The notes under the pieces are model-generated. The model was not told the DNA's origin, made no database searches, and worked only from the letters and a program-made list of their open reading frames with translations. The position numbers and the translations under genes were made by a program. Below, one piece after another: positions 1 through 64,000 of a stretch of 64,000 nucleotides of DNA. How positions within the stretch are numbered: position 1 is the stretch's first letter; each line of letters begins with the position of its first letter. This DNA is from Akkermansia muciniphila (GTDB lineage Bacteria > Verrucomicrobiota > Verrucomicrobiia > Verrucomicrobiales > DEV007): NCBI GenBank assembly GCA_945883495.1, contig CAMCXS010000002.1, positions 1 through 64,000 of the forward strand, given 5' to 3'.

Positions 1-906
1 TGGGATCCGGATTGCCTCACCTCGCTCAATATCCCTTCCGCCATGCTCCCCCGGGTCGTGGATAGCAGCGGCGTCCTGGCCGAAGTCAACATCCCCGGCA
101 CACTTCGAGGCATTCCCATCGCGGGCATCGCCGGAGATCAACAAGCCGCGCTGTTCGGCCAAGCGTGTTTTGAGCCCGGCATGGCCAAGAATACCTACGG
201 CACTGGCTGCTTTTTGCTCCTGCATACCGGCACCGAGGCGGTCGCCTCCCGCAACAATCTCCTGACCACCATCGCTTGGCGCATCGGCGGCCGGACCGAA
301 TATGCGTTGGAAGGTTCCGTGTTCATCGGCGGCGCCGTGGTGCAATGGCTTCGCGATGAAATGCAAGTCATCCGCAACGCAGCCGAATGCGATGCCCTGG
401 CCGCCACCGTTCCCGACGCCCACGGACTTTACCTCGTGCCCGCCTTCGCCGGCTTGGGGGCACCGCATTGGGATCCGCATGCCCGTGGGCTGGCCTATGG
501 CATCACCCGGGGAACGAATCGCGCCCACTTCTGCCGCGCCGCGTTGGATAGCATCGCGCTGCAATGCGATGACCTCATCGACTGCATGATCAAGGACTCC
601 AGCATCCCGCTGAAGGAGCTGCGAGTGGATGGCGGCGCTGCTCGCAGCGACCTCCTCATGCAGATCCAATGTAACCTCCTCGGCATTCCGGTAGTACGGC
701 CCCGCTGCCTGGAAACCACCGCTCTGGGCGCCGCCTACTTGGCCGGCCTCGCCACCAGGGTCTGGTCAAGTCGGGAAGAGATTGCGCAACATTGGAGCGT
801 GGCCAGTCGCTTCACCCCTCGCCCCGAAAACACACCTGCTTGGCGGGATGACTTCCGCGCCGGCTGGCGACGTGCCGTACGAGGGGCTCTGACGCACGCG
901 GGTTGA
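1..906 (+). CDS. glpK: Glycerol kinase, C-terminal part (5' end outside window)
   Basis: This is the C-terminal ~301 residues of a FGGY-family glycerol kinase, which phosphorylates glycerol to glycerol-3-phosphate in the cytoplasm. The frame is open from base 1, so the apparent ATG at 43 is internal. Visible family motifs include the [13 protein letters not shown] segment, the TYGTGCF segment, the GLGAPHWD segment and the ATP-site [12 protein letters not shown] and [13 protein letters not shown] segments near the end. The missing N-terminal ~200 residues should lie upstream. The stop codon is followed within 30 bases by a 42-bp tandem repeat tract, with no terminator seen between them. Confidence 0.93.
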
Positions 907-935
907 TGCCCCCCCCCTGAACCTTCAACGGTCGG

Positions 936-1319
936 CACGTGCAGCTCCCCGCACATGCCCTTTTGTGACGGACTCGACACGTGCAGCTTCCCGCACATGC
1001 CCTTTTGCGACGGACTCGGCACGTGCAGCTCCCCGCACATGCCCTTTTGTGACGGACTCGGCACGTGCAGCTTCCCGCACATGCCCTTTTGTGACGGACT
1101 CGACACGTGCAGCTTCCCGCACATGCCCTTTTGTGACGGACTCGACACGTGCAGCTTCCCGCACATGCCATTTTGTGACGGACTCGACACGTGCAGCTTC
1201 CCGCACATGCCCTTTTGCGACGGACTCGACACGTGCAGCTTCCCGCACATGCCCTTTTGTGACGGACTCGGCACGTGCAGCTCCCCGCACATGCCCTTTT
1301 GTGACGGAATCGGCACATG
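936..1319. repeat. 42-bp tandem repeat (minisatellite), 9 copies
   Basis: Nine head-to-tail copies of a 42-bp unit, each carrying the palindrome CACGTG; these hexamers start at 936, 978, 1020, 1062, 1104, 1146, 1188, 1230 and 1272, with a degenerate tenth start (CACATG) at 1314. Copies differ at only a few sites. Because 42 is divisible by 3, the tract is open in most frames on both strands and creates long spurious ORFs of 14-residue repeats. It fills the gap between the convergent glpK and copA 3' ends. Confidence 0.97.
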
Positions 1320-1351
1320 CCTTGGAGGCGTGCTGATGCGTGCAGGGCCAG

Positions 1352-1416
1352 CTGGAGTGCTGGAGTGCTGGAGTGGTGTTTTGCCCCCATCAACGATCAA
1401 CCATCAACCATCAACT
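1352..1416. repeat. Two short tandem repeats (8 bp x3 and 7 bp x4)
   Basis: CTGGAGTG occurs three times in tandem at 1352-1375, and ATCAACC-like 7-mers occur four times at 1389-1416. The ATCAACC word recurs near 1462, at the very end of copA. These sit between the 42-bp minisatellite and copA, so the convergent intergenic region holds three layers of simple repeats. Confidence 0.85.
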
Positions 1417-1463
1417 CGCGCGACAAGCGCGAACGAACCACACGACGCGGCATCGGGCCGTGA

Positions 1464-3719
1464 TCAACCCTCAACCTGTTCGCCAAGCGTCACCCAGCGC
1501 AATCTCAGGGCGTTGCTGATCACCGAAACCGAACTCAGGCTCATCGCCGCCGCCGCGATCATTGGGGAAAGCAGAATGCCAAAAAACGGCCACAACGCCC
1601 CGGCCGCGATCGGCACGCCCGCCGTGTTGTAGAGGAAGGCGAAGAAGAGGTTTTGCCGAATGTTACGCATCGTCGCCCGGCTGAGCCGGATCGCGCGAAG
1701 GATTCCCCGGAGGTCGCCTTTGACCAGGGTGATCCCCGCACTTTCGATCGCCACATCGGTCCCGGTGCCCATCGCGATGCCCACGTCGGCCTTTGCCAAA
1801 GCCGGGGCGTCGTTGATCCCGTCTCCCGCCATGGCCACGACCCGCCCTTCACGTTGGAGCCGTTCGATGTGGCTGAGCTTGTCGGCTGGAAAGACGCCGG
1901 CGTGAAATTCGTCGATCCCAAGCTCTCCCGCCACCGCCCGAGCGGTCGATTCCTGATCCCCCGTGAGCATCACCACCCGGATCCCGGCCTTGCGCAGGTC
2001 CTGGATGGCGCCGGCGGAGGTTTCTTTGATGGGATCCGCGACGGAAAGGGTGCCCGCGAGCTGGCCATCGATCGTCACCGCGAGCCCAGATTCCGCGGAT
2101 TTGCCGACCGCCACCGCCTTTCCCTCCACTTCACCTTGCACGCCGTGGCCGGTGATCGACGCAAACGTCGCTGGTTTGCTCAACGAAAGGCCACGAGCCC
2201 GCGCTCCCCGGACGATCGCCGAGGCCAAGGGATGCTCACTCCCCTGCTCCAAGCTGGCGGCGAGGCGCAGCACTTCGGTTTCAGAGAAGCCCGGCTCGGG
2301 GTGAATGCCAATCAGCTCCGGTTTGCCTTCCGTGAGCGTCCCCGTCTTGTCGACCACCAGGGTATCGACCTTTTCTAATCGCTCCAACGTCTCCGCGTTG
2401 CGAATCAGCACGCCCGCCAAAGCGCCACGACCCGTGCCAACCATGATCGACACCGGCGTCGCCAAACCGAGCGCGCAGGGACAAGCGATGATGAGCACCG
2501 CCACCGCATTCACGATCGCATGGACAAGTCGCGGCTCCGGTCCCCAGAGCGACCACGCCACGAAGGCGATGACCGCCACCGCCACCACTGCCGGAACGAA
2601 ATACCCGGCCACCACGTCCGCGAGTTTTTGGATCGGCGCCCGGGAACGTTGCGCCTCCGCGACCATGCCCACGATCCGCGCCAAAAGGGTGTCCGTCCCC
2701 ACCTTTTGCGCCCGCATCAGGAAACTGCCCGAGCCGTTCACGGTGCCGCCGATCACCGCATCTCCCGGAGCTTTCGAAACCGGCATCGGCTCTCCGGTGA
2801 CCATCGATTCATCCACGTGGCTTGCCCCCTCCTCGACCCGACCATCGACCGGAGTTTTCTCGCCGGGACGGACCCGGAGCGTGTCCCCGGGCTGAACTTG
2901 GTCGAGCGGCACATCCTCTTCGGTGCCATCCGGCCGGACGATCCGCGCGGTGTGCGGCGCCAAGCCGAGCAGCTGGCGAATCGCCGCGCCGGTCGCCGTG
3001 CGGGCGCGCAATTCGAGCACTTGGCCGAGGAGCACCAAGGCGACGATCACCGCCGCGGCCTCGAAGTACACCGGCACTACGCCATGCTGCCGCATCGTTT
3101 CCGGAAACAGCCCCGGGGCGAGGAGAGCAACCGTGCTGTAACTCCAGGCCACGAAGACCCCGAGGGCGATCAGGGTAAACATATTATAATGGCGGGTCTT
3201 CAGCGATTGCCAGCCGCGCTCAAAAAAGGGCCAGCCGCCCCACCAAACCACCGGCGCGGAAAGGACGAAACCCAGCCAGCGAACCCAACTGACATGCTCC
3301 AGCGTCATCGCCAGCACCATGACCGGAAGAGCCGCGGCGGCGCAGAACCAGAACCGGCGAGACATGTCGTCCAGCTCGCTGGTGTCGGCCTCCACGCTCA
3401 CGCCCATCGGTTCGAGCGCCATGCCGCACTTCGGGCAAATCCCCGGGCCGTCCTGGACAATCTCCGGGTGCATCGGGCAAGTGAACGGACCTGACGCGGC
3501 CGGGACGAGGCCGGGAGCCGGTGGATCGAGATACCGTTTCGGGTTGGCCCGGAACTTCTCGCGGCACCCTTTGCAGCAGAAGTAGTAATCTTTCCCCCGG
3601 TAGCGATGCCGCAACGAATCCGCGGACACCGTCATGTTGCAAACCGGATCGAGGTGCGAACCCGAACCGTGGCCGGAACAGCAGGAATGGGGCTTTTCCA
3701 CCAAGGAACTAAGGCCCAT
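1464..3719 (-). CDS. copA: Copper-translocating P1B-type ATPase with YHS and heavy-metal-binding domains
   Basis: A 751-residue inner-membrane ATPase that exports Cu(I). The N-terminus has a Cys/His-rich lead, a YHS domain ([14 protein letters not shown], residues ~24-65) and a heavy-metal-binding [14 protein letters not shown] domain (~78-107) instead of the usual HMA domain. The CPC ion motif ([11 protein letters not shown]), the phosphorylation site [11 protein letters not shown], the TGDQ segment and the hinge [10 protein letters not shown] are all present, with about eight membrane helices. The start is preceded by GAGG 4 bases upstream. It lies 12 bases downstream of the GntP permease on the same strand and may be co-transcribed with it. 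Silver or other soft metals are possible substrates. Confidence 0.93.
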
Positions 3720-3731
3720 CGGCCTCGAACC

Positions 3732-5195
3732 TCAAATCATTGGCACCAGCTTACTGAAGATCAGAGTGACAATGAGGCCGATCACCGAGTCCGCCCCGGT
3801 CTGCAAGGTCCAAGTGCGCAGCGTCTCCTGCTCGTTCATTCCGCTCAAACGCGAAACCACCCAGAACCCGCTGTCGTTCATCCAGGAGCAGAACATTGCC
3901 CCAAAGCCGATCGCGCAGAACAGATACACCGGGTGACAGCCAAGGGACGCCGTCGCCAACATCGGGGCCATGATGGAAGAAGCGGTCAGCATCGCGACCG
4001 TGGCCGATCCTTGCGCCAGCCGGATGATCACCGCGACCAGCCAGCCGAGAAAGATCAGGTTGAGGTCATAACCTTGCGCCAGCGCCTTCACGGAATCGCC
4101 CACTCCGGCGCTGCGCAACGCGAGACCGAAAGCGCCGCCCGCGCTCGTGATGAGAATGATCATCCCTGCCGTTTCCAACGGGGGCCCGACCAACTCTTCG
4201 AGCTTCTTCAGCCCGTAACCGCGTTGCCGTGCGAGAACCACCATCGCGATCGCCGCGCCGATGAGCAGAGCGATGTTTTTGTGGCCCACGAAATCCACCC
4301 AATGCCGGACGGCCGTGAAACCCTCTTTGCCTCCAAACAGCGACACCAGCCAAGCGGTCCCGGCCATCCCCTTATCCGCCAGCTCAAACACGGTGGTCAT
4401 GCTGATGAGAATGATCGGCAACACCACCGGCGTGATGCTCCAGAAAAAGGAGGGAAGCTCGCTCTCCGGCTTGCTGCTGATTCCCTTCAGGTTTTCCAAC
4501 GAGACGGCGCCGGAGCCGCGGACCGGAACCACGGTGCGCCGGTTGAGGACCTGGCTCACCAAAAAGCCCAAGGCGGAAACAGTACCGCCGATCACCATGC
4601 CCCAGACCAGCGATTCCCCTACGCTAATCTTGAGATCTTCCACAACTGCCACCGGTCCCGGGTGTGGCACAGTCATGCTGTGAGTGATGGTCCCGGCGCA
4701 GCAGACTGCCAAAATGTAGAGCACGTAGTCTTTGCCGGTGCGCAGCGCCAACGTCATCGCCAGCGGCGCCATCAGCATGAACATGGTATCAAAGAAGATC
4801 GGCGCACTGAGAACATACGTGCTCCAGAGCAGGGCCCAGCCGGCATGCTTCTCCCCGAAGAAGGCCAAGAACCGCCGCACCACCTTGTCCGCGCCCCCGC
4901 TCTCCATGAGACACATGCCGATCACCGCCGCCAGCGCGATGCTGATGGCGATGTCGCGTGCGGTGTCGCCCAATCCCTTGCCCACCATCTCGACGACGCC
5001 CGTCAGGTGGGGGACGGTCTTTACCTTGCCGTCTTTCTGGACGATGTCCCAAGTCTCTTTTCCGGTAAGCAAGCCGGCCAGCAATGCCGCCAGCACCAGA
5101 GCCAAAAACGCGTGGAGCCGCAGCTTGCTGATACCGAAGACGATGAAGGCCACGCTGATGGCGAGGACGACGAAGGGCCAGTAGGTGGAAGACAT
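3732..5195 (-). CDS. GntP-family gluconate:H+ symporter-like permease
   Basis: A 487-residue, very hydrophobic protein with about 12-14 predicted membrane spans, matching the GntP/gluconate permease family in length and in motifs such as GDTARDIAISIALAAVIG near residue 85 and HSMTVPHPGPVAV in the middle. It probably imports gluconate or a related sugar acid with protons. The frame extends upstream to 5276, but the ATG at 5195 begins the first membrane helix and fits the family length. No sugar-acid catabolic gene is adjacent, so the substrate is unproven. The next gene downstream, copA, starts 12 bases after its stop. Confidence 0.85.
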   Translation of the reverse strand: MSSTYWPFVVLAISVAFIVFGISKLRLHAFLALVLAALLAGLLTGKETWDIVQKDGKVKTVPHLTGVVEMVGKGLGDTARDIAISIALAAVIGMCLMESGGADKVVRRFLAFFGEKHAGWALLWSTYVLSAPIFFDTMFMLMAPLAMTLALRTGKDYVLYILAVCCAGTITHSMTVPHPGPVAVVEDLKISVGESLVWGMVIGGTVSALGFLVSQVLNRRTVVPVRGSGAVSLENLKGISSKPESELPSFFWSITPVVLPIILISMTTVFELADKGMAGTAWLVSLFGGKEGFTAVRHWVDFVGHKNIALLIGAAIAMVVLARQRGYGLKKLEELVGPPLETAGMIILITSAGGAFGLALRSAGVGDSVKALAQGYDLNLIFLGWLVAVIIRLAQGSATVAMLTASSIMAPMLATASLGCHPVYLFCAIGFGAMFCSWMNDSGFWVVSRLSGMNEQETLRTWTLQTGADSVIGLIVTLIFSKLVPMI

Positions 5196-5299
5196 TACGG
5201 CGCGGATGCTGCCTTTTCCGAGGCGGAGAGTCGAGTGGAATTTGCAGCTCGCGCGCCCGAGCGGCCTCCTGCCCATGTTTCAAAAAAGTTTCCGAGTTT

Positions 5300-5342
5300 G
5301 GCCTGCCCCCTGCGTCCAACCTTGCAGGGGATCAGGCAGGCC
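5300..5342. promoter_or_regulatory. Strong hairpin between divergent genes
   Basis: GGCCTGCC (5300-5307) pairs with GGCAGGCC (5335-5342), and the adjoining CCCTGC pairs with GCAGGG inside it, leaving a 4-base bulge and a ~10-base loop. On the minus strand it lies in the presumed 5' leader of the GntP gene, where it is followed about 13 bases later by a run of six Ts. It could be an attenuator or leader structure; there is no direct evidence of function. Confidence 0.5.
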
Positions 5343-5425
5343 CGTGCCACAAGGAGGACTCACGATCCGCCCCTGCGGCCGGTGCGCGCCCAAGCCCTCT
5401 TTCTGGAATTCCACTTCTGACTGCC

Positions 5426-6520
5426 GTGGACCGAGTTCCTCCCATTTTCCTTGCCGCGGATTGGCTGGGCCTAAAGGGCGCGAGCTTGATTTCCTTTGAG
5501 CGCGAAGAGTGGGCCCGGATTTCACGGGAAGACCGCGAGGTCATTCTCCAGGAAGCAGCTGTCAAATTAGGTCGCACCGCCATGCCGCTGAAGGAAGACA
5601 AGATCAACTACACTCTCTGCAAATACGCCAGCCGGGGCCAGGCGCGGGTCCCGGTTGTGTTGCAAGGGAGTCAAGGTTCCGGGAAAACCACCGGAGCCCG
5701 CGCCTTCGCCCGCCAACAGGGATTTTCGGAATCCGAAATCATCGAAATCGCCGGGCACCGCGGAGTCGAAGCCTGCGATCTGCTCGGCCACCTCATCCTT
5801 TCCAACGGTCAAACGCTCTGGAAAGACGGCGCCATCACCCAGGCATTCCGCGCGGTCGGTTGCTGCGAACCCAGCGAACTGCCCGGGCTCGTCAATCGTT
5901 CCCACCGCAGCGGAGCGGCGGTTTTCCTCCTCATTGACGAAATCTACCGCATCCCGGTCCGGGAACGGGAGATCTTCCTCAATGCCCTCCAACCGGACGT
6001 GATCCATGGCATCCGCTGCTACAAGCTGCGCACCGGCCGGGCCGTGCCTTGGAAGGACGGAGCATTCCGCGAGGAGATGGTCTACACGCCTTGCCACCTC
6101 CTCTCCATCGTGGCGACGAGCAACGTCGGTATGGAGTTCGATGTCGAGGAAGGCTGCGCCGCTTCCAAGGAGCGATTTATCGTCGCCTATGTCGAAACGG
6201 ACGAGGAACTCTTCAAAAAGGTGGTCAAGAATGCCCTCAAGGATCGCGGGTTCGATCCCAAACTCAGCGCCAAGTTCCTCAAGCTCTACCGCACGTTGAG
6301 CAACGCGAAGAGCGACCACACCTTGAACGGCGCGCTCACCTTGCGCACCGTCGTCCGCGCCATCGAAAACGCACTGTATCCCGACGATCTCGGGCACACG
6401 CTCTACGAAATCGGCCAGATCTGGGTCGAGGCCACCGAGACCGGCGCGCCGCTGGGCGAGCAGCTTGAGGTGCTCGAAACCGCTATCAAGACCGCCGGGT
6501 TCCCCTTCGAAAAATGCTGA
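5426..6520 (+). CDS. MoxR-like AAA+ ATPase
   Basis: A 364-residue AAA+ ATPase of the MoxR/CbbQ/NorQ type. Walker A is GSQGSGKTT (residue ~81) and Walker B is VFLLIDEIYR (~165), with a sensor-like IVATSN segment (~230). Such ATPases usually act with a VWA-domain partner to remodel or metallate target proteins. Here the partner gene starts 7 bases before this gene's stop, so the two are translationally coupled. The listed start is a GTG without a clear ribosome site; an ATG at 5581 would drop the first 52 residues. The specific target is unknown. Confidence 0.82.
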   Translation: MDRVPPIFLAADWLGLKGASLISFEREEWARISREDREVILQEAAVKLGRTAMPLKEDKINYTLCKYASRGQARVPVVLQGSQGSGKTTGARAFARQQGFSESEIIEIAGHRGVEACDLLGHLILSNGQTLWKDGAITQAFRAVGCCEPSELPGLVNRSHRSGAAVFLLIDEIYRIPVREREIFLNALQPDVIHGIRCYKLRTGRAVPWKDGAFREEMVYTPCHLLSIVATSNVGMEFDVEEGCAASKERFIVAYVETDEELFKKVVKNALKDRGFDPKLSAKFLKLYRTLSNAKSDHTLNGALTLRTVVRAIENALYPDDLGHTLYEIGQIWVEATETGAPLGEQLEVLETAIKTAGFPFEKC

Positions 6521-8028
6521 CGGAACGCCAGAAGTGGTTGGTCCTGCGGCGCCACACCGTGCTCCGCTCCGCGACGTTGGTGGACGCCCAGCCCTACCGC
6601 CTGCAATGGGTGGAGCGAGGTACGCAACCCTCCACCGGTGGCTGGCGCTTCAACCGGGACGATGGCCGCAACGAAATCCTCCTCAACGAGTGCCTCGACG
6701 AACTGGCCGAACACCACGTCCGCTGCGCCGGACTCGCCGTGGAAACCTATCTCCACGAAGTCGCCCACTCGATCTGGTCGGAGGCGGATTTCCGCAAGCT
6801 CGGCAAAGTTCTCCAGGAGCAGAGCGTCCCGTTCCTCATCCACAATCTGTTCGAAGATGCCCGCATCGAAGCCCGTTGGCGGCGCGAGTTCGGACACCGT
6901 TTCGGTTGGCTGCGCTGGAATGGTCCGCCCTGGGACACCGAGTTCCTGGCCACGCTGCCACCCGAGGCGGTTTTCCTCGGCCTGATTACGATCGAGAATC
7001 AACGGGAATCACTCCACCGGCTCCTGGAAGTTTCCGAAGCTTCCGGCTCCGAATGCCACGCCCGCACCCTTCGTATCCTCCACTTCTTTAAGTTGGCTAC
7101 CCGGAAGGAAAGTCCCTACGTGGAAAGCACCATGGCCATCGTCCCGCTCTGCCGCCTCTGGCTGGACGAATTCCCCCGGCCGCCGGAAAATGGCTGGCGT
7201 CCCCGATCCGGCAGCATCCACGGCGACGACTACCGCGCCGCGATTGAGATCACCGATCACAACGGAGAGCCGCAGCCGTGGCAAGAGCCCAAGCAGCTTC
7301 CAGACTCTCTGCGCCATTGGGACGAGAAGGCCAAGGCCGCCCTCTGGCGACCCGACTGCAATCGGGACGAGTTCAATCCCCGCATCGGCGCCCGCTTCGA
7401 AGGATTGGTCGCCAAGGCGCTTCCCGGTGGGATCGCCAAATGCAAAACCTTAACCGCCGCGAAGCGCCTCTCCCTCCGCGATCACGTGCGCGGCTCCGAA
7501 CGCTTCTACCGGGTCAAACGCTCCCTCCCGGAAGGCATGCCCCGCGTTGCCCTGGTCGTCGATTGCTCCGGATCGATGTGGCACGAGCCGCACCTCGCCG
7601 GCTTGACCCTGCTGCAAATCATCAACCACCTCCACCGCTCCAAGAAAATCCTCGGCTCAGTCTATCTGACCTACGGCACCGGATCCACCCGGCTTCCCCT
7701 TCCGTTCGACGACGACCTGCTCTACTCCCTCGATTGCGATGGCCCGTGCGAGGGCATCGAAGCCTGCTTCGAGGCAAATCGGGCCGAGCTCCGGCAAGCG
7801 GACCTCATCAACGTCTACACGGACGGCAACATCCTGGACACGCCCTTCGACCGCAAAAAATGGAGAAGCCAAGGGATTGAGACTTACGGCCTCTACGTCG
7901 GCCAAGCCGCCAAGGTGGACGTGCTCAAGGATTGGTTCGACTACGCCCTGGTCAGGCCGAGCATTGAGCAGCTCATCATCGCCTGGACACGCCTCCTGCA
8001 ACGCCACCGCTCGGTTGCCGGGGCTTGA
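6514..8028 (+). CDS. VWA-domain protein with HExxH metallopeptidase-like N-terminus
   Basis: A 504-residue cytosolic protein partnering the upstream MoxR ATPase. The N-terminal half carries HEVAH (H81-E82-H85) and then NLFEDARIE (E114), a layout typical of zincin-like peptidase domains found in CobT/VWA-type proteins. The C-terminal half is a von Willebrand A domain with a complete MIDAS DCSGS motif (D350) and a later TDG (~436). No signal peptide is seen. The pairing suggests an ATPase/VWA chaperone module in which the VWA subunit may itself cleave or bind a target. The substrate is not evident; the following gene, a membrane protein, is a possible client. Confidence 0.78.
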   Translation: MLTERQKWLVLRRHTVLRSATLVDAQPYRLQWVERGTQPSTGGWRFNRDDGRNEILLNECLDELAEHHVRCAGLAVETYLHEVAHSIWSEADFRKLGKVLQEQSVPFLIHNLFEDARIEARWRREFGHRFGWLRWNGPPWDTEFLATLPPEAVFLGLITIENQRESLHRLLEVSEASGSECHARTLRILHFFKLATRKESPYVESTMAIVPLCRLWLDEFPRPPENGWRPRSGSIHGDDYRAAIEITDHNGEPQPWQEPKQLPDSLRHWDEKAKAALWRPDCNRDEFNPRIGARFEGLVAKALPGGIAKCKTLTAAKRLSLRDHVRGSERFYRVKRSLPEGMPRVALVVDCSGSMWHEPHLAGLTLLQIINHLHRSKKILGSVYLTYGTGSTRLPLPFDDDLLYSLDCDGPCEGIEACFEANRAELRQADLINVYTDGNILDTPFDRKKWRSQGIETYGLYVGQAAKVDVLKDWFDYALVRPSIEQLIIAWTRLLQRHRSVAGA

Positions 8029-8130
8029 ACGGGCCTTCCGCCCGGATTCAGCTTGATTCTTGCCAGCCGATCCGCAAACTTCAAAGCCTAGCCTTGCCGC
8101 ATCGCGGTCGCCTGCTCACCCCTGAAGATT

Positions 8131-8796
8131 ATGACTTTCATCCAACGCGTTCCCCTCTTCCTGTTCGTCTTTATCATTTTCAACCTGGTGATGGCCGCCG
8201 CGCCGGACATGGTGGTGCCGCACATCATCCAGAATTCCGAACCCGCTGCCGCTGCCATTGCCGAAGCCGAAGCCGACGCCGAAGCCGCAACGACCGAAGT
8301 TCCGGCTCCAGCTACGGTCCCGGCCGAACCGGCGGCCACCCTGGCAGCAGATGCCCCAGCCGAGGCGACTCCTCCACCGGCGACAGCCCCCACCCCGGCT
8401 CCAGCTCCAGCTCCCGAAGAGGCCAAAACCGTCGATGAGAAAACCTCCATCAAACCTGTGGGAGATGCTGAGCGTGTCAGCCTCAGCGTAAAACCGCTCT
8501 TCAAGGTGCAACTTCCCAGTGGATTGTTCTGGTATCCCACCATGAACGACGTGCTCCTCCTCTTCGCGGTGATCGTTCTTTACGTCGAACTCATCAAGTC
8601 CGCCCGCGCTCCGGCCGGGTCCCTGATGGAGCATCTTTTGTCCATGTTTGTCTTCTGCGCTTTCCTCGTGGAATTCCTGGTTCACAAGAGCGCTGGCACT
8701 TCCGCGTTCCTCATCGTCACCATGCTGGCTCTGATTGATGTGGTCGCCGGCTTCATGCTCGCATCCGCCCGGGCCAGCTTCCCCGTGAAACATTGA
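8131..8796 (+). CDS. Ala/Pro-rich membrane protein of unknown function
   Basis: A 221-residue protein. It has an N-terminal hydrophobic segment (residues ~6-24, signal or anchor), a low-complexity linker rich in Ala, Pro and Glu (~38-105), and three predicted membrane helices in the last 90 residues (~140-155, ~170-187, ~192-212). The linker probably spans the periplasm. It follows the MoxR/VWA pair by 102 bases on the same strand and precedes a DUF1080 gene by 11 bases. I do not recognise the family. Confidence 0.72.
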   Translation: MTFIQRVPLFLFVFIIFNLVMAAAPDMVVPHIIQNSEPAAAAIAEAEADAEAATTEVPAPATVPAEPAATLAADAPAEATPPPATAPTPAPAPAPEEAKTVDEKTSIKPVGDAERVSLSVKPLFKVQLPSGLFWYPTMNDVLLLFAVIVLYVELIKSARAPAGSLMEHLLSMFVFCAFLVEFLVHKSAGTSAFLIVTMLALIDVVAGFMLASARASFPVKH

Positions 8797-8807
8797 GGTC
8801 CGGAACC

Positions 8808-9512
8808 ATGACCAAATCCGCTTTCATCCTCGTCACCGCCGCGCTGCTCAGCTCTCTCGCCGCGGAACCGCAAATCTTCGACACCACCCAAGTCACCGGC
8901 TGGAAGGGACATCCCACCGATTGGAGCATCGCGAGCGCCGTCGTCGCCAGCACCACGGAAAAGGTCTGGACCTCGGTCACGCCCGGCACCGGCCTTCTCC
9001 TCAACGGCTCCGCTGGCAAAGCAAAGGATCTGGTCAGTGAATTCGAACACGGCGATGTCGAAGCCGAGATCGAATTCATCTTCCCCAAGGGTTCGAACTC
9101 CGGCGTCTACTTCCAAAATCGTTATGAGGTGCAAATCCTCGATAGCTTCGGCAAGCCGGACGAAAAGATCGGCCCGGGCGACCTCGGCGGCATCTATGAA
9201 CGCTGGGATGAAGCCCGCACCCCCAAAGGATTCGAAGGCACCAAACCGTCCACCAATGCCGCCAAACCCCCGGGTGAATGGCAGAGGCTCCACGTCATCT
9301 TCCGCGCCCCAAAATTTGCTGGCGATGGCTCCAAAACCGCCAACGCGAAGTTTGAACTCGTCGAACTCAACGGCGTCGTGATCCATCGCAACGTCGAAGT
9401 CACCGGACCGACCCGCGGCGGCTTGCCCACGGAAGTCGCCAAAGGCCCGATCCGTCTCCAAGGTGATCACGGGCCAATTGCTTTCCGCAAGCTGGTCTTC
9501 AAACCGCTCTGA
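8808..9512 (+). CDS. Secreted DUF1080 (3-keto-disaccharide hydrolase-like) protein
   Basis: A 234-residue protein with a signal peptide (first ~19 residues) and a single DUF1080 beta-sandwich, a family expanded in Verrucomicrobia and Planctomycetes and linked to hydrolysis of 3-keto-glycosides. Typical segments seen are EIEFIFPKGSNSGVYFQNRYEVQILDS-like (~85-110), GGIYERW (~130), GEWQRLHVIFRAP (~158) and a closing GPIRLQGDHGPIAFRKL. The ATG at 8808 follows GAGGTCCGGA, a reasonable ribosome site. No 3-keto-glycoside-forming oxidoreductase is adjacent, so the substrate is unknown. Confidence 0.85.
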   Translation: MTKSAFILVTAALLSSLAAEPQIFDTTQVTGWKGHPTDWSIASAVVASTTEKVWTSVTPGTGLLLNGSAGKAKDLVSEFEHGDVEAEIEFIFPKGSNSGVYFQNRYEVQILDSFGKPDEKIGPGDLGGIYERWDEARTPKGFEGTKPSTNAAKPPGEWQRLHVIFRAPKFAGDGSKTANAKFELVELNGVVIHRNVEVTGPTRGGLPTEVAKGPIRLQGDHGPIAFRKLVFKPL

Positions 9513-9520
9513 ACCAGCAC

Positions 9521-9556
9521 AAAAAAACCGCCACGAAGGAATCTTCCTCCGGGCGG
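9521..9556 (-). terminator. Rho-independent terminator of the 9590-10570 gene
   Basis: On the minus strand CCGCC (9552-9556 side) pairs with GGCGG, an inner stem CGGAGGAA/TTCCTTCG extends it, and seven Ts follow directly (A-tract 9521-9527 on the plus strand). It lies 33 bases past the stop of the coiled-coil gene. Confidence 0.85.
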
Positions 9557-9589
9557 CAGGTGCCTTGGCGAACAAGTTCTATCAAAAGC

Positions 9590-10570
9590 TCAAGCGACCA
9601 GGGCGGCGGCGTTTTCCACGACCGCTTGCGGGTTCAGACTCATCTGACGAGCACCAGGCGCCTTTTCCGAAGTTGAAGACGCCACCATCGTGACGGTCCC
9701 GCCTAAGGACACCACCTTCGCTTCAGCTTCGGAGATCTCGGCTAGGCTGTTCTCGACCTCGGCCTTGATGCCCTCCAACTCGATCAGCATGCGGTCATAC
9801 CGAGCGCGCAACTTCTCTCCGCGCAGCCGTGCTTTCAAAAGCCGGTCCATTCCGGAACGCAGCCGCTGATCTTGTCGCGCCGTCTCCACATCTTGCTTCT
9901 TCTGCTCGCGCGCGGTTTGCTGCGTGACGCTCTTGCTTTCCGCCGGGACCGGTAGATTGAACTCCTTCCAACGGATATCGTCCCCCGCCAGGACATGACG
10001 CAATTCTCCGCGCATCGCACTCAAACGAGTGCGCAGGCGCGCCGCCAAGTCGTCACGCTCTTGGACCAATTGACGATGCGCCGTCTCATGCAGCTTCTTG
10101 GCTTGGGCTGCTTGATGCAACCGCTTTGCCAGCGCCAGCAGGTTGACCGAGGTCACACCGTAGTCCGCGTTTTCCCATTCCGGCCGGCTCTGGAAGAACT
10201 TGGAAAGGTTTTCCAAAAGGAGCACACGCTCTTCCCACTTCACCGGAGTCCTTGTGGAACTCAGCCGATACCCGGCCTCATGCCAAAGGGAGCTGGAACG
10301 GCTGCCCGCTTTCAACAGGAGAACCTTCTTCGCAGCCCCCAGCGTCTTCGCCACCGCTTGGTTGGCTTCATCGAAAGCGGGCTGCACGGACTCGGCAAAG
10401 ATCGTTCCAGACACCCGGAACTCCGCATCCTTTTTCTCGAAAGCAACCAGTGTAATCTGAGCATTAGTAGCCACGGATTCCAACAAATCCGGCTCCGACT
10501 TTCGAAGCTCAAGAAAAGCTTCGATGAACGACCGCGCAGCGACGGCCAAGTTGGTGATCGTTTTGATCAT
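9590..10570 (-). CDS. Coiled-coil protein of unknown function (verrucomicrobial type)
   Basis: A 326-residue, largely helical protein without signal peptide. Its middle contains the pattern DDIRWKEFNLPVPAES (~residue 200), matching the D-x-x-W-x-x-F-x-L-x-x-P pattern seen in the Fn3 protein at 37052-37987, so the two may belong to one lineage-specific family. Here the C-terminal ~110 residues form a charged coiled coil instead of an Fn3 domain. The ATG at 10570 is preceded by GGAAGGA; a TTG two codons earlier is too close to that site. A clear terminator follows. Function unknown. Confidence 0.7.
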   Translation of the reverse strand: MIKTITNLAVAARSFIEAFLELRKSEPDLLESVATNAQITLVAFEKKDAEFRVSGTIFAESVQPAFDEANQAVAKTLGAAKKVLLLKAGSRSSSLWHEAGYRLSSTRTPVKWEERVLLLENLSKFFQSRPEWENADYGVTSVNLLALAKRLHQAAQAKKLHETAHRQLVQERDDLAARLRTRLSAMRGELRHVLAGDDIRWKEFNLPVPAESKSVTQQTAREQKKQDVETARQDQRLRSGMDRLLKARLRGEKLRARYDRMLIELEGIKAEVENSLAEISEAEAKVVSLGGTVTMVASSTSEKAPGARQMSLNPQAVVENAAALVA

Positions 10571-10639
10571 GTTCAATGTATCCTTCCGTTCAGCGGCATA
10601 TCACCCAAAGCACGCGCTTGCCTTCCCCCGGTACGCCTA

Positions 10640-10673
10640 CATGCCTGTCTGGTCACGGGACGCGGCCGGTTCC
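10640..10673. repeat. Dispersed direct repeat, copy A (left of toxin-antitoxin locus)
   Basis: The words CATGCCTGTCTGG and ACGGGACGCGGCCGGTTCC here recur at 11635-11684, one base differing in the second word and with about 16 extra bases between the words there. The two copies bracket the antitoxin/toxin pair. Confidence 0.6.
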
Positions 10674-10680
10674 ATTGGTT

Positions 10681-10695
10681 CTCCTCGACGAGGAG
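10681..10695. promoter_or_regulatory. Perfect palindrome upstream of antitoxin gene
   Basis: CTCCTCG-A-CGAGGAG lies 57 bases upstream of the antitoxin start. Antitoxins commonly bind palindromes in their own promoter, so this is a candidate operator, but no -35/-10 pair was clear enough to call. Confidence 0.4.
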
Positions 10696-10751
10696 GAATC
10701 ACACTCGGATCCCGTCATTTGCGTTGGCAAAATCCGGTGCTACTCTGACTC

Positions 10752-11060
10752 ATGACCCTCCCGGTTTTGATCCAGCGGAATGGCAAAAACGAGTTTCTCG
10801 CCACGGTCGTTGGCCTGCCAGACTGCCATGCCAGCGCCACTTCCAGAGAGGAAGCGATCGCCGCGGTGCGAACCCACATCGTAGACCTGCAGCAAGGCAG
10901 TGACTTGGCGTTCGTCGAGGTGGAATTGCCGGATGCCGCAGGCGGAAGCCCGCGGGAGCTGTTCGGCGCCTATCGGGGCGATTCCACCTGGGGCGAAGTC
11001 TTTGACGGGATCGAGAAGGAACGTCAAGCTCTCGACGAACGGAATCATCAGGACGATTGA
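10752..11060 (+). CDS. HicB-like antitoxin candidate
   Basis: A 102-residue acidic protein. It begins with a strand-rich segment followed by a GLPDCHASATSREEAIAAVR stretch (residues ~21-40) that matches the HicB/antitoxin fold, in which an atypical substrate-inflow beta sheet is followed by a helix. It sits 39 bases upstream of a PIN-domain toxin relic, the standard antitoxin-then-toxin order. No separate DNA-binding domain is visible, so autoregulation is uncertain. A possible operator palindrome lies upstream. Confidence 0.65.
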   Translation: MTLPVLIQRNGKNEFLATVVGLPDCHASATSREEAIAAVRTHIVDLQQGSDLAFVEVELPDAAGGSPRELFGAYRGDSTWGEVFDGIEKERQALDERNHQDD

Positions 11061-11099
11061 TTCCCTGACGCGTCCGGCCAAGATCGTCGCCGCTGAGGC

Positions 11100-11518
11100 A
11101 TGTTTCTCTGGGATTCAAACATTTTCGCCACTTTGGCGAGGGTCATGAAAAGATCCTGGAAAGAGCAGACCGGGCCGGATGGGACCAAATTGCGCTCCCT
11201 TGTGTGGTCGTCGCCGAGGTCTTGCGGGGGCGCGCCGAATTCGCTCTGAAGGGCGAGCCGGATCGACTCGTGAACGCCTACCATTATCTCGCATTGACGA
11301 TTGAGAGCCTGGGAAGATTCCGGATCGAGCCCTTCAGCGTTGCGGCGGCGCAGCACATGGAGGAGTTAAAGCGCAAACACCAGTCGCGGAAGCGATACGC
11401 CGACCTCCAACTTGCGGCGATCACCCTCGCTGGTGGCCATTGCCTCGTGACACGGAACCTGAAACACTTCAAGGACTTGGTTCCCGCCAGCCAGCTGGAG
11501 AACTGGATGGAGGATTAG
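11100..11518 (+). pseudogene. PIN-domain (VapC-like) toxin, frameshifted
   Basis: The frame starting at ATG 11100 reads MFLWDSNIFATLA, a typical PIN start with the first acidic residue. It then runs off into an unrelated sequence that stops near 11248. The frame two bases over, entered between about 11130 and 11141, continues the domain: GHEKILERADRAG, VVVAEVLRGRAEF, KRYADLQLAAITLA and CLVTRNLKHF, ending at 11518. Joining them needs one added base near 11136. Three of four acidic positions (D5, the E in AEVLRG, the D in YADLQL) are present; the TRN-x-x-D position is histidine. The toxin is therefore probably dead, unless recoding occurs or the base call is wrong. Confidence 0.75.
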
Positions 11519-11604
11519 ACATTGCCCTTTAACCCGCGGCGCCGGTCTCTCCGCCAGCACGGAACGCAGGCCAGGGGATTCGGCTGTGGCTCATCTGCCC
11601 TGTC

Positions 11605-11630
11605 CCACGTCCAGCCGGTCAGGGACGTGG
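11605..11630. other. Perfect 8-bp hairpin beside direct repeat B
   Basis: CCACGTCC (11605-11612) and GGACGTGG (11623-11630) are exact reverse complements around a 10-base loop. It adjoins the dispersed repeat at 11635. No T-run follows, so it is not a standard terminator. Confidence 0.55.
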
Positions 11631-11634
11631 CATT

Positions 11635-11684
11635 CATGCCTGTCTGGCCCTCCGGTGGCTCAGGGACGGGACGCGACCGGTTCC
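11635..11684. repeat. Dispersed direct repeat, copy B (right of toxin-antitoxin locus)
   Basis: Second copy of the element at 10640-10673: CATGCCTGTCTGG, then 18 bases, then ACGGGACGCGACCGGTTCC. It begins 117 bases after the toxin relic's stop codon. Confidence 0.6.
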
Positions 11685-11780
11685 GTCGATTGATCCTAAA
11701 AGCGGGAATGACAATCCAACAACACGCTATTCCTGAACAGTCAAGCGGGATGATTGTTGTTTTATTGTCGTCGTGGGGCG

Positions 11781-12158
11781 GCTCTTTTTTCCGCCGAGTT
11801 TGGGTGCCCGCCAGTTTGCCGACTCCTTTTTCTCGTCGACTTTGGGTCCCCGCCCTTGTGCCAGCTCCTTTTTTCCACCGACTTTGGGCGCCCGCCAATC
11901 TGCCGGCTCCTTTTCCTTTCCGCGTTTGGGTCCCCGCCTTGTGGCCGACTCCTTTTTCTCGTCGACTTCTGGGCCCCGCCAATCTGCCGGCTCCTGTTTC
12001 CGCCGACTTTGGGTGCCCGCCAGTTTGCCGGCTCCTTTTCCTTTCCGCGTTTGGGTCCCCGCCTTGTGGCCGGCTCCTTTTTCTCGTCGACTTCTGGGCC
12101 CCGCCAATCTGCCGGCTCCTGTTTCCGCCGAACTTTGGTGCCCGCCCGTTTGCCGGCA
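11781..12158. repeat. 42-bp tandem repeat, 9 degenerate copies with a 125-bp higher-order unit
   Basis: A TTTGGG (or TTCTGGG) marker recurs at 11799, 11841, 11883, 11925, 11967, 12008, 12050, 12092 and 12134, a 42-bp period with one 1-bp slip. Units 4-6 and 7-9 are near-identical blocks, giving a 125-bp higher-order repeat that points to recent block duplication. The tract is open in several frames and yields spurious ORFs rich in RRKK and GT repeats. It lies between the toxin relic and the 3' end of the convergent esterase gene. Confidence 0.95.
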
Positions 12159-12186
12159 CCTTATTCTCGTGGATCTGTTCTGGAAT

Positions 12187-13497
12187 TCAGCGCGTTGGGA
12201 GCAGCGACTTCAGGGTGGGCTCAACCACATCGGCAAAAATCTCGTAACCTGTGGGCGTGAGGTGGCAGAAGTCCTTTGCAGCCCAAATATCGCGCCCCTC
12301 ACGGGACCAACACTTCGTAAGGGAGTCTCCGATAAAAAGCACGTCGATGCCTCCCTTTCGGGCCAGGGCGACGTTCGTTTCATGCTGTGGCATCCAGTTC
12401 TGATTCTCCGTCTTCGGCACGGGGATGGCAGCGCGCGGGATGGCGCCCCCACCAGTTGAGGTCCCAGCCCCGGGGCTCGGAGCATTGAATACGGTCTGGA
12501 CGAACTCGGCGACTCCGCCGGGGTACCCGGGGTATCCGTCGTCCTTGTTCACCCTCAGCCAGCACTGCGCGACGCCCACGGCATCGGCCTGTTTCTTGAG
12601 TTCGACCCCGAATTCCGCACCGTGGATGCCGCCATGCTTGTCCGGGGAGAGCGGGCCATATTCGAGCAGAATGGGCGGATCGTCCGCCGTCAGGTGATTG
12701 ATCGGTGAGAACTCCCGGTAAAGGGAAGCGATGGACGGACGTTCGGCAATCGCCTTCAGGAGTTCGTCATTGTCTTTGAAGCCGCCCGCGCTGCGGATCA
12801 TCGGGTGCCGGAATGCCTCTTCCCCGACCCAGTCGCGAACCAATTCTGGTTCAATGGTGGTTTGGGCGGAAGCCACCATGACCCCGCTGACCCGGGTGGA
12901 CTCTCTTTCCACCGGATCGCTCGCGCTGGGATTGGCGAGATCTTCATGGGTGGCCAGCCAAAGAGCCGAGCATCCGCCCGCCGAAAAGCCGCTCAGGATG
13001 ACCCGCTTGGGATCAAGGTTCCACTCGGCTGCCTTGCTGCGGACAAACTGCACGGCCCGCGCGGCATCCATCACGGGCGCCGGAAGCGGATTGGCTGGCG
13101 TGAACCGGTAGGTGATGTGCACGACGGAGATCCCGCGTTGCAAAAACCCCTGGTCGCGACCAAGCGGCTCGATCGGGCCGTGAATCCAACCGCCGCCGTG
13201 AATGTTGACAATCAATGGGGTCGGCTTCGGGCTTTTCGCCTGCCAGAAATCCAGTACCTGCTGCGGCTCGGGACCATAGGCCACCCCGGCAAAGGTGGGC
13301 GGCATGGGCACCGGCGCCGGGGTTTGGGAAACCGCCGGTTGCTGTGTCAGCGCCAGCGAAGAAACCGTGAGAAGCGCGAGACGCATGAAGCGGTGACCGG
13401 CGGATGTCATCGCGTTCATCCATGTCCCGTCCATCGTGACGAGTGTCCGTGTCTTCTGTTTCATGCGGAACGTTTGCGGCCCAGGCTCAGTACGCAT
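12187..13497 (-). CDS. Secreted alpha/beta-hydrolase esterase with a truncated SGNH tail
   Basis: Up to 436 residues. After a signal peptide comes a BD-FAE/acetylesterase-like hydrolase domain with the oxyanion HGGGW motif (~residue 100) and nucleophile elbow GFSAGG (~170). The last ~75 residues are an SGNH/GDSL esterase domain that keeps block I (FIGDSLTKCW) and the final HLTPTGYEIFAD histidine block. About 130 residues are missing between them (junction near 12275), including blocks II and III, and the Asp before the catalytic His is Cys. The tail is probably inactive. The start is uncertain: ATGs at 13410 or 13386 give cleaner signal peptides. A 42-bp repeat tract abuts its 3' end. Confidence 0.75.
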   Translation of the reverse strand: MRTEPGPQTFRMKQKTRTLVTMDGTWMNAMTSAGHRFMRLALLTVSSLALTQQPAVSQTPAPVPMPPTFAGVAYGPEPQQVLDFWQAKSPKPTPLIVNIHGGGWIHGPIEPLGRDQGFLQRGISVVHITYRFTPANPLPAPVMDAARAVQFVRSKAAEWNLDPKRVILSGFSAGGCSALWLATHEDLANPSASDPVERESTRVSGVMVASAQTTIEPELVRDWVGEEAFRHPMIRSAGGFKDNDELLKAIAERPSIASLYREFSPINHLTADDPPILLEYGPLSPDKHGGIHGAEFGVELKKQADAVGVAQCWLRVNKDDGYPGYPGGVAEFVQTVFNAPSPGAGTSTGGGAIPRAAIPVPKTENQNWMPQHETNVALARKGGIDVLFIGDSLTKCWSREGRDIWAAKDFCHLTPTGYEIFADVVEPTLKSLLPTR

Positions 13498-13539
13498 CGA
13501 AAATCAGCGGGTCGTAGATCCAAAGGTGTATGGCGCCTG

Positions 13540-13660
13540 GCACCACCCGAAACGGAAGCAGGTCCAGCCACTTGCCGACGGGAATGGCGCCAACCTGGAG
13601 CAGGGGCAGCCACTTGCCAACGGGAAATGCCGCAACCCGGAGCAGCGGCAGCTGCGGGAA
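13540..13660. repeat. 42-bp repeat, about 2.5 copies
   Basis: CCACTTGCC recurs at 13568 and 13610, exactly 42 bp apart. The flanking GGGAATGGCGCCAACCTGGAGCAG-like segments are also repeated, with a degenerate half copy on each side. It lies upstream of the esterase gene. Read on the minus strand it encodes a 14-residue period containing VGKWL. Confidence 0.8.
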
Positions 13661-13754
13661 GCCGGCGCGCGCCACCTCCGCCGTCTCCGCAGGCTCAGAC
13701 ATCCTGACCTCTGAAGAAAGAGGTTGAGCCCTTGAAGTGACCTGCCGGGGCGAA

Positions 13755-13819
13755 AATGTGGCGAGGGCTTTCCAGCCCTCGAACCAAAATCCTCCAGGGC
13801 TGAAAGCCCTGGCCACATT
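13755..13819. repeat. REP-like imperfect inverted repeat
   Basis: The left arm 13755-13779 (AATGTGGCGAGGGCTTTCC then AGCCCT) and the right arm 13796-13819 are reverse complements apart from one substitution and one extra base, with a 16-base loop. Size and structure fit a REP/BIME-type palindromic element. It lies about 45 bases upstream of the hydrolase relic. Confidence 0.75.
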
Positions 13820-13862
13820 CCTTCGGCTCATTCCGATTCCCCGTACGGCCCGCTGCTGCCCG

Positions 13863-14253
13863 GTGCGCTTCAGGATATCTGACGCTCTCGCGCCCTCGCC
13901 CCCGGAGTCCTTCGACAAGAAATGGTTCGTCAGCCATCACGCCATCAAGGTGCGCGATCCCGCCGCAACGCTGCCTGTCTGGCGTTTTGATCCCTGGCAC
14001 GCGGAGCAGGGCGAGACGGACCGTGATGCGCGGGCCACCGCGCTGCTGATTCCAGGCTGGGGAGGCTCGGCGATGAAGGCAGAATATTTGTTCCTCCTGG
14101 CCCAGGTGCTGCGGGCGGAGGGCTGCCGCGTTTTCTTCGTGGATCTGCCCGGGGGCAGATCATTCGAGCTACCTCCTCAAAGAATTCGATCTCTTGCCGG
14201 TGCGCGCGTGGTTGAAACGTGTTCTCGATGGTGAGTCCCTGACCGTTCAGTGA
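13863..14253 (+). pseudogene. Alpha/beta-hydrolase relic with internal deletion
   Basis: The first ~95 codons from a GTG at 13863 encode a hydrolase N-terminus (segments KKWFVSHHAIKV, ALLIPGWGGSAMKAEYLFLLAQ and RVFFVDLPG). At about 14150 the homology breaks. A C-terminal piece then continues in another frame from 14158 (DHSSYLLKEFDLLP through RVLDGESLTV) to a TGA at 14251. The central domain with the nucleophile is gone and the pieces are out of frame, so this is a decayed gene. The original substrate cannot be told. Confidence 0.65.
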
Positions 14254-14348
14254 CAGATCCCCTGGCACCCTGAACCCAACTCCCGGCGCGCGATGCTGGC
14301 GCGGTCGCCGCCTGCCGCCTGCGGCCACGCAGGCAAGCCAGACCGGCT

Positions 14349-15293
14349 TCAAACTAACATCCAAGCGCCCACCAGCACGCCGGCCGCAATTCGGTACCAG
14401 CCGAAAACTTGCAGCCCGTGCTGATTGAGATATCCGACGAGCCAACGCACCGCCAAAACGGCGGAGGCAAACGCCGCGATGGCTCCCGCGACCAAAGCGG
14501 GCAAGCCGTAGGTCTCCAGCATCAGCGGTCCGAACTCCAAGCCGTCCTTCACCGTCGCGGCGCCCAAGGTGATCACGCCGAGCAAGAAGGAAAACTCGAC
14601 CGCGCGCCGCATTCCCATCCCGACCACGATGCCGCCCACAATCGCCATCAGGGAACGGCTCGTCCCCGGCCACATCGCCACACATTGGAAGCAGCCGATG
14701 AGCAACGCTTGCCGCAAATCCGGAACCGGCAAGGCGCCTTGCGTCTCGCTCGACGGTTTCGGCTTGCGGGCGACCGCAAGAATGATGATTCCGCCCACGA
14801 TCCAGGCAAAAATCACGGGCCACATCCCGAAGAGGACGGCCTTGATCATTTTGTTGAACAGCAAACCCAATACCAGGGCCGGCAAGAAGGCCGTCACCAA
14901 CGCCTTCGCAAGACGCAAACCATCCGGATCACGCCCAAAGATGCCGTGCACCATGCGCCGCACGCTCGGAAAATAAAGCCCCAGCACCGCCACGATCGCC
15001 CCAGCCTGAATGCAAATCGCGAAGGCATCCGCCGCGTCCTTGGCCTCCTGCGTGTCCACGGCTATACCCATGAGGCGTTGCGTGACGATGAGGTGCCCCG
15101 TCGACGAGATCGGCAGATACTCGGTCACGCCCTCCACCACGCCGAGAATCACCGCTTGCCAGAGGCTCATCTTGGGCAATGGCGCCTCTACCGGCAGATC
15201 CGCGGGGGCGGGCGCCACGGTTTGCGCGGCGAGCGTCCCCGCCAAGATCCAAAGGGCAAGAACAGCGACAAGACGAGGAGCAGCAGTTCGCAT
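14349..15293 (-). CDS. uppP: Undecaprenyl-diphosphatase (UppP/BacA)
   Basis: A 314-residue integral membrane phosphatase that recycles undecaprenyl diphosphate for peptidoglycan synthesis and can confer bacitracin resistance. It has an N-terminal signal-like extension of ~40 residues, then the family motifs: GVVEGVTEYLPISSTGHLI (~residue 52) and MWPGTSRS (~206). About eight membrane helices are visible. The ATG at 15293 follows AGAAAGA; a TTG two codons upstream is less likely. Its own 3' side is GC-rich with short inverted repeats but no T-run. Confidence 0.93.
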   Translation of the reverse strand: MRTAAPRLVAVLALWILAGTLAAQTVAPAPADLPVEAPLPKMSLWQAVILGVVEGVTEYLPISSTGHLIVTQRLMGIAVDTQEAKDAADAFAICIQAGAIVAVLGLYFPSVRRMVHGIFGRDPDGLRLAKALVTAFLPALVLGLLFNKMIKAVLFGMWPVIFAWIVGGIIILAVARKPKPSSETQGALPVPDLRQALLIGCFQCVAMWPGTSRSLMAIVGGIVVGMGMRRAVEFSFLLGVITLGAATVKDGLEFGPLMLETYGLPALVAGAIAAFASAVLAVRWLVGYLNQHGLQVFGWYRIAAGVLVGAWMLV

Positions 15294-15340
15294 GAGCAAT
15301 CTTTCTGCCTAGCGTTGGTACAAGCTTCGCGCAAGCAGTT

Positions 15341-16222
15341 TCAAGCTTTTCCCACCGGAGCCAGGAATCGGTGCAAAATCGGGTCGAGATCCCGCGCCGT
15401 CTCCTCCGGCCAGAGCGCCCGATCCGTAAGAATCGCGGAATCGAGGGCCCGGTGTTCTGGCCAGTCCGGCGTTTTTGGGATGCGTGGGAGAACGGCTGCG
15501 ATCACCCGCTTGGCCGTGTCCGCGTTGTGGAGGAGATGCCCGAGCACCATTTCAGCGGTGACCGGCTCTTCCTCCTGTTTCCAGCAGTCGTAATCCGTGA
15601 CCATCGCCACGGTGGCCAACGCGATTTCCGCCTCGCGAGCCAATTTGGCTTCGGGAACATTGGTCATGCCCACGATGTCGCAACCGAGCTTGCGGTTGAT
15701 CTCGGACTCGGCCCGAGTCGAGAACGCCGGGCCATCCATGTTCACGTAGGTGCCGCCAAAGTGGCACGGCACGCCCATTTCCGAGATCACCTCCCGCAAA
15801 ATCCCGCGCAACGGCTTGCTCAACGGATCGCCAAAGGCCACGTGCGCCACGATTCCCCTTCCAAAAAACGTGTGGTGCTCCCGGCGGCTGGTGCGGTCGT
15901 AAAACTGATCCGGGATCACGAGGTCTCGCGGCCGGAAATCTTCCCGCAGGCTGCCCACTGCCGTAAACGCGATGATCCAACGCACGTTGCGGGAGCGCAG
16001 CGCCCAAAGATTCGCCCGGTGGTTCAGCTCCGTCGGCAAGATGCGATGCCCCCGCCCATGCCGCGGCAAGAAGCAAACCCGGCGCCCGTGGAAATCACCT
16101 TCCATGATGGCGTCTGAGGGAGAACCGAAGGGAGTCTCCACCCGGACCTCTTGTGCGTGCTCAAATCCTTCAATCTGGTAAAGCCCGCTTCCGCCGATGA
16201 TGCCGATGGCTGGTTCGTTCAT
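15341..16222 (-). CDS. mtnP: S-methyl-5'-thioadenosine phosphorylase
   Basis: A 293-residue cytoplasmic enzyme of the PNP/MTAP family that splits methylthioadenosine with phosphate for methionine salvage. Visible features are the N-terminal IGIIGGSGLYQI phosphate loop, FLPRHGRGH (~residue 54), TAVGSLRED (~92), the substrate-site GGTYVNMDGPAFSTRAE segment (~158) and GMTNVPEAKLAREAEI (~188). The ATG at 16222 follows GGTGAG at good spacing; a GTG three codons upstream is possible. uppP follows on the same strand 47 bases downstream. Other salvage genes are absent here. Confidence 0.93.
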   Translation of the reverse strand: MNEPAIGIIGGSGLYQIEGFEHAQEVRVETPFGSPSDAIMEGDFHGRRVCFLPRHGRGHRILPTELNHRANLWALRSRNVRWIIAFTAVGSLREDFRPRDLVIPDQFYDRTSRREHHTFFGRGIVAHVAFGDPLSKPLRGILREVISEMGVPCHFGGTYVNMDGPAFSTRAESEINRKLGCDIVGMTNVPEAKLAREAEIALATVAMVTDYDCWKQEEEPVTAEMVLGHLLHNADTAKRVIAAVLPRIPKTPDWPEHRALDSAILTDRALWPEETARDLDPILHRFLAPVGKA

Positions 16223-16317
16223 GCCGCTCACCGGAACCCCTCCCCGCCAGCCCGGGCAAGGATTTTGTGCAATCTCTTGTTGGCAGAGCGTCAGGCTTTC
16301 ACCAGTCTTGGCACTGC

Positions 16318-17067
16318 ATGAAAGGATGGTTCGTCCTCCTCCTCATTCTGACCGGCGTCGCCTTTGTCTATACCAAGCGTTACGACATCGTCGAAGCGCT
16401 GAGCCTTCGGCCGTCCCCGCCTCCCCGTTCCCTGGTGGCCGACGCCGCCGCCGGACGAGTCACGCCGTTGCTCCGGGCGGAGCTGAACGCGCTTGGGTTG
16501 AAGGTTGGCGATCCAGTCTTCATGCGGATTTTTAAGGAGAGCCGTGAACTGGAACTCTGGCTCCATCCGGCCAGCGGCCATTCCTGGACCTTCTACAAAA
16601 CGTATCCCCTTTGTGCCGTCTCAGCGGAACTGGGCCCGAAAAGCGCTTCGGAAAGCAGTGCACCCGAAGGCTTTTATTACGCGACCTCCCGCCAGCTCAT
16701 CACCAAAAGCGGCAAGCTGGCGATCGATCTCGGCTACCCCAACATTTACGACCGCCAGCACAAATACCGCGGCAAACAAGCGCGGCTCGAAGGGGGATGC
16801 GCCCCGCAGGGTTCCTACGCGGCGGGCGATCCCGCGATGGATGAGATCGTCACCCTGGTCCGTGCCGCGCTGGGAAACGGCCAACCCTTTTTCCGGATTC
16901 ATTGCTTCCCCTTCCGCATGACCGACAAACGGATGAACAAAGAACTCGCGGCCAAAGCCAAGTGGCTGGAATTCTGGGCGAATCTAAAGGAGGGCTACGA
17001 CTATTTCGAGATTCTCCACTTGCCCCCAAATACCACCGTGAAAAACGGCCGGTATGTCTTCGATTGA
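16318..17067 (+). CDS. YafK-like L,D-transpeptidase-fold protein lacking catalytic residues
   Basis: A 249-residue protein with an N-terminal membrane anchor or signal (~residues 4-20) and a YafK/YkuD domain. The family landmarks are clear: VFMRIFKESRELELWL, FYKTYPLCAVSAELGPK, SPEGFYY-like APEGFYY, FPFRMTD and GYDYFE near the C-terminus. In active relatives the site reads roughly IHGDCVSVGCYAMT. Here the aligned stretch reads LEGGCAPQGSYAAG, so the His is Glu158 and the catalytic Cys is Ser166. The fold is intact but the usual cysteine chemistry is not possible. It may be a structural or binding protein, or a decaying gene. Confidence 0.8.
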   Translation: MKGWFVLLLILTGVAFVYTKRYDIVEALSLRPSPPPRSLVADAAAGRVTPLLRAELNALGLKVGDPVFMRIFKESRELELWLHPASGHSWTFYKTYPLCAVSAELGPKSASESSAPEGFYYATSRQLITKSGKLAIDLGYPNIYDRQHKYRGKQARLEGGCAPQGSYAAGDPAMDEIVTLVRAALGNGQPFFRIHCFPFRMTDKRMNKELAAKAKWLEFWANLKEGYDYFEILHLPPNTTVKNGRYVFD

Positions 17068-17079
17068 TGGATCCAAGCC

Positions 17080-17805
17080 ATGACCAATCTCCTGCTGCTC
17101 CTCGCCGTCGCGGCGGGCCCAAACGCCACAGTGACCCTGGGTGATGCTCCGTATCGCGCCATCGGGATCAACTACTTCGACTCTTTCTTGCGGACGTTGA
17201 AGAACGGCGAAGATACCAGCTACACCCAAGGCTTCGCCACGCTCGCCGCCAAGAAAATCCCCTTCGTCCGCTTCTGCGCCACCGGCTATTGGCCGATCGA
17301 AATGAAGCTCTACCAGGAGAATCGCGACGAGTATTTCCGGAGGCTCGACGCCGTGGTGGAGTGCGCGCAGCAACACCACATCGGCCTCGTGCCTTCGCTA
17401 TTTTGGAATCAGGAGCACAAGGGGACCTGGGATCTCGACGCCCCGGAGCAATTCCGCGACGTGCTGGCCCGCGCCCATCCCGATCCGGTCGACGCCATCA
17501 GCCTGCACGCCTACGAAAACGACGACGAACGCTTGGCCGATGCGCAAATCGTAGCGCGGCAACTCAACAAACCACTCTTTGTCGGCGAGTTTGGCAGCAA
17601 GGGGCAAAGCCCCGAGGAAGCCGCGAAGTTCCGTCGCCTTCTCGATTCCATCATCAAAAGCGAAGTCCCCTTGGCCGCTGCCTGGGTCTTCGATTACCCC
17701 AATCAACCCGAATTCAACATCACCGCCGAGAACGCCCGCTCTTGGATGCTCGACGCCATCGCCGAAGCCAATCGCGCGCTGCCACCGCCCACCAGCGGCT
17801 TCTGA
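17080..17805 (+). CDS. Shortened GH5-like (beta-mannanase/cellulase-type) glycosidase
   Basis: A 241-residue protein starting 12 bases after the YafK-like gene. It has a short signal peptide and the N-terminal half of a TIM-barrel glycosidase (YRAIGINYFDSF, IPFVRFCATGYWP, HIGLVPSLFWN). It then jumps near base 17405 to the C-terminal half (DAISLHAYEND, the nucleophile segment KPLFVGEFGSKG, AAAWVFDYPNQ). About 90-100 residues normally between these, including the Asn-Glu acid/base motif, are missing in frame. Activity is therefore doubtful. Confidence 0.68.
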   Translation: MTNLLLLLAVAAGPNATVTLGDAPYRAIGINYFDSFLRTLKNGEDTSYTQGFATLAAKKIPFVRFCATGYWPIEMKLYQENRDEYFRRLDAVVECAQQHHIGLVPSLFWNQEHKGTWDLDAPEQFRDVLARAHPDPVDAISLHAYENDDERLADAQIVARQLNKPLFVGEFGSKGQSPEEAAKFRRLLDSIIKSEVPLAAAWVFDYPNQPEFNITAENARSWMLDAIAEANRALPPPTSGF

Positions 17806-17861
17806 AACCGTACGACCTCCGCCGCTTGCTGCCGCCTTCCTGCCAGAGCACTGTCTGGCTC

Positions 17862-18095
17862 ATGCCCCCCTGCGACACCTGCGGAAATCATTCCCGCCCC
17901 ATGCTGAAAATTCTCTTCGAGGGTAAGGCCTATCGCTTCGACTCCTTCGAGTGCGCCGTCCACAAACTCGCGCCGCGTTGTGAACATTGCGGCTGCCGCA
18001 TCATCGGCCACGTCGTGGAAGCTTTGGAGCATCCATTCTGCTCGGTGCATTGCGCCGCCGCCGTCGGCGTGAGCGTGAGCGGTCCGGCACGTTGA
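17862..18095 (+). CDS. Small Cys-rich zinc-binding protein
   Basis: A 77-residue protein with nine cysteines and several histidines in the pattern CDTCGNH ... SFECAVHKLAP-CEHCGCRIIGH ... FCSVHCA. It resembles a small protein family found in several bacterial phyla that carries two treble-clef-like zinc sites. No membrane segment or catalytic motif is seen. It probably binds zinc; a role in stress response or protein-protein contact is only a guess. Confidence 0.75.
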   Translation: MPPCDTCGNHSRPMLKILFEGKAYRFDSFECAVHKLAPRCEHCGCRIIGHVVEALEHPFCSVHCAAAVGVSVSGPAR

Positions 18096-18098
18096 TGA

Positions 18099-18401
18099 TT
18101 AACGGCGGACGTCGTCCATCACCTCGACTTCAATGCTCCGGACGCCCGGCATCTCGGTTTGCTCGAAGACCACGATGCCCTCGGCGCGCCGTTCCAAGCC
18201 ATCTTCCGCTCTCGGGTTGAGAAAGCGCCGCACCCCGTACGCGACCAATCCCGCGGCAGAGACCGCGAGTCCGGCGATGAGACCGATGATCGCGACGGCC
18301 GAAGCGAAGAGGACGGCGCCCAAGAGCAAACCCGTGATCAACAGACCGCCGAGCACCAGCTTGGCCGGTCCGAGGCGTTGAACGTGGAATCGGTAGTGCA
18401 T
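18099..18401 (-). CDS. Small two-helix membrane protein
   Basis: A 100-residue protein with two adjacent hydrophobic helices (residues ~13-31 and ~33-56) followed by a charged cytoplasmic tail rich in Glu, Asp and Arg that ends MDDVRR. Its stop lies 3 bases from that of the convergent zinc-binding gene. The family is not recognised. Confidence 0.6.
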   Translation of the reverse strand: MHYRFHVQRLGPAKLVLGGLLITGLLLGAVLFASAVAIIGLIAGLAVSAAGLVAYGVRRFLNPRAEDGLERRAEGIVVFEQTEMPGVRSIEVEVMDDVRR

Positions 18402-18647
18402 CCTTTTCTATCCCACGCAAAGGCGCGGGGTGCCATTACAGAATTGGGAATGGTTTGGACTGATGCCCCCACCGGGTGTTAATGGAACTGAGGGTCAGAA
18501 AGGGCGGAATGCGTGGGCGATTCCGCTACGAGAATGCATTCTGAGTAGCGGAATTCCCAAGAATTCCGTTCCAGCGTCCATCACAATCATTCCCCCCCAC
18601 TCGCGCCATTTGCGCACCGCCTGCAAGTGTGCCAAAATGTCACCTCG

Positions 18648-20078
18648 ATGTCCATGTTCGAAGACCTCGATCCCAGTTTTCCGACGGCAACGGTGCTGAT
18701 CGTTGACGACGAGAAGAACACCCGCGACGGCCTGCGCCGCAGCTTCGAGGATGAGTTCGACATCTACGTGGCCGCGGACATCAACGGAGCGCTCGGCATC
18801 CTCAAGAACGAGAAGGTGGATCTCATGGTCACCGATCTGCGCCTGGGCTCGGAAAACGGGATGGACCTGATTGAGCGGGCCCTCCAGCTCCCTCACCCGC
18901 CCATTTGCATCATGATGACCGCGTTCGGCTCGGTTGATACCGCTGTCGAAGCAATGAAACGGGGCGCCTACGATTACGTCAGCAAACCGCTCAACATCGA
19001 CGAGCTGGAATTGCTGATCAAACGGGCGCTCCGGGGCCGCCACCTGGAAGCGGAAAACCAGGCGCTCAAGACTCAGGTCGAAAAACGCTTCTCCGTCAGC
19101 AACATCATCGGGAAAGCACCGGTGATGCAGCCGGTCTTCGACATGATCCGGCAGGTCGCACCGACCCGCGCCACGGTCCTCATTGAAGGGGAAAGTGGCA
19201 CCGGAAAAGAGCTAGTGGCCAAGGCGATCCACCAACTCAGCGGCCGGCCCAAGGCCAAACTGGTCACGGTACATTGCGCCGGTTTGAACCGCAATGTCAT
19301 GGAGAGCGAACTCTTCGGCCACGAAAAAGGCGCCTTCACCGATGCCCGCACCGCGCGAGTTGGCTACTTTGAGGCCGCCAACGGGGGCACGTTGTTTCTC
19401 GACGAAATCGGAGAAATCGATGCGCCCACCCAGGTCAAGCTGCTGCGCGTGCTCGGGGAACGCACGATTCAACGGGTCGGCAGCTCGAAAACGATTGAAA
19501 TCGACGTCCGGCTCATCACGGCGACGAACCGCGATTTGGCCAAAATGGTGTCAGAGGGCACCTTCCGGGAAGATCTTTACTACCGCCTAAACGTGGTGAA
19601 AATCCACATGCCGCCGTTACGGGAGCGGAAGGAAGATATCGTCCTGTTGGCCACCGCTTTCCTCAAGGAATTTGCGGAAGAAAACGGCAAGCCGGTGCGC
19701 GAGCTGACCACCGACGCCTTGCAAAGCCTCATCGATTATCCCTGGCCCGGAAACGTGCGGGAGCTGCGGACCGCGATCGAGCACGGCGTCGTCATGAGTC
19801 CAGGCCCGAAGATCACGATCCGGCATCTTCCCATGAGCGTCCGCGGTGGAGCTCCAGCCCCAATCCCTCCAAAACCGGGCATCGGAAACTCCGCTTCCGC
19901 TCCAGCTACCCCGGCGGCGCCAGCCTTAGACGGTGACCTAAATCTCGCGGCCATGGAGGAGCGGATGATCCACGAAGCCTTGTCCCGGACCGCCGGCAAT
20001 CGCACGGAAGCCGCCACGCTGCTCGGGCTCTCCCGCCGCACCCTGCAACGCCGGTTGCGCGAGATGGGGCTCACGTAA
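18648..20078 (+). CDS. Sigma-54-dependent response regulator (NtrC family)
   Basis: A 476-residue transcription activator. A receiver domain comes first (VLIVDDEKNTRDGLRR; phosphoacceptor in VTDLRLG, ~residue 63; YDYVSKPL). The central sigma-54 activation domain has Walker A GESGTGKEL (~182), the sigma-54 contact loop GAFTDA (~226) and Walker B TLFLDEIGEID. A Pro/Ala linker precedes a C-terminal Fis-type helix-turn-helix (RTEAATLLGLSRRTLQRRL). It activates RNA polymerase-sigma-54 at enhancers after phosphorylation. No partner histidine kinase is in the window, so it is an orphan. A GTG at 18627 would add seven residues. Confidence 0.92.
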   Translation: MSMFEDLDPSFPTATVLIVDDEKNTRDGLRRSFEDEFDIYVAADINGALGILKNEKVDLMVTDLRLGSENGMDLIERALQLPHPPICIMMTAFGSVDTAVEAMKRGAYDYVSKPLNIDELELLIKRALRGRHLEAENQALKTQVEKRFSVSNIIGKAPVMQPVFDMIRQVAPTRATVLIEGESGTGKELVAKAIHQLSGRPKAKLVTVHCAGLNRNVMESELFGHEKGAFTDARTARVGYFEAANGGTLFLDEIGEIDAPTQVKLLRVLGERTIQRVGSSKTIEIDVRLITATNRDLAKMVSEGTFREDLYYRLNVVKIHMPPLRERKEDIVLLATAFLKEFAEENGKPVRELTTDALQSLIDYPWPGNVRELRTAIEHGVVMSPGPKITIRHLPMSVRGGAPAPIPPKPGIGNSASAPATPAAPALDGDLNLAAMEERMIHEALSRTAGNRTEAATLLGLSRRTLQRRLREMGLT

Positions 20079-20136
20079 AACAGCCACGAAAATGATTCCA
20101 GAATCCAAAAGGCTTGAATTTCCGTGAGGGCGTTCG

Positions 20137-20562
20137 ATGGGTGTATGCGGGTCTGCGAACGCGATGGGCGCGTTCGATCCCAGTTCAGACAATCCGATCC
20201 ACACTGCCATGGAGCCAGCGAAAGAAGAAGTCCCTTTCGAGCAAGCGTTTCAGCAGCTTGAACAATTAGTGAAAAACATGGAATCGGATCGCCTGCCGCT
20301 CGACCAGTTGGTGGAGCATTACGAGCGAGGCAACCGGCTCCTCAAGACCTGCCAGAAGCGGATTCAAGAGGCGGAACAACGGATCGAGCAAATCGCCAAC
20401 GGCAAAGCGGGCGGCCTGGAAACGTTCGACCCCTCCGCGCAAGCTGCTTCTCCTCCTCAAGCAGCTACGGCGGCTGCCCCTTCAGAACAACCGGCCCGCC
20501 GTGCAGCGCGCAAGACGGAACCTGCTTCCGGTGAAGCCTCCGACGAAATTCAACTCTTTTAA
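20137..20562 (+). CDS. xseB: Exodeoxyribonuclease VII small subunit
   Basis: A 141-residue protein whose central ~60 residues match XseB (PFEQAFQQLEQLVKNMES, DQLVEHYERGNRLLKTCQKRI), the small subunit that assembles helically on XseA to degrade single-stranded DNA. The family is normally ~80 residues. Here there is an extra N-terminus and an Ala/Pro-rich tail ending DEIQLF. The ATG at 20137 has GAGGG 6 bases upstream and is preferred; ATGs at 20164 and 20209 are possible and the last gives the canonical N-terminus. xseA is not in the window. dxs starts 9 bases later, a common xseB-dxs arrangement. Confidence 0.85.
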   Translation: MGVCGSANAMGAFDPSSDNPIHTAMEPAKEEVPFEQAFQQLEQLVKNMESDRLPLDQLVEHYERGNRLLKTCQKRIQEAEQRIEQIANGKAGGLETFDPSAQAASPPQAATAAAPSEQPARRAARKTEPASGEASDEIQLF

Positions 20563-20571
20563 CTGATCCAC

Positions 20572-22506
20572 GTGTCCAGCGAACAGCCGCTCTATCCGGT
20601 GGTCGACAATGCCGCCGAGCTCAAGAAGCTGCCGGAGGCCGACCTTCCCAAGCTTGCCGCCGAAATCCGGCGCACCTTGATCCAGTGTCTTTCCCGCACT
20701 GGAGGTCACCTTGGCCCCAACCTCGGCGTGGTGGAGCTCTCCATCGCCCTGCACCGGGTCTTCGAAACGCCGCACGACAAGTTCGTGTTCGACGTCAGCC
20801 ACCAGGCCTACGTCCACAAAATGCTGACGGGACGGTGGAACCAGATCCATACCATCCGCCAGCACGAAGGTCTCAACGGCTTCTGTCTACGCACGGAAAG
20901 CGCCCACGACTGCTACGGCGCGGGTCACGCTGGCACCGCCCTTGGCGCCGCTCTCGGCATGGCCGCCGCTCGTGACGTCCTTGGGACCGATGAGCACATC
21001 GTCACCATCGCCGGCGATGCCGCCTTCACCTGCGGGACCAGCTACGAGGCACTCAATAACATCCAAGACACCACGAAGCGCTTCATCGTCGTCCTCAACG
21101 ACAACGAATGGTCGATCGACCGTAACGTGGGCGCCATTGCGAAATACTTTAACGCGCTGCAAACCAGCTCCGCTTACACCCATTTGCATGAAAAAGCGGC
21201 GGCGTTCATCGAGCGCATTGCCGGCAAGGGCATTCGCAAGCTCGCTTCCAAAGTCGAGGCCAGCGCCAAGAACGTTTTCCTTCCCAGCGGCGGCGAGGAG
21301 AACGTACAGCACCACCCCGCGCCAGTGATCTTCGAAGAGTTCGGATTGCGCTACTACGGCCCCATCGATGGTCACGACCTTCCGGTGTTGATCCGGACAT
21401 TTGAGCATCTCAAGAACGAACAGGAGCCCTGCATCCTCCACGTCATCACCGAGAAAGGCCGTGGCTTCGAGCCCGCCCTTGGCAATCCGATGAAGTTCCA
21501 CGGCCTTGGGCCCTTCAAGACGGAAACCGGCGATACCCCGCCATCTGCCCTCCCGACGTATTCCCAAGTCTTCGCCCGCGCCCTCACGGACTTCGCCAAA
21601 GAAGACAAGAAAATCACCGCCATCACCGGCGCGATGCCCAACGGCACGGGGCTCATCACCTTCAAAGAGGAACTCCCAGAGCGCTACTACGACGTCGGCA
21701 TCGCCGAGGAACACGCCGCCCTTTTTGCCGCAGGCCAAGCGACGATGGGACTCAAGCCCTTCCTCACGATTTACTCGACCTTTATGCAGCGTGCCTATGA
21801 CATGCTGATCCACGACATCGGCATTCAGAATCTCCCGGTGCGCTTGGCCATGGACCGAGCCGGCTTGTCCGGGGACGATGGCCCGACGCACCACGGCTTG
21901 TTCGACATTGGCTATCTCCGCCATGTGCCAAATTTCATCTTCATGGCGCCCAAGGATGAGGATGAAATGGTCGATATGCTTTGGACCATGGCGCAGCACG
22001 ACTCTGGCCCAAGCGCCATCCGCTACCCTCGGGGTACCGGGCGCGGCGTTTCCATCAAGACGCGTCCCGCCCTCATGGAGATCGGCAAGGCCGAGGTGGT
22101 GCACGACGGCACTGATATCGCTCTTTTCGGTTTGGGCGGTCTCTTCGACATGGCCCTGGAAACCCGGGACCTCCTGGCCTCCATGGGGTATTCCGTGGCC
22201 ATCATCAATCCCCGCTGGATCAAGCCGCTCGACACTGAAGTCATCGAACGCTACGCCCGGCGCTGCGCGGCGATCTGCACCTTCGAGGATCACGTCCTCG
22301 CCAACGGATTTGGCGCCGCGGTCATCGAGCACCTCAACGACGCTGGAATCCACACCAAGGTGGAACGGATCGGGTGGCCCGACGTGTTCATTGAACACGG
22401 AGGCGTCGCCCGCCTCCGTCAGGACCACGGCCTCACGGCCCAGCACGCCGTCACCAAGCTGCTCCCCCACCTGCCCCGTCGCGTTGCGCCGGCGGAGGTG
22501 GCTTGA
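20572..22506 (+). CDS. dxs: 1-deoxy-D-xylulose-5-phosphate synthase (divergent)
   Basis: A 644-residue thiamine-diphosphate enzyme joining pyruvate and glyceraldehyde-3-phosphate in the MEP isoprenoid pathway. Length and domain order fit Dxs: TGGHLGPNLGVVELSIALH, VSHQAYVHKMLTGR, the cofactor segment AGDAAFTCG...NDNEWSID, DVGIAEEHAALFAAG and DRAGLSGDDGPTHHG. Several normally strict positions differ. The cofactor motif reads GDA rather than GDG, DVGHQAY is DVSHQAY, and the GHSSTS-type loop reads GHAGTA. It uses a GTG start. It may be a paralogue-type Dxs; adjacency to xseB supports the isoprenoid role. Confidence 0.88.
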   Translation: MSSEQPLYPVVDNAAELKKLPEADLPKLAAEIRRTLIQCLSRTGGHLGPNLGVVELSIALHRVFETPHDKFVFDVSHQAYVHKMLTGRWNQIHTIRQHEGLNGFCLRTESAHDCYGAGHAGTALGAALGMAAARDVLGTDEHIVTIAGDAAFTCGTSYEALNNIQDTTKRFIVVLNDNEWSIDRNVGAIAKYFNALQTSSAYTHLHEKAAAFIERIAGKGIRKLASKVEASAKNVFLPSGGEENVQHHPAPVIFEEFGLRYYGPIDGHDLPVLIRTFEHLKNEQEPCILHVITEKGRGFEPALGNPMKFHGLGPFKTETGDTPPSALPTYSQVFARALTDFAKEDKKITAITGAMPNGTGLITFKEELPERYYDVGIAEEHAALFAAGQATMGLKPFLTIYSTFMQRAYDMLIHDIGIQNLPVRLAMDRAGLSGDDGPTHHGLFDIGYLRHVPNFIFMAPKDEDEMVDMLWTMAQHDSGPSAIRYPRGTGRGVSIKTRPALMEIGKAEVVHDGTDIALFGLGGLFDMALETRDLLASMGYSVAIINPRWIKPLDTEVIERYARRCAAICTFEDHVLANGFGAAVIEHLNDAGIHTKVERIGWPDVFIEHGGVARLRQDHGLTAQHAVTKLLPHLPRRVAPAEVA

Positions 22507-22659
22507 GTGAGCACTTCCCTTGTCCTTCGGGGATGCTGAAAAATTATCCCCACAGCTTCACGCGCAGCCCCGTCCAATCAAACGGACGGTGGCCGCGCCA
22601 TCCGGCAAGGCCAGCGCTCAGGGTTCAGGAGGTGCCCTGCTATCCAAGAAACCCTCCTT

Positions 22660-23343
22660 ATGAAAAAACTCCTTGCTGAGTTTATCGGTACCGCTTGGCT
22701 TGTCCTCGGCGGTTGCGGAAGTGCCGTTCTCGCGGCGGCGTATCCGGAACATGGCATCCACTTCGTGGGTGTCGCCCTCGCCTTCGGGCTCACTGTGCTG
22801 ACCATGGCCTATGCCATCGGCCACATCTCCGGATGCCACCTCAACCCGGCGGTGTCCATCGGCTTGATGATGAGCGGCCGACTCGACCGCAAGGATCTTC
22901 CCGGATACATCGTGGCCCAGATCCTCGGCGGCGTGACCGGCGCTGGCATCCTTCATTTCATCGCTTCCAGCAAGGTTGACGTCGACCTGGGGAACTTCGC
23001 TTCCAACGGCTACGACACCCTTTCCCCCGGCGGCTATGGAATGGTGGCCTGCCTGATCACGGAAATCGTCCTCACCGGCGCTTTCCTCTTCGTCATCTTG
23101 GGCGCCACGGATGATCGGGCTCCGGCGGCCTTGGCCCCAGTGGCCATCGGGCTTTGCCTGACCTTGATTCACCTCATCAGCATTCCGATCACCAACACCT
23201 CGGTGAACCCGGCGCGCAGCATCGCCACCGCACTTTTCGCAGGCGGCACGGCGCTGACGCAAGTCTGGCTCTTCATCGTGGCCCCCATCATCGGAGCCAT
23301 CGGCGGAGCGCACCTTTACAAACTGGTGGCTGACAAGGACTGA
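22660..23343 (+). CDS. aqpZ: Aquaporin Z
   Basis: A 227-residue membrane channel with six helices and both NPA-type loops: [10 protein letters not shown] (~residue 64) and [11 protein letters not shown] (~184), the latter followed by the characteristic Arg of the selectivity filter. The N-terminus [25 protein letters not shown] is typical of AqpZ. It passes water across the inner membrane. It stands alone on the plus strand and is followed by a strong intrinsic terminator. Confidence 0.95.
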
Positions 23344-23373
23344 ACGGAAACCTACCTCGTAACACGTCATCTT

Positions 23374-23409
23374 GAGGGTTGAATGGAGCGATCCTTCAAC
23401 CCTCTTTTT
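23374..23409 (+). terminator. Rho-independent terminator of aqpZ
   Basis: GAGGGTTGAA (23374-23383) and TTCAACCCTC (23395-23404) form a perfect 10-bp stem with an 11-base loop, followed directly by five Ts. It begins 31 bases after the aqpZ stop. Confidence 0.93.
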
Positions 23410-23415
23410 GCGGGA

Positions 23416-23598
23416 TCAAACGCCCACCAATTCCAGGTCATTGCGAACCACGCGATCGAGCGCCCAATCCAATGCAAAAGGCCAGGCGCCGTAGCCGCTA
23501 TCCAGGTTGATGTGCCCAGCGGTGTCTTCCAGCGGAATGAACGGGAGACGCAGCGGCTCGGCGTACGTCTGGACGAAGCCACGTTCGCACCATAAAGT
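23416..23598 (-). pseudogene. C-terminal fragment of an RBBP9/YdeN-type serine hydrolase
   Basis: A ~60-codon minus-strand reading frame ending at TGA 23416 includes FVQTYAEPL, IPLEDTAGHINLDSGYGAWP and ALDWALDRVV. The GHIN-x-x-SG-x-G-x-WP pattern with its catalytic His is characteristic of the C-terminus of RBBP9/YdeN-like alpha/beta hydrolases. In-frame stops lie just upstream and no nucleophile half is present nearby, so only a tail remains. It sits between the aqpZ terminator and acs. Confidence 0.6.
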
Positions 23599-23664
23599 TG
23601 ATTCCGTAAGTATAGATTAAAACCGCTCGCGAGAGTCGAGCATCGCATTCCATTTCCGAACCGA

Positions 23665-25638
23665 TTACGCGACGCGACCGTGCACCAACGATTCCACGAC
23701 GGCCGGGTCCGCCAGCGTCGAGGTATCCCCCAAGTCTTCGACATGCCCCTCGGCGATCTTGCGCAAAATGCGGCGCATGATCTTGCCGGAGCGGGTTTTC
23801 GGAAGTCCCTCGGTGAACTGGATTTTCTCCGGTGTAGCGTGGGCTCCGATCAGCTCGCGGATCTTGGCATGGATTTCCTTGGGCATGGTCTCGGTGACCG
23901 CATGACCGGTTTTCAGGGTCACATAGGCATAAATCGCCTGGCCCTTGATATCGTGCGGATAGCCGACCACGGCCGCTTCCGCGACGTCGGGATGGGCTCC
24001 GATGGCGCCCTCGATCTCGGCGGTGCCTAGGTTGTGCCCGGAAACGATGATGATGTCATCGACCCGACCGGTGATCCAGTAGTAGCCGTCTGCATCCCGG
24101 CGACAGCCGTCTCCAGAGAAGTATTTGCCGGGGAAGCGGGCGAAATAAGTGTCGACGAAGCGCTGGTGATCGCCGTAAACCGTGCGCATCTGGCCCGGCC
24201 AGGACTCCAGGAGGCACAGATTGCCCTCGACGCTGTTGCCGAGCACAACTTGGCCTTCGTTGTCCACCAAAGCGGGCTTGATCCCAAAGAAGGGCAAGGT
24301 TGCGGAACCAGGTTTCGTCGGAATCGCGCCCGGGAGCGGCGTAATGAGAATCCCGCCAGTCTCCGTTTGCCACCAAGTGTCAACGATCGGACAACGCTCC
24401 CGGCCAACGACCTTGTAATACCAATTCCATTCCGGTGCCTTGATCGGTTCTCCAACGGTCCCGAGGAGGCGGAGGGAGGTGAGATCGTAGCGATTGGGCC
24501 ACTCATCCCCTTCCTTCATCAAGCTGCGCAAAGCGGTCGGCGCAGTGTAGAGGATGTTCACCTTGTGCTTCTCCACGATCTGCCAGTTCCGGCCGAAGTC
24601 GGGATAGTTCGGGACGCCCTCGAACATCACCGTGGTCGCCCGGTTGGATAGCGGACCGTAGACAATGTAGCTGTGGCCCGTGACCCAGCCGATGTCTGCG
24701 GTACACCAGTAAATGTCACCGGGGTGATAATCGAAGATGTAGTGATGGGTACACGAGGCGTAAACCATGTAGCCTCCGGTGGTGTGGAGCACGCCCTTGG
24801 GCTTCCCGGTCGAGCCGGAAGTGTAGAGAATGAAGAGCGGGTCTTCCGCGTCCATCCGTTCCGGAGCACAAACCGACGTGGCCTTGCCCAAGGCGTCGTG
24901 CCACCAGATGTCCCGCCCGTCGGTCATGGAGATCGGGCTTCCGGTGCGACGGACCACGAGAACTTTCTCAATGGTTGGACACTTCGCCAATGCCTTGTCC
25001 GCGTTGGCCTTCATCGGGATGTCCAGCTTGGTGCCACGCACTCCGGAATCCTGGGTGATGATGGCCTTACAGGCGGAGTCGTTGATCCGCGTGATCAGGC
25101 TGTCCGCCGTGAACGCACCGAAAACGATGGAATGAACCGCCCCGATCCGGGCGCAGGCCAGCATCGCAATGGCCAGTTCCGGGATCATCTGCATGTAAAT
25201 GCAAACGCGATCGCCCTTCCGGATGCCGAGACCTTTAAGCGCATTGGCGGCTTTCTGCACCTCCGCATGCAGTTGGTTGTAGGTGAACGTGCGGTTGTCG
25301 TGCGGGTCGTTGCCCTCCCAGATCAAGGCGATTTGTTCCCCGTGCCCGGCCTCGACGTGGCGATCGACGCAATTGTAGCAGGCGTTGAGCTTGCCACCGA
25401 GGAACCAGGCGATCTCCGCTTTGTGGTAGTCCCAACGGCGCACTTGTTCCCATGGCTCAAACCAAGTGATCCGCTTCTTCGCTTCCTCCGCCCAAAACGC
25501 CTCGGGGTCACTTACGGACTGATTGTAGAGCGTGCGATAGTCATCGTAGCTCTTGATGTAGGCTCTGGAACTAAAATGGGCCGGCGGGGCATAAACCGGC
25601 ACGGTTTCCAGATGGGCTGACTCCGTATTGCTGCTCAT
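23665..25638 (-). CDS. acs: Acetyl-CoA synthetase
   Basis: A 657-residue ANL-superfamily enzyme that activates acetate to acetyl-AMP and then acetyl-CoA. The P-loop-like [20 protein letters not shown] (~residue 266) and the WWQTETGG segment (~417) are present. So is the C-terminal domain with the regulatory lysine in [14 protein letters not shown] (~612), normally controlled by acetylation. The frame extends upstream to 25776, but the ATG at 25638 gives the standard length. A terminator-like hairpin separates it from the upstream pseudouridine synthase gene. Confidence 0.96.
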
Positions 25639-25653
25639 AATGCGTTTCGAGGC

Positions 25654-25695
25654 AAAGAAAGGCCATATTTCTCGGGGAATGAGCCCGCGATGGCC
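25654..25695 (-). terminator. Possible terminator of the pseudouridine synthase gene
   Basis: On the minus strand GGCCAT and ATGGCC pair around a 23-base loop and are followed by TTTCTTT. The stem is short, so this is a weak candidate. It falls 40 bases after the stop at 25736. Confidence 0.4.
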
Positions 25696-25735
25696 AGAAA
25701 AAAAGGCGCAAAGACACAGCCCGCGCCGTTCCGGC

Positions 25736-26449
25736 TCAACGAGGATTCTTCGAAAGCAGCTCCAAGCCGTCCGCACCGAGTTCCACGAACTCCCCAGCCT
25801 TGAGCGCGGGAGCGACCAACTGGCCGATCCGGACGCGAACCAAACGCTTCACTTTGTGATCGAACTTGGCGCACATTAGGCGGATTTGGCGTTTCAAGCC
25901 CTGCTGGAGCACCACTGAAACCCAGCAGCCGCCGAGATTCTCCACCCGTTCCGCACGGGCAACCCCCTCGGGCGTGTGAACCCCCTCGATGAACTTCTCG
26001 ATCGTCTCGCGCTCCAGGTGCTTGTCGAGCAGGACGTGGTATTCCTTCTCAATGCGATGGCTCGGGTGAGTCAGGGTCTGCGCCAGAAAGCCGTCCGAAG
26101 TCAGCAGCAGCAGCCCTTCGCTCTCTTTATCCAGTCGGCCGACGTAATTGAGGTGGCGATACTTCGGCGGGAGGATGTCGTAGATTGTCCGCCGATCGTG
26201 CGTGTCCTCCCGGGTGCAGAGAAAACCCTTGGGCTTGTAGAACAGCAGGGTGACTTCCTCCGCGCCGCGAACGCGCTTGCCATCGACCTTGACGGAATCA
26301 CCAGGGCCCACCCGCGTCCCCAAACCGGTGACAACGTTGCCATTGATGGTGACTCGTCGCTCCTCAATCAGAGACTCGACCTTGCGCCGGGAGCCAAGCC
26401 CACAGGACGCGAGAAACTTGTTGATGCGAATACCGTCGGGCTCAGACAT
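25736..26449 (-). CDS. RsuA/RluB-family rRNA pseudouridine synthase
   Basis: A 237-residue enzyme with an N-terminal S4 RNA-binding domain ([21 protein letters not shown], residues ~6-26) and a catalytic domain. The latter contains the [16 protein letters not shown] motif, whose Asp (~105) is the nucleophile, followed by LLDKHL and [10 protein letters not shown]. It isomerises a uridine in ribosomal RNA, most likely 23S (RluB/RluE/RluF group) judging from length. The exact target site cannot be told. The small basic protein gene lies upstream on the same strand. Confidence 0.9.
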
Positions 26450-26557
26450 GGGATGAGGGCGTGAGTGACGTTCAATCAACCAGCAAAGCGACGGCTGACC
26501 AGTCCGAAATCCCGAGTCTTCAAGCTAGGCGAGCCCGCCTCTACGCGAGAGTAAGGC

Positions 26558-26713
26558 TCAACCCTCGTGCTTGGTCTTGGGAATACCGATCGGGCTGGTG
26601 CCCTCTTTCCACACACCGCGCTGACGGAGCAGCTTGATGCGCTCGAAACGCTTGAGGACGTTCCGCTTTTTGCCGGATCCCGAAGCTCCTTTAAGGCTGT
26701 TGTGTTGCGACAT
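26558..26713 (-). CDS. Small basic protein (Verrucomicrobia/Chlamydiae type)
   Basis: A 51-residue, strongly basic protein (MSQHNSLKG..., KKRNVLKRFERIKLLRQRG, ending IPKTKHEG). It matches the small basic protein family I know from Verrucomicrobia, Lentisphaerae and Chlamydiae (TIGR04137), whose members are thought to associate with RNA or the ribosome. GGAG lies 7 bases upstream of the ATG. Its size makes it easy to miss in automated annotation. It is a good taxonomic marker for this window. The molecular role is unproven. Confidence 0.85.
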   Translation of the reverse strand: MSQHNSLKGASGSGKKRNVLKRFERIKLLRQRGVWKEGTSPIGIPKTKHEG

Positions 26714-26799
26714 GCTGAGGCTCCCTGGCTGTTGAAGGGCCGGAACTCTATCGGCCTCCGATGGAATTGCAACCGCAAATCATCATGAAGATTCGCTCG

Positions 26800-29781
26800 T
26801 CACTTCGCCGCCGAAGCCTGCGGCTTGGCCTGATCGAAGCGATAGTACATTGATTCGTATTTCTTGCGGAGGGCGTCCACTTTGCGTTGTTGCTCCTCGA
26901 GCGTCTTCTGCGTCTCGGTTTTTTCCTGAAGCAGAGATGCCACCGTGGTTTCCTTTTCCCGGGTCAGCTTGGTGCGCTCCGCAATGACTTTTGGGGTCTC
27001 CTGGGCCGTCAGAGTCGCTTTTTGGACTTCCTGGGCCGTCGATTCCACCTTGGTGAAGGTCTCCTTGATGGTCTTCTCGATCTCCGGCATTTTCCCGCTG
27101 ATCGCCTTGAGACTGCTCTCGTCGAGGGGCTCCACGCCCTCAGGCATTGGGCTCGTTTCTCCCACCAGCATGCCACTGACCGTCCGGGCGGCGAACAGCG
27201 CGAGGCCATTTTCCACCACGTCGTCCTTCGCCGTTTCGATGTATTGGTTGCCTTTCTCGATCGTGGTCTTCGCCACAACCAAGGTTTCTTCCGCCTGCGC
27301 CAGAGCTTTTTTCGCCTGGTCACGCTCGGCCAATGCGGCGCTGGCCTTCTCGTCCAAGGAGATCATTTGCTCGCGATAGTTCCCCAAGGTCTCGTTCTCG
27401 CCGTGCAGGGTCAAGTTGACCTCCGCCGCCGCCCACTTGTCCACTTGGTATTGAGCAAACCGGATATCGACTTTCGCTTTTTCCTGTTTCGCTTTGGCTG
27501 CGGACTCTGCTTGAGCCAACTGATTCAGCTTGTCGCCTGCCGCCTTGGCCGCCGCTTCCTTCGGTGCCACGTTCGCATCGGCCGCCGCCAGGGCTTTCTT
27601 CGCCCCATCAAGTTTCGCTCGAATGGCTGCCGATTCCTTCTTGGCGGAGTCGAGCGCTGCCTGCGCCGCCCCGATCGCTTTGTCCGCCGACGAGTTATCC
27701 TTGGGCAGATTGGAGACAACCAGATCCAGCGCTTTGGCCTCGACCTCAAGCTGTGGGATCTGCGCCTTGGCCTCCGCGATGGTTTTCTCCAAGCTGGCAA
27801 TCTTGGCTCCGGCGTCCCGGCGTTTGGTTTCCGCCTGCGCCACCGCGGCATCGGCCGTGCCGAGAGCGGATTTGGCTTGGGTGAGCTGAGCCTTCAGATC
27901 GGCGTTGTCTGGCAGTTGCTCCACCTGCATCTGCAACATCTTCACCTTTTGCTCCGCCTTCGCTTTTTCCCCGGCCAAGGCCTGCAATTGCTGCTCCAAC
28001 ACCGGGAACTCCTTCCGCAAGGCAGCCACATCGCCCGTTTGGCGGGTAATTGCGGCGTTGCGCTCCGCGATCAGCTTGCGCTTTTCTCCCGCTGCCGCGG
28101 TCTTCTCCGCAGCCGCCTTTTGCGCGACCGCTACCATGTTGCGGGCTTCCGCCAGCTTCGTTTCAGATTGCTTCACCAGCGTGTCCACCTGAGCGACTTG
28201 CTGTTCGCTGCTCTTCACCGCGCCCTCGGCATCCGCCTTGGCCTTCCGGGCGACCGCCAGGGCTTTGTTGGCCTCGTCGGCTGGTTTACGTGCCGCAGCC
28301 GTGGCGTCAGAGGCTTTTTTCACGTCCGCCTCCAGCGTGGGCAGTTGGCCGGTGAGCTTGGCGATGCTGTCCTTGGCTCGCTGCTGCTGCACCTGAATCG
28401 GCGGAGGATTGCTGATTAGCTCACCAACTTTGGTTCCGTCCGCCACATTCCAGACCACCAAAGATCCGTTCCAGTCGCCGCTGATGACGCGCTTGCCGTC
28501 AGACGTGAACGTCACGGAGGTCACAATATCGCTGAAACCGGTAATCTCCCGCTGCAGCGCACCATTCAGATCCCAGATTTTTACGCGATTGTCCCGACCG
28601 CAGGTCACCAGTTTGGAACCATCCGGGGAGAAATCGATGTCCTGGGCTCCGCCGCCGTGCGCCGCCCACTTCTTCAGGTTGGTGCCTTTCTGCATCTCCC
28701 ACGTCGTGACCTGCCCATCCTCGCTACACGCGGCAAGGACGTTTGAATCGGCGCGCCAGGTGATCCCGGTAACCGCCAGTTGGTGCGACTTCAGCTCGTA
28801 AAACTCGATGCCGCTCCCAGCTTCCCAAACGTAAAGATCGCCCGTCCGCCCTCCGGAGGCCAGCAGCACCCCGTCCGGACTGTATTCCAACTCCAGCAAC
28901 CAGTCCGGATGCTTCTTAATGGAGTGCAACTGCTCTCCCGTCCGGGTATCGTAGATCTTCAAATTGCGTCCCGGGCCACCCAAGGCAACGTGCCCATGAT
29001 CCGGGCTGATATCCGCCGCCAGCGCGGTGTCAAACTCCTTCCCGACCTCAATGACGCGCTCCCCGGTCTTCACGTCCCAGGCCACCGACTTGCCGAACTT
29101 GCCGCCCCGTCCACCACCCGCCACGAGCAGCGAGCCGTTGGCACTGAAGGAAATGTCCTCCGGAAATCCTTCCGGGAACGCCAGAATGCCCACTAGGTCG
29201 AGATGCTCTGACTCATAGAGCAAGACTTGCTTTTGTCCCGCGATCGCTACCAAAGGCGCCCAGGGACTTGCGGCCATGGCAGTAATCGCATTGGCCCGCG
29301 CCGTCACCACTTCCGGCTGCAAGAGAACATGCTCCGGCATCGCGGGATCTTTCGGTCGCCCCGCCGTCACCTCAACCGTCGCCGCCAAGGTGGGGCCGGT
29401 CGACTTTTTGGCCTTGCTGTCCTTGGTTTCCAAAAGGCCGCCTTCGATCCACTTCTTCAAAATCGCGATCTGGGGATCGGGAATCTTTGGCTTGTTCGGC
29501 GGCATTTTCGGCTCTTCCGCATGCGTGCAGAGAGTCACCAGACGGCTGCCGTCGGGATTCCCAGCCTTGGCCACCGCCCCACCGGAGCCACCCGCCATCG
29601 TCGCGCTGTAGGAAGTCAGATCGAGACCGCCCTTGGCCTCATCCGGGTTGTGGCAGTTCAAGCAGGCGCTTTCGAGCACCGGCAACACATGGTCCACAAA
29701 GGTGATCTTCTCTCCATCCGCGGCGCGAGAAGCCACCATCGCCGAGAGGAGAACGACGCTTCCAAAAAGGGTCTTTTTCAT
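26800..29781 (-). CDS. Cytochrome c-WD40-coiled-coil protein (planctomycete-type)
   Basis: A 993-residue exported protein. A signal peptide (1-20) is followed by a planctomycete-type cytochrome c domain with a CLNCH heme site (C40, C43, H44) and MPPNKP (~93-98). WD40 repeats run from about 160 to 460 (for example VTGITWRADSNVLAACSEDGQVTTWE and LVTCGRDNRVKIWDLNG). The last ~500 residues are an almost unbroken Ala/Lys/Glu-rich coiled coil. The heme suggests electron transfer in the periplasm, with the propeller as a docking platform. The long coiled coil may span the periplasm or form filaments. No adjacent DUF1549/DUF1501 partner gene, as often found with such proteins, is seen. Confidence 0.85.
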   Translation of the reverse strand: MKKTLFGSVVLLSAMVASRAADGEKITFVDHVLPVLESACLNCHNPDEAKGGLDLTSYSATMAGGSGGAVAKAGNPDGSRLVTLCTHAEEPKMPPNKPKIPDPQIAILKKWIEGGLLETKDSKAKKSTGPTLAATVEVTAGRPKDPAMPEHVLLQPEVVTARANAITAMAASPWAPLVAIAGQKQVLLYESEHLDLVGILAFPEGFPEDISFSANGSLLVAGGGRGGKFGKSVAWDVKTGERVIEVGKEFDTALAADISPDHGHVALGGPGRNLKIYDTRTGEQLHSIKKHPDWLLELEYSPDGVLLASGGRTGDLYVWEAGSGIEFYELKSHQLAVTGITWRADSNVLAACSEDGQVTTWEMQKGTNLKKWAAHGGGAQDIDFSPDGSKLVTCGRDNRVKIWDLNGALQREITGFSDIVTSVTFTSDGKRVISGDWNGSLVVWNVADGTKVGELISNPPPIQVQQQRAKDSIAKLTGQLPTLEADVKKASDATAAARKPADEANKALAVARKAKADAEGAVKSSEQQVAQVDTLVKQSETKLAEARNMVAVAQKAAAEKTAAAGEKRKLIAERNAAITRQTGDVAALRKEFPVLEQQLQALAGEKAKAEQKVKMLQMQVEQLPDNADLKAQLTQAKSALGTADAAVAQAETKRRDAGAKIASLEKTIAEAKAQIPQLEVEAKALDLVVSNLPKDNSSADKAIGAAQAALDSAKKESAAIRAKLDGAKKALAAADANVAPKEAAAKAAGDKLNQLAQAESAAKAKQEKAKVDIRFAQYQVDKWAAAEVNLTLHGENETLGNYREQMISLDEKASAALAERDQAKKALAQAEETLVVAKTTIEKGNQYIETAKDDVVENGLALFAARTVSGMLVGETSPMPEGVEPLDESSLKAISGKMPEIEKTIKETFTKVESTAQEVQKATLTAQETPKVIAERTKLTREKETTVASLLQEKTETQKTLEEQQRKVDALRKKYESMYYRFDQAKPQASAAK

Positions 29782-29958
29782 GTCGAGGAATCGAGTCCTT
29801 CTCAGACGCTTCTATGTCCAATAGCGCGTCCAGGGGAAGAACTTAGTGGGGGCTGCGCGATGATTGTTCAAAGCAAGCCCCTCGCATACACGCGTCTGAC
29901 TTGCGCGCCTTTTCGCTAAATTGCGATTTGCCCGGCTGCGGGGCGCGGCCATCCGGCC

Positions 29959-30975
29959 TTAGTTCCCGTCGAACAGATTGCCCAAACCGCCGAGGATGGA
30001 GCCTTCATCCACCGATGCTCCGCCCACGTTCGTTTGCGGAGCCGCGCGGAAAATCCGATCCGCCAAGCGCGAGAACGGCAGACTCTGCAGCCACACCGTG
30101 CCGTGCCCTCGCAAGGTGGCCAGAAAGAGCCCTTCGCCACCGAATATCATCGACTTGAGATTGCCCGCCCGTTCGATGTCGTATTGAACCCCGGCCTCGA
30201 ACGCCACGATGCATCCTGTATCGACGCGCAGAACCTCGCCGCGCAATTCCCGGCGGATCACCGTGCCACCGGCGTGAAGGAAGGCCAAACCGTCGCCGCT
30301 GAGCCGCTGCAAAATGAACCCTTCCCCGCCAAACAGCCCGGCCCCCAGCCGCCGCTGAAAAGCGATGCTGATTTGAGTTCCCTTGGCGGCACACAGGAAC
30401 GAGTCCTTCTGGCAAAGAATTTCGCCGGTGAGCTGGCTCATATCCACCGGGACAATCTTGCCCGGATACGGAGCGGCGAAAGCGACCCGGCGCTTCCTGG
30501 CTCCGGTGTTCGTGAAATGCGTCATGAAAATGGATTCCCCGGTGAGCATCCGTTTGCCCACATTCAGGAGCTTGCCCATGATCCCTTCGTTTGGGCTGGA
30601 GCCGTCCCCCATCTTTGTCTCAAAGACGATCCCATCTTCCATGTAGTTCATCGCCCCGGCCTCGGCGACCACGGTCTCGCCCGGATCCAGCTCCACTTCG
30701 ACGAGTTGCAGATCGTCTCCAAAGATCTCGTAATCGACCTCATGACAGCGGCGTTGTGGATGAGGCGGAGCCACATGCATCGGCGGCAAGGGCGGAGGCG
30801 TGCCGGTGGAAAAGAGCTGGGGAAACACCTCGCCCGCCGGAGCCCAACCCGCCATCCCCGGCCTCCAGAGCAAGGTCTGCGGAGAAACGCTGCCCGCCCG
30901 CACCAAGTCATGAAGCGCCTCCTCGGACGCAGTTTCCGCTTTTCCTCCGAGACCGGTGTAATGCCACTCCTGCAT
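29959..30975 (-). CDS. AIM24/TIGR00266-family protein with GYF_2 domain
   Basis: A 338-residue protein. The first ~55 residues form a GYF_2-type domain ([37 protein letters not shown]). After a proline-rich linker comes an AIM24/TIGR00266 beta-roll domain with repeated [15 protein letters not shown]-, [13 protein letters not shown]- and [10 protein letters not shown]-type turns. The family is widespread but poorly understood; relatives are linked to membrane organisation in mitochondria. No signal peptide. The ATG at 30975 has AGGAAA about 11 bases upstream; an upstream TTG is unlikely. Confidence 0.85.
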
Positions 30976-31089
30976 CCGGAGACTATTTCCTGACAAAACA
31001 GCCCAGTCAACTTCACGGACCAGCCTTTCCGCTTGCCTGAAGGCCGGGACGATACGTCAAATAGAAGCGCCTGCCCGGCGCCGTCGCTC

Positions 31090-32868
31090 ATGCCACCCGC
31101 GATCCGCTCCCTCTTCATCCTCGCCGCCGCCGCGCTGACACCTCTCCTCACATCTCAAGGCGCCGACATCTCTCCGGCGGTGCCCAAGTCCCTGTGGCAA
31201 CCCGTGCTCGATCCCGGCGCGGTTCCGCATCCCGGCCCGGTGACTTCCATGAACCCGTTCGTTTCCTACACCCACTTGGGGACGGACTTCGGCTTCCACG
31301 GCCCGGCCGAAAGCCGCCTTGTTTGGAGCGAGGGTCGCATCGGCGCGGATCTCACCGGACTGGATGCCTGGGCCGGCATGTGGCACTCCCTTCAAGGACT
31401 GGCCGCCTCCACCGCGGAATCGCTTGATTTCGCCGCTCCCTACCCCGCCCCTGTCCGCACCGCGAGCCAACCCAAAATCACCTCGATCGCCGTCCAAGCC
31501 GGAGGCGCCGGAAAACTGAAGCTCGAAATCAAGAGTTCCGGGGAAGATTTGCTTTGGCAGCATTCATTCACCCTGGAGGAACCCAGCACCGCCCCGCTCG
31601 CCGTCCCGGTGGACCCGCTCGCGCTGCGCCGCGCCAAATTTCTCGTCTGGACCGCCGAACCAGGCTCACGAATTTCACTCGGTAAGGTCGCGCTCGGCGT
31701 CGAATCCACCTCTACCGGCGTGGATGACTTCGCCCTGCGCGCCTCCTTCGCCAAACTTGCCCGCTGCTACTCCCAAGGCACCGGTTTGGTCCGGGACCGG
31801 GCGCATGTCGGACACGGCGCCTTCGATAGCATCCCAGCTTCCGGGCTCTTCGCCTTGGCCACCGCCGCCGTCAGCTCACCGGAAATCGCCATCGTGGATC
31901 CGGACGACGCCCGTCGCATTCTCCACGAAGTATTCGACGCCCTCAGCGGCATCAAGAAAGCCAGCGGCCTCCTCCCCCACTTCGTCTGCGAGATCGATGG
32001 CCAACACGTCATCCACCCGCGGACCGAATACAGCACCGTCGACACCGCGATTGCCTACCAAGGAATGCTCTTGGCGGCCTCAATCCTCGGCGAAGACGAA
32101 CTGCGCGTCCGCATCCTCGAAGCCATCCAGGAGATTGATTTCCCTGCACTGACACTGGCGGACGGCACGATCAGTCACGGGCTGCGGGAAGATGGCTCCA
32201 CCGTGATCCCCTATTCGTGGCGCGACTGGGGCGGCGAAAGCGCGTTGGTGATTCTTCTGCGCGGCATGGCCGAAGCGTCTGCTCCCACCCCGGTCATGGC
32301 CAATACCGGCCGTCCCTGGCAGGGCACCGGATTCATCGCGGAGATTCAAAGCTTGTTTCACCCGGATTTCGACTCGCCACAACCCGATGCCGTGAGTGGC
32401 GTCGATTGGCTGAACGCCCGCCGCACTCTTCTCGATAAGCAGAAGCGATACTGGACCACGAATTCCCCCGATTCCGCCGCCGCCAAGCTCGGGCTCTACG
32501 GCCTCTCCGCCAGCGAATCGGTCACGGGCCGGAGCTACCAGGTCAATGGCGTCGACCTGGCCAACCAGGACAGCCTCCAGCCTCACTACCTGCTCATGGC
32601 CGCCGCCATTGATCCGAATCCCGCCTCGGTGCAAACGAGCTTGCAGCGCCTAGTCGAGCAAGGCTGGCTTGCGCCCTGGGGCATGGTCGAAACCTTTTCC
32701 GCCGACGGGCGCCATTATCTTCCGATGATGGGCTCACTCAACGCCGGGTTCGAGGCGCTGGGCGCTTACCATTTCGTGACCGGGGCAAAACGGCTAAACA
32801 ACGCAATTTATGAGGCAAGCCGCGCTCTCCCGGAGGTCCGCGCCGCGATGAAGGCGTTTTACCACTGA
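31090..32868 (+). CDS. Secreted (alpha/alpha)6-barrel, GH144-like protein
   Basis: A 592-residue protein with a signal peptide (~1-24), an N-terminal beta-rich region and a helical barrel domain. The segments GLLPHFVCEIDG, YSTVDTAIAYQGMLLAA and LNAGFEALGAYHF resemble the GH144/glucoamylase-like group, in which the STVDTA Asp lies near the active site. A periplasmic or secreted glycan-active enzyme is likely, possibly on beta-1,2-glucan, but identity is low by eye. It is divergent from the AIM24-like gene (114-base shared upstream region) and convergent with recN. Confidence 0.55.
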   Translation: MPPAIRSLFILAAAALTPLLTSQGADISPAVPKSLWQPVLDPGAVPHPGPVTSMNPFVSYTHLGTDFGFHGPAESRLVWSEGRIGADLTGLDAWAGMWHSLQGLAASTAESLDFAAPYPAPVRTASQPKITSIAVQAGGAGKLKLEIKSSGEDLLWQHSFTLEEPSTAPLAVPVDPLALRRAKFLVWTAEPGSRISLGKVALGVESTSTGVDDFALRASFAKLARCYSQGTGLVRDRAHVGHGAFDSIPASGLFALATAAVSSPEIAIVDPDDARRILHEVFDALSGIKKASGLLPHFVCEIDGQHVIHPRTEYSTVDTAIAYQGMLLAASILGEDELRVRILEAIQEIDFPALTLADGTISHGLREDGSTVIPYSWRDWGGESALVILLRGMAEASAPTPVMANTGRPWQGTGFIAEIQSLFHPDFDSPQPDAVSGVDWLNARRTLLDKQKRYWTTNSPDSAAAKLGLYGLSASESVTGRSYQVNGVDLANQDSLQPHYLLMAAAIDPNPASVQTSLQRLVEQGWLAPWGMVETFSADGRHYLPMMGSLNAGFEALGAYHFVTGAKRLNNAIYEASRALPEVRAAMKAFYH

Positions 32869-32873
32869 TCCGC

Positions 32874-34532
32874 TCAAACGCCCGCGAGCATCGCTTCCGC
32901 CAGGTTGCGCGCCGTCTCGCCTCCGCCGCCCAGCATCCTCGTCACTTCGGCGACCCGCCGCTCGCCCTTGACCTCGATCAGCGAGGAACGGGTCTTGCCC
33001 TCTTCAACGATCTTCTGCACGACGTAGTGGTGATGCGCCAGGGAAGCCACCTGGGGCATGTGAGTGATGGCGACGACCTGATGCTTTTCGCCCAAGGATG
33101 CCATTTTGCGCCCCACCGCGTGCGCAATCTCCCCGCCTACGTTGGCGTCGATCTCGTCGAAGACCATCAACGGGATGCTGTCCTCGTCCGCCAAGGCGTT
33201 CTTCACCGCCAACATCACCCGGGACATCTCGCCGCTCGAAGCGATCACACGCAACGGCTTGAACGGTTGCCCTGGGTTCGGCGCGAATTGAAAATCGACC
33301 ATCTCCATCCCGGAAGGCCCCGGCGTGTCCGAGTATTTGAGGGCGATCTCGAACTTCGATTGCCGGAAGCCCAAATCTTCCAAATGCCCTGACACCTCCG
33401 CCGCCAGTTCGGGCGCCGCCTGCAACCGAGTCGCGCTCAAAATCCGAGCCCGTTCCCGGAGTTCCTGGAGCCGCTCCGCCGCAATCTGCTCCAACCGGTG
33501 CAATTCCTCCCCTCGTCCCTCAATGGCGTTGAGTTTCCGTTCCGCGTGCTCTCCAAAGGCGATGACGCTTTCCACGGATCCGCCATACTTGCGCTTCAAC
33601 GCCTCAATCAAATCAATCCGCGCTTCCAGCCGCGCCACCTCCGCCGGATTGATCTCCAGCGAACTCACGTACCGGTGCAGCCCTCGCTCCATTTCTTCCA
33701 ACTCGACCTGCGCGGTCTCAAAACCCGATACCAGACCGCTCGTCGCTTCATCGAAGCGTTCCAATTCCCGAACGTGCCGATGCATGTCGCGCAGTTGACC
33801 GAGAACGGCCATCGGCCCTTGGGACAGGCGACGCGAAATCTCGCTGGCGGCATCAATGAGCCGTTGGCTGTTGGAGGCGACCGCGTATTGCATCTCCAAC
33901 TCCGGCTCTTCGTTCGGTTTGAGATCCGCCTTTTTGATCTCCTCCACTTGAAAGCGGAGCAACCCGAGCTCCTGCTCCGTCGCTCGTTCAGCGTCCCGCA
34001 GTGCTTCAAAGTTCTGCACGGCCTCGCGCCATTGCTGGTAGGCCCCGCGGTACGCTTTGACGATCTCCTCGGTGCCCGCGTAGGCGTCGAGCATCGATAA
34101 CTGACGCTCCTGAGACATGAGCGACTGGTGATCGTGCGGTCCATGAAGATCCACGAGCACTTCCCCGAGTTCCTTCAAGACCTGAAGCGTCGCCGGCGCG
34201 CAGTTGATGAATTGCTTGTTCTTGCCGGTGATGCTGAAAACGCGCTTCAGAACAATCGTATCATCTTCGCAAGGCTCCAACCCGCAGCGGACCAAGATTT
34301 CATTCACCTCGTCGCGATTCGGCAATTCGAAGACCGCCTCCACCGTGCAATGCGTCTCCCCGGACCGGACCAGCTCTCGCTCCGCCCGGTCCCCGAGGAT
34401 CAATTTCAGTGCCCCGACAATCATCGACTTGCCCGCTCCCGTCTCTCCGGTGACCGTGACCAGCCTCGGCCCGAGTTCCCAGGTAAGGTCATCGACCAAA
34501 GCGAGATTCTTGATTTTCAGGACCGCGAGCAT
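32874..34532 (-). CDS. recN: DNA repair protein RecN
   Basis: A 552-residue SMC-like ATPase acting early in double-strand break repair. Walker A GETGAGKSM (~residue 30) lies in the N-terminal head, long coiled-coil arms occupy ~150-360, and the C-terminal head has the signature ASSGEMSRVMLAVK (~440) and Walker B LMVFDEIDANVGGEIA (~470). The ATG at 34532 gives canonical length; upstream frame to 34835 overlaps the divergent MBL gene and is not used. No ribosome-binding site or LexA-type box was recognised upstream. Confidence 0.95.
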   Translation of the reverse strand: MLAVLKIKNLALVDDLTWELGPRLVTVTGETGAGKSMIVGALKLILGDRAERELVRSGETHCTVEAVFELPNRDEVNEILVRCGLEPCEDDTIVLKRVFSITGKNKQFINCAPATLQVLKELGEVLVDLHGPHDHQSLMSQERQLSMLDAYAGTEEIVKAYRGAYQQWREAVQNFEALRDAERATEQELGLLRFQVEEIKKADLKPNEEPELEMQYAVASNSQRLIDAASEISRRLSQGPMAVLGQLRDMHRHVRELERFDEATSGLVSGFETAQVELEEMERGLHRYVSSLEINPAEVARLEARIDLIEALKRKYGGSVESVIAFGEHAERKLNAIEGRGEELHRLEQIAAERLQELRERARILSATRLQAAPELAAEVSGHLEDLGFRQSKFEIALKYSDTPGPSGMEMVDFQFAPNPGQPFKPLRVIASSGEMSRVMLAVKNALADEDSIPLMVFDEIDANVGGEIAHAVGRKMASLGEKHQVVAITHMPQVASLAHHHYVVQKIVEEGKTRSSLIEVKGERRVAEVTRMLGGGGETARNLAEAMLAGV

Positions 34533-34580
34533 TGAGTTGAGGGGCAGGTTAGAGTATGGAGTCGCTTCCGTTTTTTTCAA

Positions 34581-35375
34581 ATGCCCAGCACCGACTCCCT
34601 CACGATTACCTTTCTCGGCACCGGCACGTCCTTGGGCATCCCCGTGATCGGTTGCGACTGCGCCGTTTGCACCTCGCCCGACCCCAGAAACAAGCGCTCG
34701 CGGTCGTCGATCTACGTCCAAACCGGGCAGACCTCGTTCGTGATCGATACCGGCCCGGATTTCCGCTCGCAATGCCTCCGGGAAAATGTCCGGCGCGTGG
34801 ATGCTGCGGTCTACACGCATCCGCACAGCGACCACATCATGGGGTTCGATGACCTAAGGCAGTTCTGTTTCGGAGAACACGCTACCATGCCGGTTTACTC
34901 GACGCCCGAGTGCCTTGAAACGATCCAACTGGCATTCGCCTTCGCGTTCGACCGGGCCAATTGGAACCCGGTCTACCTGAAACCGGTCGCTTGGCCCGTC
35001 ACGGGTCCGTTCGAGATCTCGGATGTCCGCCTCACCCCACTAGAGGTGGTGCATGGCAAGGTTCGCACTGTCGGCTATTTGCTCGAAACCGGGAATCGCC
35101 GCCTCGCCGCGTACATTCCAGATTGCAAACACATCCCGGAATCGTCCATCGAACTCATGAAGGGCGTCGATAGCCTCATCATCGACTGCCTGCGACTCCA
35201 GCCGCATTGGACCCACTTGAGCCTTGAGGAAGCTTTGGCGGTGCGAGAAGCCGTAGGGCCCCGTCAAACATGGTTGACCCACATCTCGGACCGCCTCGAT
35301 CACGCCAGCTTGGCAGCCGGACTGGCAGACGGTGTCCAGGTGGCCTACGATGGATTGAAATTGCACTTCGCGTGA
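34581..35375 (+). CDS. MBL-fold metallo-hydrolase (PhnP-like)
   Basis: A 264-residue metallo-beta-lactamase-fold hydrolase with the metal-binding HPHSDH motif (~residue 79), FLGTGTSLGIPVIGCDCAVC at the N-terminus, VVHGKVRTVGY (~158) and late LTHISDRLDH (~235). The Cys pair after GC-x-C resembles PhnP-type cyclic phosphodiesterases, which carry a structural zinc. The substrate is probably a phosphodiester. It is divergent from recN. Its TGA overlaps a possible GTG start of the next gene. Confidence 0.88.
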   Translation: MPSTDSLTITFLGTGTSLGIPVIGCDCAVCTSPDPRNKRSRSSIYVQTGQTSFVIDTGPDFRSQCLRENVRRVDAAVYTHPHSDHIMGFDDLRQFCFGEHATMPVYSTPECLETIQLAFAFAFDRANWNPVYLKPVAWPVTGPFEISDVRLTPLEVVHGKVRTVGYLLETGNRRLAAYIPDCKHIPESSIELMKGVDSLIIDCLRLQPHWTHLSLEEALAVREAVGPRQTWLTHISDRLDHASLAAGLADGVQVAYDGLKLHFA

Positions 35376-35389
35376 ATCACATTCGCCCC

Positions 35390-37000
35390 ATGCCAGCCTT
35401 GCTCTTGTTCCGCCTCGCGGCTCGGCTCGGCTTTGCCCTGGCCGCCTGCTTGCTGACATTTTTCGGGTCCGCCACCGCTTTCGCGCAAGATGCCCCCGCC
35501 TCGTCGCAGCCGCCGCTCACCAAAGCGTCGCTCTACTCCCCGACCACCCTGGTGATCTTCAACCGAACCGTGCCCGACTCGGAATCCCTCGCCTGCTATT
35601 ACGCCGCCGCCCGTCAAATCCCCGCCCGTAATCTCATTCCCCTCGACTGCTCGAGCGATGAGGAAATCACCCGGACGCAATACCACGAAACCATCGCCGA
35701 ACCGCTCCGCAAAACGTTCCTCAACGAAGGCTGGTGGATGCCCCACCGCGACCTCTCCACGGGCGCTCAAAGCCTGCGCAGTGAGTTCCATATCCTCGCC
35801 TTGATGCATGGGATTCCTCTGCGCATCAAAGATGATTCCGGCCGGGCCCCAGACTCAGAACCGCTGTCCGGCAACGGAGCCAGCGTGGACTCGGAATTGG
35901 CCACCCTGGGCCGCCCCGGCACCACACTGAAAGGTCCCATTCCAAATCCTTACCACCGCAGCGAGTCCGCTTTTCACGCCGCCCAGCTCCCCATGCAACT
36001 CGTCGGGAGAATCGATGCCCCCTCCTTGAATCGCTGCCGCGCCATGATCGACGAAGCGATTCTTGCGGAAACCAACGGGCTCTGGGGGCAAGCCTACATC
36101 GACCTAGATGAACGCCAACCGCTCGGCAACGACTGGCTGCGCGCCGCCGCCGATGCTTGGCGCAAACTCGGCATCCCCGTTACCGTGGATGTGCAGCCCG
36201 GAACCTTCCCCAGCAACTACCCCATGCGCGACCCGATCCTCTACTTCGGCTGGCACGCGGAGCAAGTGAACGGCCCCTTTCTCAACCCCGCCTTCAAGTT
36301 TCAACCCGGTGCCGTAGCTTGTCACATCCACTCGTTGAACGCCACCACCGTCCGCTCCACTACCCGCAATTGGGCTGGCCCGCTCCTCGCCAGAGGCGCC
36401 GCCGCCGTCCTCGGCACCGTCGATGAGCCCTATCTGCAACTCAGTCACGACCTCGGTATCTTCTCCGATCGACTTTCCAGCGGCTTAACCTTCATTGAGA
36501 GCGCTTACGCATCCACCGACTCCCTCTCCTGGATGACCGTCGCCGTCGGAGATCCGCTCTACTGCCCCTTCCCGGCTCCCCGGCGAGCGCTCGACACCGC
36601 TCAATTCGCCAATGATCAATGGACCCCCTACAAGATCCTTCGCTTAGCCTACGAAAGGTGGGGCGAGAGCAAACCTCTACCCGTTTCCGGCTTGTTCTAC
36701 AAATTGGAGATGGCCAGCGCGAAGAAGGAGTTCCCCGAACTCATGGAACACCTTGCCCTCGCCGCGATCGAACAAGGCGATGTCGAAGACGCCCGGGTGC
36801 AGTTCCTCCGCGCGAAGACCGCCTATCAAGATCCCCGGGACAAGCTACGCATGGTTCTCCACATCGGCTCGATGGAATGGGGCGCCAACGAACGGCTCGC
36901 CGCCCTGCAGACCTTCCGCGGAGCAGCCGACGAATTCGCGGACCTCAGCGAGGCAAAGGCAGCTCGCGAATTGGTCGAAAGGGTTAGCAAACCAGAATAA
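35390..37000 (+). CDS. TIGR03790-family secreted protein with TPR-like tail
   Basis: A 536-residue exported protein: signal peptide (~1-30), then a TIGR03790-like region (VIFNRTVPDSESLACYYAAARQIP, ILALMHGIPLRIKD, YFGWHAEQVNGPF, GAAAVLGTVDEPYL, FIESAYASTDSLSWMTVAVGDPLYCPF). The last ~110 residues are helical and TPR-like. The family is common in Verrucomicrobia, Planctomycetes and Acidobacteria and has no settled function; a caspase/gingipain-like fold is conceivable from the alternating strand/helix pattern. A GTG at 35372 overlaps the upstream stop and is an alternative start. Confidence 0.8.
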   Translation: MPALLLFRLAARLGFALAACLLTFFGSATAFAQDAPASSQPPLTKASLYSPTTLVIFNRTVPDSESLACYYAAARQIPARNLIPLDCSSDEEITRTQYHETIAEPLRKTFLNEGWWMPHRDLSTGAQSLRSEFHILALMHGIPLRIKDDSGRAPDSEPLSGNGASVDSELATLGRPGTTLKGPIPNPYHRSESAFHAAQLPMQLVGRIDAPSLNRCRAMIDEAILAETNGLWGQAYIDLDERQPLGNDWLRAAADAWRKLGIPVTVDVQPGTFPSNYPMRDPILYFGWHAEQVNGPFLNPAFKFQPGAVACHIHSLNATTVRSTTRNWAGPLLARGAAAVLGTVDEPYLQLSHDLGIFSDRLSSGLTFIESAYASTDSLSWMTVAVGDPLYCPFPAPRRALDTAQFANDQWTPYKILRLAYERWGESKPLPVSGLFYKLEMASAKKEFPELMEHLALAAIEQGDVEDARVQFLRAKTAYQDPRDKLRMVLHIGSMEWGANERLAALQTFRGAADEFADLSEAKAARELVERVSKPE

Positions 37001-37011
37001 GCCACCAGTTA

Positions 37012-37050
37012 ATAGTTGAAGGTCGCCGATAGTAAGGCACTCTCAACTAT
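37012..37050. other. Inverted repeat just upstream of a start codon
   Basis: ATAGTTGA (37012-37019) and TCAACTAT (37043-37050) are exact reverse complements around 23 bases, ending 1 base before the ATG at 37052. In the mRNA the hairpin would sit where ribosomes bind, so it could dampen translation. Confidence 0.5.
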
Positions 37051-37051
37051 C

Positions 37052-37987
37052 ATGCATGAGATCATCCTGCCACGCAGCGCCCCCAAGCTCTTCGCGCTCG
37101 TGGAATGCCTGATCCAGGGACTGCAAACTCATGCTGAGGCCCTCCAACCGCCAGACCACGTTTCGACCGCATTGCTCGGTGAATGCCTCGCCGAGGCGCG
37201 GTCCGCCTGCCAAAACCTAAAACTGCTGACTCAACGCGAACCAGCTCTCGCGCAAGCCTGCCGACGCGCCAGCGCCGCCACGAAGTCCTTTTTTCCCTCC
37301 GCCAAAAGCGCTTTGAGCCGCCACCTCGGAGCTCGCTGGAGCCAAAAGTGGAAAAACATCGGCTGGGTCACTCGCCGTGGACGCTGCCCCGCCGGCCCCA
37401 AACAACGCGAACTCCTCCTGGCCTCCATCTGGCGCTATTTCCAAGCCAACCCGTCCCACCAAGCACCCGCGTCCGGGGTGACCCAAGAGGCCATCGTCGC
37501 CTACTACAAGCCGCTACGTGAAGCTAGGCTCGCTCTCGAAGCTCACGCCACCCAATTGGCCCAAACCAGGCGCGCTCGGACCAGAGCCATGAAACGACTG
37601 CGTAGCATAGTGCGAGCGACGATCGAGTATCTAGATTCAGTTCTCGATGATCTGGAGGAATCTTGGGAGCCTTTCGGCCTCATCCCGCCTGCTCTTCAGG
37701 TCGTCCCAGCCTGGGTCTGGCCACTCAGGCTCGCTCCACTTCCAGCTGAGAACGGCACTGGCAAGATTCAGATTTCTTGGACCCAATCGCCCCGGGCTCT
37801 CTATTACGAGGTTTTCCGTAGGGCCCAAGGCGTCGATCAAGACTTCATCTTCGTCGATTGCCTCACGGAAACCCAATTGGTCTTGGAGAACCTGCCCATC
37901 AATACCCCGATCCGCATCCGGATCGTGCCGGTGAACTTGGCGGGAGCTGGCTTCGGCGCCGAGGAAGAAATGGCCCTGGAAGCCTGA
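37052..37987 (+). CDS. Helical protein with C-terminal fibronectin type III domain
   Basis: A 311-residue protein without signal peptide. The first ~190 residues are helical and basic. A DDLEESWEPFGLIPP segment (~197-211) follows, then one Fn3-like domain (KIQISWTQSPRALYYEVFR, ENLPINTPIRIRIVPVNLAG). The W-x-x-F-x-L-x-x-P pattern also occurs in the 9590-10570 protein. This architecture appears to be a verrucomicrobial lineage-specific family, which is recollection rather than a search result. Function unknown. It starts 51 bases after the TIGR03790 gene. Confidence 0.65.
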   Translation: MHEIILPRSAPKLFALVECLIQGLQTHAEALQPPDHVSTALLGECLAEARSACQNLKLLTQREPALAQACRRASAATKSFFPSAKSALSRHLGARWSQKWKNIGWVTRRGRCPAGPKQRELLLASIWRYFQANPSHQAPASGVTQEAIVAYYKPLREARLALEAHATQLAQTRRARTRAMKRLRSIVRATIEYLDSVLDDLEESWEPFGLIPPALQVVPAWVWPLRLAPLPAENGTGKIQISWTQSPRALYYEVFRRAQGVDQDFIFVDCLTETQLVLENLPINTPIRIRIVPVNLAGAGFGAEEEMALEA

Positions 37988-38068
37988 TCACGGAAAAAAA
38001 TCACGATTTCGCTAGCGCCAATGTGTTCGTTTGATATGTGTTCTTAGAAACATAAACAAACGGCACTC

Positions 38069-39478
38069 ATGTTCCTTTTCGACTCCGCACATTCTTACCG
38101 GCTTTTTCGGGATCACGCCCTCAATCGGGTTCGGGATTCGCCTTCGAGCTTCGCCTCCTTCCCGCCGCGAACTTCCGAACTCGAATTGCAAAGCCACTGG
38201 TTCTCCGGCGCGTTCGGAAACGAATTCGTCTCCACCTGCGGACAAACCGTGCGAATCACCCGCTTCGGAGAGTGGAATCGACTGGGCGGCCCCGACTTCA
38301 AACACACGGCCGTGGAGATCGATGGCAAACAGCTAACTGGAGCAATTGAGCTCGATCCCGAGCCAGAAGATTGGGAAAGGCACGGTCACTCAACTAACCC
38401 CGCTTTCGACAACGTGGTCCTTCACGTCTTCGGAGGCGGCGGCCCCTCCGCACGCCGGTTTTTCACCCGGACTTCGGATCACCGAAACGTCGTTCAAGTC
38501 CGGCTGGATCTTGATCTCGTGAACACACACGGGCGGGACCGTCCGCCAGCCCGCGCCATCCACGGCCGCTGCTCCCATCGCATCCAGGAACTCGAAGGCG
38601 TGGCGCTAGAGTCCCTGCTGCAGTCTGCCGCCCGGCACCGGCTTGATCACAAGGCGAGACGTTTCGCACGAAGCGCGCAGATCCACGGGTGGGATCAGGC
38701 CATCTTCGAGGGCATCGCGGAAGCTCTCGGATACCACCCGAACCAGCTACCCATGCGGGTTCTCGCCCAACGTCATCCCCTTAAGGATCTGCTAGGACAA
38801 CCCGCACTACGCCGCGAAGCCACACTTTTCGGCTCAGCAGGCTTTCTGGATGCCGCCGGACACGATACCGCCCGCCCCGCCACTCGTTCCTATTTGAGGA
38901 ACCTTTGGGAAGAGTGGTGGCGACTCCGGGATTCGGCCTCCGTCCTTCCTGGGATTCGCTGGTCCATGAACGGCATCCGCCCGCTCAACCACCCACACCG
39001 AAGGCTCGGCGCTCTGGCTACCCTACTTTCTGTGTGGCCAGACTTCCGCTCCATCCTGCCTACCCCCAACCAGACATCAGCGGACTGGCCTCGTCGCATC
39101 ATCACTTTTCTCTCTACCACTCAACATCCACAGTGGTCTCGTCACTACACCCTATCCTCGGCTCCCTCACCCTCCCCACTGGCAATCTTCGGAAAGGAGC
39201 GAATCCACGACATCCTCGGCAACGTGCTGTTCCCAGTGGCAGTTCACCACGATCCGGGACAATGGAGCGCCTATGAAAGACTGGCCGGCGGCAAAATAAA
39301 CGAAAAGCTTGAGCGGGCCGCCACTCGCATCTTAGGCGCACACGCAAATAAGGCGAATTACGTAAAACCTTACTACCGACAGCAGGCGCTTCTCCAAATC
39401 TACGACGATTTTTGTCTCGAAGACACCACTCATTGCGTTAACTGCCCGTTCCCAGAGCAGTTAAGACAATGGACGTGA
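38069..39478 (+). CDS. DUF2851-family protein
   Basis: A 469-residue cytoplasmic protein with the features of DUF2851: the N-terminal ELELQSHWFSGAFGNEFVS and GGPDFKHTAVEIDGKQLTGAIEL segments, a central IFEGIAEALGYHPNQLPMRVLA block, and the C-terminal cysteine cluster in LQIYDDFCLEDTTHCVNCPFPEQ. The domain organisation suggests a nucleic-acid-related enzyme, but no activity has been shown that I know of. It is monocistronic as far as can be seen. Confidence 0.85.
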   Translation: MFLFDSAHSYRLFRDHALNRVRDSPSSFASFPPRTSELELQSHWFSGAFGNEFVSTCGQTVRITRFGEWNRLGGPDFKHTAVEIDGKQLTGAIELDPEPEDWERHGHSTNPAFDNVVLHVFGGGGPSARRFFTRTSDHRNVVQVRLDLDLVNTHGRDRPPARAIHGRCSHRIQELEGVALESLLQSAARHRLDHKARRFARSAQIHGWDQAIFEGIAEALGYHPNQLPMRVLAQRHPLKDLLGQPALRREATLFGSAGFLDAAGHDTARPATRSYLRNLWEEWWRLRDSASVLPGIRWSMNGIRPLNHPHRRLGALATLLSVWPDFRSILPTPNQTSADWPRRIITFLSTTQHPQWSRHYTLSSAPSPSPLAIFGKERIHDILGNVLFPVAVHHDPGQWSAYERLAGGKINEKLERAATRILGAHANKANYVKPYYRQQALLQIYDDFCLEDTTHCVNCPFPEQLRQWT

Positions 39479-40060
39479 AGATACCCATGGATATCCACGG
39501 CATTTTTGGAGACCACAGGAATGCGCGACAAGGAGAATCAATTTCGAAATACCAACTCTTCAGCCGCCGACGGCAGCAGCCCTCAGGAGGGCGCGCCGAA
39601 AGGCGGGCCGGAGAAAGGTTTTCCCGCTTGTGCCGTCCTATGGCTTAAGGAAACCACGTTCCCTGGTCACAAGGTGGGTGGCCGCCATACCTACATCTGC
39701 CTTCCAATCAAGGCCTGACATTAGCCAATTGGCAAACCTCCCGTAGTTCGTTTTATCGGTTCGGGTCCTTTAAACAACCATCTAATGGTCGAACACAGCA
39801 GGAAAATTGGTGCGAACTAGCTGCACTTCTGTGGCTCTCTAGCTCTATCAAAGATCGAAATCGTTGCGGAGGATCCGCTCTAGAAAGAGTCCCAGACGAT
39901 GCAAGTTTTGTCAACCGATTGAACGTCGAACCGGCCCGCCCCCCCCCAATTCAAGATTCGAAAAACATCGAGCAGTCGCAACTTCCCTTGATGTGGACAA
40001 AACTGCGCGTAAGCTCACCATCTCCTTGGTCGGGCGGCTCCGCCGCTCCATGGGTCCATC
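39479..40060. other. Intergenic stretch without a convincing gene
   Basis: Between the DUF2851 gene and the tRNA. It contains a 70-codon open frame (39506-39718) with biased, low-similarity composition and no ribosome site that I can defend, a perfect 6-bp GCCCTC/GAGGGC hairpin (39579-39592), and a run of eight or more Cs at ~39943. AT content rises at 39720-39860, where the tRNA promoter region might begin. Nothing else recognised. Confidence 0.6.
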
Positions 40061-40132
40061 GCACGGGTAGCTCAGCGGTAGAGCGGCTGGTTTACACCCA
40101 GTTGGTCGGGGGTTCGAATCCCTCCTCGTGCA
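40061..40132 (+). tRNA. tRNA-Val (anticodon UAC)
   Basis: A complete cloverleaf can be drawn. The acceptor GCACGGG pairs with CTCGTGC, the D-arm GCTC/GAGC encloses AGCGGTA, and the anticodon stem GCTGG/CCAGT has loop TTTACAC with anticodon TAC. The T-arm is GGGGG-TTCGAAT-CCCTC, and A is the discriminator. The CCA tail is not encoded. It reads GUA and probably other valine codons. Confidence 0.97.
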
Positions 40133-40419
40133 GGCCTCGGCCCTCATTCAGACCGGTCGCCACTCTCGCCAGGGGCCTGCGGGAAATCCATCGGTGCATG
40201 TCTCCGGGTCATCTGCGCACGAGATTTCGCAACCGCTCCACTCGTGCCCCAAAGGAATTGGTCAATCCCTGATAATTTGTTTTACTTAAGCATTGCGGTG
40301 AGTATCCTCCTGCTACCTGGCCTGAGCTGCACCGAAAGGGAAGGCCATGGGTGGTGGATTGCGCCGTTGTCTGTGAGTTACGCCATCGCCCTGCAAGACT
40401 TCTCCTAGCCTACTCCCCC

Positions 40420-41283
40420 ATGAAAGCGAAGAAAGCCATCGTCACTGCGGCCAGCCCCGCGCACCGGACGCTTCCGCTACAAACTCTCGTTGATCGCGAT
40501 GGTCAGCCCCGCTCCGTTCTGGAAATTCTGCTCCGGGAGATCCAGTCGGCCGGAATCGACGACGTCTGCCTGATCATCCACCCCGGAGATGAAGAAGCGT
40601 ATCGGGACGCAGTCCGGGGAGTAGGAGTGGATCTCGCCTTCGTTGAACAGAAAGAGCGTCTAGGCTACGGGCACGCCTTGTCCCTGGCACACGATTTCCT
40701 CAAAGATGAGCCGTTTTTCCACACCGTGTGTGACCACCTCTTCATCAGCCGCGATCCCGAACGCACCTGCGCCCGCCAACTCGTGGAACATGCGGCTCGG
40801 GAAGGAACCGCGATGTCGGCTGTGCAATCAACCCGGGAGACGGAAATCCATCTTTACGGCGCGGTCTCTGGCATTCTTACCCGATCGGCAGGATCAGAGC
40901 CTGTTTATCAAATCCGCAATGTCATCGAGAAGCCCACTCCGACGGAAGCGGAGCAGAAACTGATCGTCCCAGGACTGCGCGCTGGCCAGTATCTAACCTT
41001 CTTTGGAATGCACGTATTAACGCCGCTAGTGATGGAACTCCTGCGGGAATCCGTGGCGCAGGCGCGAAGTGGAGGCGGCAGCCCGAATGTCCAGCTCTCG
41101 CCCGTGCTCTCCGAACTGGCCCGCCGGGAACAATACGGCGCGGTGCTCATCCAAGGCTCGCGACACCACATCAGCTTAAAATATGGCCTCTTCTACACGC
41201 AGTTAGCCCTTGCGTTGCATGGCTCCGACAAACCGGACGTCCTGGGGGAATTGGTCCAACTTCTGGCCCGTTCCCATCAATAA
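40420..41283 (+). CDS. GalU-like nucleotidyltransferase with altered active-site loop
   Basis: A 287-residue protein with the sugar-nucleotidyltransferase fold of GalU (UTP-glucose-1-phosphate uridylyltransferase): SVLEILLREIQSAGIDDVCLIIHPG, EQKERLGYGHALSLA, a CDHLFI segment where GDD is usual, VIEKPTPTEAE and GQYLTFFGMHVLTP. The N-terminal nucleotide loop that normally reads G-x-G-T-R...P-K is replaced by TAASPAHRTLPLQ. Catalysis is therefore uncertain, and the protein could be a regulatory partner. The next gene, a kinase/pyrophosphorylase fusion, starts 17 bases downstream. The ATG at 40420 is chosen over an upstream GTG that lacks homology. Confidence 0.75.
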   Translation: MKAKKAIVTAASPAHRTLPLQTLVDRDGQPRSVLEILLREIQSAGIDDVCLIIHPGDEEAYRDAVRGVGVDLAFVEQKERLGYGHALSLAHDFLKDEPFFHTVCDHLFISRDPERTCARQLVEHAAREGTAMSAVQSTRETEIHLYGAVSGILTRSAGSEPVYQIRNVIEKPTPTEAEQKLIVPGLRAGQYLTFFGMHVLTPLVMELLRESVAQARSGGGSPNVQLSPVLSELARREQYGAVLIQGSRHHISLKYGLFYTQLALALHGSDKPDVLGELVQLLARSHQ

Positions 41284-41300
41284 CCTCTTCCGGCTGACTC

Positions 41301-44300
41301 ATGGAAAGCGCTCTCCTGCCGCTTATCACTTCCACGGACGAGTCCGTCCGCAACCGGTCGCTCGACCGCATCTGCCGGCAGACTTCCTTGGAGGCGCTCC
41401 TCAAGGAGTGCCAGATGCTCGACCAGTTCCGCCAGCAGTCGACAAATCTTTATGAAAGCGTTCGGGCGCTTTTCTTCCTCCATTCCATTTTTCGTTTCCA
41501 TCTGCCAGAAAAATCGGGGCTTCGGCCGGACGGGTTGATCCCCTTCACCGGTTACGTCCACCTCTTGGAACGTCGCTTTCCGGAAGCCATTGAAACCTTC
41601 TGGCAAAGCGCGGCAGAGAACGGCTGGAGCGGCACGCTTTGTAGCGCGCTCGCCAAGGCCTACAATCAGCTGGCATTCCAAACACTGGCGGATCAGGTGC
41701 GCACCAGCGTCCGCTCCGTCCCGGGGAACCAATGGATGTTCCGCCTGGGGCATCCCAAGGATCAACCGCTCGAAGTCCGTCCCGAACTGCTGGCCGCTTC
41801 CGGCAATCTCTTCCCCGTCCTCGTAGAGCGCACGCCCGTCCGCATGGACCTCACCCATAGCGCGTGGAGCGACATCTTTTTCCTCGGGATGGATTTCCCC
41901 GAAGGCGCGAGGGTGATCAATGTTTCCGTGAACCTGGGTATTCGCGGCCGGGATGATGCCCCAGAACCGCCGATCGAATCTTTCTTCCGCGTCATTGACG
42001 AACCCGTCATTCGCTTGGTCAGCGTCGACTTGGACACGCATCGCGACATCCGCGAACTCGATGAGATTTTCGACTATGCGGCGGATTATCTGGGGCTCCT
42101 CAAAGCCGCCTTGGTGGCCTCTGGCATCGTACCTCCCGGTTTGGAAGGCTCTGGGCAGAAATTGACGGATCTCCTTTCCCGAGTAGTCGGTCCGCGCCGC
42201 GGATTTGAGCTCGTCAGCTATGTGCGAGGCATCCCCAAGGGATCGCGGCTGGCCGTTTCCACAAACCTGCTCGCCTCGCTGATCGCATTGTGCATGCGGG
42301 CGACGGGCCAAACACGGAATCTAGTGGGGCCGCTGGAGGAGACCGATCGACGTCTGGTCGCCGCCCGAGCGATACTTGGCGAGTGGCTCGGCGGATCTGG
42401 CGGCGGTTGGCAGGACTCGGGAGGCATTTGGCCGGGTATCAAGCTGATTTGCGGTCGCGCCGCCACTGAAGGCGACGCCGAGTTCGGAATCAGCCGGGGA
42501 CGGCTCATGCCGGACCACGAGATTCTTACGCCACCGCAACTCGACATCGAGATCGCGGAAAAATTGCAGCAGAGCTTGGTGGTAGTCCATGGCGGGATGG
42601 CCCAAAACGTTGGCCCGATCCTCGAAATGGTCACCGAGAAATACCTCGTCCGCTCGGAGCGAGAATGGACGGCGCGCAAAGAAGCGGTCACGTTGCTGGA
42701 CGAGGTCCTGGCGGGCCTGCGAGCTGGGGACATCCGTCAGCTCGGCCAAACCACGACGCGGAACTTCTTCGGCCCACTGCAAACCATCATTCCCTGGTGC
42801 AGCAACCGATTCACGGAACGGCTCATCACTCGGAGCCGCGAGGTTTTCGGCGACGATTTCTGGGGATTCTGGATGCTCGGCGGTATGGCCGGGGGCGGCA
42901 TGGGCTTCATCTTCGCGCCCGAAGTGAAACCGCGCGCTCAAGAATGGCTGCAAGCGGAAATGACGCTGGTGAAGAGGGAGTTGGAACAAGCCCTCCCCTT
43001 CGCCATCGATCCGGTGGTCTACGACTTTACGATCAATCCGCACGGCACCTTCGCGACCTTACGCACCGACCAGGAAGCCATTTTGAACCGGAATTATTAC
43101 CAGTTCATGCTCCCCTTCCTGGTGCGAAAGGATCCCAAATCCCTTTCACGCTGCCGCCACTCCGAGCTTCAGCTCATCGGCGAGGTCTGCCGGGTGGACG
43201 ATCGCTACCGTGCGCTGGTTCCCGAAATTTTCCGCCGCTTGTTCCCCGAGACGGGCGAGGTCAAGACCAATTCCAGTCTGTTCGCCCTGCTGGAGCGCAA
43301 CGGCTTCGATTCCGTGCAACATGAGCAAGTTCGCGCCGACTTGCGCGCAGGACGGATTGGGCTCGCCCAGAATCGTCTGCCCGGCCGCACGGAGATTGAG
43401 GATGTTTCACCCGCTGAGATCGACGACTTCACCCGCAACACCCGTCGCACGAAGATCGACCGGGAATGCGGGCAAGAAGCATTGGCGCGTGGCGAGATCG
43501 CCGTTGTCACCCTGGCGGCGGGAGCCGGTAGCCGCTGGACTCAAGGGGCGGGCGTTGTCAAAGCGCTCCATCCTTTCTGCAAGTTCGCAGGCACGCACCG
43601 CAGTTTCCTGGAGACGCACCTGGCCAAGAGCCGCCTGACTGGCCAAACGTGTGGTACGTTTCCCGCCCATATCTTCACGACCAGCTACCTGACTGACTCC
43701 GCGTTGCGCAATTTCCTCGCGACTCACCAGAATTTCCACTATCCGGGTCCGATCCTCGTTTCGCCCGGCCGCTCGATCGGGCTGCGGCTGATTCCCATGG
43801 AGCGCGATCTGCGGTTCGCCTGGGAAGAGCTTCCGCAACAAACACTTGATGAGCAGGCACAGAAAGTCCGCGAAAGCGCCCACGCCGCCCTAATCAACTG
43901 GGCACGCACCAGCGGCGAAGGATCGGACTACACCGATAACCTTCCTTCCCAATGCCTTCACCCGGTCGGGCACTGGTATGAAATTCCCAACCTGCTTCTG
44001 AACGGCACGCTGGCGCAACTCTTGAGCGATCACCCTGCGTTGAAGTATCTGCTGTTGCACAACATCGATACCGTGGGCGCGAGCCTCGACCCCGTGGTGT
44101 TCGGACGCCACATCGCGTCTGGCGCAACCCTCAGTTTCGAAGTCATTTCCCGGCAAATCGACGATCGAGGGGGCGGCTTGGCCAAAGTCGATGGGCACCT
44201 GGAATTAGTCGAAGGCTTGGCCATGCCGCGAGAAGAGGCGGAATTCGCCCTCTCCTATTACAACACGATGACCACCTGGATCTCCATTGATGGTCTGCTC

Positions 44301-44618
44301 GATGCCTTCGGCTTGAAACGAACGGATTTGGCCAACCCAACCCGCACCCAAGAAGCAGTCCGCTCCTTGGCCCGGCGCATGCCTACCTACGTGACGTTGA
44401 AGGACGTGAAGAAGCGCTGGGGAAGTGGCCAGGAAGATGTTTTCCCGGTAACGCAGTTTGAAAAGCTCTGGAGCGATATGACTCAGCTACGGGAGGTGCC
44501 CTGCCGGTTTTTCCTTGTCCCTCGTCCCCGCGGCCAACAGCTCAAAGAACAAGCTCAGCTCGACGGCTGGTTGCGCGACGGTTCGGCCGGTTGGGTGGAG
44601 TCGCTTTGCGCTTGGTAG
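41301..44618 (+). CDS. GHMP-type sugar kinase fused to UDPGP-type pyrophosphorylase
   Basis: A 1105-residue cytoplasmic protein. After a helical N-terminus (~1-165) comes a fucokinase/GHMP-like domain (VERTPVRMDLTHSAWSDIFF at ~176, the ATP loop GIPKGSRLAVSTNLLASL at ~314, and GGSGGGWQDSGG at ~367). The C-terminal ~370 residues form a UTP-glucose-1-phosphate uridylyltransferase-like domain (VVTLAAGAGSRW at ~735, LLLHNIDTVGASLDP at ~915, EDVFPVTQFEKLWSD at ~1048). Together they could phosphorylate a free sugar at C1 and then load it onto a nucleotide, as FKP does for fucose, but with the domain order reversed. The sugar is unknown. It is paired with the GalU-like gene. Confidence 0.75.
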   Translation: MESALLPLITSTDESVRNRSLDRICRQTSLEALLKECQMLDQFRQQSTNLYESVRALFFLHSIFRFHLPEKSGLRPDGLIPFTGYVHLLERRFPEAIETFWQSAAENGWSGTLCSALAKAYNQLAFQTLADQVRTSVRSVPGNQWMFRLGHPKDQPLEVRPELLAASGNLFPVLVERTPVRMDLTHSAWSDIFFLGMDFPEGARVINVSVNLGIRGRDDAPEPPIESFFRVIDEPVIRLVSVDLDTHRDIRELDEIFDYAADYLGLLKAALVASGIVPPGLEGSGQKLTDLLSRVVGPRRGFELVSYVRGIPKGSRLAVSTNLLASLIALCMRATGQTRNLVGPLEETDRRLVAARAILGEWLGGSGGGWQDSGGIWPGIKLICGRAATEGDAEFGISRGRLMPDHEILTPPQLDIEIAEKLQQSLVVVHGGMAQNVGPILEMVTEKYLVRSEREWTARKEAVTLLDEVLAGLRAGDIRQLGQTTTRNFFGPLQTIIPWCSNRFTERLITRSREVFGDDFWGFWMLGGMAGGGMGFIFAPEVKPRAQEWLQAEMTLVKRELEQALPFAIDPVVYDFTINPHGTFATLRTDQEAILNRNYYQFMLPFLVRKDPKSLSRCRHSELQLIGEVCRVDDRYRALVPEIFRRLFPETGEVKTNSSLFALLERNGFDSVQHEQVRADLRAGRIGLAQNRLPGRTEIEDVSPAEIDDFTRNTRRTKIDRECGQEALARGEIAVVTLAAGAGSRWTQGAGVVKALHPFCKFAGTHRSFLETHLAKSRLTGQTCGTFPAHIFTTSYLTDSALRNFLATHQNFHYPGPILVSPGRSIGLRLIPMERDLRFAWEELPQQTLDEQAQKVRESAHAALINWARTSGEGSDYTDNLPSQCLHPVGHWYEIPNLLLNGTLAQLLSDHPALKYLLLHNIDTVGASLDPVVFGRHIASGATLSFEVISRQIDDRGGGLAKVDGHLELVEGLAMPREEAEFALSYYNTMTTWISIDGLLDAFGLKRTDLANPTRTQEAVRSLARRMPTYVTLKDVKKRWGSGQEDVFPVTQFEKLWSDMTQLREVPCRFFLVPRPRGQQLKEQAQLDGWLRDGSAGWVESLCAW

Positions 44619-44630
44619 TTCGGCGGCGCT

Positions 44631-45527
44631 TTACGAAAACAGGATACGCCCCAGAAAATCCATGGCATGCGCCGGAGGTGGAGGGCTTTTCGGAGCGATC
44701 ACCACGATCTGACGCACCGGGCGAGTCCAAGGAGTCCGCACCAGTTGCACGCGGCGGCGGGCAGCCAAGCCTCGGAGCGCACGTTCCGGAGCAAAGGCCA
44801 TTCCCATCCCCAGTGCACTTAATTCAATGGTGGCTTCAAAGCCATCCAGCTCCATTACCGCTCGCGGGCGGAAACCGCGATCTTCACACCACCTGTCCAG
44901 AAGAGCTCGCACCGGCCCAGCCGGCGGCATGATCCAGTCCTGCTCCGCCAGCCAGAGGCGGAAGTCATCCGATTCGGCCGGGAGCACAGGGCCCTCTCCT
45001 GAGGTGAGCAGGACAAACCGGTCCGTCATCCGGTGCGTAATCACGACATTGGTCATCGCTTCCTCAGGCTCGGTGACGACGCCGAGGTCCAGTCGAGCTT
45101 CCGCCGTTTCTGTCAGGAGGACAGGGTCTGGCAAGATGGTGACCTGGATTCGCACGGACGGCGCTCTCTTGCGTTGGGAAGCAAAAAGACCTGGCAGGTG
45201 CGCGGCGGCTAAGCTCCGTGAAACGCCGATCCGAATCGTCGGAGGCACATCCAAAACCTCCTCGCGGACCCGACGCAACGCTTGCTCCATGATGCCGGCC
45301 ACCGCCCCACTTGCTTCCAAAAAGATTTTGCCGGCTTCGGTCAACGCCACGGAACGTGTGGTCCGCGCGAACACGGCGAAACCAAGCTTGTCCTCCATCG
45401 CCTGAATTTGGCGGCTCAACGCGCTCTGCGTGAGACCCGCTGCCCTCGCCGCCGATGTGATCGATGAGTGGGCGCGCACCAAGTGCAAAAGCCTCAGGCC
45501 GTAAAGATCAACCGGCAAGTCATTCAT
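44631..45527 (-). CDS. LysR-family transcriptional regulator
   Basis: A 298-residue regulator with an N-terminal winged helix (LYGLRLLHLVRAHSSITSAARAAGLTQSALSRQIQAMEDKLG) and a C-terminal periplasmic-binding-like effector domain (~90-290). It is divergent from a small ferredoxin gene 68 bases away. LysR proteins typically repress themselves and activate the divergent neighbour, so the ferredoxin is the likely target. The 3' end is 12 bases from the convergent kinase/pyrophosphorylase gene. Confidence 0.92.
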   Translation of the reverse strand: MNDLPVDLYGLRLLHLVRAHSSITSAARAAGLTQSALSRQIQAMEDKLGFAVFARTTRSVALTEAGKIFLEASGAVAGIMEQALRRVREEVLDVPPTIRIGVSRSLAAAHLPGLFASQRKRAPSVRIQVTILPDPVLLTETAEARLDLGVVTEPEEAMTNVVITHRMTDRFVLLTSGEGPVLPAESDDFRLWLAEQDWIMPPAGPVRALLDRWCEDRGFRPRAVMELDGFEATIELSALGMGMAFAPERALRGLAARRRVQLVRTPWTRPVRQIVVIAPKSPPPPAHAMDFLGRILFS

Positions 45528-45595
45528 TCGATCAACTCATAAATCAATGCGAATAATGAATTTTCCGCAAGATCGAGGAAGGCGGAATTTCCTCC

Positions 45596-45826
45596 ATGGC
45601 CGATCCCGACGACAAAAACCCGCTCAATGTCCCAGGTCGTTACTACAATGATCAGACGTGCATCGATTGCGATCTTTGCCGGGAAATCGCTCCCCAGATT
45701 TTCCGCCGGGATGACGACGAGGGCTTGACCTACGTTTGGCACCAACCCCATGGAGGTGAGGAAATTGCTCTGGCCGAGGCGGCACGTCACGCGTGCCCAA
45801 CCGAGACCATCGGAAACGATGGTTGA
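45596..45826 (+). CDS. Single-cluster ferredoxin
   Basis: A 76-residue ferredoxin with C-x2-C-x2-C (CIDCDLC, ~residues 22-28) and a distant CP (~67), the pattern of a one-[4Fe-4S] or [3Fe-4S] ferredoxin. Acidic overall. A redox partner for an oxidoreductase that is not in the window is likely. It is probably controlled by the divergent LysR gene. AGGAAGGCGG lies about 15 bases upstream of the start. Confidence 0.88.
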   Translation: MADPDDKNPLNVPGRYYNDQTCIDCDLCREIAPQIFRRDDDEGLTYVWHQPHGGEEIALAEAARHACPTETIGNDG

Positions 45827-45841
45827 AGTCTCGGCGCATGC

Positions 45842-46891
45842 TTATTGCGGCACCGCGACGGTCTCCACCACGCTCGCCCGCCCGTCCGCGGCGATCCGGA
45901 CACTCACAAGGTGGTCAAACCCATCGCCTTCTTCATCGGAGGTAAAGCTCCCGAAGTAATGCAGCACCAACGTATCGGCGTCCTGCCAACGTTCCGCGTC
46001 TACGAGATTGTCCCGCTCTTTCCTCCCTTTTTCTTCTAAGGCGGCTCGCTCGGCGGCGAACAGTTCGGGAAGTTCGACGGCCTGCCACTCTCCATCCATG
46101 AGCCGGAACACCAACGTCCGTGCATCCCGCGGACCGTCGCCGAGACGGATGGCGAGCTTCCGAGCATCTGGCCCCCAGACCACCCAAGTGGGAAATGGGC
46201 AGCCTCCACTCCCCTCCTCCCCGAACAACGTCTGGGCCTTTCCGCTCCCATCTTTGGGCGCCACGGAAATGGCGGTAACTTCATCCCCTTCGTAGGAGAT
46301 CGTCACCTGCCACTTCTCGTCGGGGGAAAGGTGATCCGCTTGGTCTTTGGACCCGCCCGGAAGCCGCCGACGCAAGGTTTCCCCCGAGTTGAACTCCCAG
46401 TCACCGCCCATCCGGATGTCATCTACCAACCAGGCTCCCGCACGATTTCGGAAAACCAGGGTATCGGTCCACTCCGCAGCCTCCAGCCCCGCTTCGTTGT
46501 AGGTCAACTTGATCGCCACCGTCGCATCGGAGCCTTTGGGAGCGGCCGTGACCCCAAGTTTCCACTCCGAGACGCCTTCGAAGAGGCTGCTAAAGAGATC
46601 GCCCTCGATCCAATCCGGTTTGTCGTCGGGATGCTGCTCCACCTGCCGGGCTTGTTCGCGGCGCGCCAGTTCGATGATGGACCTCAATTCTGGGGTGATC
46701 AGCGAGCCCAAGCGTTCCATCTGCGCCACCGAAGGAAGTCCGGAAATTCGCTCTTTGCGCAGCTCCGCGTAAAAAGTCGAACCTGCGGAACGGAGCGGTT
46801 CTAGGGCATCCTTGGTCTGCACCGCCGCAGAGGCGGAGAAGCAACAGCCAAGCACCCACAACGGGGCCCAAAGCTTTCTTATGTGCATCAT
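45842..46891 (-). CDS. Exported protein of unknown function
   Basis: A 349-residue protein with a signal peptide (MHIRKLWAPLWVLGCCFSASA) followed by an ~150-residue helical/beta region. One stretch (TLVFRNRAGAWLVDDIRM) resembles the end of an NTF2/DUF3828-like fold. A beta-rich C-terminal half (~190-349) follows, with YEGDEVTAISV and SFTSDEEGDGFDHLVSVRI segments. The upstream frame to 47044 crosses the TonB receptor promoter and is not used. I do not recognise the full architecture. Its start is ~205 bases from the divergent TonB receptor. Confidence 0.65.
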   Translation of the reverse strand: MMHIRKLWAPLWVLGCCFSASAAVQTKDALEPLRSAGSTFYAELRKERISGLPSVAQMERLGSLITPELRSIIELARREQARQVEQHPDDKPDWIEGDLFSSLFEGVSEWKLGVTAAPKGSDATVAIKLTYNEAGLEAAEWTDTLVFRNRAGAWLVDDIRMGGDWEFNSGETLRRRLPGGSKDQADHLSPDEKWQVTISYEGDEVTAISVAPKDGSGKAQTLFGEEGSGGCPFPTWVVWGPDARKLAIRLGDGPRDARTLVFRLMDGEWQAVELPELFAAERAALEEKGRKERDNLVDAERWQDADTLVLHYFGSFTSDEEGDGFDHLVSVRIAADGRASVVETVAVPQ

Positions 46892-47021
46892 CGGTTCGTT
46901 CTGACTGCAGACGCAAAAGTCACGGCGTCCTGCGGAAGTTCTTCCAAATCGAACGGGGCGCCAGAGGGGTTTCGACTCGGAGCAGCCCGCCTCGGGGGAA
47001 AAAGTTTTTCCAATTTTATGC

Positions 47022-47038
47022 TTGAGATTGATTCTCAA
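47022..47038. promoter_or_regulatory. Fur box-like palindrome upstream of TonB receptor
   Basis: TTGAGATTGATTCTCAA is a 7-1-7 type palindrome (TGAGATT-G-ATTCTCA) with one mismatched pair, close to the classical Fur core TGAGAAT-n-ATTCTCA. It is followed by an AT-rich TATCATTT and lies 58 bases upstream of the receptor start. It suggests iron-dependent repression of the receptor, and possibly of the divergent gene. Confidence 0.7.
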
Positions 47039-47096
47039 TATCATTTAGGTGGCAGCGTTCCTCACAGGAATTTGCCAGCCAATTCACTTAACTCTC

Positions 47097-49403
47097 ATGA
47101 AACCAACACGCCACGGGAGGCTCCGGCCTCTCCTCTCAACCCTCCTGACCGCGTTCTGCGCACTCCCCCTGCACGCTCAGGATGCCCCGGAAACTCCCTA
47201 CTCCACCCCTCAGGCTCCACTTGAGGAACTCGCCCCCTTCGTCGTCGTCGGCAGCAAGGAAAACGTGAACAGCCAAGTCGGCGCCGCCGCCTTCCTCGAC
47301 ACCACGGACATCCGCACTCAAAACTACACGAACGTCAACCGGATCCTCCAACGCGTCCCCGGTGTCTACATCCGCGATGAGGACGGATTTGGAAACTTCG
47401 CGAACATCTCCATCCGCGGCGGCGACGGTTCCCGATCCGAAAGAGTCACCTTGATGGAGGACGGTGTCCTCACCGCTCCCGCGCCTTACTCCGCCCCCGG
47501 AGCGTACTACACGCCCCGCGCCGCACGGATGTCCGGCATCGAAATCCTCAAGGGCTCCAGCCAAGTCCGCTACGGTCCGCACACCACCGGTGGCGTGGTC
47601 AACTTCCTCTCCACTCCCGTCCCCGAAACGCAAAGCGTCTTCACTCGCTACACCTTCGGCTCCAACGCCACCCAACTCCTCCTCGCTCAGTACGGCGACG
47701 CCATCACCACCGATGCCGGTACGTTCGGTTACCTGATGGAGCTTCACGGACAGATGTCCGACGGCTTCCGCACCATCCGCGGGCAGGAAGGACAAGGCAC
47801 CGGCTTCCAGCTTTACGAACCCATGTTCAAAGCATTCTGGGAGCCAGCCACCGCCATGGAACAGCGCATCGAATTCAAGTTCGGCTACACCGATTTTGAT
47901 GCGGACGAAAGCTACCTCGGCCTCAGTGAAGCCGACGCCCGTTCCAATCCCTTTGATCGCTACCCCGCCAGCGTCTACGACAACATTGACACCGATCACA
48001 TCCGCACCTACGTCCGCTGGCAAGGCCAACCAACGGAGAACCTTTCCTTGGAGTCCACCGCTTACTTCAACCGCTTCAACCGGAACTGGTACAAGCTCGA
48101 CGCCGTCGGTGGCTTCAATCCCGTGATCGACGGCGGTGGCCAAATCGCCGGCCGGACCAGCTTGACGACTGCCCTTCTCGAAGGGGACCCGGGCTTGGGC
48201 ATCCTCCAAGGAACCGTACCGGGCTCGATCGCCGTCAAAGCCAACAACCGGACTTACGAGTCCTACGGCTGGCAAAACATGGCCTCGTTGAACTTCGACA
48301 CTGGCGCAATTGGCCACACCTTGACCGGTGGCGTCCGCTTCCATGCCGACTATGAAGACCGCTTGCAATGGGTGGATGTCTACAACGGAAACGGAAACTC
48401 TAGCTTCAGTTCCTTCCGCCGGGGCACTGCCGGCGAGGATGCTGACCAGCGCCAAGAAGTTTTCGCGACCTCCTTCTTCGTGGAAGACGCCATTCAATTC
48501 GGGCCCGTGACCGTCAAGCCGGGAGTCCGCTACGAGAAGCTTCAGATGGACCTGAACAATCGCGGCGTGCGTCTCGGCGGCGATCTTGATACCTACGCAG
48601 CCGGAGTTGGCGTCACCTATGACATCAGCGATGCGAACACCCTCTTCGGCGGTGTCTTCCGTGGCATTTCCACCCCGGGACCGAGTGCTTACCTGAGCAA
48701 CGGCATCGACATCGAAGAAAGCGTCGGCTACGAAGCGGGCGTTCGTCATCGTCGCGATGCGTTCGCAGCCGAATTCGCGGGCTTCGTCTCGGACTACTCT
48801 AACCTTCTCGGCACCGACACTGGTCTTGGCCTTGGCGGCGCCTCGAACCTCAACGCAGGCGCGGCCACCGTTTGGGGCTTTGAAGGCATGATTAGCTACG
48901 ACTTGATGGCCAGCCAAGGCGGAGCGTTCCAAATGCCGGCTTACTTGACCGCGACGTGGACCAGCGCCGAGCTCGAAAACGCTCTGGCCAGCGGTGGAAA
49001 CAACAACATCTACGCCGGCGGCACCCCGGGAGCCAGCATTCCTTACGTTCCCGAGTGGAAACTAGCGGGCGGCGTTGGAGTAACTTACGGTGCGTTCGGG
49101 GTAAACCTCGATGGAACCTGGGTCGATGAGACCTTCGGCAGCGCAGACAACTTCATCAGTCCGGTGACGTCCGTCCGCCAGGGCATCATCGACTCCGCCC
49201 TGGTGTTTGACCTGTCGGCATCGTACCGAGTCGGGGAACACACCAAGCTGCTCGGGGGAGTACAGAACCTCTTCGACGAGAACTACCTCTCCAGCCGGCT
49301 GCCTGAGGGCCCGCGCAATGGCGCTCCGCGCACAGTCTTCATCGGCGTAGAGATGGATTGGGAGGCCCTCGGCAAAATCGGCGACGTGATTTTGCAGAAG
49401 TAA
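47097..49403 (+). CDS. TonB-dependent outer-membrane receptor (FecA-like, probable iron uptake)
   Basis: A 768-residue outer-membrane receptor. A signal peptide (~1-30) and a TonB-box-like ELAPFVVVGSKE (~42) are followed by a plug domain (VNRILQRVPGVYIRDEDG, NISIRGGDGSRSERVTLMEDG, GIEILKGSSQVRYGPHTTGGVVNF). The C-terminal ~570 residues form a beta barrel ending in the family's strand pattern, LFDENYLSSRLPEG and TVFIGVEMDW. The plug resembles FecA/siderophore receptors, and the Fur-like box upstream supports ferric-chelate uptake. No TonB/ExbBD or ABC importer is adjacent. Confidence 0.9.
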   Translation: MKPTRHGRLRPLLSTLLTAFCALPLHAQDAPETPYSTPQAPLEELAPFVVVGSKENVNSQVGAAAFLDTTDIRTQNYTNVNRILQRVPGVYIRDEDGFGNFANISIRGGDGSRSERVTLMEDGVLTAPAPYSAPGAYYTPRAARMSGIEILKGSSQVRYGPHTTGGVVNFLSTPVPETQSVFTRYTFGSNATQLLLAQYGDAITTDAGTFGYLMELHGQMSDGFRTIRGQEGQGTGFQLYEPMFKAFWEPATAMEQRIEFKFGYTDFDADESYLGLSEADARSNPFDRYPASVYDNIDTDHIRTYVRWQGQPTENLSLESTAYFNRFNRNWYKLDAVGGFNPVIDGGGQIAGRTSLTTALLEGDPGLGILQGTVPGSIAVKANNRTYESYGWQNMASLNFDTGAIGHTLTGGVRFHADYEDRLQWVDVYNGNGNSSFSSFRRGTAGEDADQRQEVFATSFFVEDAIQFGPVTVKPGVRYEKLQMDLNNRGVRLGGDLDTYAAGVGVTYDISDANTLFGGVFRGISTPGPSAYLSNGIDIEESVGYEAGVRHRRDAFAAEFAGFVSDYSNLLGTDTGLGLGGASNLNAGAATVWGFEGMISYDLMASQGGAFQMPAYLTATWTSAELENALASGGNNNIYAGGTPGASIPYVPEWKLAGGVGVTYGAFGVNLDGTWVDETFGSADNFISPVTSVRQGIIDSALVFDLSASYRVGEHTKLLGGVQNLFDENYLSSRLPEGPRNGAPRTVFIGVEMDWEALGKIGDVILQK

Positions 49404-49469
49404 CCGCAGGCTTGGGAGTCTGCTGAGTTGGATACCGCCCGGCTCTCGTCGTTCCTCGCCCTCGCGGGG

Positions 49470-49493
49470 AATGACTTGGGCCGGTCGTTTTTT
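49470..49493 (+). terminator. Probable terminator of the TonB receptor gene
   Basis: AATGAC (49470-49475) pairs with GTCGTT (49484-49489), including one G-T pair, around an 8-base loop, and runs into six Ts. It begins 66 bases after the stop. Confidence 0.55.
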
Positions 49494-49510
49494 CTTGGGG
49501 GAACTCAGGG

Positions 49511-50953
49511 TCAACCCAACGGGATTGGGTGAACTGGAACGGCGGCGGCGAACGGCTCACGGTAGCCGAAAAACCTGCGAGCCTTGATCATTTGAGCCAC
49601 TTGCGCCGGCACGGACGCCTCCCAGCCCGGCGTGCCAGACTGAATCTGCGATAAGATCTCGCGAGAAAAGATGGGCAAATACTCTGGATTGTAGCCACGA
49701 ATCGGCTCGATGAACCGGTTCTCCAACAAATACGCGTAAAGGTGGGACAGCTGGGGCGCGACCTTGAGATTCTCCGCCGTAATGAGAGCGCCATTGGTCT
49801 TCTCCCGAAGCGGATAAACGAACAGTTTCAAGTCGTTCTTAAACATCCGGCCGAACGACTCAAGAATGCCGCCCTCGAGGTTCATATAATACTTTTCCTC
49901 GAAAATCCCCTGAAGACTTGGCACGCCCATCACGAATCCGATCATTTGCTTTGTGTAGCGGAACAAATAGGCCGCCAGACGGTAGTACTCGCCGAAGTTC
50001 GAGATGATCACCGTTTTTCCCAAGGCGCACAAGGTATCCACGCGCGCCAGGTAATCCGCGTGATCGATCCCGCTTTCCGTTGTGAGATTCTTCATCGTCA
50101 TCTCGGTGAGCACGAGAAACTGTTGCCCTTGGACCTTCGGCTCCTGCACGAACTGAGCCTGCGCGCATCGCAACATGTCGATCGTCACATTGGTCACCGG
50201 ACGAAAGCTCCCGCGCTCCACCAGCACGGGCTTCTTGTAGATTAGGTCCGAAGCCTGAACCACATGTCCGTCAGCCGTGAACATCGCGGCGTCAGTCAAT
50301 CCCGCCTGAACCAATTCCAGGCTCATGATGCGATTGTCCGTGCTCGCGAATGCCGGCCCCGAAAACTCAATCATGTCGACCTCAATCCGCTGCGTCGTCA
50401 GGCTATCCGCCAACGACCGGATCAGCTTCTGCGGCTGGCGATGAAAGAACATCGCACCGTAGACCAAGTTGACGCCGAAAATGCCGAGCGCCTCCTGCTG
50501 CTGGACGTTCTCCTTGTCCCACAAGCAGAGGTGCAAAATGATCCGGGACGGCTCCGCGCCTGGCTCCGTTTGAAATTGCATCCCCAGCCAGCCGTGCCCA
50601 TCCGTTTGCCGGGAATAACTCTTCGCCGCCACCGTCCCGGCGAACACGAAAAACCGCGTATTCGCCCCTCGGGTTTCCGCGAGCCGCTCAATAAGCAGTT
50701 GATACTCGTGGTCCAGCATCGACTCCACCCGCGCCTTGGAAACATAGCGCTCACAAGGACCGTAGATCGCGTCGCTGAACTTCATGTCGTAAGCCGACAT
50801 CGCCTTCGCCACCGTGCCGGTCGCGCCACCTACCCGGAAAAACCAGCGGGCGACTTCTTGTCCGGCGCCGATTTCCGCAAACGTTCCGTATTTGCTCTCG
50901 TCAAGATTGATTTCGAGAGCCTTTTGATTTGTGCTGAGGACGGGAGATTCCAT
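49511..50953 (-). CDS. Conserved cytoplasmic protein of unknown function
   Basis: A 480-residue soluble protein beginning ALEINLDESKYGTFAEIGAGQE, then VARWFFRVGGATGTVAKAMSAYDMKFSDAIYG. This N-terminal block is strikingly conserved in a family that I recall from Bacteroidetes, cyanobacteria and PVC bacteria and that is often given misleading names. A central region has SGIDHADYLARVDTLCALGKTVIISN. No catalytic motif can be named. It follows the aminotransferase gene by 53 bases on the same strand and could be the last gene of that operon, or separate. Confidence 0.7.
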   Translation of the reverse strand: MESPVLSTNQKALEINLDESKYGTFAEIGAGQEVARWFFRVGGATGTVAKAMSAYDMKFSDAIYGPCERYVSKARVESMLDHEYQLLIERLAETRGANTRFFVFAGTVAAKSYSRQTDGHGWLGMQFQTEPGAEPSRIILHLCLWDKENVQQQEALGIFGVNLVYGAMFFHRQPQKLIRSLADSLTTQRIEVDMIEFSGPAFASTDNRIMSLELVQAGLTDAAMFTADGHVVQASDLIYKKPVLVERGSFRPVTNVTIDMLRCAQAQFVQEPKVQGQQFLVLTEMTMKNLTTESGIDHADYLARVDTLCALGKTVIISNFGEYYRLAAYLFRYTKQMIGFVMGVPSLQGIFEEKYYMNLEGGILESFGRMFKNDLKLFVYPLREKTNGALITAENLKVAPQLSHLYAYLLENRFIEPIRGYNPEYLPIFSREILSQIQSGTPGWEASVPAQVAQMIKARRFFGYREPFAAAVPVHPIPLG

Positions 50954-51006
50954 AGGGCACCCTACCATGCTTCATAGCCGCAAAAACGCCAGCAACGTTT
51001 TGTGTA

Positions 51007-52335
51007 CTAGGAGTCCCCAATCCTCTCGTTGGCTTCGCCAATGATCCGCACAGCCTCCCGGACAACGTCCTCCGTGGCGCACAGCGGCAACACCACGATC
51101 ACAGAGTTCCCGATCGACCGCGCCGCCAGCCCGAGGCGCCAACACTCCCGAGTGACTCGCCGTCCTTGGATGCGACCGTAATTCGTCTGCGCGGTTGTCC
51201 CCGGCTCCTCCACCACTTCCACGGCGGCGGCGAACCCGCGTTGCCGCACTTCCTTGATCCCGGGGCGTTGCGCCAATTCGGCGAGCGACTCCGTCAAAGC
51301 CGCGATCGGCCCGGCCAACCGGCTGACGACTTGTTCCTCCGCGAACACGTCCAGACAAGCCAAGCCCCCAGCACAAGCCACGGCATGTCCGGCGTAGGAA
51401 TGCCCGTAGAGAAAGTTCTGCTCGATCGATTCCGCCCGCGCGAATGGCGCAAAGACACGGTCCGTAACCACGGTGGCGGACAGCGGCCCGACGCCGCCGG
51501 AAAGCGCCTTGCCCAAAACGAGAATGTCCGCCGGACAGGCTTCGTGCTCAAAGCCGAACATCTTCCCGGTCCGCCCAAATCCGGTGAAAACCTCATCGTG
51601 CACGAAAAGCCCCCCGTGCCGGTCGCACCACTCGCGGCAACGCGTCAACGTTCCGTCGGGCCAAGGCACCATCGCGGCCGCTCCGGCGATGACCGGTTCG
51701 AGAATCAGGCCCGCAATCGATTCCGCTCCCTCGATCTCCTCCAACTGCCCTGGGTCATCGAGCCAAACCACCGGATAGCCGCTCTGCCCGAGAAAGGCTT
51801 TGAACGCCGCCAACCCGGTGACGCTGTTCGCCCCCAGGGAATCGCCGTGGTATGACCGCCGAAACGCCACGAAACGGCGTCGCTCCGGGTGGCCGCTGAG
51901 GATTTGCCACTGCAACGCCATCCGCAAGGCGGCCTCGATCCCGTTGGACCCGCTCTCGGAAAAGAAGACCCGGCGGAATCCCCACTTTCCGAGATGTTCC
52001 TCGATGAGCCGCCGCGCCAAAAGAATCCCCGGCGGATGCGAAAACCCGAGGAAGGAACTGTGGGCGAATCGCTCCAACTGCTCCCGCACGGCCGCCACGA
52101 TTTTCGGGTGACCGTGACCGTGGACGTTGCACCAGATAGAGGCGTTGCCGTCGATCAATCGGCGCCCCTCGGCATCGAACAGGTAGGCCCCCTCCCCCCG
52201 GGCGATCACCGGAATCTCAAACTCCGGGGAGAGCCACTCCTGCAAATAGGTGAACGGGTGCCAGAGAAACTCCCGGTCCCACTGGCGCAACTCCGACGGC
52301 CTTGCGCCATAACCCAAATCGACCGGAATCTCCAT
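51007..52335 (-). CDS. bioA: BioA-type class III aminotransferase
   Basis: A 442-residue PLP-dependent aminotransferase. The pattern DGNASIWCNVHGHGHP, SHPPGILLARRLIEE, FFSESGSNGIEAALRMALQ, FRRSYHGDSLGANSV and VLGKALSGGVGPLS (PLP lysine, ~281) closely follows adenosylmethionine-8-amino-7-oxononanoate aminotransferase of biotin synthesis. No bioB, bioF or bioD gene is nearby. Instead it starts 3 bases after the ATP-grasp-like gene in the methyltransferase operon, so a role on another amino compound is possible. Confidence 0.75.
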   Translation of the reverse strand: MEIPVDLGYGARPSELRQWDREFLWHPFTYLQEWLSPEFEIPVIARGEGAYLFDAEGRRLIDGNASIWCNVHGHGHPKIVAAVREQLERFAHSSFLGFSHPPGILLARRLIEEHLGKWGFRRVFFSESGSNGIEAALRMALQWQILSGHPERRRFVAFRRSYHGDSLGANSVTGLAAFKAFLGQSGYPVVWLDDPGQLEEIEGAESIAGLILEPVIAGAAAMVPWPDGTLTRCREWCDRHGGLFVHDEVFTGFGRTGKMFGFEHEACPADILVLGKALSGGVGPLSATVVTDRVFAPFARAESIEQNFLYGHSYAGHAVACAGGLACLDVFAEEQVVSRLAGPIAALTESLAELAQRPGIKEVRQRGFAAAVEVVEEPGTTAQTNYGRIQGRRVTRECWRLGLAARSIGNSVIVVLPLCATEDVVREAVRIIGEANERIGDS

Positions 52336-52338
52336 GCC

Positions 52339-53640
52339 TCAACGCTCCCAACAAGGGACAATGGTCGCCTCGGTCATGCCGTGGATCTTCTTTTTGTCCG
52401 GGGGACAGACCACCGCCAATACGCCTTGGAGCGCGGCGTTCCCGTCGTCCACTAGATAATAAGGCGAAAGCCGCACCACGCCCGGTTCCTCCAACACAGT
52501 CCCTCCGTCGGTGAAGTAGCGATTCGGCACCGGCGCCGAGGCGGCGAATTCTTGGAGGATGTGCGGGTTGCGCGGAAACGCCGTCAGCGCCTCGTCAAGG
52601 CGGTTGGCCCACTCCGGTTTCGAGAGGTCGTGCCCGATGTGGACGCCGCGCGAGCCCCAGGCGTTGCTCGCGAACCCGCTCACCTTGATCACCAGGCGGC
52701 GTTGCTCCTGAGAGAATTCTTTGAGTTCGTTCCAGTCCCAAATCTCCAACTTGGGATACACGCCATGCGGCGGAAGCGGCGACGGATCGAGCACCCAGCC
52801 GAACGGAATGAGCCGGTCAAGCACGTCCGCATGCGCCTCACCCAATTCCCGCCGCCAACGCGGATGCAAAAACGGATCGCGGTAGAGCGCCAGCAGCATC
52901 TTCTCCTCGAAAAACGCCTTGGGCGGCCCGGTCAAGGTGAGCCGGCCTTCCCCAGCCAACGCGAAAAGCCGCCGCGCCGCGTCTCCCAACTCCTCATCCC
53001 ACAGCTCGAAGAACCGGTACACCGTCCGTCCTTCCAACGCGTCCATGTCCGCGACCGTCAGTTCTGGCTCCAACAACGTCTGCGCCCCCGTCCGGCCTGA
53101 GGCATGGCGTAGCATCCATTCCGTCTCCGGCCGGTAATCGCTCGATTCGCGGGAAAACACGACCGCCATCTGGCGTTCCACGAAGACCTCGCCAAAAAGC
53201 CGCTTGCCGCGAACCACATCGAACCCCAACTCGCCGTAGACCAAGTTGAGGAAGTCGATCATCCCAATCCCGCCCGGCACGCCATCGATCTCCGCGATGC
53301 GAAATCCGTCGTCGGTCCAAAGCAGATCCGGCCGAAGCACCATCGGCAGTTGATTCCGGACGGCCGGGGAGTCGTGCAAGCGGAGCAGCCAATCCGGTTT
53401 GCCCTGATCGAGCAGTGCCCGGAAAAAGGCCAACTCCGTCTCCTGGCTGTAGTAAAAGCCGGTCGCCACCTCCAAAAACCGCACCAGCGCCGCCCCGATC
53501 CGCCGCAGTTCCGACACCTGGGACGCCGTGAGCGCGAACGGCTCGGGCCCTGCACGCCACGTCTTGCCCCGGAACAAACCTTCCGCGGGAAGGCGTGCAT
53601 CCAAGGTGCGCAAAACCAAATCCGGAGACGCCGGTTTCAT
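52339..53640 (-). CDS. ATP-grasp-like protein
   Basis: A 433-residue protein with ATP-grasp-like signals in its last third: RRLVIKVSGFASNAWGSRGVHIG (~303-325), PHILQEFAAS (~350) and VRLSPYYLVDDG (~395). The N-terminal part contains LRPDLLWTDDGFRIAEIDGVPGGIG (~100), reminiscent of glutathionylspermidine-synthetase-like ligases. ATP-grasp enzymes join a carboxylate to an amine or thiol. It starts 4 bases after the methyltransferase stop and 3 bases before the aminotransferase start, so the three probably act in one pathway. Family assignment is tentative. Confidence 0.6.
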   Translation of the reverse strand: MKPASPDLVLRTLDARLPAEGLFRGKTWRAGPEPFALTASQVSELRRIGAALVRFLEVATGFYYSQETELAFFRALLDQGKPDWLLRLHDSPAVRNQLPMVLRPDLLWTDDGFRIAEIDGVPGGIGMIDFLNLVYGELGFDVVRGKRLFGEVFVERQMAVVFSRESSDYRPETEWMLRHASGRTGAQTLLEPELTVADMDALEGRTVYRFFELWDEELGDAARRLFALAGEGRLTLTGPPKAFFEEKMLLALYRDPFLHPRWRRELGEAHADVLDRLIPFGWVLDPSPLPPHGVYPKLEIWDWNELKEFSQEQRRLVIKVSGFASNAWGSRGVHIGHDLSKPEWANRLDEALTAFPRNPHILQEFAASAPVPNRYFTDGGTVLEEPGVVRLSPYYLVDDGNAALQGVLAVVCPPDKKKIHGMTEATIVPCWER

Positions 53641-53644
53641 CCGT

Positions 53645-54391
53645 TCATTCGGTAGCTAGGCGTTCCCATACGCTCGCCTGGGCCACGGTCCACTGGAACT
53701 TGCGATGGTGCTCGCGAATCAGGAACGGCATTTCAAAGAGGCGACGCAAGGCAAATGGTCCCTCCAAGTGTTTCTTCAGCAGATCGAGCGTCGAGCCGTG
53801 CGGCCAGTTCGCAATCGGCGTGAACTCCTCCAACCAGGTGCACGGCGTCGTCAAAACGAGCTGCCCCGTCGGCCTCACCAAACTCGGCAACCGGCTCAAG
53901 AACCGCTCCGGTTCCGGCAACCGGCAGACCAAGTTCGCCGCGTGGACGAGATCGAAGGTCCCCAACGCCGGGTCCAAGTCCATCGCGTCCCCCCGCGCAA
54001 ACCGCACCCGTTCCGGCGCCACGCCTTCCGGCCGCATCGCCGTCAGCGTCGAGTAGGACGCCGCTTCTTCCAAGCGCCGGTACTCCAAGCACCCGTCCAC
54101 CCGCATCGACTCCGCCGCGCTGACGAAGGCGTCGGAGTAATCGATCCCCACCACCTCGCCGCAGCGGCGCGACAGCTCAAAGCTCGATCGCCCCACCGCG
54201 CAGCCGATGTCCAAGGCCCGGGCCCCCGCCGGAACCGCGTTCCAAGCGAACGTCTCCGTCACCGTGCGCACCGGGAACCCCAAGGCGCCCTGCGGACCGA
54301 GGTCCCACGGGAGAATTTCCTCGTCCGCGCCGTAGTGGAACAGGAGGTACTCGTCGACGAGCTTGCGGGATTCGTAAGGATTCAAACTCAT
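53645..54391 (-). CDS. OvoA C-terminal-type (4-mercaptohistidine N1-) methyltransferase
   Basis: A 248-residue SAM methyltransferase. The start [20 protein letters not shown], then [21 protein letters not shown], motif [39 protein letters not shown] and [18 protein letters not shown] correspond to the C-terminal methyltransferase domain of OvoA (TIGR04345 type), which N-methylates 4-mercaptohistidine in ovothiol A synthesis. The sulfoxide synthase half of OvoA is absent from the window, so this is a stand-alone version. Its ATG overlaps the DUF1552 stop (ATGA) and its stop lies 4 bases from the ATP-grasp start. Confidence 0.8.
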
Positions 54392-55704
54392 GCGGCCCCC
54401 AGCTGGAGCGGCCCTCCCTCGCAATGGCTCGCGGTGCCGAAGGTTTCAATCGGATGCCCCATGGAATGCGCCAAGCTGAGCCAAAGCCGGTTGTGCGTCA
54501 CTTTGTCGAACTTCAGGCTACGCCCGGTGACGAAGCCGTGGGCCTTGCCGCCGATGAGGACAAACGGGATATCCTCCAAGGTGTGCGAGTTCCCCTTGCC
54601 GAGTTCATTGAGCCAGACCACGAGGGTGTGATCGAGCATCGAACCATCCCCGCCGGGTTCTCGGGTTTCCGCCAAGCGCTTCACCAGATACGCCAGCTCG
54701 CCGCAGAACCATTCGTTGATTTGGATGAGCTGCTCCACCGCCTTCTTGTTATCGTCCGGTTCGTGGGAGAGCCCGTGGTGGCCTTCCTCAATCCCCAGCC
54801 AGGACATCCGAGCCTGGCCCACGGAACGCATGTACTGCAAGGTGGCGATCCGCGCCATGTCGTTGGCCATCGCGTTCACCAAGAGATCGATCTGCATCCG
54901 GCTGATTTGGGGCGTGTTTTCGTTCACCAGCTCGATTTCAGGATCGATGTCCGGCATCGGATGCCCCTCCTTCGGCTTCTGCTTGGCCGCTTGATCGAGC
55001 TGCTTCTCCATGTCGCGCACCAAGGAAAGATGCTGGTCCAGCAGCGCCCGATCCTCCGCTCCAAGCCGTTTGGAAACCTTGGTCAGTTCCTCGCGGACAT
55101 CATCAAGCACGCTGGAAACTGTTTCGCGGTCCTTCATTTGCCCGTAGAGCTTGCGGATCATCTGCGCCGGATCGTCCACCGGAGCGACCGGTTGATTCGG
55201 GCCAGCATAGCTCATTCGGGTCCAGGGATCGGCGCGGTTCGGAACAGCCACGCCGAATTCCAGGGACCCGAAACGCGTCCGCGTCTCCTCACGGCCTTGT
55301 AGGAAATTTTTCAGTTCCTGATCGATCGAAATGCCCTTGGCCCAACCCGCGGGCGTGTCTGAACCACCTTGGATGTTCCCCGGGAACAACTCGGTGCCCG
55401 TCAGCAAACAGCTCATCCCGCGCATGTGCCGGTCGCCGTCGCCGCCGATCTTGTTGTGCACGCCGTGAAGCACCAACAGCTGATCCTTAAACGGCGTCAA
55501 CGGCTGCAAAATGCGCTTCAGTTCGAACTCGGGTCCCTCCGCCTCCGGCCAAAACTCCCAGGGGATCGTCCCGTTCGGCGAGAACATGAAGATGATCCGC
55601 TGCCGGTTCACCTTGGCGCCGGAGCAACCCGGCAACCCGGTCAAAAACGGCAGGACTGCGGTGGAAAGGCCGAGTTGTTGCAGGAAATGGCGTCGCGTCT
55701 TCAT
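54388..55704 (-). CDS. DUF1552 protein, Tat-exported
   Basis: A 438-residue DUF1552 protein with a twin-arginine signal ([19 protein letters not shown]) and a possible lipobox (LPGC, ~26). The domain shows [45 protein letters not shown] and a late [17 protein letters not shown]. The metal-like histidines and DUF1501-like layout suggest an alkaline-phosphatase-fold protein. It overlaps the DUF1592 gene and the methyltransferase gene by 4 bases each. DUF1552/DUF1592 pairs are typical of PVC bacteria and have no established function. Confidence 0.9.
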
Positions 55705-58013
55705 CGGTTGGCGGTCAGGGCTGCGGGAGCAATGGGCGGCAAGGCTTGAGTCACGGCGATCTCCACCAGCAAGTCGCGAATCTTGAACCCGGACCCGGTG
55801 AACGACTTCAACAGTCGCTCCACGGTGTCCGGACCATACGCTTCCCCCGGTTGTTTGGCCACGTGATCAAAGAGTTGCGCGATGAAACTGGCGTGCGCGG
55901 CGGGACTATTCGCCGCATAGGTCGCCAAGTCACGCGCCCCGGAGAGCTTTACTTCCGCGCCGTTGCTGTCGATGAATTCGCCCGCGGAAACGATCGGTCG
56001 ATTCTTCTCCTGGGTGCGCCAGCGTCCGATCGCATCGAAGTTTTCCAAGCTGAAGCCGAGCGGATTGATGGTCGCGTGACACCCCATGCAACTCTGATTG
56101 CGCGTCAGTTCGGTGACTTTCTCCCGCATGGTCAGATTGGGATCGAACCGGCTGTCCTCAAACTTGATCGCTTCCGGAGGCGGCTTGAGGCGCATACCGA
56201 CGATGTGCCGGGTCAAAAACACGCCCCGGTGAATCGGGGAGGTATTGTCGTGATACGCGAACGACGTCAGCAGGTAAGGATGCGTCACCACTCCGGCCCG
56301 CCCCTGCGCCGGCAGGGCGACCCGCTGAAACTCCCCAGCCGGAGCCTGCGTCCCGTAGATTTCCGCGAGCCGCTGGTTCAAATAGAGCCCATCGTCGAGC
56401 AGCAACCGCCGGTAATCTGAGCTGTCGCTCCAGACCACGTCCTCCAGGAACAAATCGAGCGAGGTTCGCAAATCCGCCAAGACCGCCGGGCTAAACTCCG
56501 GAAACCGCTTTTGATCCTTGGACACCTGGGCCGCCCGGTCCAATTCCAGCCAGTGCTCAAAGAAGCCGGTCAGCTTGGCTCGAGCCCGGGCATCGTAGAG
56601 CATCCGCCAAGCCTCCTTCGCGACTTGCTCCCGCGTCGAAAGCTGCTTTTTCCGCGCCGCATCGCGCAGACGCTGGTCCGGGATCGAATCCCACAACGCC
56701 AACGCCAGCCGCGAGGCCACCGCCCAATCCCCCTCGCCCTCCGCGACCGCTGGGTAGAGAAACTGCGGTGAGGTCAGCGTGAAGAGCACCAACCGTTTCA
56801 GCGACGGTTCCAGTGGCGCGCCTTTCGGCAAGCGTTGGTCCAAGAACGCCACCCGCTCCGCCTCCGGGAACTCACAACGCCAAGCCCGTTCCACGAAGTC
56901 CTTGGCAAACGAGCGGATCTTTTCTTCACGCACCGCCGGGGCATCCTCCTTTTTCACCCGGGCTAGGTCGTCCAAATGCTCGCCCACGTAATCGGCGGCT
57001 TCGACGGCAGCGTCCGTGACCGCCTCGAACCACTCGCGCGACACCGCGGTGCCCCGTTCATACCCCGCGCTCCGGTCATCCGCCGGGAAAGGCCGCTTCA
57101 CCACCAGGCTCTCGTGCGTCCAATGCGGCGTCAGCACGCGGCTGGGCACCGGTTCGAGCACGCCGTTCGGCTGTTTCCAGGAGAGCCGGATCGAGGCCTT
57201 GGCTTCCTTGAACTTGAAGAACTCCAGCCGGATCGGATACATCCGCCCCCCCACCAAGAAGATGCGCCCAGATTCCTTGCGCTCCTCGTTGTTGCCTGCC
57301 ACCAAGGCATCGATGAGGTAGCCCCCTTCCCACTCGTGATTGTTCACCCACAACATGGCGCCGTTGCGGGTTTCGAGGACGAATTCATAGTCGCCCGTCG
57401 CCGGGGCAATAATCCCGCCTTCCCAACGGATCGAAAACTCATCCTTGGCGGGGAACTGGGCCCCTTCCGGAAGCACCGGCCACTCCGTGCCGAAGTCGAA
57501 TTGGACGTTCGGATCGACGCGTTTGAATTTGTCCTTCCCGTTCAGCTCCTTATCGCCATTGAAGCGGCGGCCGAAATACTGCCCGGTCAAACCACGCTCT
57601 TTCCCAGGTAGTTGCCCCGCATTGCCCCGGAAACTGGCCACCAAATCCGCGACTGAGGTCCGGAATTGCGGAACGGTGAGCCGCGCCAACTCCTCTCGAG
57701 CCGGTTCTTTCATCCGGGCTGCGGGCGAATAGAACGCGTCGTAAATATATTCCGCCACCGCCTTGGCGTCCTCGCCCACGCAAGCCCCCACGTTGTCCTC
57801 CGGCATGGTCCGCTCGATTTTGCCCGCCAACGCGTTCAGCGAAAGCTTGCCGTGCAACGGATCGTCCGCCTTGCCTTCCACGCCCTCTCCGTTCGGGCCG
57901 TGACACTCCGCGCATAGCTTCCGGTAAATCGCTTCGCCCTGGGGGGGCGCGCTGGCCACGGCCGTCGCGCACACCAAAACCCCAGCGAATACGATGATTG
58001 CTCTCCACTCCAT
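55701..58013 (-). CDS. Planctomycete-type cytochrome with PA14 and DUF1592/1588/1585 domains
   Basis: A 770-residue exported protein. Signal peptide, then a cytochrome c domain with CAECH (C34, C37, H38), a PA14 carbohydrate-binding-like domain (~140-300; [38 protein letters not shown]), then the DUF1592, DUF1588 and DUF1585 modules. The DUF1588 region ends [22 protein letters not shown], a second heme-binding CMGCH. It probably acts in the periplasm on polysaccharide with electron transfer. It is the first gene of the operon; the ATG at 58013 is chosen because the 16 upstream codons precede the signal peptide. 91 bases separate it from the divergent TetR gene. Confidence 0.88.
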
Positions 58014-58104
58014 GGCGCCAGTTCCGACCTCCCCAGCCCACAAATCGTTGAAAATCGTCACAGAGATTCCCGCTCCGAGTCCGTCTCCACGTCGTAAACA
58101 ACCA

Positions 58105-58761
58105 ATGATGGAACTCCGCGACCGACTGATTCAGGCTTACATCCACCATGTCCTCGAGGAGGGGCGCCCTCCCGCCTCGGTCTTCAAATTCTGCCGCTCC
58201 CTCGAGATCGCCGAGAAGGATTTTTACCAACTATTCTCCTCGTTCCCCGCGTTGGAAGGGCAAGTTTGGGCGTCGTGGGTGGAGCAAACGACCGCCGCCA
58301 TCACGGCCTCGCCCGAGTGGCCCAACTTCAATGCCCGACAGCGCATGCTCACCTTCTTCTTCGCGTTCTTTGAGCGCGCCGTCGAGCATCGTTCCTTCCT
58401 CCTCGCCCGGTTCCCCTGCCCCAAACAGCGCCTCACTGGCGAAGCGCCCGCAGTTGGCGCGTTGAAACGCCGCTTCGAACAGTTCGCCGAAAGCACCTTG
58501 CAACATGGGGTCGATTCCGGGGAAATCGCCTCCCGCGGTCCGCTGAACCGGGTCTACGCACCGACGTTCACCGAGCTCTTCCTCAGCGCCATCGACTTCC
58601 ATGTCCGGGACGAAAGCCCTGGCTTTGAGCGCACCGATGCCTATGTCGAAAAGACCACCTTGCTTGCGTTCGATCTGTTGAGCCGCTCGGCGATCGAGTC
58701 CGCCATCGACTTGGTCCGGTTTGTCACTCAACGCAGCACGTCCGCGGAAGGAGCCCGATGA
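58105..58761 (+). CDS. TetR-like regulator
   Basis: A 218-residue protein with an N-terminal helix-turn-helix (RDRLIQAYIHHVLEEGR, SLEIAEKDFYQLFSSF, ~5-45) and a helical C-terminal ligand domain, in the style of TetR regulators found beside ABC1 kinases. Its stop overlaps the start of the kinase gene (ATGA), so the pair is translationally coupled. Two successive ATGs at 58105 and 58108 could serve as start. The ligand is unknown. Confidence 0.75.
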   Translation: MMELRDRLIQAYIHHVLEEGRPPASVFKFCRSLEIAEKDFYQLFSSFPALEGQVWASWVEQTTAAITASPEWPNFNARQRMLTFFFAFFERAVEHRSFLLARFPCPKQRLTGEAPAVGALKRRFEQFAESTLQHGVDSGEIASRGPLNRVYAPTFTELFLSAIDFHVRDESPGFERTDAYVEKTTLLAFDLLSRSAIESAIDLVRFVTQRSTSAEGAR

Positions 58762-60065
58762 GCGATCCCGGCGCGCCGTCGATTCCCAGCCACAAACTGG
58801 CACGCGTCGCCAGCCTCGCGGGCGCCGGAGCCCAGGTTGGAGCGAACTATCTGAAGCACTTTAGCCGCAAGGTCATTACGGGCGAAGCGCCGGAAGACGA
58901 TCTCCATTCCGCGAACGCCGACGCTGTGTATCGCAGCTTTTCCACGCTCAAAGGGGGGCCGCTCAAAATGGCGCAGATGTTGAGCATCGATCGCAACCTG
59001 CTCCCCAAGGCCTACCGGGACAAATTCGCGTTGGCGCAATACTCGGCCCCGCCGCTCTCCTATCCACTTGTCGCCAAAACCTTCCGGCAGGAGCTCGGCT
59101 GCGAGCCCACGGAGCTGTTCGACGAATTCTGTCCCAAGGCGGCTCACGGAGCCTCGATTGGCCAAGTTCACCGGGCAACAAAGAACGGCCGCGCCTATGC
59201 GGTGAAGATTCAATATCCAGGCGTGGCCACCAGCGTCCGCAGCGACTTGGCGTTGGTCAAACCAATCGCCTTGCAAATGCTCGGCCTGAAATCCGCGGAT
59301 ATCGAAGAGTATTTTCAGGAGATCCAAGAGCGGCTTCTGGAAGAAACCGATTATGATCTGGAGCTGCAACGCTCCATGGATCTCTCCAAACGGTCCGCGC
59401 ACCTCCCGGGTATTCGCTTTCCGGAGTATTTCCCGCAATGGTCGTCCCGTCGCGTCCTCACCATGGAGTGGATCGACGGCCTCCCGCTCGATCGCTTCGC
59501 CGATCAGGAACCGAGCCAAGAGATCCGCGACCGCGTCGGCCAAGCCATTTGGGACTTCTATCACTTCCAGGTGCATACTTTGCACCAATTCCACGCGGAT
59601 CCGCATCCCGGGAACTTTCTGGTACTTCCGGATGCCCAAGTCGCCGTCCTTGATTTCGGTTGTACGAAGTCAATCACCCCGGAGTTTCAACGCACCTATT
59701 TTGAACTGCTCCGGCCGAGTGTGCTCCACGACGAAGCCCGCTTCGCCGAGGCCCTCACCGCCCTCGGCGTCCTCCAAACCACCGACGCCCCGCGCCTCCG
59801 CCAAGTCCTGCTCGAAAAAGCAAAAGAAGGCAGCCTCTTGTTGTCTCGCCCGTTCCACGTCGAGCAGTTCGATTTCGGCGATGCCTCCTATATGGAAAGC
59901 GTCTTTGCCCTCGGCGAGCGAAACCGGCAAGATCCCGACCTCCTGGAAATCGGTCCGACCCGTGGTCCTGCCTCCGCGCTTTATCTGAACCGGGCCTACT
60001 TCGGGCTGTATTCCCTCATGGGCCGGCTCCGTGCCCGCATCCGGGCCCGGATTCCGGAGGCCTGA
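58758..60065 (+). CDS. ABC1/AarF (UbiB) family atypical kinase
   Basis: A 435-residue ABC1-family protein. Landmarks are the N-terminal KMAQMLS element (~72, the K-x-G-Q motif with Ala for Gly), the ASIGQVHRA loop (~131), the VKI lysine (~148), EETDYDLELQ (~194), HADPHPGNF (~280) and LDFG (~297). ABC1 proteins support lipid or quinone biology as ATPases. There is no C-terminal membrane anchor. The coupled TetR-type gene points to regulation by a small hydrophobic ligand. Confidence 0.88.
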   Translation: MSDPGAPSIPSHKLARVASLAGAGAQVGANYLKHFSRKVITGEAPEDDLHSANADAVYRSFSTLKGGPLKMAQMLSIDRNLLPKAYRDKFALAQYSAPPLSYPLVAKTFRQELGCEPTELFDEFCPKAAHGASIGQVHRATKNGRAYAVKIQYPGVATSVRSDLALVKPIALQMLGLKSADIEEYFQEIQERLLEETDYDLELQRSMDLSKRSAHLPGIRFPEYFPQWSSRRVLTMEWIDGLPLDRFADQEPSQEIRDRVGQAIWDFYHFQVHTLHQFHADPHPGNFLVLPDAQVAVLDFGCTKSITPEFQRTYFELLRPSVLHDEARFAEALTALGVLQTTDAPRLRQVLLEKAKEGSLLLSRPFHVEQFDFGDASYMESVFALGERNRQDPDLLEIGPTRGPASALYLNRAYFGLYSLMGRLRARIRARIPEA

Positions 60066-60124
60066 GCCGGCCGTAAGATCGAATCGTCTTGGAATTCGGT
60101 GAGAGTCATGCGAGAGGACTCGAC

Positions 60125-60691
60125 ATGCCCCTTCCACCGGAAGCCATTGCGCTGATCGCGGTCCTCGCCCTTGGGACCATTTGGCTCATCGCCGTCTTCA
60201 ACCGTTGCGTGGCCCTGCGCAACAAAGTCCGCGAAGCCTGGAGCGGGATCGACGTCCAGCTCAAGCGGCGCCACGACCTCGTGCCCGCTCTGGTGGAAAC
60301 CGTGAAAGGCTACCAGTCGCATGAGGCCACCACCTTGGCCAATGTGGTCGCCTCGCGAAACGCCGCCGTCCAGGCCCACGGCGCCGCTCAAGCCGGTCCG
60401 GCCGAAGCCGGGCTCTCCTCGCAGCTGCGCTCCTTGTTCGCGATTGCGGAGGCCTATCCGCAACTGAAGGCGGACGCGAACTTTCGCCAACTCAGCGCGC
60501 AGCTCGTGGAGATCGAAGATCAGTTGCAATATGCCCGCCGTTATCACAACGGCGCGGTGCGCGACTTCAACAACCTGATCCAGAGCTTCCCCAACAACCT
60601 CGTCTCTGGCCTTCTACAGTTCCACGAGCAAGCGTTCTTCGAAGTCGAAGAAGCCACGGAACGTTCCGCCCCCAAAATCCAACTCGGATGA
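60125..60691 (+). CDS. lemA: LemA-family protein
   Basis: A 188-residue membrane-anchored protein: one N-terminal helix (~6-25), then the LemA helical bundle (NRCVALRNKVREAWSGIDVQLKRRHDLVPALVETVKGY, ARRYHNGAVRDFNNLIQSFPNN). It overlaps the downstream DUF2207 gene by 4 bases (ATGA), a conserved LemA-DUF2207 pair. Its molecular role is unknown; the ATG at 60125 is preferred to a GTG or ATG at 60089. Confidence 0.9.
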   Translation: MPLPPEAIALIAVLALGTIWLIAVFNRCVALRNKVREAWSGIDVQLKRRHDLVPALVETVKGYQSHEATTLANVVASRNAAVQAHGAAQAGPAEAGLSSQLRSLFAIAEAYPQLKADANFRQLSAQLVEIEDQLQYARRYHNGAVRDFNNLIQSFPNNLVSGLLQFHEQAFFEVEEATERSAPKIQLG

Positions 60692-62586
60692 TCACCGCCC
60701 TTCGATTCCTCCTCCTGGCGTGGCTCGTTATCGCTCCGGCACTTGCCCAGCAAGAACGCATCCTGTCCTTCCACAGCGACATCGCGATCGATGTCTCCGG
60801 AGAACTCACCGTGACCGAAACCATTCGGGTCGTGGCGGCCGGAAACGCGATTCAGCGCGGCATCTACCGCGACTTCCCCACCCTCTACCAAGGCACCGGC
60901 GGCCTGCGGCTCAAGGTTCCCTTTGAAGTCGTCTCCGTGAAGCGCGACGGCCAAACCGAACCGTTCGCCAACGAGGCTCTCTCCAATGGACGCCGCCTTC
61001 GCATCGGCCGCGCCGAGGTCCTTCTCCCGTCTGGCGAGCACACCTATGAGATCACGTATCGCACCTCGGAACAGCTGGGTCGATTCGCGGAACACGACGA
61101 ACTCTATTGGAACGTCACCGGCAACGGCTGGGACTTCGTCATCGAAAAGGCCTCGGCCCGAGTCACCCTTCCCCAGGGAGCCAAAGTCCTGAGCCGCGAG
61201 GGCTACACCGGTCCTCAGGGCGCGAAAGAACGCGATTACCGTTCTTCCGAGCCGAGCCCCGGCGTGGCCGCCTTCGAAACCACCGCTCCCCTGGCCCCAC
61301 GGAACGGCTTCACCATCGTGGTGACTTGGCCCAAGGGAGTGCTCGCTCCGCAAGAGCCGAACAATCTCACAATGCGCTATTTGCGGGACAATCCTGGAAT
61401 CATCGGAGGAATCATCGGATTGGTTGTCTTATTTACCTACTATATCCTTACCTGGCTGGCGGTGGGCAAGGATCCGGAAAAGGGGACCATCATTCCGCGC
61501 TACGAACCGCCGAAGGGCTTTTCTCCCGCCGCCGTCCGCTATTTGCGACGCATGAGCTTTGACGATGCCGCATTTACCGCCGCCATCATCAGTCTAGCGG
61601 CCAAGGGCGCCTTGACCATTGACAAAGATGGCCGGGTTTTTGTGTTGAGGGCATCCGCGGATTCCGCCGCCGCCTCGTTGAGTCCGGACGAACGGCAGCT
61701 CGTCTCCAAGCTGTTCAAGAACGGAAACTCCCTGCGGCTGCAGCAAACGAATCACGTGCTTCTCACCGAAGCCAAACAAGCACTCCAATCAAGCCTGAGT
61801 GTCACCCTGGAGACCCAATACTTCCTGCGAAACACCGGATTCTGGGTTCTCGGCCTGCTCGTCAGCGCACTACCCATCCTAGTCACGGCACTAGGAAGCC
61901 AGCTCCACCCCGTCGCCGCTTTCTTGATCTTCTGGCTCAGCGGATGGTCGGTTGGCGTAGCCGTGCTGATCTCCATGGTGATCTCTTGTTTCACCGGACG
62001 AAGAATCCTGCAGGGTTTGTTCCTCAGCGCGTTTGCCGCCCCGTTTTTGGCAGGCGAAGTCTTCGGCCTCTCTATGCTGTGGATCACTGCTGGTGGGTGG
62101 GTGGTCTCGATCTTTGTCATCACCATCGCCTGCCACGCGGCTTTCTATCATCTCCTCAAACGCCCCACCGCCATGGGCCGGCAAACGCTCGATGAGATTG
62201 AAGGCTTCCGGGAATACCTCACCGTCGCCGAGGAGGACCGCCTGAATCTCCTCAACCCGCCCGAACAAACACCCCAGCTCTTCGAGCGATTCCTCCCTTA
62301 CGCCTTCGCGCTCGACGCGGAACAGCAATGGTCCGAGTCATTCGACGCCGCGCTCACTGCAGCCGCTCGAGTCGAGGGGCGGCCGGGCACGACGTACCGC
62401 CCCAACTGGTATACCGCCGGAGTGGGAGCCGGAGCCTTCTCCGCCGCCGCCTTCAGCAATCAGCTCAGCTCCGCCTTCTCCAGCGCCGTTTCCTCCGCCT
62501 CCACCGCCCCCGGATCGTCCAGCGGCTCCAGCGGAGGCGGATCATCAGGAGGCGGTGGCGGTGGGGGCGGAGGCGGTGGCTGGTAA
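60688..62586 (+). CDS. DUF2207 membrane protein with polyglycine tail
   Basis: A 632-residue membrane protein: signal peptide (~1-20), a periplasmic DUF2207 beta domain (GIYRDFPTLYQ, VLLPSGEHTYEITYRT, ELYWNVTGNGWDF), a helix near 245-260, a cytoplasmic region, further helices at ~390-480, and a tail ending in a Ser/Gly run with eleven consecutive glycines before the final Trp. Such glycine tails recur in DUF2207/TPM proteins. It is coupled to lemA and probably works with it in the envelope. Confidence 0.88.
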   Translation: MITALRFLLLAWLVIAPALAQQERILSFHSDIAIDVSGELTVTETIRVVAAGNAIQRGIYRDFPTLYQGTGGLRLKVPFEVVSVKRDGQTEPFANEALSNGRRLRIGRAEVLLPSGEHTYEITYRTSEQLGRFAEHDELYWNVTGNGWDFVIEKASARVTLPQGAKVLSREGYTGPQGAKERDYRSSEPSPGVAAFETTAPLAPRNGFTIVVTWPKGVLAPQEPNNLTMRYLRDNPGIIGGIIGLVVLFTYYILTWLAVGKDPEKGTIIPRYEPPKGFSPAAVRYLRRMSFDDAAFTAAIISLAAKGALTIDKDGRVFVLRASADSAAASLSPDERQLVSKLFKNGNSLRLQQTNHVLLTEAKQALQSSLSVTLETQYFLRNTGFWVLGLLVSALPILVTALGSQLHPVAAFLIFWLSGWSVGVAVLISMVISCFTGRRILQGLFLSAFAAPFLAGEVFGLSMLWITAGGWVVSIFVITIACHAAFYHLLKRPTAMGRQTLDEIEGFREYLTVAEEDRLNLLNPPEQTPQLFERFLPYAFALDAEQQWSESFDAALTAAARVEGRPGTTYRPNWYTAGVGAGAFSAAAFSNQLSSAFSSAVSSASTAPGSSSGSSGGGSSGGGGGGGGGGGW

Positions 62587-62610
62587 GCACCAGGCATTCG
62601 TCCGGAGGTC

Positions 62611-62812
62611 TCCCAGCCTTCGCTCGAACGCTCCCCAGCCTTCGCTCGAACGCTCCCCAGCCTTCGCACGAACGCTCCCCAGCCTTCGCACGAACGCTCC
62701 TCAGCCTTCGCGCGAACGCTCTCCAGCCTTCGCGCGAACGCTCCCCGGCCTTCGCACGAACGCTCCCCAGCCTTCGCGCGAACGCTCCCCAGCCTTCGCT
62801 CGAACGCTCATT
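62611..62812. repeat. 22-bp tandem repeat, 9 copies
   Basis: The word CAGCC (once CGGCC) recurs at 62614, 62636, 62658, 62680, 62702, 62724, 62746, 62768 and 62790, an exact 22-bp period. Copies differ mainly at one site (GCT, GCA or GCG before CGAACG). Since 22 is not a multiple of 3, reading frames rotate and the encoded peptide repeats every 22 residues. It fills the gap between the DUF2207 and FKBP genes. Confidence 0.95.
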
Positions 62813-62864
62813 CGCCACCGAAAACCGTTGCGCCACCTCCGGGCCAAGGCGAAAGCCCGTTGTC

Positions 62865-63266
62865 ATGTCGAAATCCACCCTCGAAGAAGGCCGCGCATTC
62901 CTGGCGGAAAATGCCACCCGAGAAGGCGTTCAAACCACGGCGACTGGCCTGCAATACAAGATCCTCGTCGAAGGCACCGGCAAGAGCCCGAAAGCACGCA
63001 ACAGCGTGGAAGTCCACTACCGGGGCACCAACATCCATGGCGTCGAGTTCGACAGCTCCTACTCCCGCCGCGAAACCGTGGAATTCCCCTTAACCGCCGT
63101 GATCGCCGGTTGGACCGAGGGCGTGCAACTCATGAAGGAAGGCGCCAAATTCCAATTCTTCATCCCGCCGAACCTCGCCTACGGCACCCACGGCGCGCCA
63201 CCAGACATCCTCCCCAACGAAACCCTCATCTTTGAAGTGGAACTCATCAAAGTCTGGGAAGACTAA
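62865..63266 (+). CDS. FKBP-type peptidyl-prolyl cis-trans isomerase
   Basis: A 133-residue single-domain FKBP: an N-terminal helix resembling the end of an FkpA/Mip linker (LEEGRAFLAENATREGVQTT), then the isomerase core (ATGLQYKILVEGTG, VEVHYRGTNIHGVEFDSSY, VIAGWTEGVQLMKEGAKFQFFIP, LAYGTHGAP, NETLIFEVELIKV). It has no signal peptide, so it is presumably cytoplasmic. The frame is open through the preceding repeat, but the ATG at 62865 begins the homologous part. Confidence 0.93.
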   Translation: MSKSTLEEGRAFLAENATREGVQTTATGLQYKILVEGTGKSPKARNSVEVHYRGTNIHGVEFDSSYSRRETVEFPLTAVIAGWTEGVQLMKEGAKFQFFIPPNLAYGTHGAPPDILPNETLIFEVELIKVWED

Positions 63267-63327
63267 TCGCCCTTCCAGTCAACAAGGTTTACGCGGTCAA
63301 TCCGGTCCCTCACTCCCCCGCCCCCCC

Positions 63328-64000
63328 ATGCGGATCGTTGAAAACACGCCGGTCCCGGCCACGTGTGAGGAGCGTTTGTCCGCGTTTTCCTCCCCCTCCC
63401 CTTTGTCCTCGTTCCGGACAGCCCTTCTCCTGATGGGTTGCTCCTTCGCTGCGGCTCTGGCCCAAGAACCCAACCCCGAAGCCGTTGCCCGCGCTGCCGC
63501 AAAAGAGACCTTCGACAAGCAGGTCGTTCCCTTCCTGCAGACCTACTGCGCCGCGTGCCATGACAAAAAGCAGAAGGGCGGCGTCACCTTCATGTATGCC
63601 AAGCGCAGCCCCGGCTCCCCGGCGTTCCGCAGCGTTTGGAAAAGCGCGCTAAGCCAAGTCGAGACGGAGGCCATGCCGCCGGAAGACGAAAAACAACCCA
63701 CTCCCGAAGAACGCAAAATGTTCGAGGATTGGGTGAACGGACTGAAATATCTCAGCCCCAAAGATCCCGGCGCCTTCGTCATCCGCCGCCTCAACAAGAC
63801 CGAATACGGAAACACCCTCCACGATCTCTTTGGCGTCAGCCCTCAGATCGCCAAGGAACTGCCCGACGAAGTCTCTGGCGCAGGTTATCTCAACTCACTC
63901 TCTCCCGTCCTCATGGAGCAATATCTCGGGATCGCCAACGAGGTCCTCGATGAGATCCTCGCTCCCGAAGACCAGCCGCCCACCGAGATCCAAGCGCAAC
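63328..64000 (+). CDS. Planctomycete-type cytochrome with DUF1587 start, partial (3' end outside)
   Basis: The frame is open from ATG 63328 to the window end (224 codons). A signal-type region ends near residue 46 with a possible lipobox (LLMGC). A cytochrome c domain with CAACH (C74, C77, H78; bases from 63547) and AMPPEDE follows. Next comes a DUF1587-like start (RRLNKTEYGNTLHDLFGV), the usual N-terminal module of DUF1592-family proteins. An ATG at 63433 is a possible later start. The missing C-terminus should carry DUF1592/1588/1585. It is a second member of the family seen at 55701-58013. Confidence 0.85.
   Translation, partial: MRIVENTPVPATCEERLSAFSSPSPLSSFRTALLLMGCSFAAALAQEPNPEAVARAAAKETFDKQVVPFLQTYCAACHDKKQKGGVTFMYAKRSPGSPAFRSVWKSALSQVETEAMPPEDEKQPTPEERKMFEDWVNGLKYLSPKDPGAFVIRRLNKTEYGNTLHDLFGVSPQIAKELPDEVSGAGYLNSLSPVLMEQYLGIANEVLDEILAPEDQPPTEIQAQ

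Follow-up and report, generated by a model that had tools for sequence, protein, structure and literature searches.

Introduction

PSCyt1-containing proteins, some of them with WD40 repeats, are placed within the PSCyt/PSD architectures in the main text of PMC5615132. DUF1501 and sigma-70 annotations are common among the neighbours of planctomycete WD40 genes according to the main text of PMC5587647, and that of PMC2754498 presents a PSD1/PSC2 protein, with a proposed ECF regulator up-regulated under stress. No coiled-coil PSCyt1-WD40 protein is described in the literature searched, mostly open-access main texts (including PMC5615132, PMC5587647, PMC2754498, PMC5394234 and PMC11495043), and the word 'coiled' is absent from the main text of PMC5615132. 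Within this literature the PSCyt1-WD40 family type can be regarded as already known, and the two-hairpin arms predicted here would be the new element.

The protein that carries them is encoded in a window of 64,000 nucleotides, the whole stretch of DNA analysed here (Akkermansia muciniphila, assembly GCA_945883495.1, contig CAMCXS010000002.1, positions 1 to 64,000). The host genome measures 6.46 Mb in 206 contigs, and 54 PSCyt1 matches were found in it.

Results

On the minus strand of the window, 26800-29781 reads as a single open frame of 993 codons with an ATG start. The gene and the features of its N-terminal half are as follows.

26800..29781, minus strand: whole gene, 993 amino acids, in the order apparent signal peptide, PSCyt1, WD40 propeller, predicted two-hairpin coiled coil (ORF reading, Pfam, AlphaFold2)
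29719..29781, minus strand: apparent signal peptide, residues 1-21 (by eye, Sec rules)
29494..29664, minus strand: PSCyt1 domain, residues 40-96 (Pfam)
29650..29664, minus strand: CxxCH heme-attachment motif CLNCH, residues 40-44 (motif search, conservation)
29503..29505, minus strand: Met93 of MPP (conservation)
28414..29304, minus strand: seven-bladed WD40 propeller, residues 160-456 (Pfam WD40, AlphaFold2, structure comparison)

The N-terminus, MKKTLFGSVVLLSAMVASRA-ADG, looks by eye like a Sec signal peptide, and the chain is placed, provisionally, in the periplasm. The PSCyt1 domain (PF07635) scores 48.5 bits against a cut-off of 22, and CLNCH is the only CxxCH in the chain. Residues C40, C43, H44, M93, P94 and P95 are invariant in 25 of 25 aligned proteins, and M93 of MPP is the likely second axial heme ligand. 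A monoheme protein is predicted, with the heme domain itself of poor quality in the full-chain AlphaFold2 model (pLDDT below 50 in parts). The modelled propeller (162-456) superposes on a solved symmetric seven-bladed propeller with Z 39.9 over 285 of 286 residues at rmsd 2.0, which identifies the WD40 seven-bladed fold; much of it is invariant across the 25 proteins, and the best 60 of 572 matches in a PDB sequence search cover propeller residues only. The initial annotation had seen a single CxxCH domain, a WD40 propeller and a coil of about 500 residues in one exported chain, and this reading is borne out in an apparently exported chain with predicted helices over 462-978. Since 25 proteins align over the whole chain and the heme and MPP residues are invariant among them, the architecture is not due to chance. 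An antisense ORF on the plus strand (26887-28419) overlaps the coil and was taken as a shadow frame. The stretch 26560-26712 had no NCBIfam match at 0.001 or below.

A scan of the species-genome collection with the window protein, which detects close relatives only, returned 24 loci, every one titled Verrucomicrobia/Verrucomicrobiota or a subgroup. Among genomes drawn from the phylum 7 of 194 match at 1e-30, the protein's own genome counted, and among those drawn from the order 219 of 386, in 38 of 50 genera. The best E is above 1e-100 in 11 of these 219 genomes, and the weaker matches may in part be coil-less paralogues.

Residues 461-993 comprise 20.6% Ala, 12% Lys and 9.8% Glu, with a helical coil of about 515 residues. 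Three of the four helical segments exceed the 95% shuffle level for a 3.5-residue period of large apolar residues (scores of 12.3 vs 5.3, 11.4 vs 5.8 and 11.8 vs 5.1), segment 783-873 being without significant heptad periodicity at that level (2.6 vs 5.2). From an alignment of 25 sequences, full-chain AlphaFold2 placed helices at 462-589, 592-622, 627-873 and 888-978 (mean pLDDT 78.7, pTM 0.55), and the coil alone, modelled from 30 sequences, gave 462-622, 627-872, 888-896 and 898-978 (mean pLDDT 85.6, pTM 0.41). Both models break the helix at the same two main places, 623-626 and after 872. The pLDDT over 601-700 is 60-77 in the full model and 80-88 in the coil-alone model, and it is about 90 across 740-850 in the full model, within a helix of 247 residues. 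The coil is divided into these features.

27916..28398, minus strand: helix A, residues 462-622, outgoing strand of hairpin 1, briefly interrupted at 590-591 in one of the two models (AlphaFold2, heptad period 3.5)
27904..27915, minus strand: tip 1, residues 623-626, within the turn LPDNAD (AlphaFold2, midpoint position)
27163..27903, minus strand: helix B, residues 627-873, predicted spine common to both hairpins (AlphaFold2)
27415..27435, minus strand: mid-coil motif W783-AAAEV-N789, AAxxN in the family, predicted at the propeller base (conservation)
27121..27162, minus strand: tip 2 loop, residues 874-887, modelled with low confidence and differing among relatives (AlphaFold2, alignment)
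26848..27120, minus strand: helix C, residues 888-978, predicted to run back in hairpin 2, with Y975 conserved close to the helix end (AlphaFold2, alignment)

Helix A (161 residues) and helix C (91) together nearly equal helix B (247), as expected if B is the spine and A and C are packed back along it. Within the coil, the alignment of 25 proteins is conserved at the start, in the mid-region W783-AAAEV-N789 and at the end up to Y975; the middles of the arms are poorly conserved and coil length varies among relatives. The coil probably forms two antiparallel hairpins of about 24 and 13 nm that meet at the propeller, as judged from the models, with lengths taken at 0.1485 nm per residue and a rod of about 37 nm given by helix B.

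Compared with solved structures, the coil model aligned with the SMC segment 5xg2 (Z 15.5, 236 residues, rmsd 5.8, model 48-285) and with the chemoreceptor hairpin 3g67_B (Z 12.6, 212 residues, rmsd 4.5, model 57-274), both alignments being centred near tip 1 (model 167-170), and with the Rad50 rod 5gox_A (Z 10.3, 165 residues, rmsd 6.8, model 334-502), centred at 418, which is tip 2; such Z values are frequent for helical models, and long helices match many coiled coils. Foldseek with the coil gave no match at E of 0.001 or below, the best being PrgA, 6z9l (E 2.6e-3, TMq 0.37). A relationship to SMC proteins was considered and rejected, the coil matches lying far below the NCBIfam cut-offs (52.7 vs 567.35 bits for TIGR02168, 28.4 vs 729.4 for TIGR02169).

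The turn of an antiparallel hairpin is expected at the midpoint of its segment at any segment length, and this expectation was compared with the sequences of three families, f1 (the window's own), f2 and f3, named by search labels and all carrying the mid motif AAxxN. The hairpin 1 segment was defined as residue 462 to AAxxN. Out of 81 proteins sought (the window protein and 80 loci) 76 were recovered, those of L072, L121, L122, L123 and L126 being missing; eight without an anchor were left out (L058, L064, L069, L099, L130, L132, L133 and L140), and L137, which has a run of X, was left out of the proline and motif counts. The 40 extra f2 and f3 regions were hand-picked among the matches listed, and the coil was thus examined in recovered proteins, a subset of the 219 matching genomes.

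The segment spans 322-467 residues in f1, 234-277 in f3 and 273-281 in f2, apart from one f2 protein, containing a run of X, at 389. Of the 31 f1 proteins, 24 have their strongest helix-breaker at most 5 residues from the midpoint. In the remaining seven, among them the window protein, inspection by eye shows a turn-like motif at the midpoint, which is least marked in L065, where proline is missing; in the window protein the strongest breaker stands at 0.72 of the segment and the midpoint turn is weaker. A proline at most 6 residues from the midpoint is present in 30 of 31 f1 proteins (5.4 expected), 6 of 12 in f2 (2.9) and 17 of 23 in f3 (9.3). The 67 segments contain 28 copies of the motif P[ED][DENQ], 23 of which stand at 0.48-0.52 of the length, at ten distinct lengths from 234 to 462; the motif was picked after some tips had been seen and the proteins are related, so a binomial value is no true probability. 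Fourteen of the 31 f1 proteins share the length 466, so that the independent evidence is the number of distinct lengths and not of proteins. The strongest breaker was within 10 residues of the midpoint in 4 of 13 f2 proteins and in 1 of 23 in f3, where it mostly lies at about 0.65-0.70 of the segment. For hairpin 2 it falls within 10% of segment length of the midpoint in 29 of 30 f1 and 7 of 23 f3 proteins. The single protein of another order, L047, fits neither hairpin test. Helical hairpins are thus well supported in f1 and less so in f2 and f3. The two-hairpin fold is model-predicted, with independent backing from this evolutionary test, the pairing of the strands being a prediction of the models. 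Insertion by whole heptads on both strands is not claimed: lengths 378, 406 and 420, and separately 381 and 465, differ by multiples of 14, and 321 (vs these), 464 and 466 misfit.

Flanks were compared in 29 loci of relatives. A DUF1501-type gene (cluster F1) is found in 14 and a PPC-type gene (cluster F2) in 12, one member per cluster being confirmed with Pfam; one or both are present in 16, a lower bound given that some flanks are short, and the fetched flank of the other 13 held neither type. In 13 of the 14 loci the DUF1501-type gene and the target are divergently oriented and either adjoin or stand one gene apart. The gene after the DUF1501/PPC pair in L055 encodes PSCyt1-PSCyt2-PSD1 (Pfam), and in L043 and L045 the strand of the target also carries a PSCyt2-PSD1 or PSD1 gene upstream. 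In the window genome the partners are not beside the 26800-29781 gene, and the best matches are on two other contigs, C3 and C67.

C3:17777-19060: best match to the DUF1501-type protein, 73%
C3:19108-21564: best match to the PPC-type protein, 47%
C67:588-3377: best match to the PSCyt1-PSCyt2-PSD1 protein, 63%

The PPC orthologue is likewise on a different contig in the two other listed genomes of the genus. Across the 386 genomes, as raw counts uncorrected for the tree, the family and the PPC orthologue are both present in 199, the family only in 20, PPC only in 6 and neither in 161 (26 discordant). When the genomes of the window's own family are limited to those at least 90% complete (n=43), the corresponding numbers are 35, 1, 1 and 6, so the link goes beyond joint absence from distant genomes. 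Among the matches listed, 119 genomes were assessed for adjacency, and the two genes lie within 12 kb in 61, farther apart on the same contig in 6 and on separate contigs in 52. The window genome also encodes a fusion in one chain of 1707 amino acids, PSCyt1, WD40, PSCyt2 and PSD1 together, and a paralogous cassette in which a coil-less PSCyt1-WD40 protein of 458 amino acids stands beside DUF1501, PPC-like (24.7 bits, below the 25.9 cut-off) and PSCyt2-PSD1 genes. The link to the partner system is carried by the co-occurrence and the fusion; the coil-less paralogue in a comparable cassette indicates that the coil is dispensable for this kind of system.

Discussion

The explanation towards which we lean, on balance, is that the protein is the WD40-heme subunit of a PSCyt/PSD/DUF1501 envelope complex of Verrucomicrobiota, with the arms as spacers or tethers. 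Complex membership, heme binding, export and activity are here predictions from genes and models. An exported monoheme protein would serve as the WD40 subunit of one such system, with helix A packing on the first 160 residues of B and helix C on the last 90, so that the coil start, AAxxN and the coil end would come together beneath the propeller, from which two arms of about 24 and 13 nm would project. The heme may pass or sense electrons, the propeller may dock partner proteins, and the arms might keep the heme-propeller hub at a distance from other parts of the envelope or position it between them.

An ordinary Gram-negative periplasm is about 20-30 nm wide. The initial annotation had estimated a reach of some 70 nm for a continuous coil, wider than the periplasm; the reach shrinks to about 37 nm with helix B as the rod, and the part of the claim that stands is that this is still longer than an ordinary periplasm, so that it may lie along the membrane. 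The predicted rod would fit only along a membrane or the wall, or if the periplasm were widened. Great enlargement of the periplasm can occur in planctomycetes, which form a related phylum, as the main text of PMC5394234 describes. Folding back had been one of three options raised at the outset, beside lying along the membrane and forming fibres, and is now favoured, given a helix-breaking tip that stands midway between two conserved anchors in relatives of very different coil length, and a second turn, 874-887, at the midpoint of the remaining coil, 783-975.

A parallel coiled coil running unbroken for about 530 residues, dimerising into a stalk or fibre of 70-80 nm, would account for the heptad periodicity across much of the region, and 14 of the 25 proteins have a proline-free stretch of at least 224 residues. 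The longest such stretch in the window protein is only 137 residues, however, both models break the helix at 623-626 and after 872, and a parallel coil does not predict a midpoint turn that is kept while total length changes. We regard this reading as quite improbable, and the single 70-80 nm rod was dropped as the leading model because of the midpoint turns and the helix breaks. Still less probable, in fact very unlikely, is the opposite extreme of a compact bundle, or of helices wrapping the propeller, in which the midpoint turn would stem from a different sort of helical hairpin. In its favour are prolines and glycines found within the helices, the short break at 590-591 in one model and the low pTM values (0.55 and 0.41), but they are set against one helix of 247 residues, whose pLDDT is about 90 over 740-850, and against the finding that extended rods (SMC, chemoreceptor, Rad50) gave the better structural alignments. 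The outcome named beforehand as contrary to a long coil, compact bundling of short, broken helices, was not seen in the AlphaFold2 models.

Two further readings accept the arms and differ over their role. A molecular ruler or bridge from inner to outer membrane would suit a long rod in an apparently exported chain, and the main text of PMC5615132 has PSCyt products predicted as periplasmic or cytoplasmic. Six examples across the three families, however, have a first arm of about 17 to 35 nm and a second of at most about 7 to 36 nm, so that no fixed distance is conserved, and no membrane-anchor or wall-binding domain is among the 25 of 38 Pfam families listed; we consider a ruler unlikely. That the coil has no specific role and is a low-complexity extension under drift is suggested by the poorly conserved arm middles, the variable length and the existence of the coil-less paralogue, but sits badly with the conservation of the coil start, the AAxxN region, the coil end and the midpoint turn, and is in our judgement distinctly unlikely.

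Returning to the envelope complex, one may speculate on a bolder version, which we would call unlikely as well: a two-armed hub with heme and propeller at a conserved three-way junction, whose two independently length-tuned antiparallel arms would link PSCyt/PSD complexes over tens of nm, forming an ordered array that serves electron transfer or polymer processing. The heme-propeller protein is probably part of a widespread, uncharacterised heme-protein system. The predicted shape, a rod of 37 nm whose head lies off centre, can be measured, and together with partner genes that are named even where they are dispersed it offers a concrete experimental handle. If true, the proposal would provide an example of an exported protein with paired coiled-coil strands growing together in evolution.

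The enterococcal PrgA is an exported surface protein with a long coiled-coil stalk, and its head domains differ from a heme-propeller head. Its structure (6z9l) is also unlike the coil model, with rmsd of 42.7 and 33.5 and no real superposition. The arms of SMC and Rad50 (5xg2, 5gox, 6h2x) are long intramolecular antiparallel coiled coils, a form that the model predicts for the present coil as well; the window protein differs from them in its apparent export, in having a propeller as base and in two arms that would share one helix. The chemoreceptor hairpin (2ch7, 3g67) is a long antiparallel hairpin, as predicted for the coil, with a turn near the middle of the aligned stretch, whereas the window protein is apparently exported and its arm lengths vary widely across relatives; no chemoreceptor signalling domain is among the 25 of 38 Pfam families listed for it. 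The closest likeness in domains is to the PSCyt1 proteins of the PVC group (PF07635), some of which carry WD40 according to the main text of PMC5615132, the window protein likewise combining PSCyt1 and WD40. What sets it apart from the PSCyt/PSD proteins of that main text is the predicted two-hairpin coil of about 515 residues that follows the propeller.

In family f3, one of the three families compared for coil length, the proportions of the two predicted antiparallel hairpin arms seem to be reversed, as at locus L043 (1477-5025) among others. The segment before the conserved mid-coil motif AAxxN would be the shorter here, with a predicted arm of about 17-21 nm, and the second part the longer, with an arm that may reach up to about 36 nm.

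A PSCyt1-WD40 protein of 916 aa (locus L033, 1438-4188, + strand) has a C-terminal half that by eye is unlike a coiled coil, and is immediately preceded by a gene matching PSCyt2-PSD1 proteins. The cassette at locus L118, and at L032, comprises a sigma-70 region 2 gene, a gene for a Laminin_G_3 protein, a coil-less PSCyt1-WD40 gene, DUF1501, a PPC-like gene and PSCyt2-PSD1.

Three further observations concern the window itself:
29959-30996 (-), neighbour of the gene under study, GYF_2 and AIM24 domains in one protein
35270-37000 (+), TIGR03790 family protein (326 bits against a cut-off of 67), no Pfam match at 0.01
63547-63687 (+), close to the window's end, second PSCyt1 match, weak (27 bits) and above the cut-off, in an open frame of 712 aa

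Elsewhere in the window's genome, PSCyt1, WD40, PSCyt2 and PSD1 are joined in a single chain of 1707 aa (locus L117, 1468-6588, - strand), which a DUF1501-like gene adjoins.

Follow-up and report, generated by a model that had tools for sequence, protein, structure and literature searches.

Five genes on the minus strand, between positions 51,007 and 58,013 of the 64,000 nucleotide stretch of DNA analysed here (the window), form a tightly coupled unit that recurs in two further species of the genus. The unit is a composite, its members are usually scattered in relatives. We tentatively favour the reading that this is a genus-specific composite operon, in which a retained BioA, a ligase-methyltransferase pair and an exported PSD-DUF1552 module share a promoter. 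Single-copy genes scattered across the class would have been gathered behind this one promoter, beside a TetR-family regulator and the exported pair.

Arrangement and conservation of the locus

The gaps between the five genes are -4, -4, +4 and +3 bases, an exact match to the original prediction on rechecking, and each gene runs from an ATG to a stop codon. The family labels predicted for genes 1, 2, 3 and 5 are borne out by matches to PSD4/PSCyt3/PA14/cytochrome CBB3, HXXSHH (DUF1552), TIGR04345 ovoA_Cterm and Aminotran_3, respectively.

Gene 1 (55701..58013, minus strand) encodes an exported PSD/DUF1592-type protein of 770 amino acids with cytochrome c (CXXCH), PA14 and DUF1592/1588/1585 domains, its orthologues are L132 and L133. 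Gene 2 (54388..55704, minus strand) overlaps gene 1 by four bases, ATGA, in which its start lies, and encodes a protein of 438 amino acids, assigned to DUF1552 (HXXSHH) by domain search. The N-terminus of this protein (RRHFLQQLG...GCSG) appears twin-arginine-like or lipoprotein-like, judging the signal type from sequence alone. Gene pairs of PSD/DUF1592 and DUF1552 occur in Planctomycetota and Verrucomicrobiota, and we know of no function for either protein. Among the papers searched, none treats DUF1552 and DUF1592 together. Genes 1 and 2 have the domain content of such pairs and differ in being coupled to cytoplasmic enzymes. They may be a standard PSD-DUF1552 module that would have only the promoter in common with the other genes. 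The exported or periplasm-acting product proposed originally is a candidate suggested solely by the gene arrangement.

Gene 1 is separated from a divergent gene by an intergenic region of 91 bp (58014..58104), a candidate promoter/operator region. A 10-mer within it, CGTTGAAAAT, is conserved in three species and is a candidate promoter/operator element. The divergent gene encodes a TetR-family regulator (TetR_C_23; 58105..58761, plus strand; likely start ATG 58105 or 58108). All three species keep it next to the operon, which makes it a candidate regulator. An ABC1/UbiB-type kinase-like gene (58758..60065, plus strand) is coupled to the TetR gene and is a conserved neighbour; it is transcribed away from the operon and is probably outside the unit. 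At the other end, a sixth open reading frame (50968-49511) lies 38 bp downstream of the aminotransferase gene in this genome (G000). It has no family match and is missing from the relatives' loci, the operon therefore ends at the aminotransferase gene. Promoter and terminator scans across the operon gave signals no more frequent than in shuffled sequences.

The five-gene order recurs, equally tight, in the two congeneric species, with 73-86% protein identity and junctions of -4/+10/-4/+3 and -4/+10/-1/+3. This recurrence is more than chance would give, and the predicted coupled, conserved transcription unit is supported by the same tight order in three species. Among the three genus members dN/dS is 0.07-0.17 for all five genes, indicating purifying selection. 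The five genes were not found together in any examined genome more distant than the genus. Co-occurrence of genes 3 to 5 across Verrucomicrobiota had been named as a check. A neighbourhood search finds this trio in the genus only, and in relatives the aminotransferase gene is a solitary bioA. The small-molecule trio that was originally proposed therefore stands in its parts, an aminotransferase, an amide-ligase fold and an N-methyltransferase homologue, and fails as a unit beyond the genus. A single three-step pathway for genes 3 to 5 is possible.

The aminotransferase and the ligase

Gene 5 (51007..52335, minus strand) encodes a class-III aminotransferase of 442 amino acids. BioA, 7,8-diaminopelargonate synthase (TIGR00508; PDB 6zhk, 3dod), is the closest family in every search, and in a tree with Bacillus subtilis BioA as the outgroup the protein falls among the family's BioA proteins; f1 monophyly including the aminotransferase is not rejected (AU p 0.53). 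At E<1e-40, each of the three genus members has a single BioA-like gene. By these sequence comparisons gene 5 is a fast-diverged BioA orthologue and apparently the genome's only BioA. Transfer from elsewhere in the phylum was considered and discarded, no donor closer than 47% is present among 388 genomes.

The aminotransferase keeps D247, K276 and R406, which are invariant in the alignment and which we take, in line with known BioA structures, to be the PLP aspartate, the catalytic lysine and the arginine that binds 7-keto-8-aminopelargonate (KAPA). R255 is also retained. The protein differs from BioA in its TIGR00508 scores: the three genus members reach 361, 357 and 357 bits against a curated cut-off of 405, whereas eight relatives tested score 438-484 bits, all above the cut-off. 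It is also changed at 33 of 131 class-invariant columns, compared with 0-9 in controls, and its stem on the genus branch is 3.9 substitutions/site. In the composite reading the enzyme would still aminate KAPA for biotin, with R406 kept as the equivalent of the KAPA-carboxylate arginine. Its pocket may have been remodelled, for example for a changed amino donor, and its membership of the operon would serve expression and not a common product. Against this reading, the number of lost columns and the long stem would seem to exceed what a mere change of donor needs.

Gene 4 (52339..53640, minus strand) encodes a protein of 433 amino acids with no sequence matches in Pfam, NCBIfam or the PDB; weak H-NS matches were judged spurious. 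Its original label, ATP-grasp-like, was nevertheless right by fold, although invisible to these searches. The predicted model (pLDDT 93.5) aligns in VIA-align to YjfC, homoglutathione synthetase and Cp1B with Z scores of 24.7, 24.6 and 24.5, the best of these alignments covering 344 residues at 4.1 A; a Foldseek search gives 9e-13. As modelled, the whole-chain fold is that of a circularly permuted ATP-grasp protein (glutathione synthetase-like), which it shares with homoglutathione/glutathione synthetase, Escherichia coli YjfC/YgiC, GspS and fungal Cp1B, a circularly permuted ATP-grasp amide ligase (PMC12568646). Sequence identity to these ligases is only about 9-16%.

R103, E117, D119, K247 and K319 are invariant in 54 ligase sequences, and a DKKxxHGM motif (415-422) is retained. 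The R-x-D and E-x-D motifs and two invariant lysines would fit the active site of circularly permuted ATP-grasp ligases. Position 325, a candidate for the third metal ligand, is E in 43 of the 54 sequences and S or Q in the genus; these equivalences come from reading of motifs and not from residue-level structural alignment. The ligase would use ATP to phosphorylate a carboxylate, which would then be joined to an amine, as in glutathione synthetase, YjfC/YgiC and Cp1B. In the phylum sample the ligase is essentially confined to one class, where the gene is found near ruvA at 23 of 61 loci and near prfB at 11, typically behind them. A family f3 origin for the operon ligase (SH-aLRT 93) is not established, as the AU test does not reject f1 monophyly (p 0.41).

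The ligase also has a long stem on the genus branch (1.41 substitutions/site), with 5 of 71 class-invariant columns changed. This smaller parallel burst suggests joint re-tooling with the aminotransferase and counts against the composite reading. Given the drastic change of the aminotransferase along the genus stem and the accompanying change of the ligase, a candidate explanation, if a rather unlikely one, is that they were co-opted into a new pathway. In such a genus-specific small-molecule pathway the co-opted bioA orthologue would make an amine, the ligase would couple it to a carboxylate and the methyltransferase would finish the product. The DAPA step of biotin synthesis would then fall to an unrecognised enzyme, or external biotin precursors would be needed. 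This is consistent with the absence of a long stem burst in the methyltransferase, with the purifying selection that now acts on all these genes and with the translational coupling of all five. It also fits the changes next to the KAPA arginine in the aminotransferase (T405A, P407A/S), together with L404A and with T131N and A132G in the SGS motif. In G000 and G389 a second, ruvA-linked copy of the ligase no longer has its catalytic motifs, which leaves the function to the operon copy. However, bioB (383 bits), bioD (153 bits) and bioF (389 bits, under its curated cut-off) are retained elsewhere in the genome by profile search, with no other BioA, which would be difficult to account for had BioA activity been lost. 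The sub-cut-off bioF score, for its part, counts against the composite reading. The original prediction had named a sole BioA of a complete biotin pathway as something that would refute it, and this is the situation found. That genes 3 to 5 stand together in the genus only also speaks against a new pathway.

A somewhat less probable alternative is an operon of convenience, in which a rearrangement made the genes co-transcribed, so that expression is common to them and biochemistry is not. Every component stands alone elsewhere, the biotin genes are scattered in G000 and the gene set is limited to one genus, all as this would predict. However, order and near-zero spacing are kept in three species at dS ~1 while the flanks are rearranged, gene order changing just 3' of the aminotransferase gene and also a few genes upstream. 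The parallel acceleration of the aminotransferase and the ligase argues against it too, as does the adjacency of methyltransferase and ligase genes in another family. Outside the genus this adjacency is found in G188, G200 and G444, which belong to one genus of another family; the recurrence speaks for the composite reading, its narrow distribution against it.

A bolder proposal, which we regard as doubtful, is that the sole bioA, the displaced glutathione synthetase-like ligase and the OvoM-like methyltransferase would make an N-methylated amide compound used with the exported PSD-DUF1552 redox module, biotin being made via a BioA-independent step.

The methyltransferase

Gene 3 (53645..54391, minus strand) encodes a stand-alone SAM methyltransferase homologue of the OvoM/OvsM family with 248 amino acids, assigned from TIGR04345, PDB matches and the tree. 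It scores 171.1 bits against TIGR04345, barely above the curated cut-off of 170. The closest PDB matches are OvsM (9bxh, 2e-49) and OvoM (9bxl, 3e-40), with a further match to OvoA (8khq). Homology to these proteins and to the OvoA C-terminal domain is full-length, the SAM site is conserved and Y6, Y15, Y20, W186, W196 and R226, outside the SAM site, are shared with OvoA C-terminal domains. The protein is thus an N-methyltransferase homologue, its activity is a prediction. In the composite operon it may transfer a methyl group onto an imidazole-like nitrogen, most simply of the ligase's substrate or product.

Gene 3 differs from OvoM, OvsM and OvoA in its context. The class methyltransferases form a branch separate from the OvoA domains in the tree, and some genomes carry one as well as a full OvoA. 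Their usual position is behind a gene for a NicX/M29-fold protein, the NicX-like gene being present at 20 of 28 loci. Models of the OvoA N-terminal region and EgtB gave only matches far below cut-off in this genome, mostly to the FGE-sulfatase part; the models searched did not include SenA/OvsA. With no OvoA/EgtB-type synthase found as a partner, this is not ovothiol biosynthesis by a known route. A variant ovothiol or ovoselenol (5-thio- or 5-selenohistidine) pathway with this protein as OvoM/OvsM is suggested by its closest matches and shared residues, but is very improbable given the lack of an OvoA/EgtB-type synthase match, the separate branch and the coexistence with full OvoA. Among the papers searched, nothing was found on stand-alone methyltransferases with OvoA. 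A role in defence was set aside, PADLOC shows merely a methyltransferase-domain overlap with mad2.

Implications

Should the aminotransferase still act as BioA, the locus illustrates the extent to which a BioA can drift, and it links biotin synthesis to an uncharacterised ligase-methyltransferase pair. Should it not, the locus is a clear-cut example of a single genus re-tooling a vitamin enzyme, and that change falls on one branch. Either way, the locus highlights two class-conserved uncharacterised families: the ATP-grasp-fold ligase, which neither Pfam nor NCBIfam covers, and the NicX-like protein, the usual companion of the OvoM-like methyltransferase in the class.

Organisation and conservation of the operon

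The genome containing the window (G000) is a 6.46-Mb draft of 206 contigs, 96% complete; the genus was sampled in this genome and two other sequenced species, G389 among them. The five genes lie on the minus strand between 58013 and 51007, each reading from ATG to stop, and the original prediction was correct that they are tightly packed, with gaps of -4, -4, +4 and +3 bases. Its labels for four of them agree with Pfam and NCBIfam matches. Gene 1 encodes PSD/DUF1592-PA14 and cytochrome c domains and gene 2 a DUF1552 (HXXSHH) protein, both assigned by Pfam and NCBIfam; they precede a methyltransferase, an ATP-grasp-fold ligase and a class-III aminotransferase (genes 3 to 5).

Both congeneric genomes contain the identical set in identical order (loci L132 and L133, junctions -4/+10/-4/+3 and -4/+10/-1/+3). 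Across the genus the five proteins are 73-86% identical, with dS of ~1 and dN/dS of 0.07-0.17. Because the order is shared and the dN/dS values indicate purifying selection, the conserved, tightly coupled unit is real; the neighbourhood search that had been proposed across Verrucomicrobiota places it genus-wide rather than phylum-wide. The spacing suggests that the five genes are co-transcribed. Upstream, the genus retains both the divergent gene for a TetR regulator and a gene for a UbiB-like kinase; gene order differs between G000 and the sister species directly downstream of the operon and farther upstream than these two genes.

An ORF 38 bp downstream in G000 (50968-49511) is absent from the relatives' loci and was excluded from the unit. 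Its 485-aa product (MESPVLSTNQKALEINLDESKYGTFAEIGAGQEVARWFFRVGG...), not conserved at that position in the sister species, has no match in Pfam or NCBIfam. In both sister species a Trypsin/PDZ (DegP-like) gene follows the aminotransferase (L132 11651-13303, L133 11481-13130), and in two genomes of family f3 (L196, L204) homologues of this gene and its next gene are no more than a few genes away from bioA. The G000 genome has 15 PSCyt3 (DUF1588) matches, two of them <9 kb apart on contig C2 (56007-56300, 64687-64989). It also has dozens of stretches with an FGE-sulfatase domain, some of which recur inside ORFs of 1695-2462 aa (contigs C4, C128).

The methyltransferase and the ligase

Gene 3 scores 171 bits against TIGR04345 (cut-off 170), and its best PDB matches are OvsM (2e-49), OvoM (3e-40) and then OvoA. 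It has the SAM-site residues and Y6, Y15, Y20, W186, W196 and R226 in common with OvoA domains, a pattern that points to an imidazole-type substrate but does not prove one. The G000 genome yielded no OvoA- or EgtB-type sulfoxide synthase; the known ovothiol route is therefore absent. Stand-alone copies of the methyltransferase gene are widespread, including in genomes with a full OvoA. In relatives the methyltransferase gene usually lies beside a NicX-like family of ~400 aa, 28 loci centred on this family including the methyltransferase in 20 and a short-chain dehydrogenase in 13. This family has no sequence match in Pfam, NCBIfam or PDB; the sole significant Foldseek match of its model (pLDDT 93.6) is the 2,5-dihydroxypyridine dioxygenase NicX (6e-14). 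G000 retains the NicX-like gene (C47:8396-9574, 72% identity) adjoining the dehydrogenase and lacking the methyltransferase, which has thus probably relocated into the window operon.

The order short-chain dehydrogenase, NicX/M29-fold protein (53-80% identical between families) and OvoM-like methyltransferase forms a class-wide module (L335, L338-L354, L157-L171), L335 being the G000 gene with its dehydrogenase neighbour. A LemA-DUF2207 gene pair (window 60089-62586) lies a few kb from gene 3. In Proteiniphilum LemA and DUF2207 genes are reported to adjoin an OvoA gene, and were judged not linked to it (PMC12631010).

Gene 4 has no family match in Pfam, NCBIfam or a PDB sequence search. Its AlphaFold model (pLDDT 93.5) resembles circularly permuted ATP-grasp amide ligases: VIA-align gives Z scores of 24.7 for YjfC, 24.6 for homoglutathione synthetase, 24.5 for Cp1B and 24.4 for YgiC, and Foldseek gives glutathione synthetase as best match (9e-13), with Cp1B at 2e-11. 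The reported reaction of Cp1B couples a dicarboxylate to an amino acid (PMC12568646). R103, D105, E117, D119, E245, K247 and K319 are invariant across 54 sequences, the motif pattern suggesting substrate, metal and ATP roles.

Of 312 good genomes in the phylum sample, 108 carry the ligase gene, almost all of them within the same class; outside the genus its identity is 35-46%. Among 61 ligase loci, 23 have ruvA nearby and 11 have prfB; the aminotransferase is near the ligase gene in the genus only, and the methyltransferase in the genus and one other. Among 80 named loci the ligase gene accompanies either of these two only in the REEB427 record. A degenerate second homologue, an intact ORF, lies directly downstream of ruvA (L357 7833-9038 in G000:C17; L362 4787-5935 in G389:C29). 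Its R-x-D, E-x-D-PGG, Lys and DKKxxHGM motifs are gone, so the catalytic-type residues are found in the operon copy. The operon copy groups with family f3 (support 93), but a tree that keeps it monophyletic with its own family is not rejected. Family f3 genomes also have short degenerate copies (L358-L361, L363-L366). Beside bioD are three genes (L356 2814-6282, G000:C15) resembling, by eye, the common circularly permuted ATP-grasp/alpha-E/transglutaminase-like cluster.

The aminotransferase and the working of the operon

BioA is nearest to gene 5 in all searches. Each of the three genus members has a single BioA-like gene (E<1e-40), gene 5, and bioB (383 bits), bioD (153) and bioF (389, below its cut-off of 426) lie elsewhere in G000, a situation the original prediction had named as telling against it. 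With B. subtilis BioA as outgroup gene 5 nests in the family's BioA tree, family monophyly not being rejected (AU p 0.53), and it retains K276, D247 and R406 (the KAPA-Arg equivalent); in relatives the gene is a solitary bioA. The genus stem is 3.9 substitutions/site against ~0.4 for tips, and B. subtilis BioA shares 37-44% identity with every one of the 21 relatives against 32-33% with the three genus members. All three have 33 of 131 class-invariant columns altered (controls 0-9), including T405A and P407A/S flanking R406, and score 357-361 bits with TIGR00508 against 438-484 in eight relatives (cut-off 405). Stem length, column changes and scores argue against an unchanged function. The ligase underwent a smaller burst (stem 1.41, 5/71 class-invariant columns altered), so the reshaping of two of the five genes falls on a single branch and was followed by constraint; the methyltransferase had none (0/34).

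Most likely the operon is composite: the ligase would form an amide through acyl-phosphate chemistry, and the methyltransferase would methylate an imidazole-like nitrogen on the same compound. Gene 5 would remain the BioA of the genus with a remodelled pocket, co-expressed and outside the ligase and methyltransferase path, and the exported pair (genes 1 and 2) would share the promoter. The methyltransferase-ligase link is drawn from the shared operon and from adjacency of the two genes in G188, G200 and G444, three genomes from a different family; with ~40 genera examined, we estimate the probability of one chance adjacency at very roughly 1-2%. The main rival is the single pathway originally envisaged. 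The joint burst in genes 4 and 5 speaks for it, but bioB, bioF and bioD are retained with no other BioA, and we consider it rather unlikely. Of that interpretation, the conserved coupled unit holds in three species, but the methyltransferase, ligase and aminotransferase come together only in the genus.

The component families are of known kinds, and no description of the five-gene combination was found in the literature searched. Two conserved uncharacterised families of this class may prove a more valuable lead than the operon itself.
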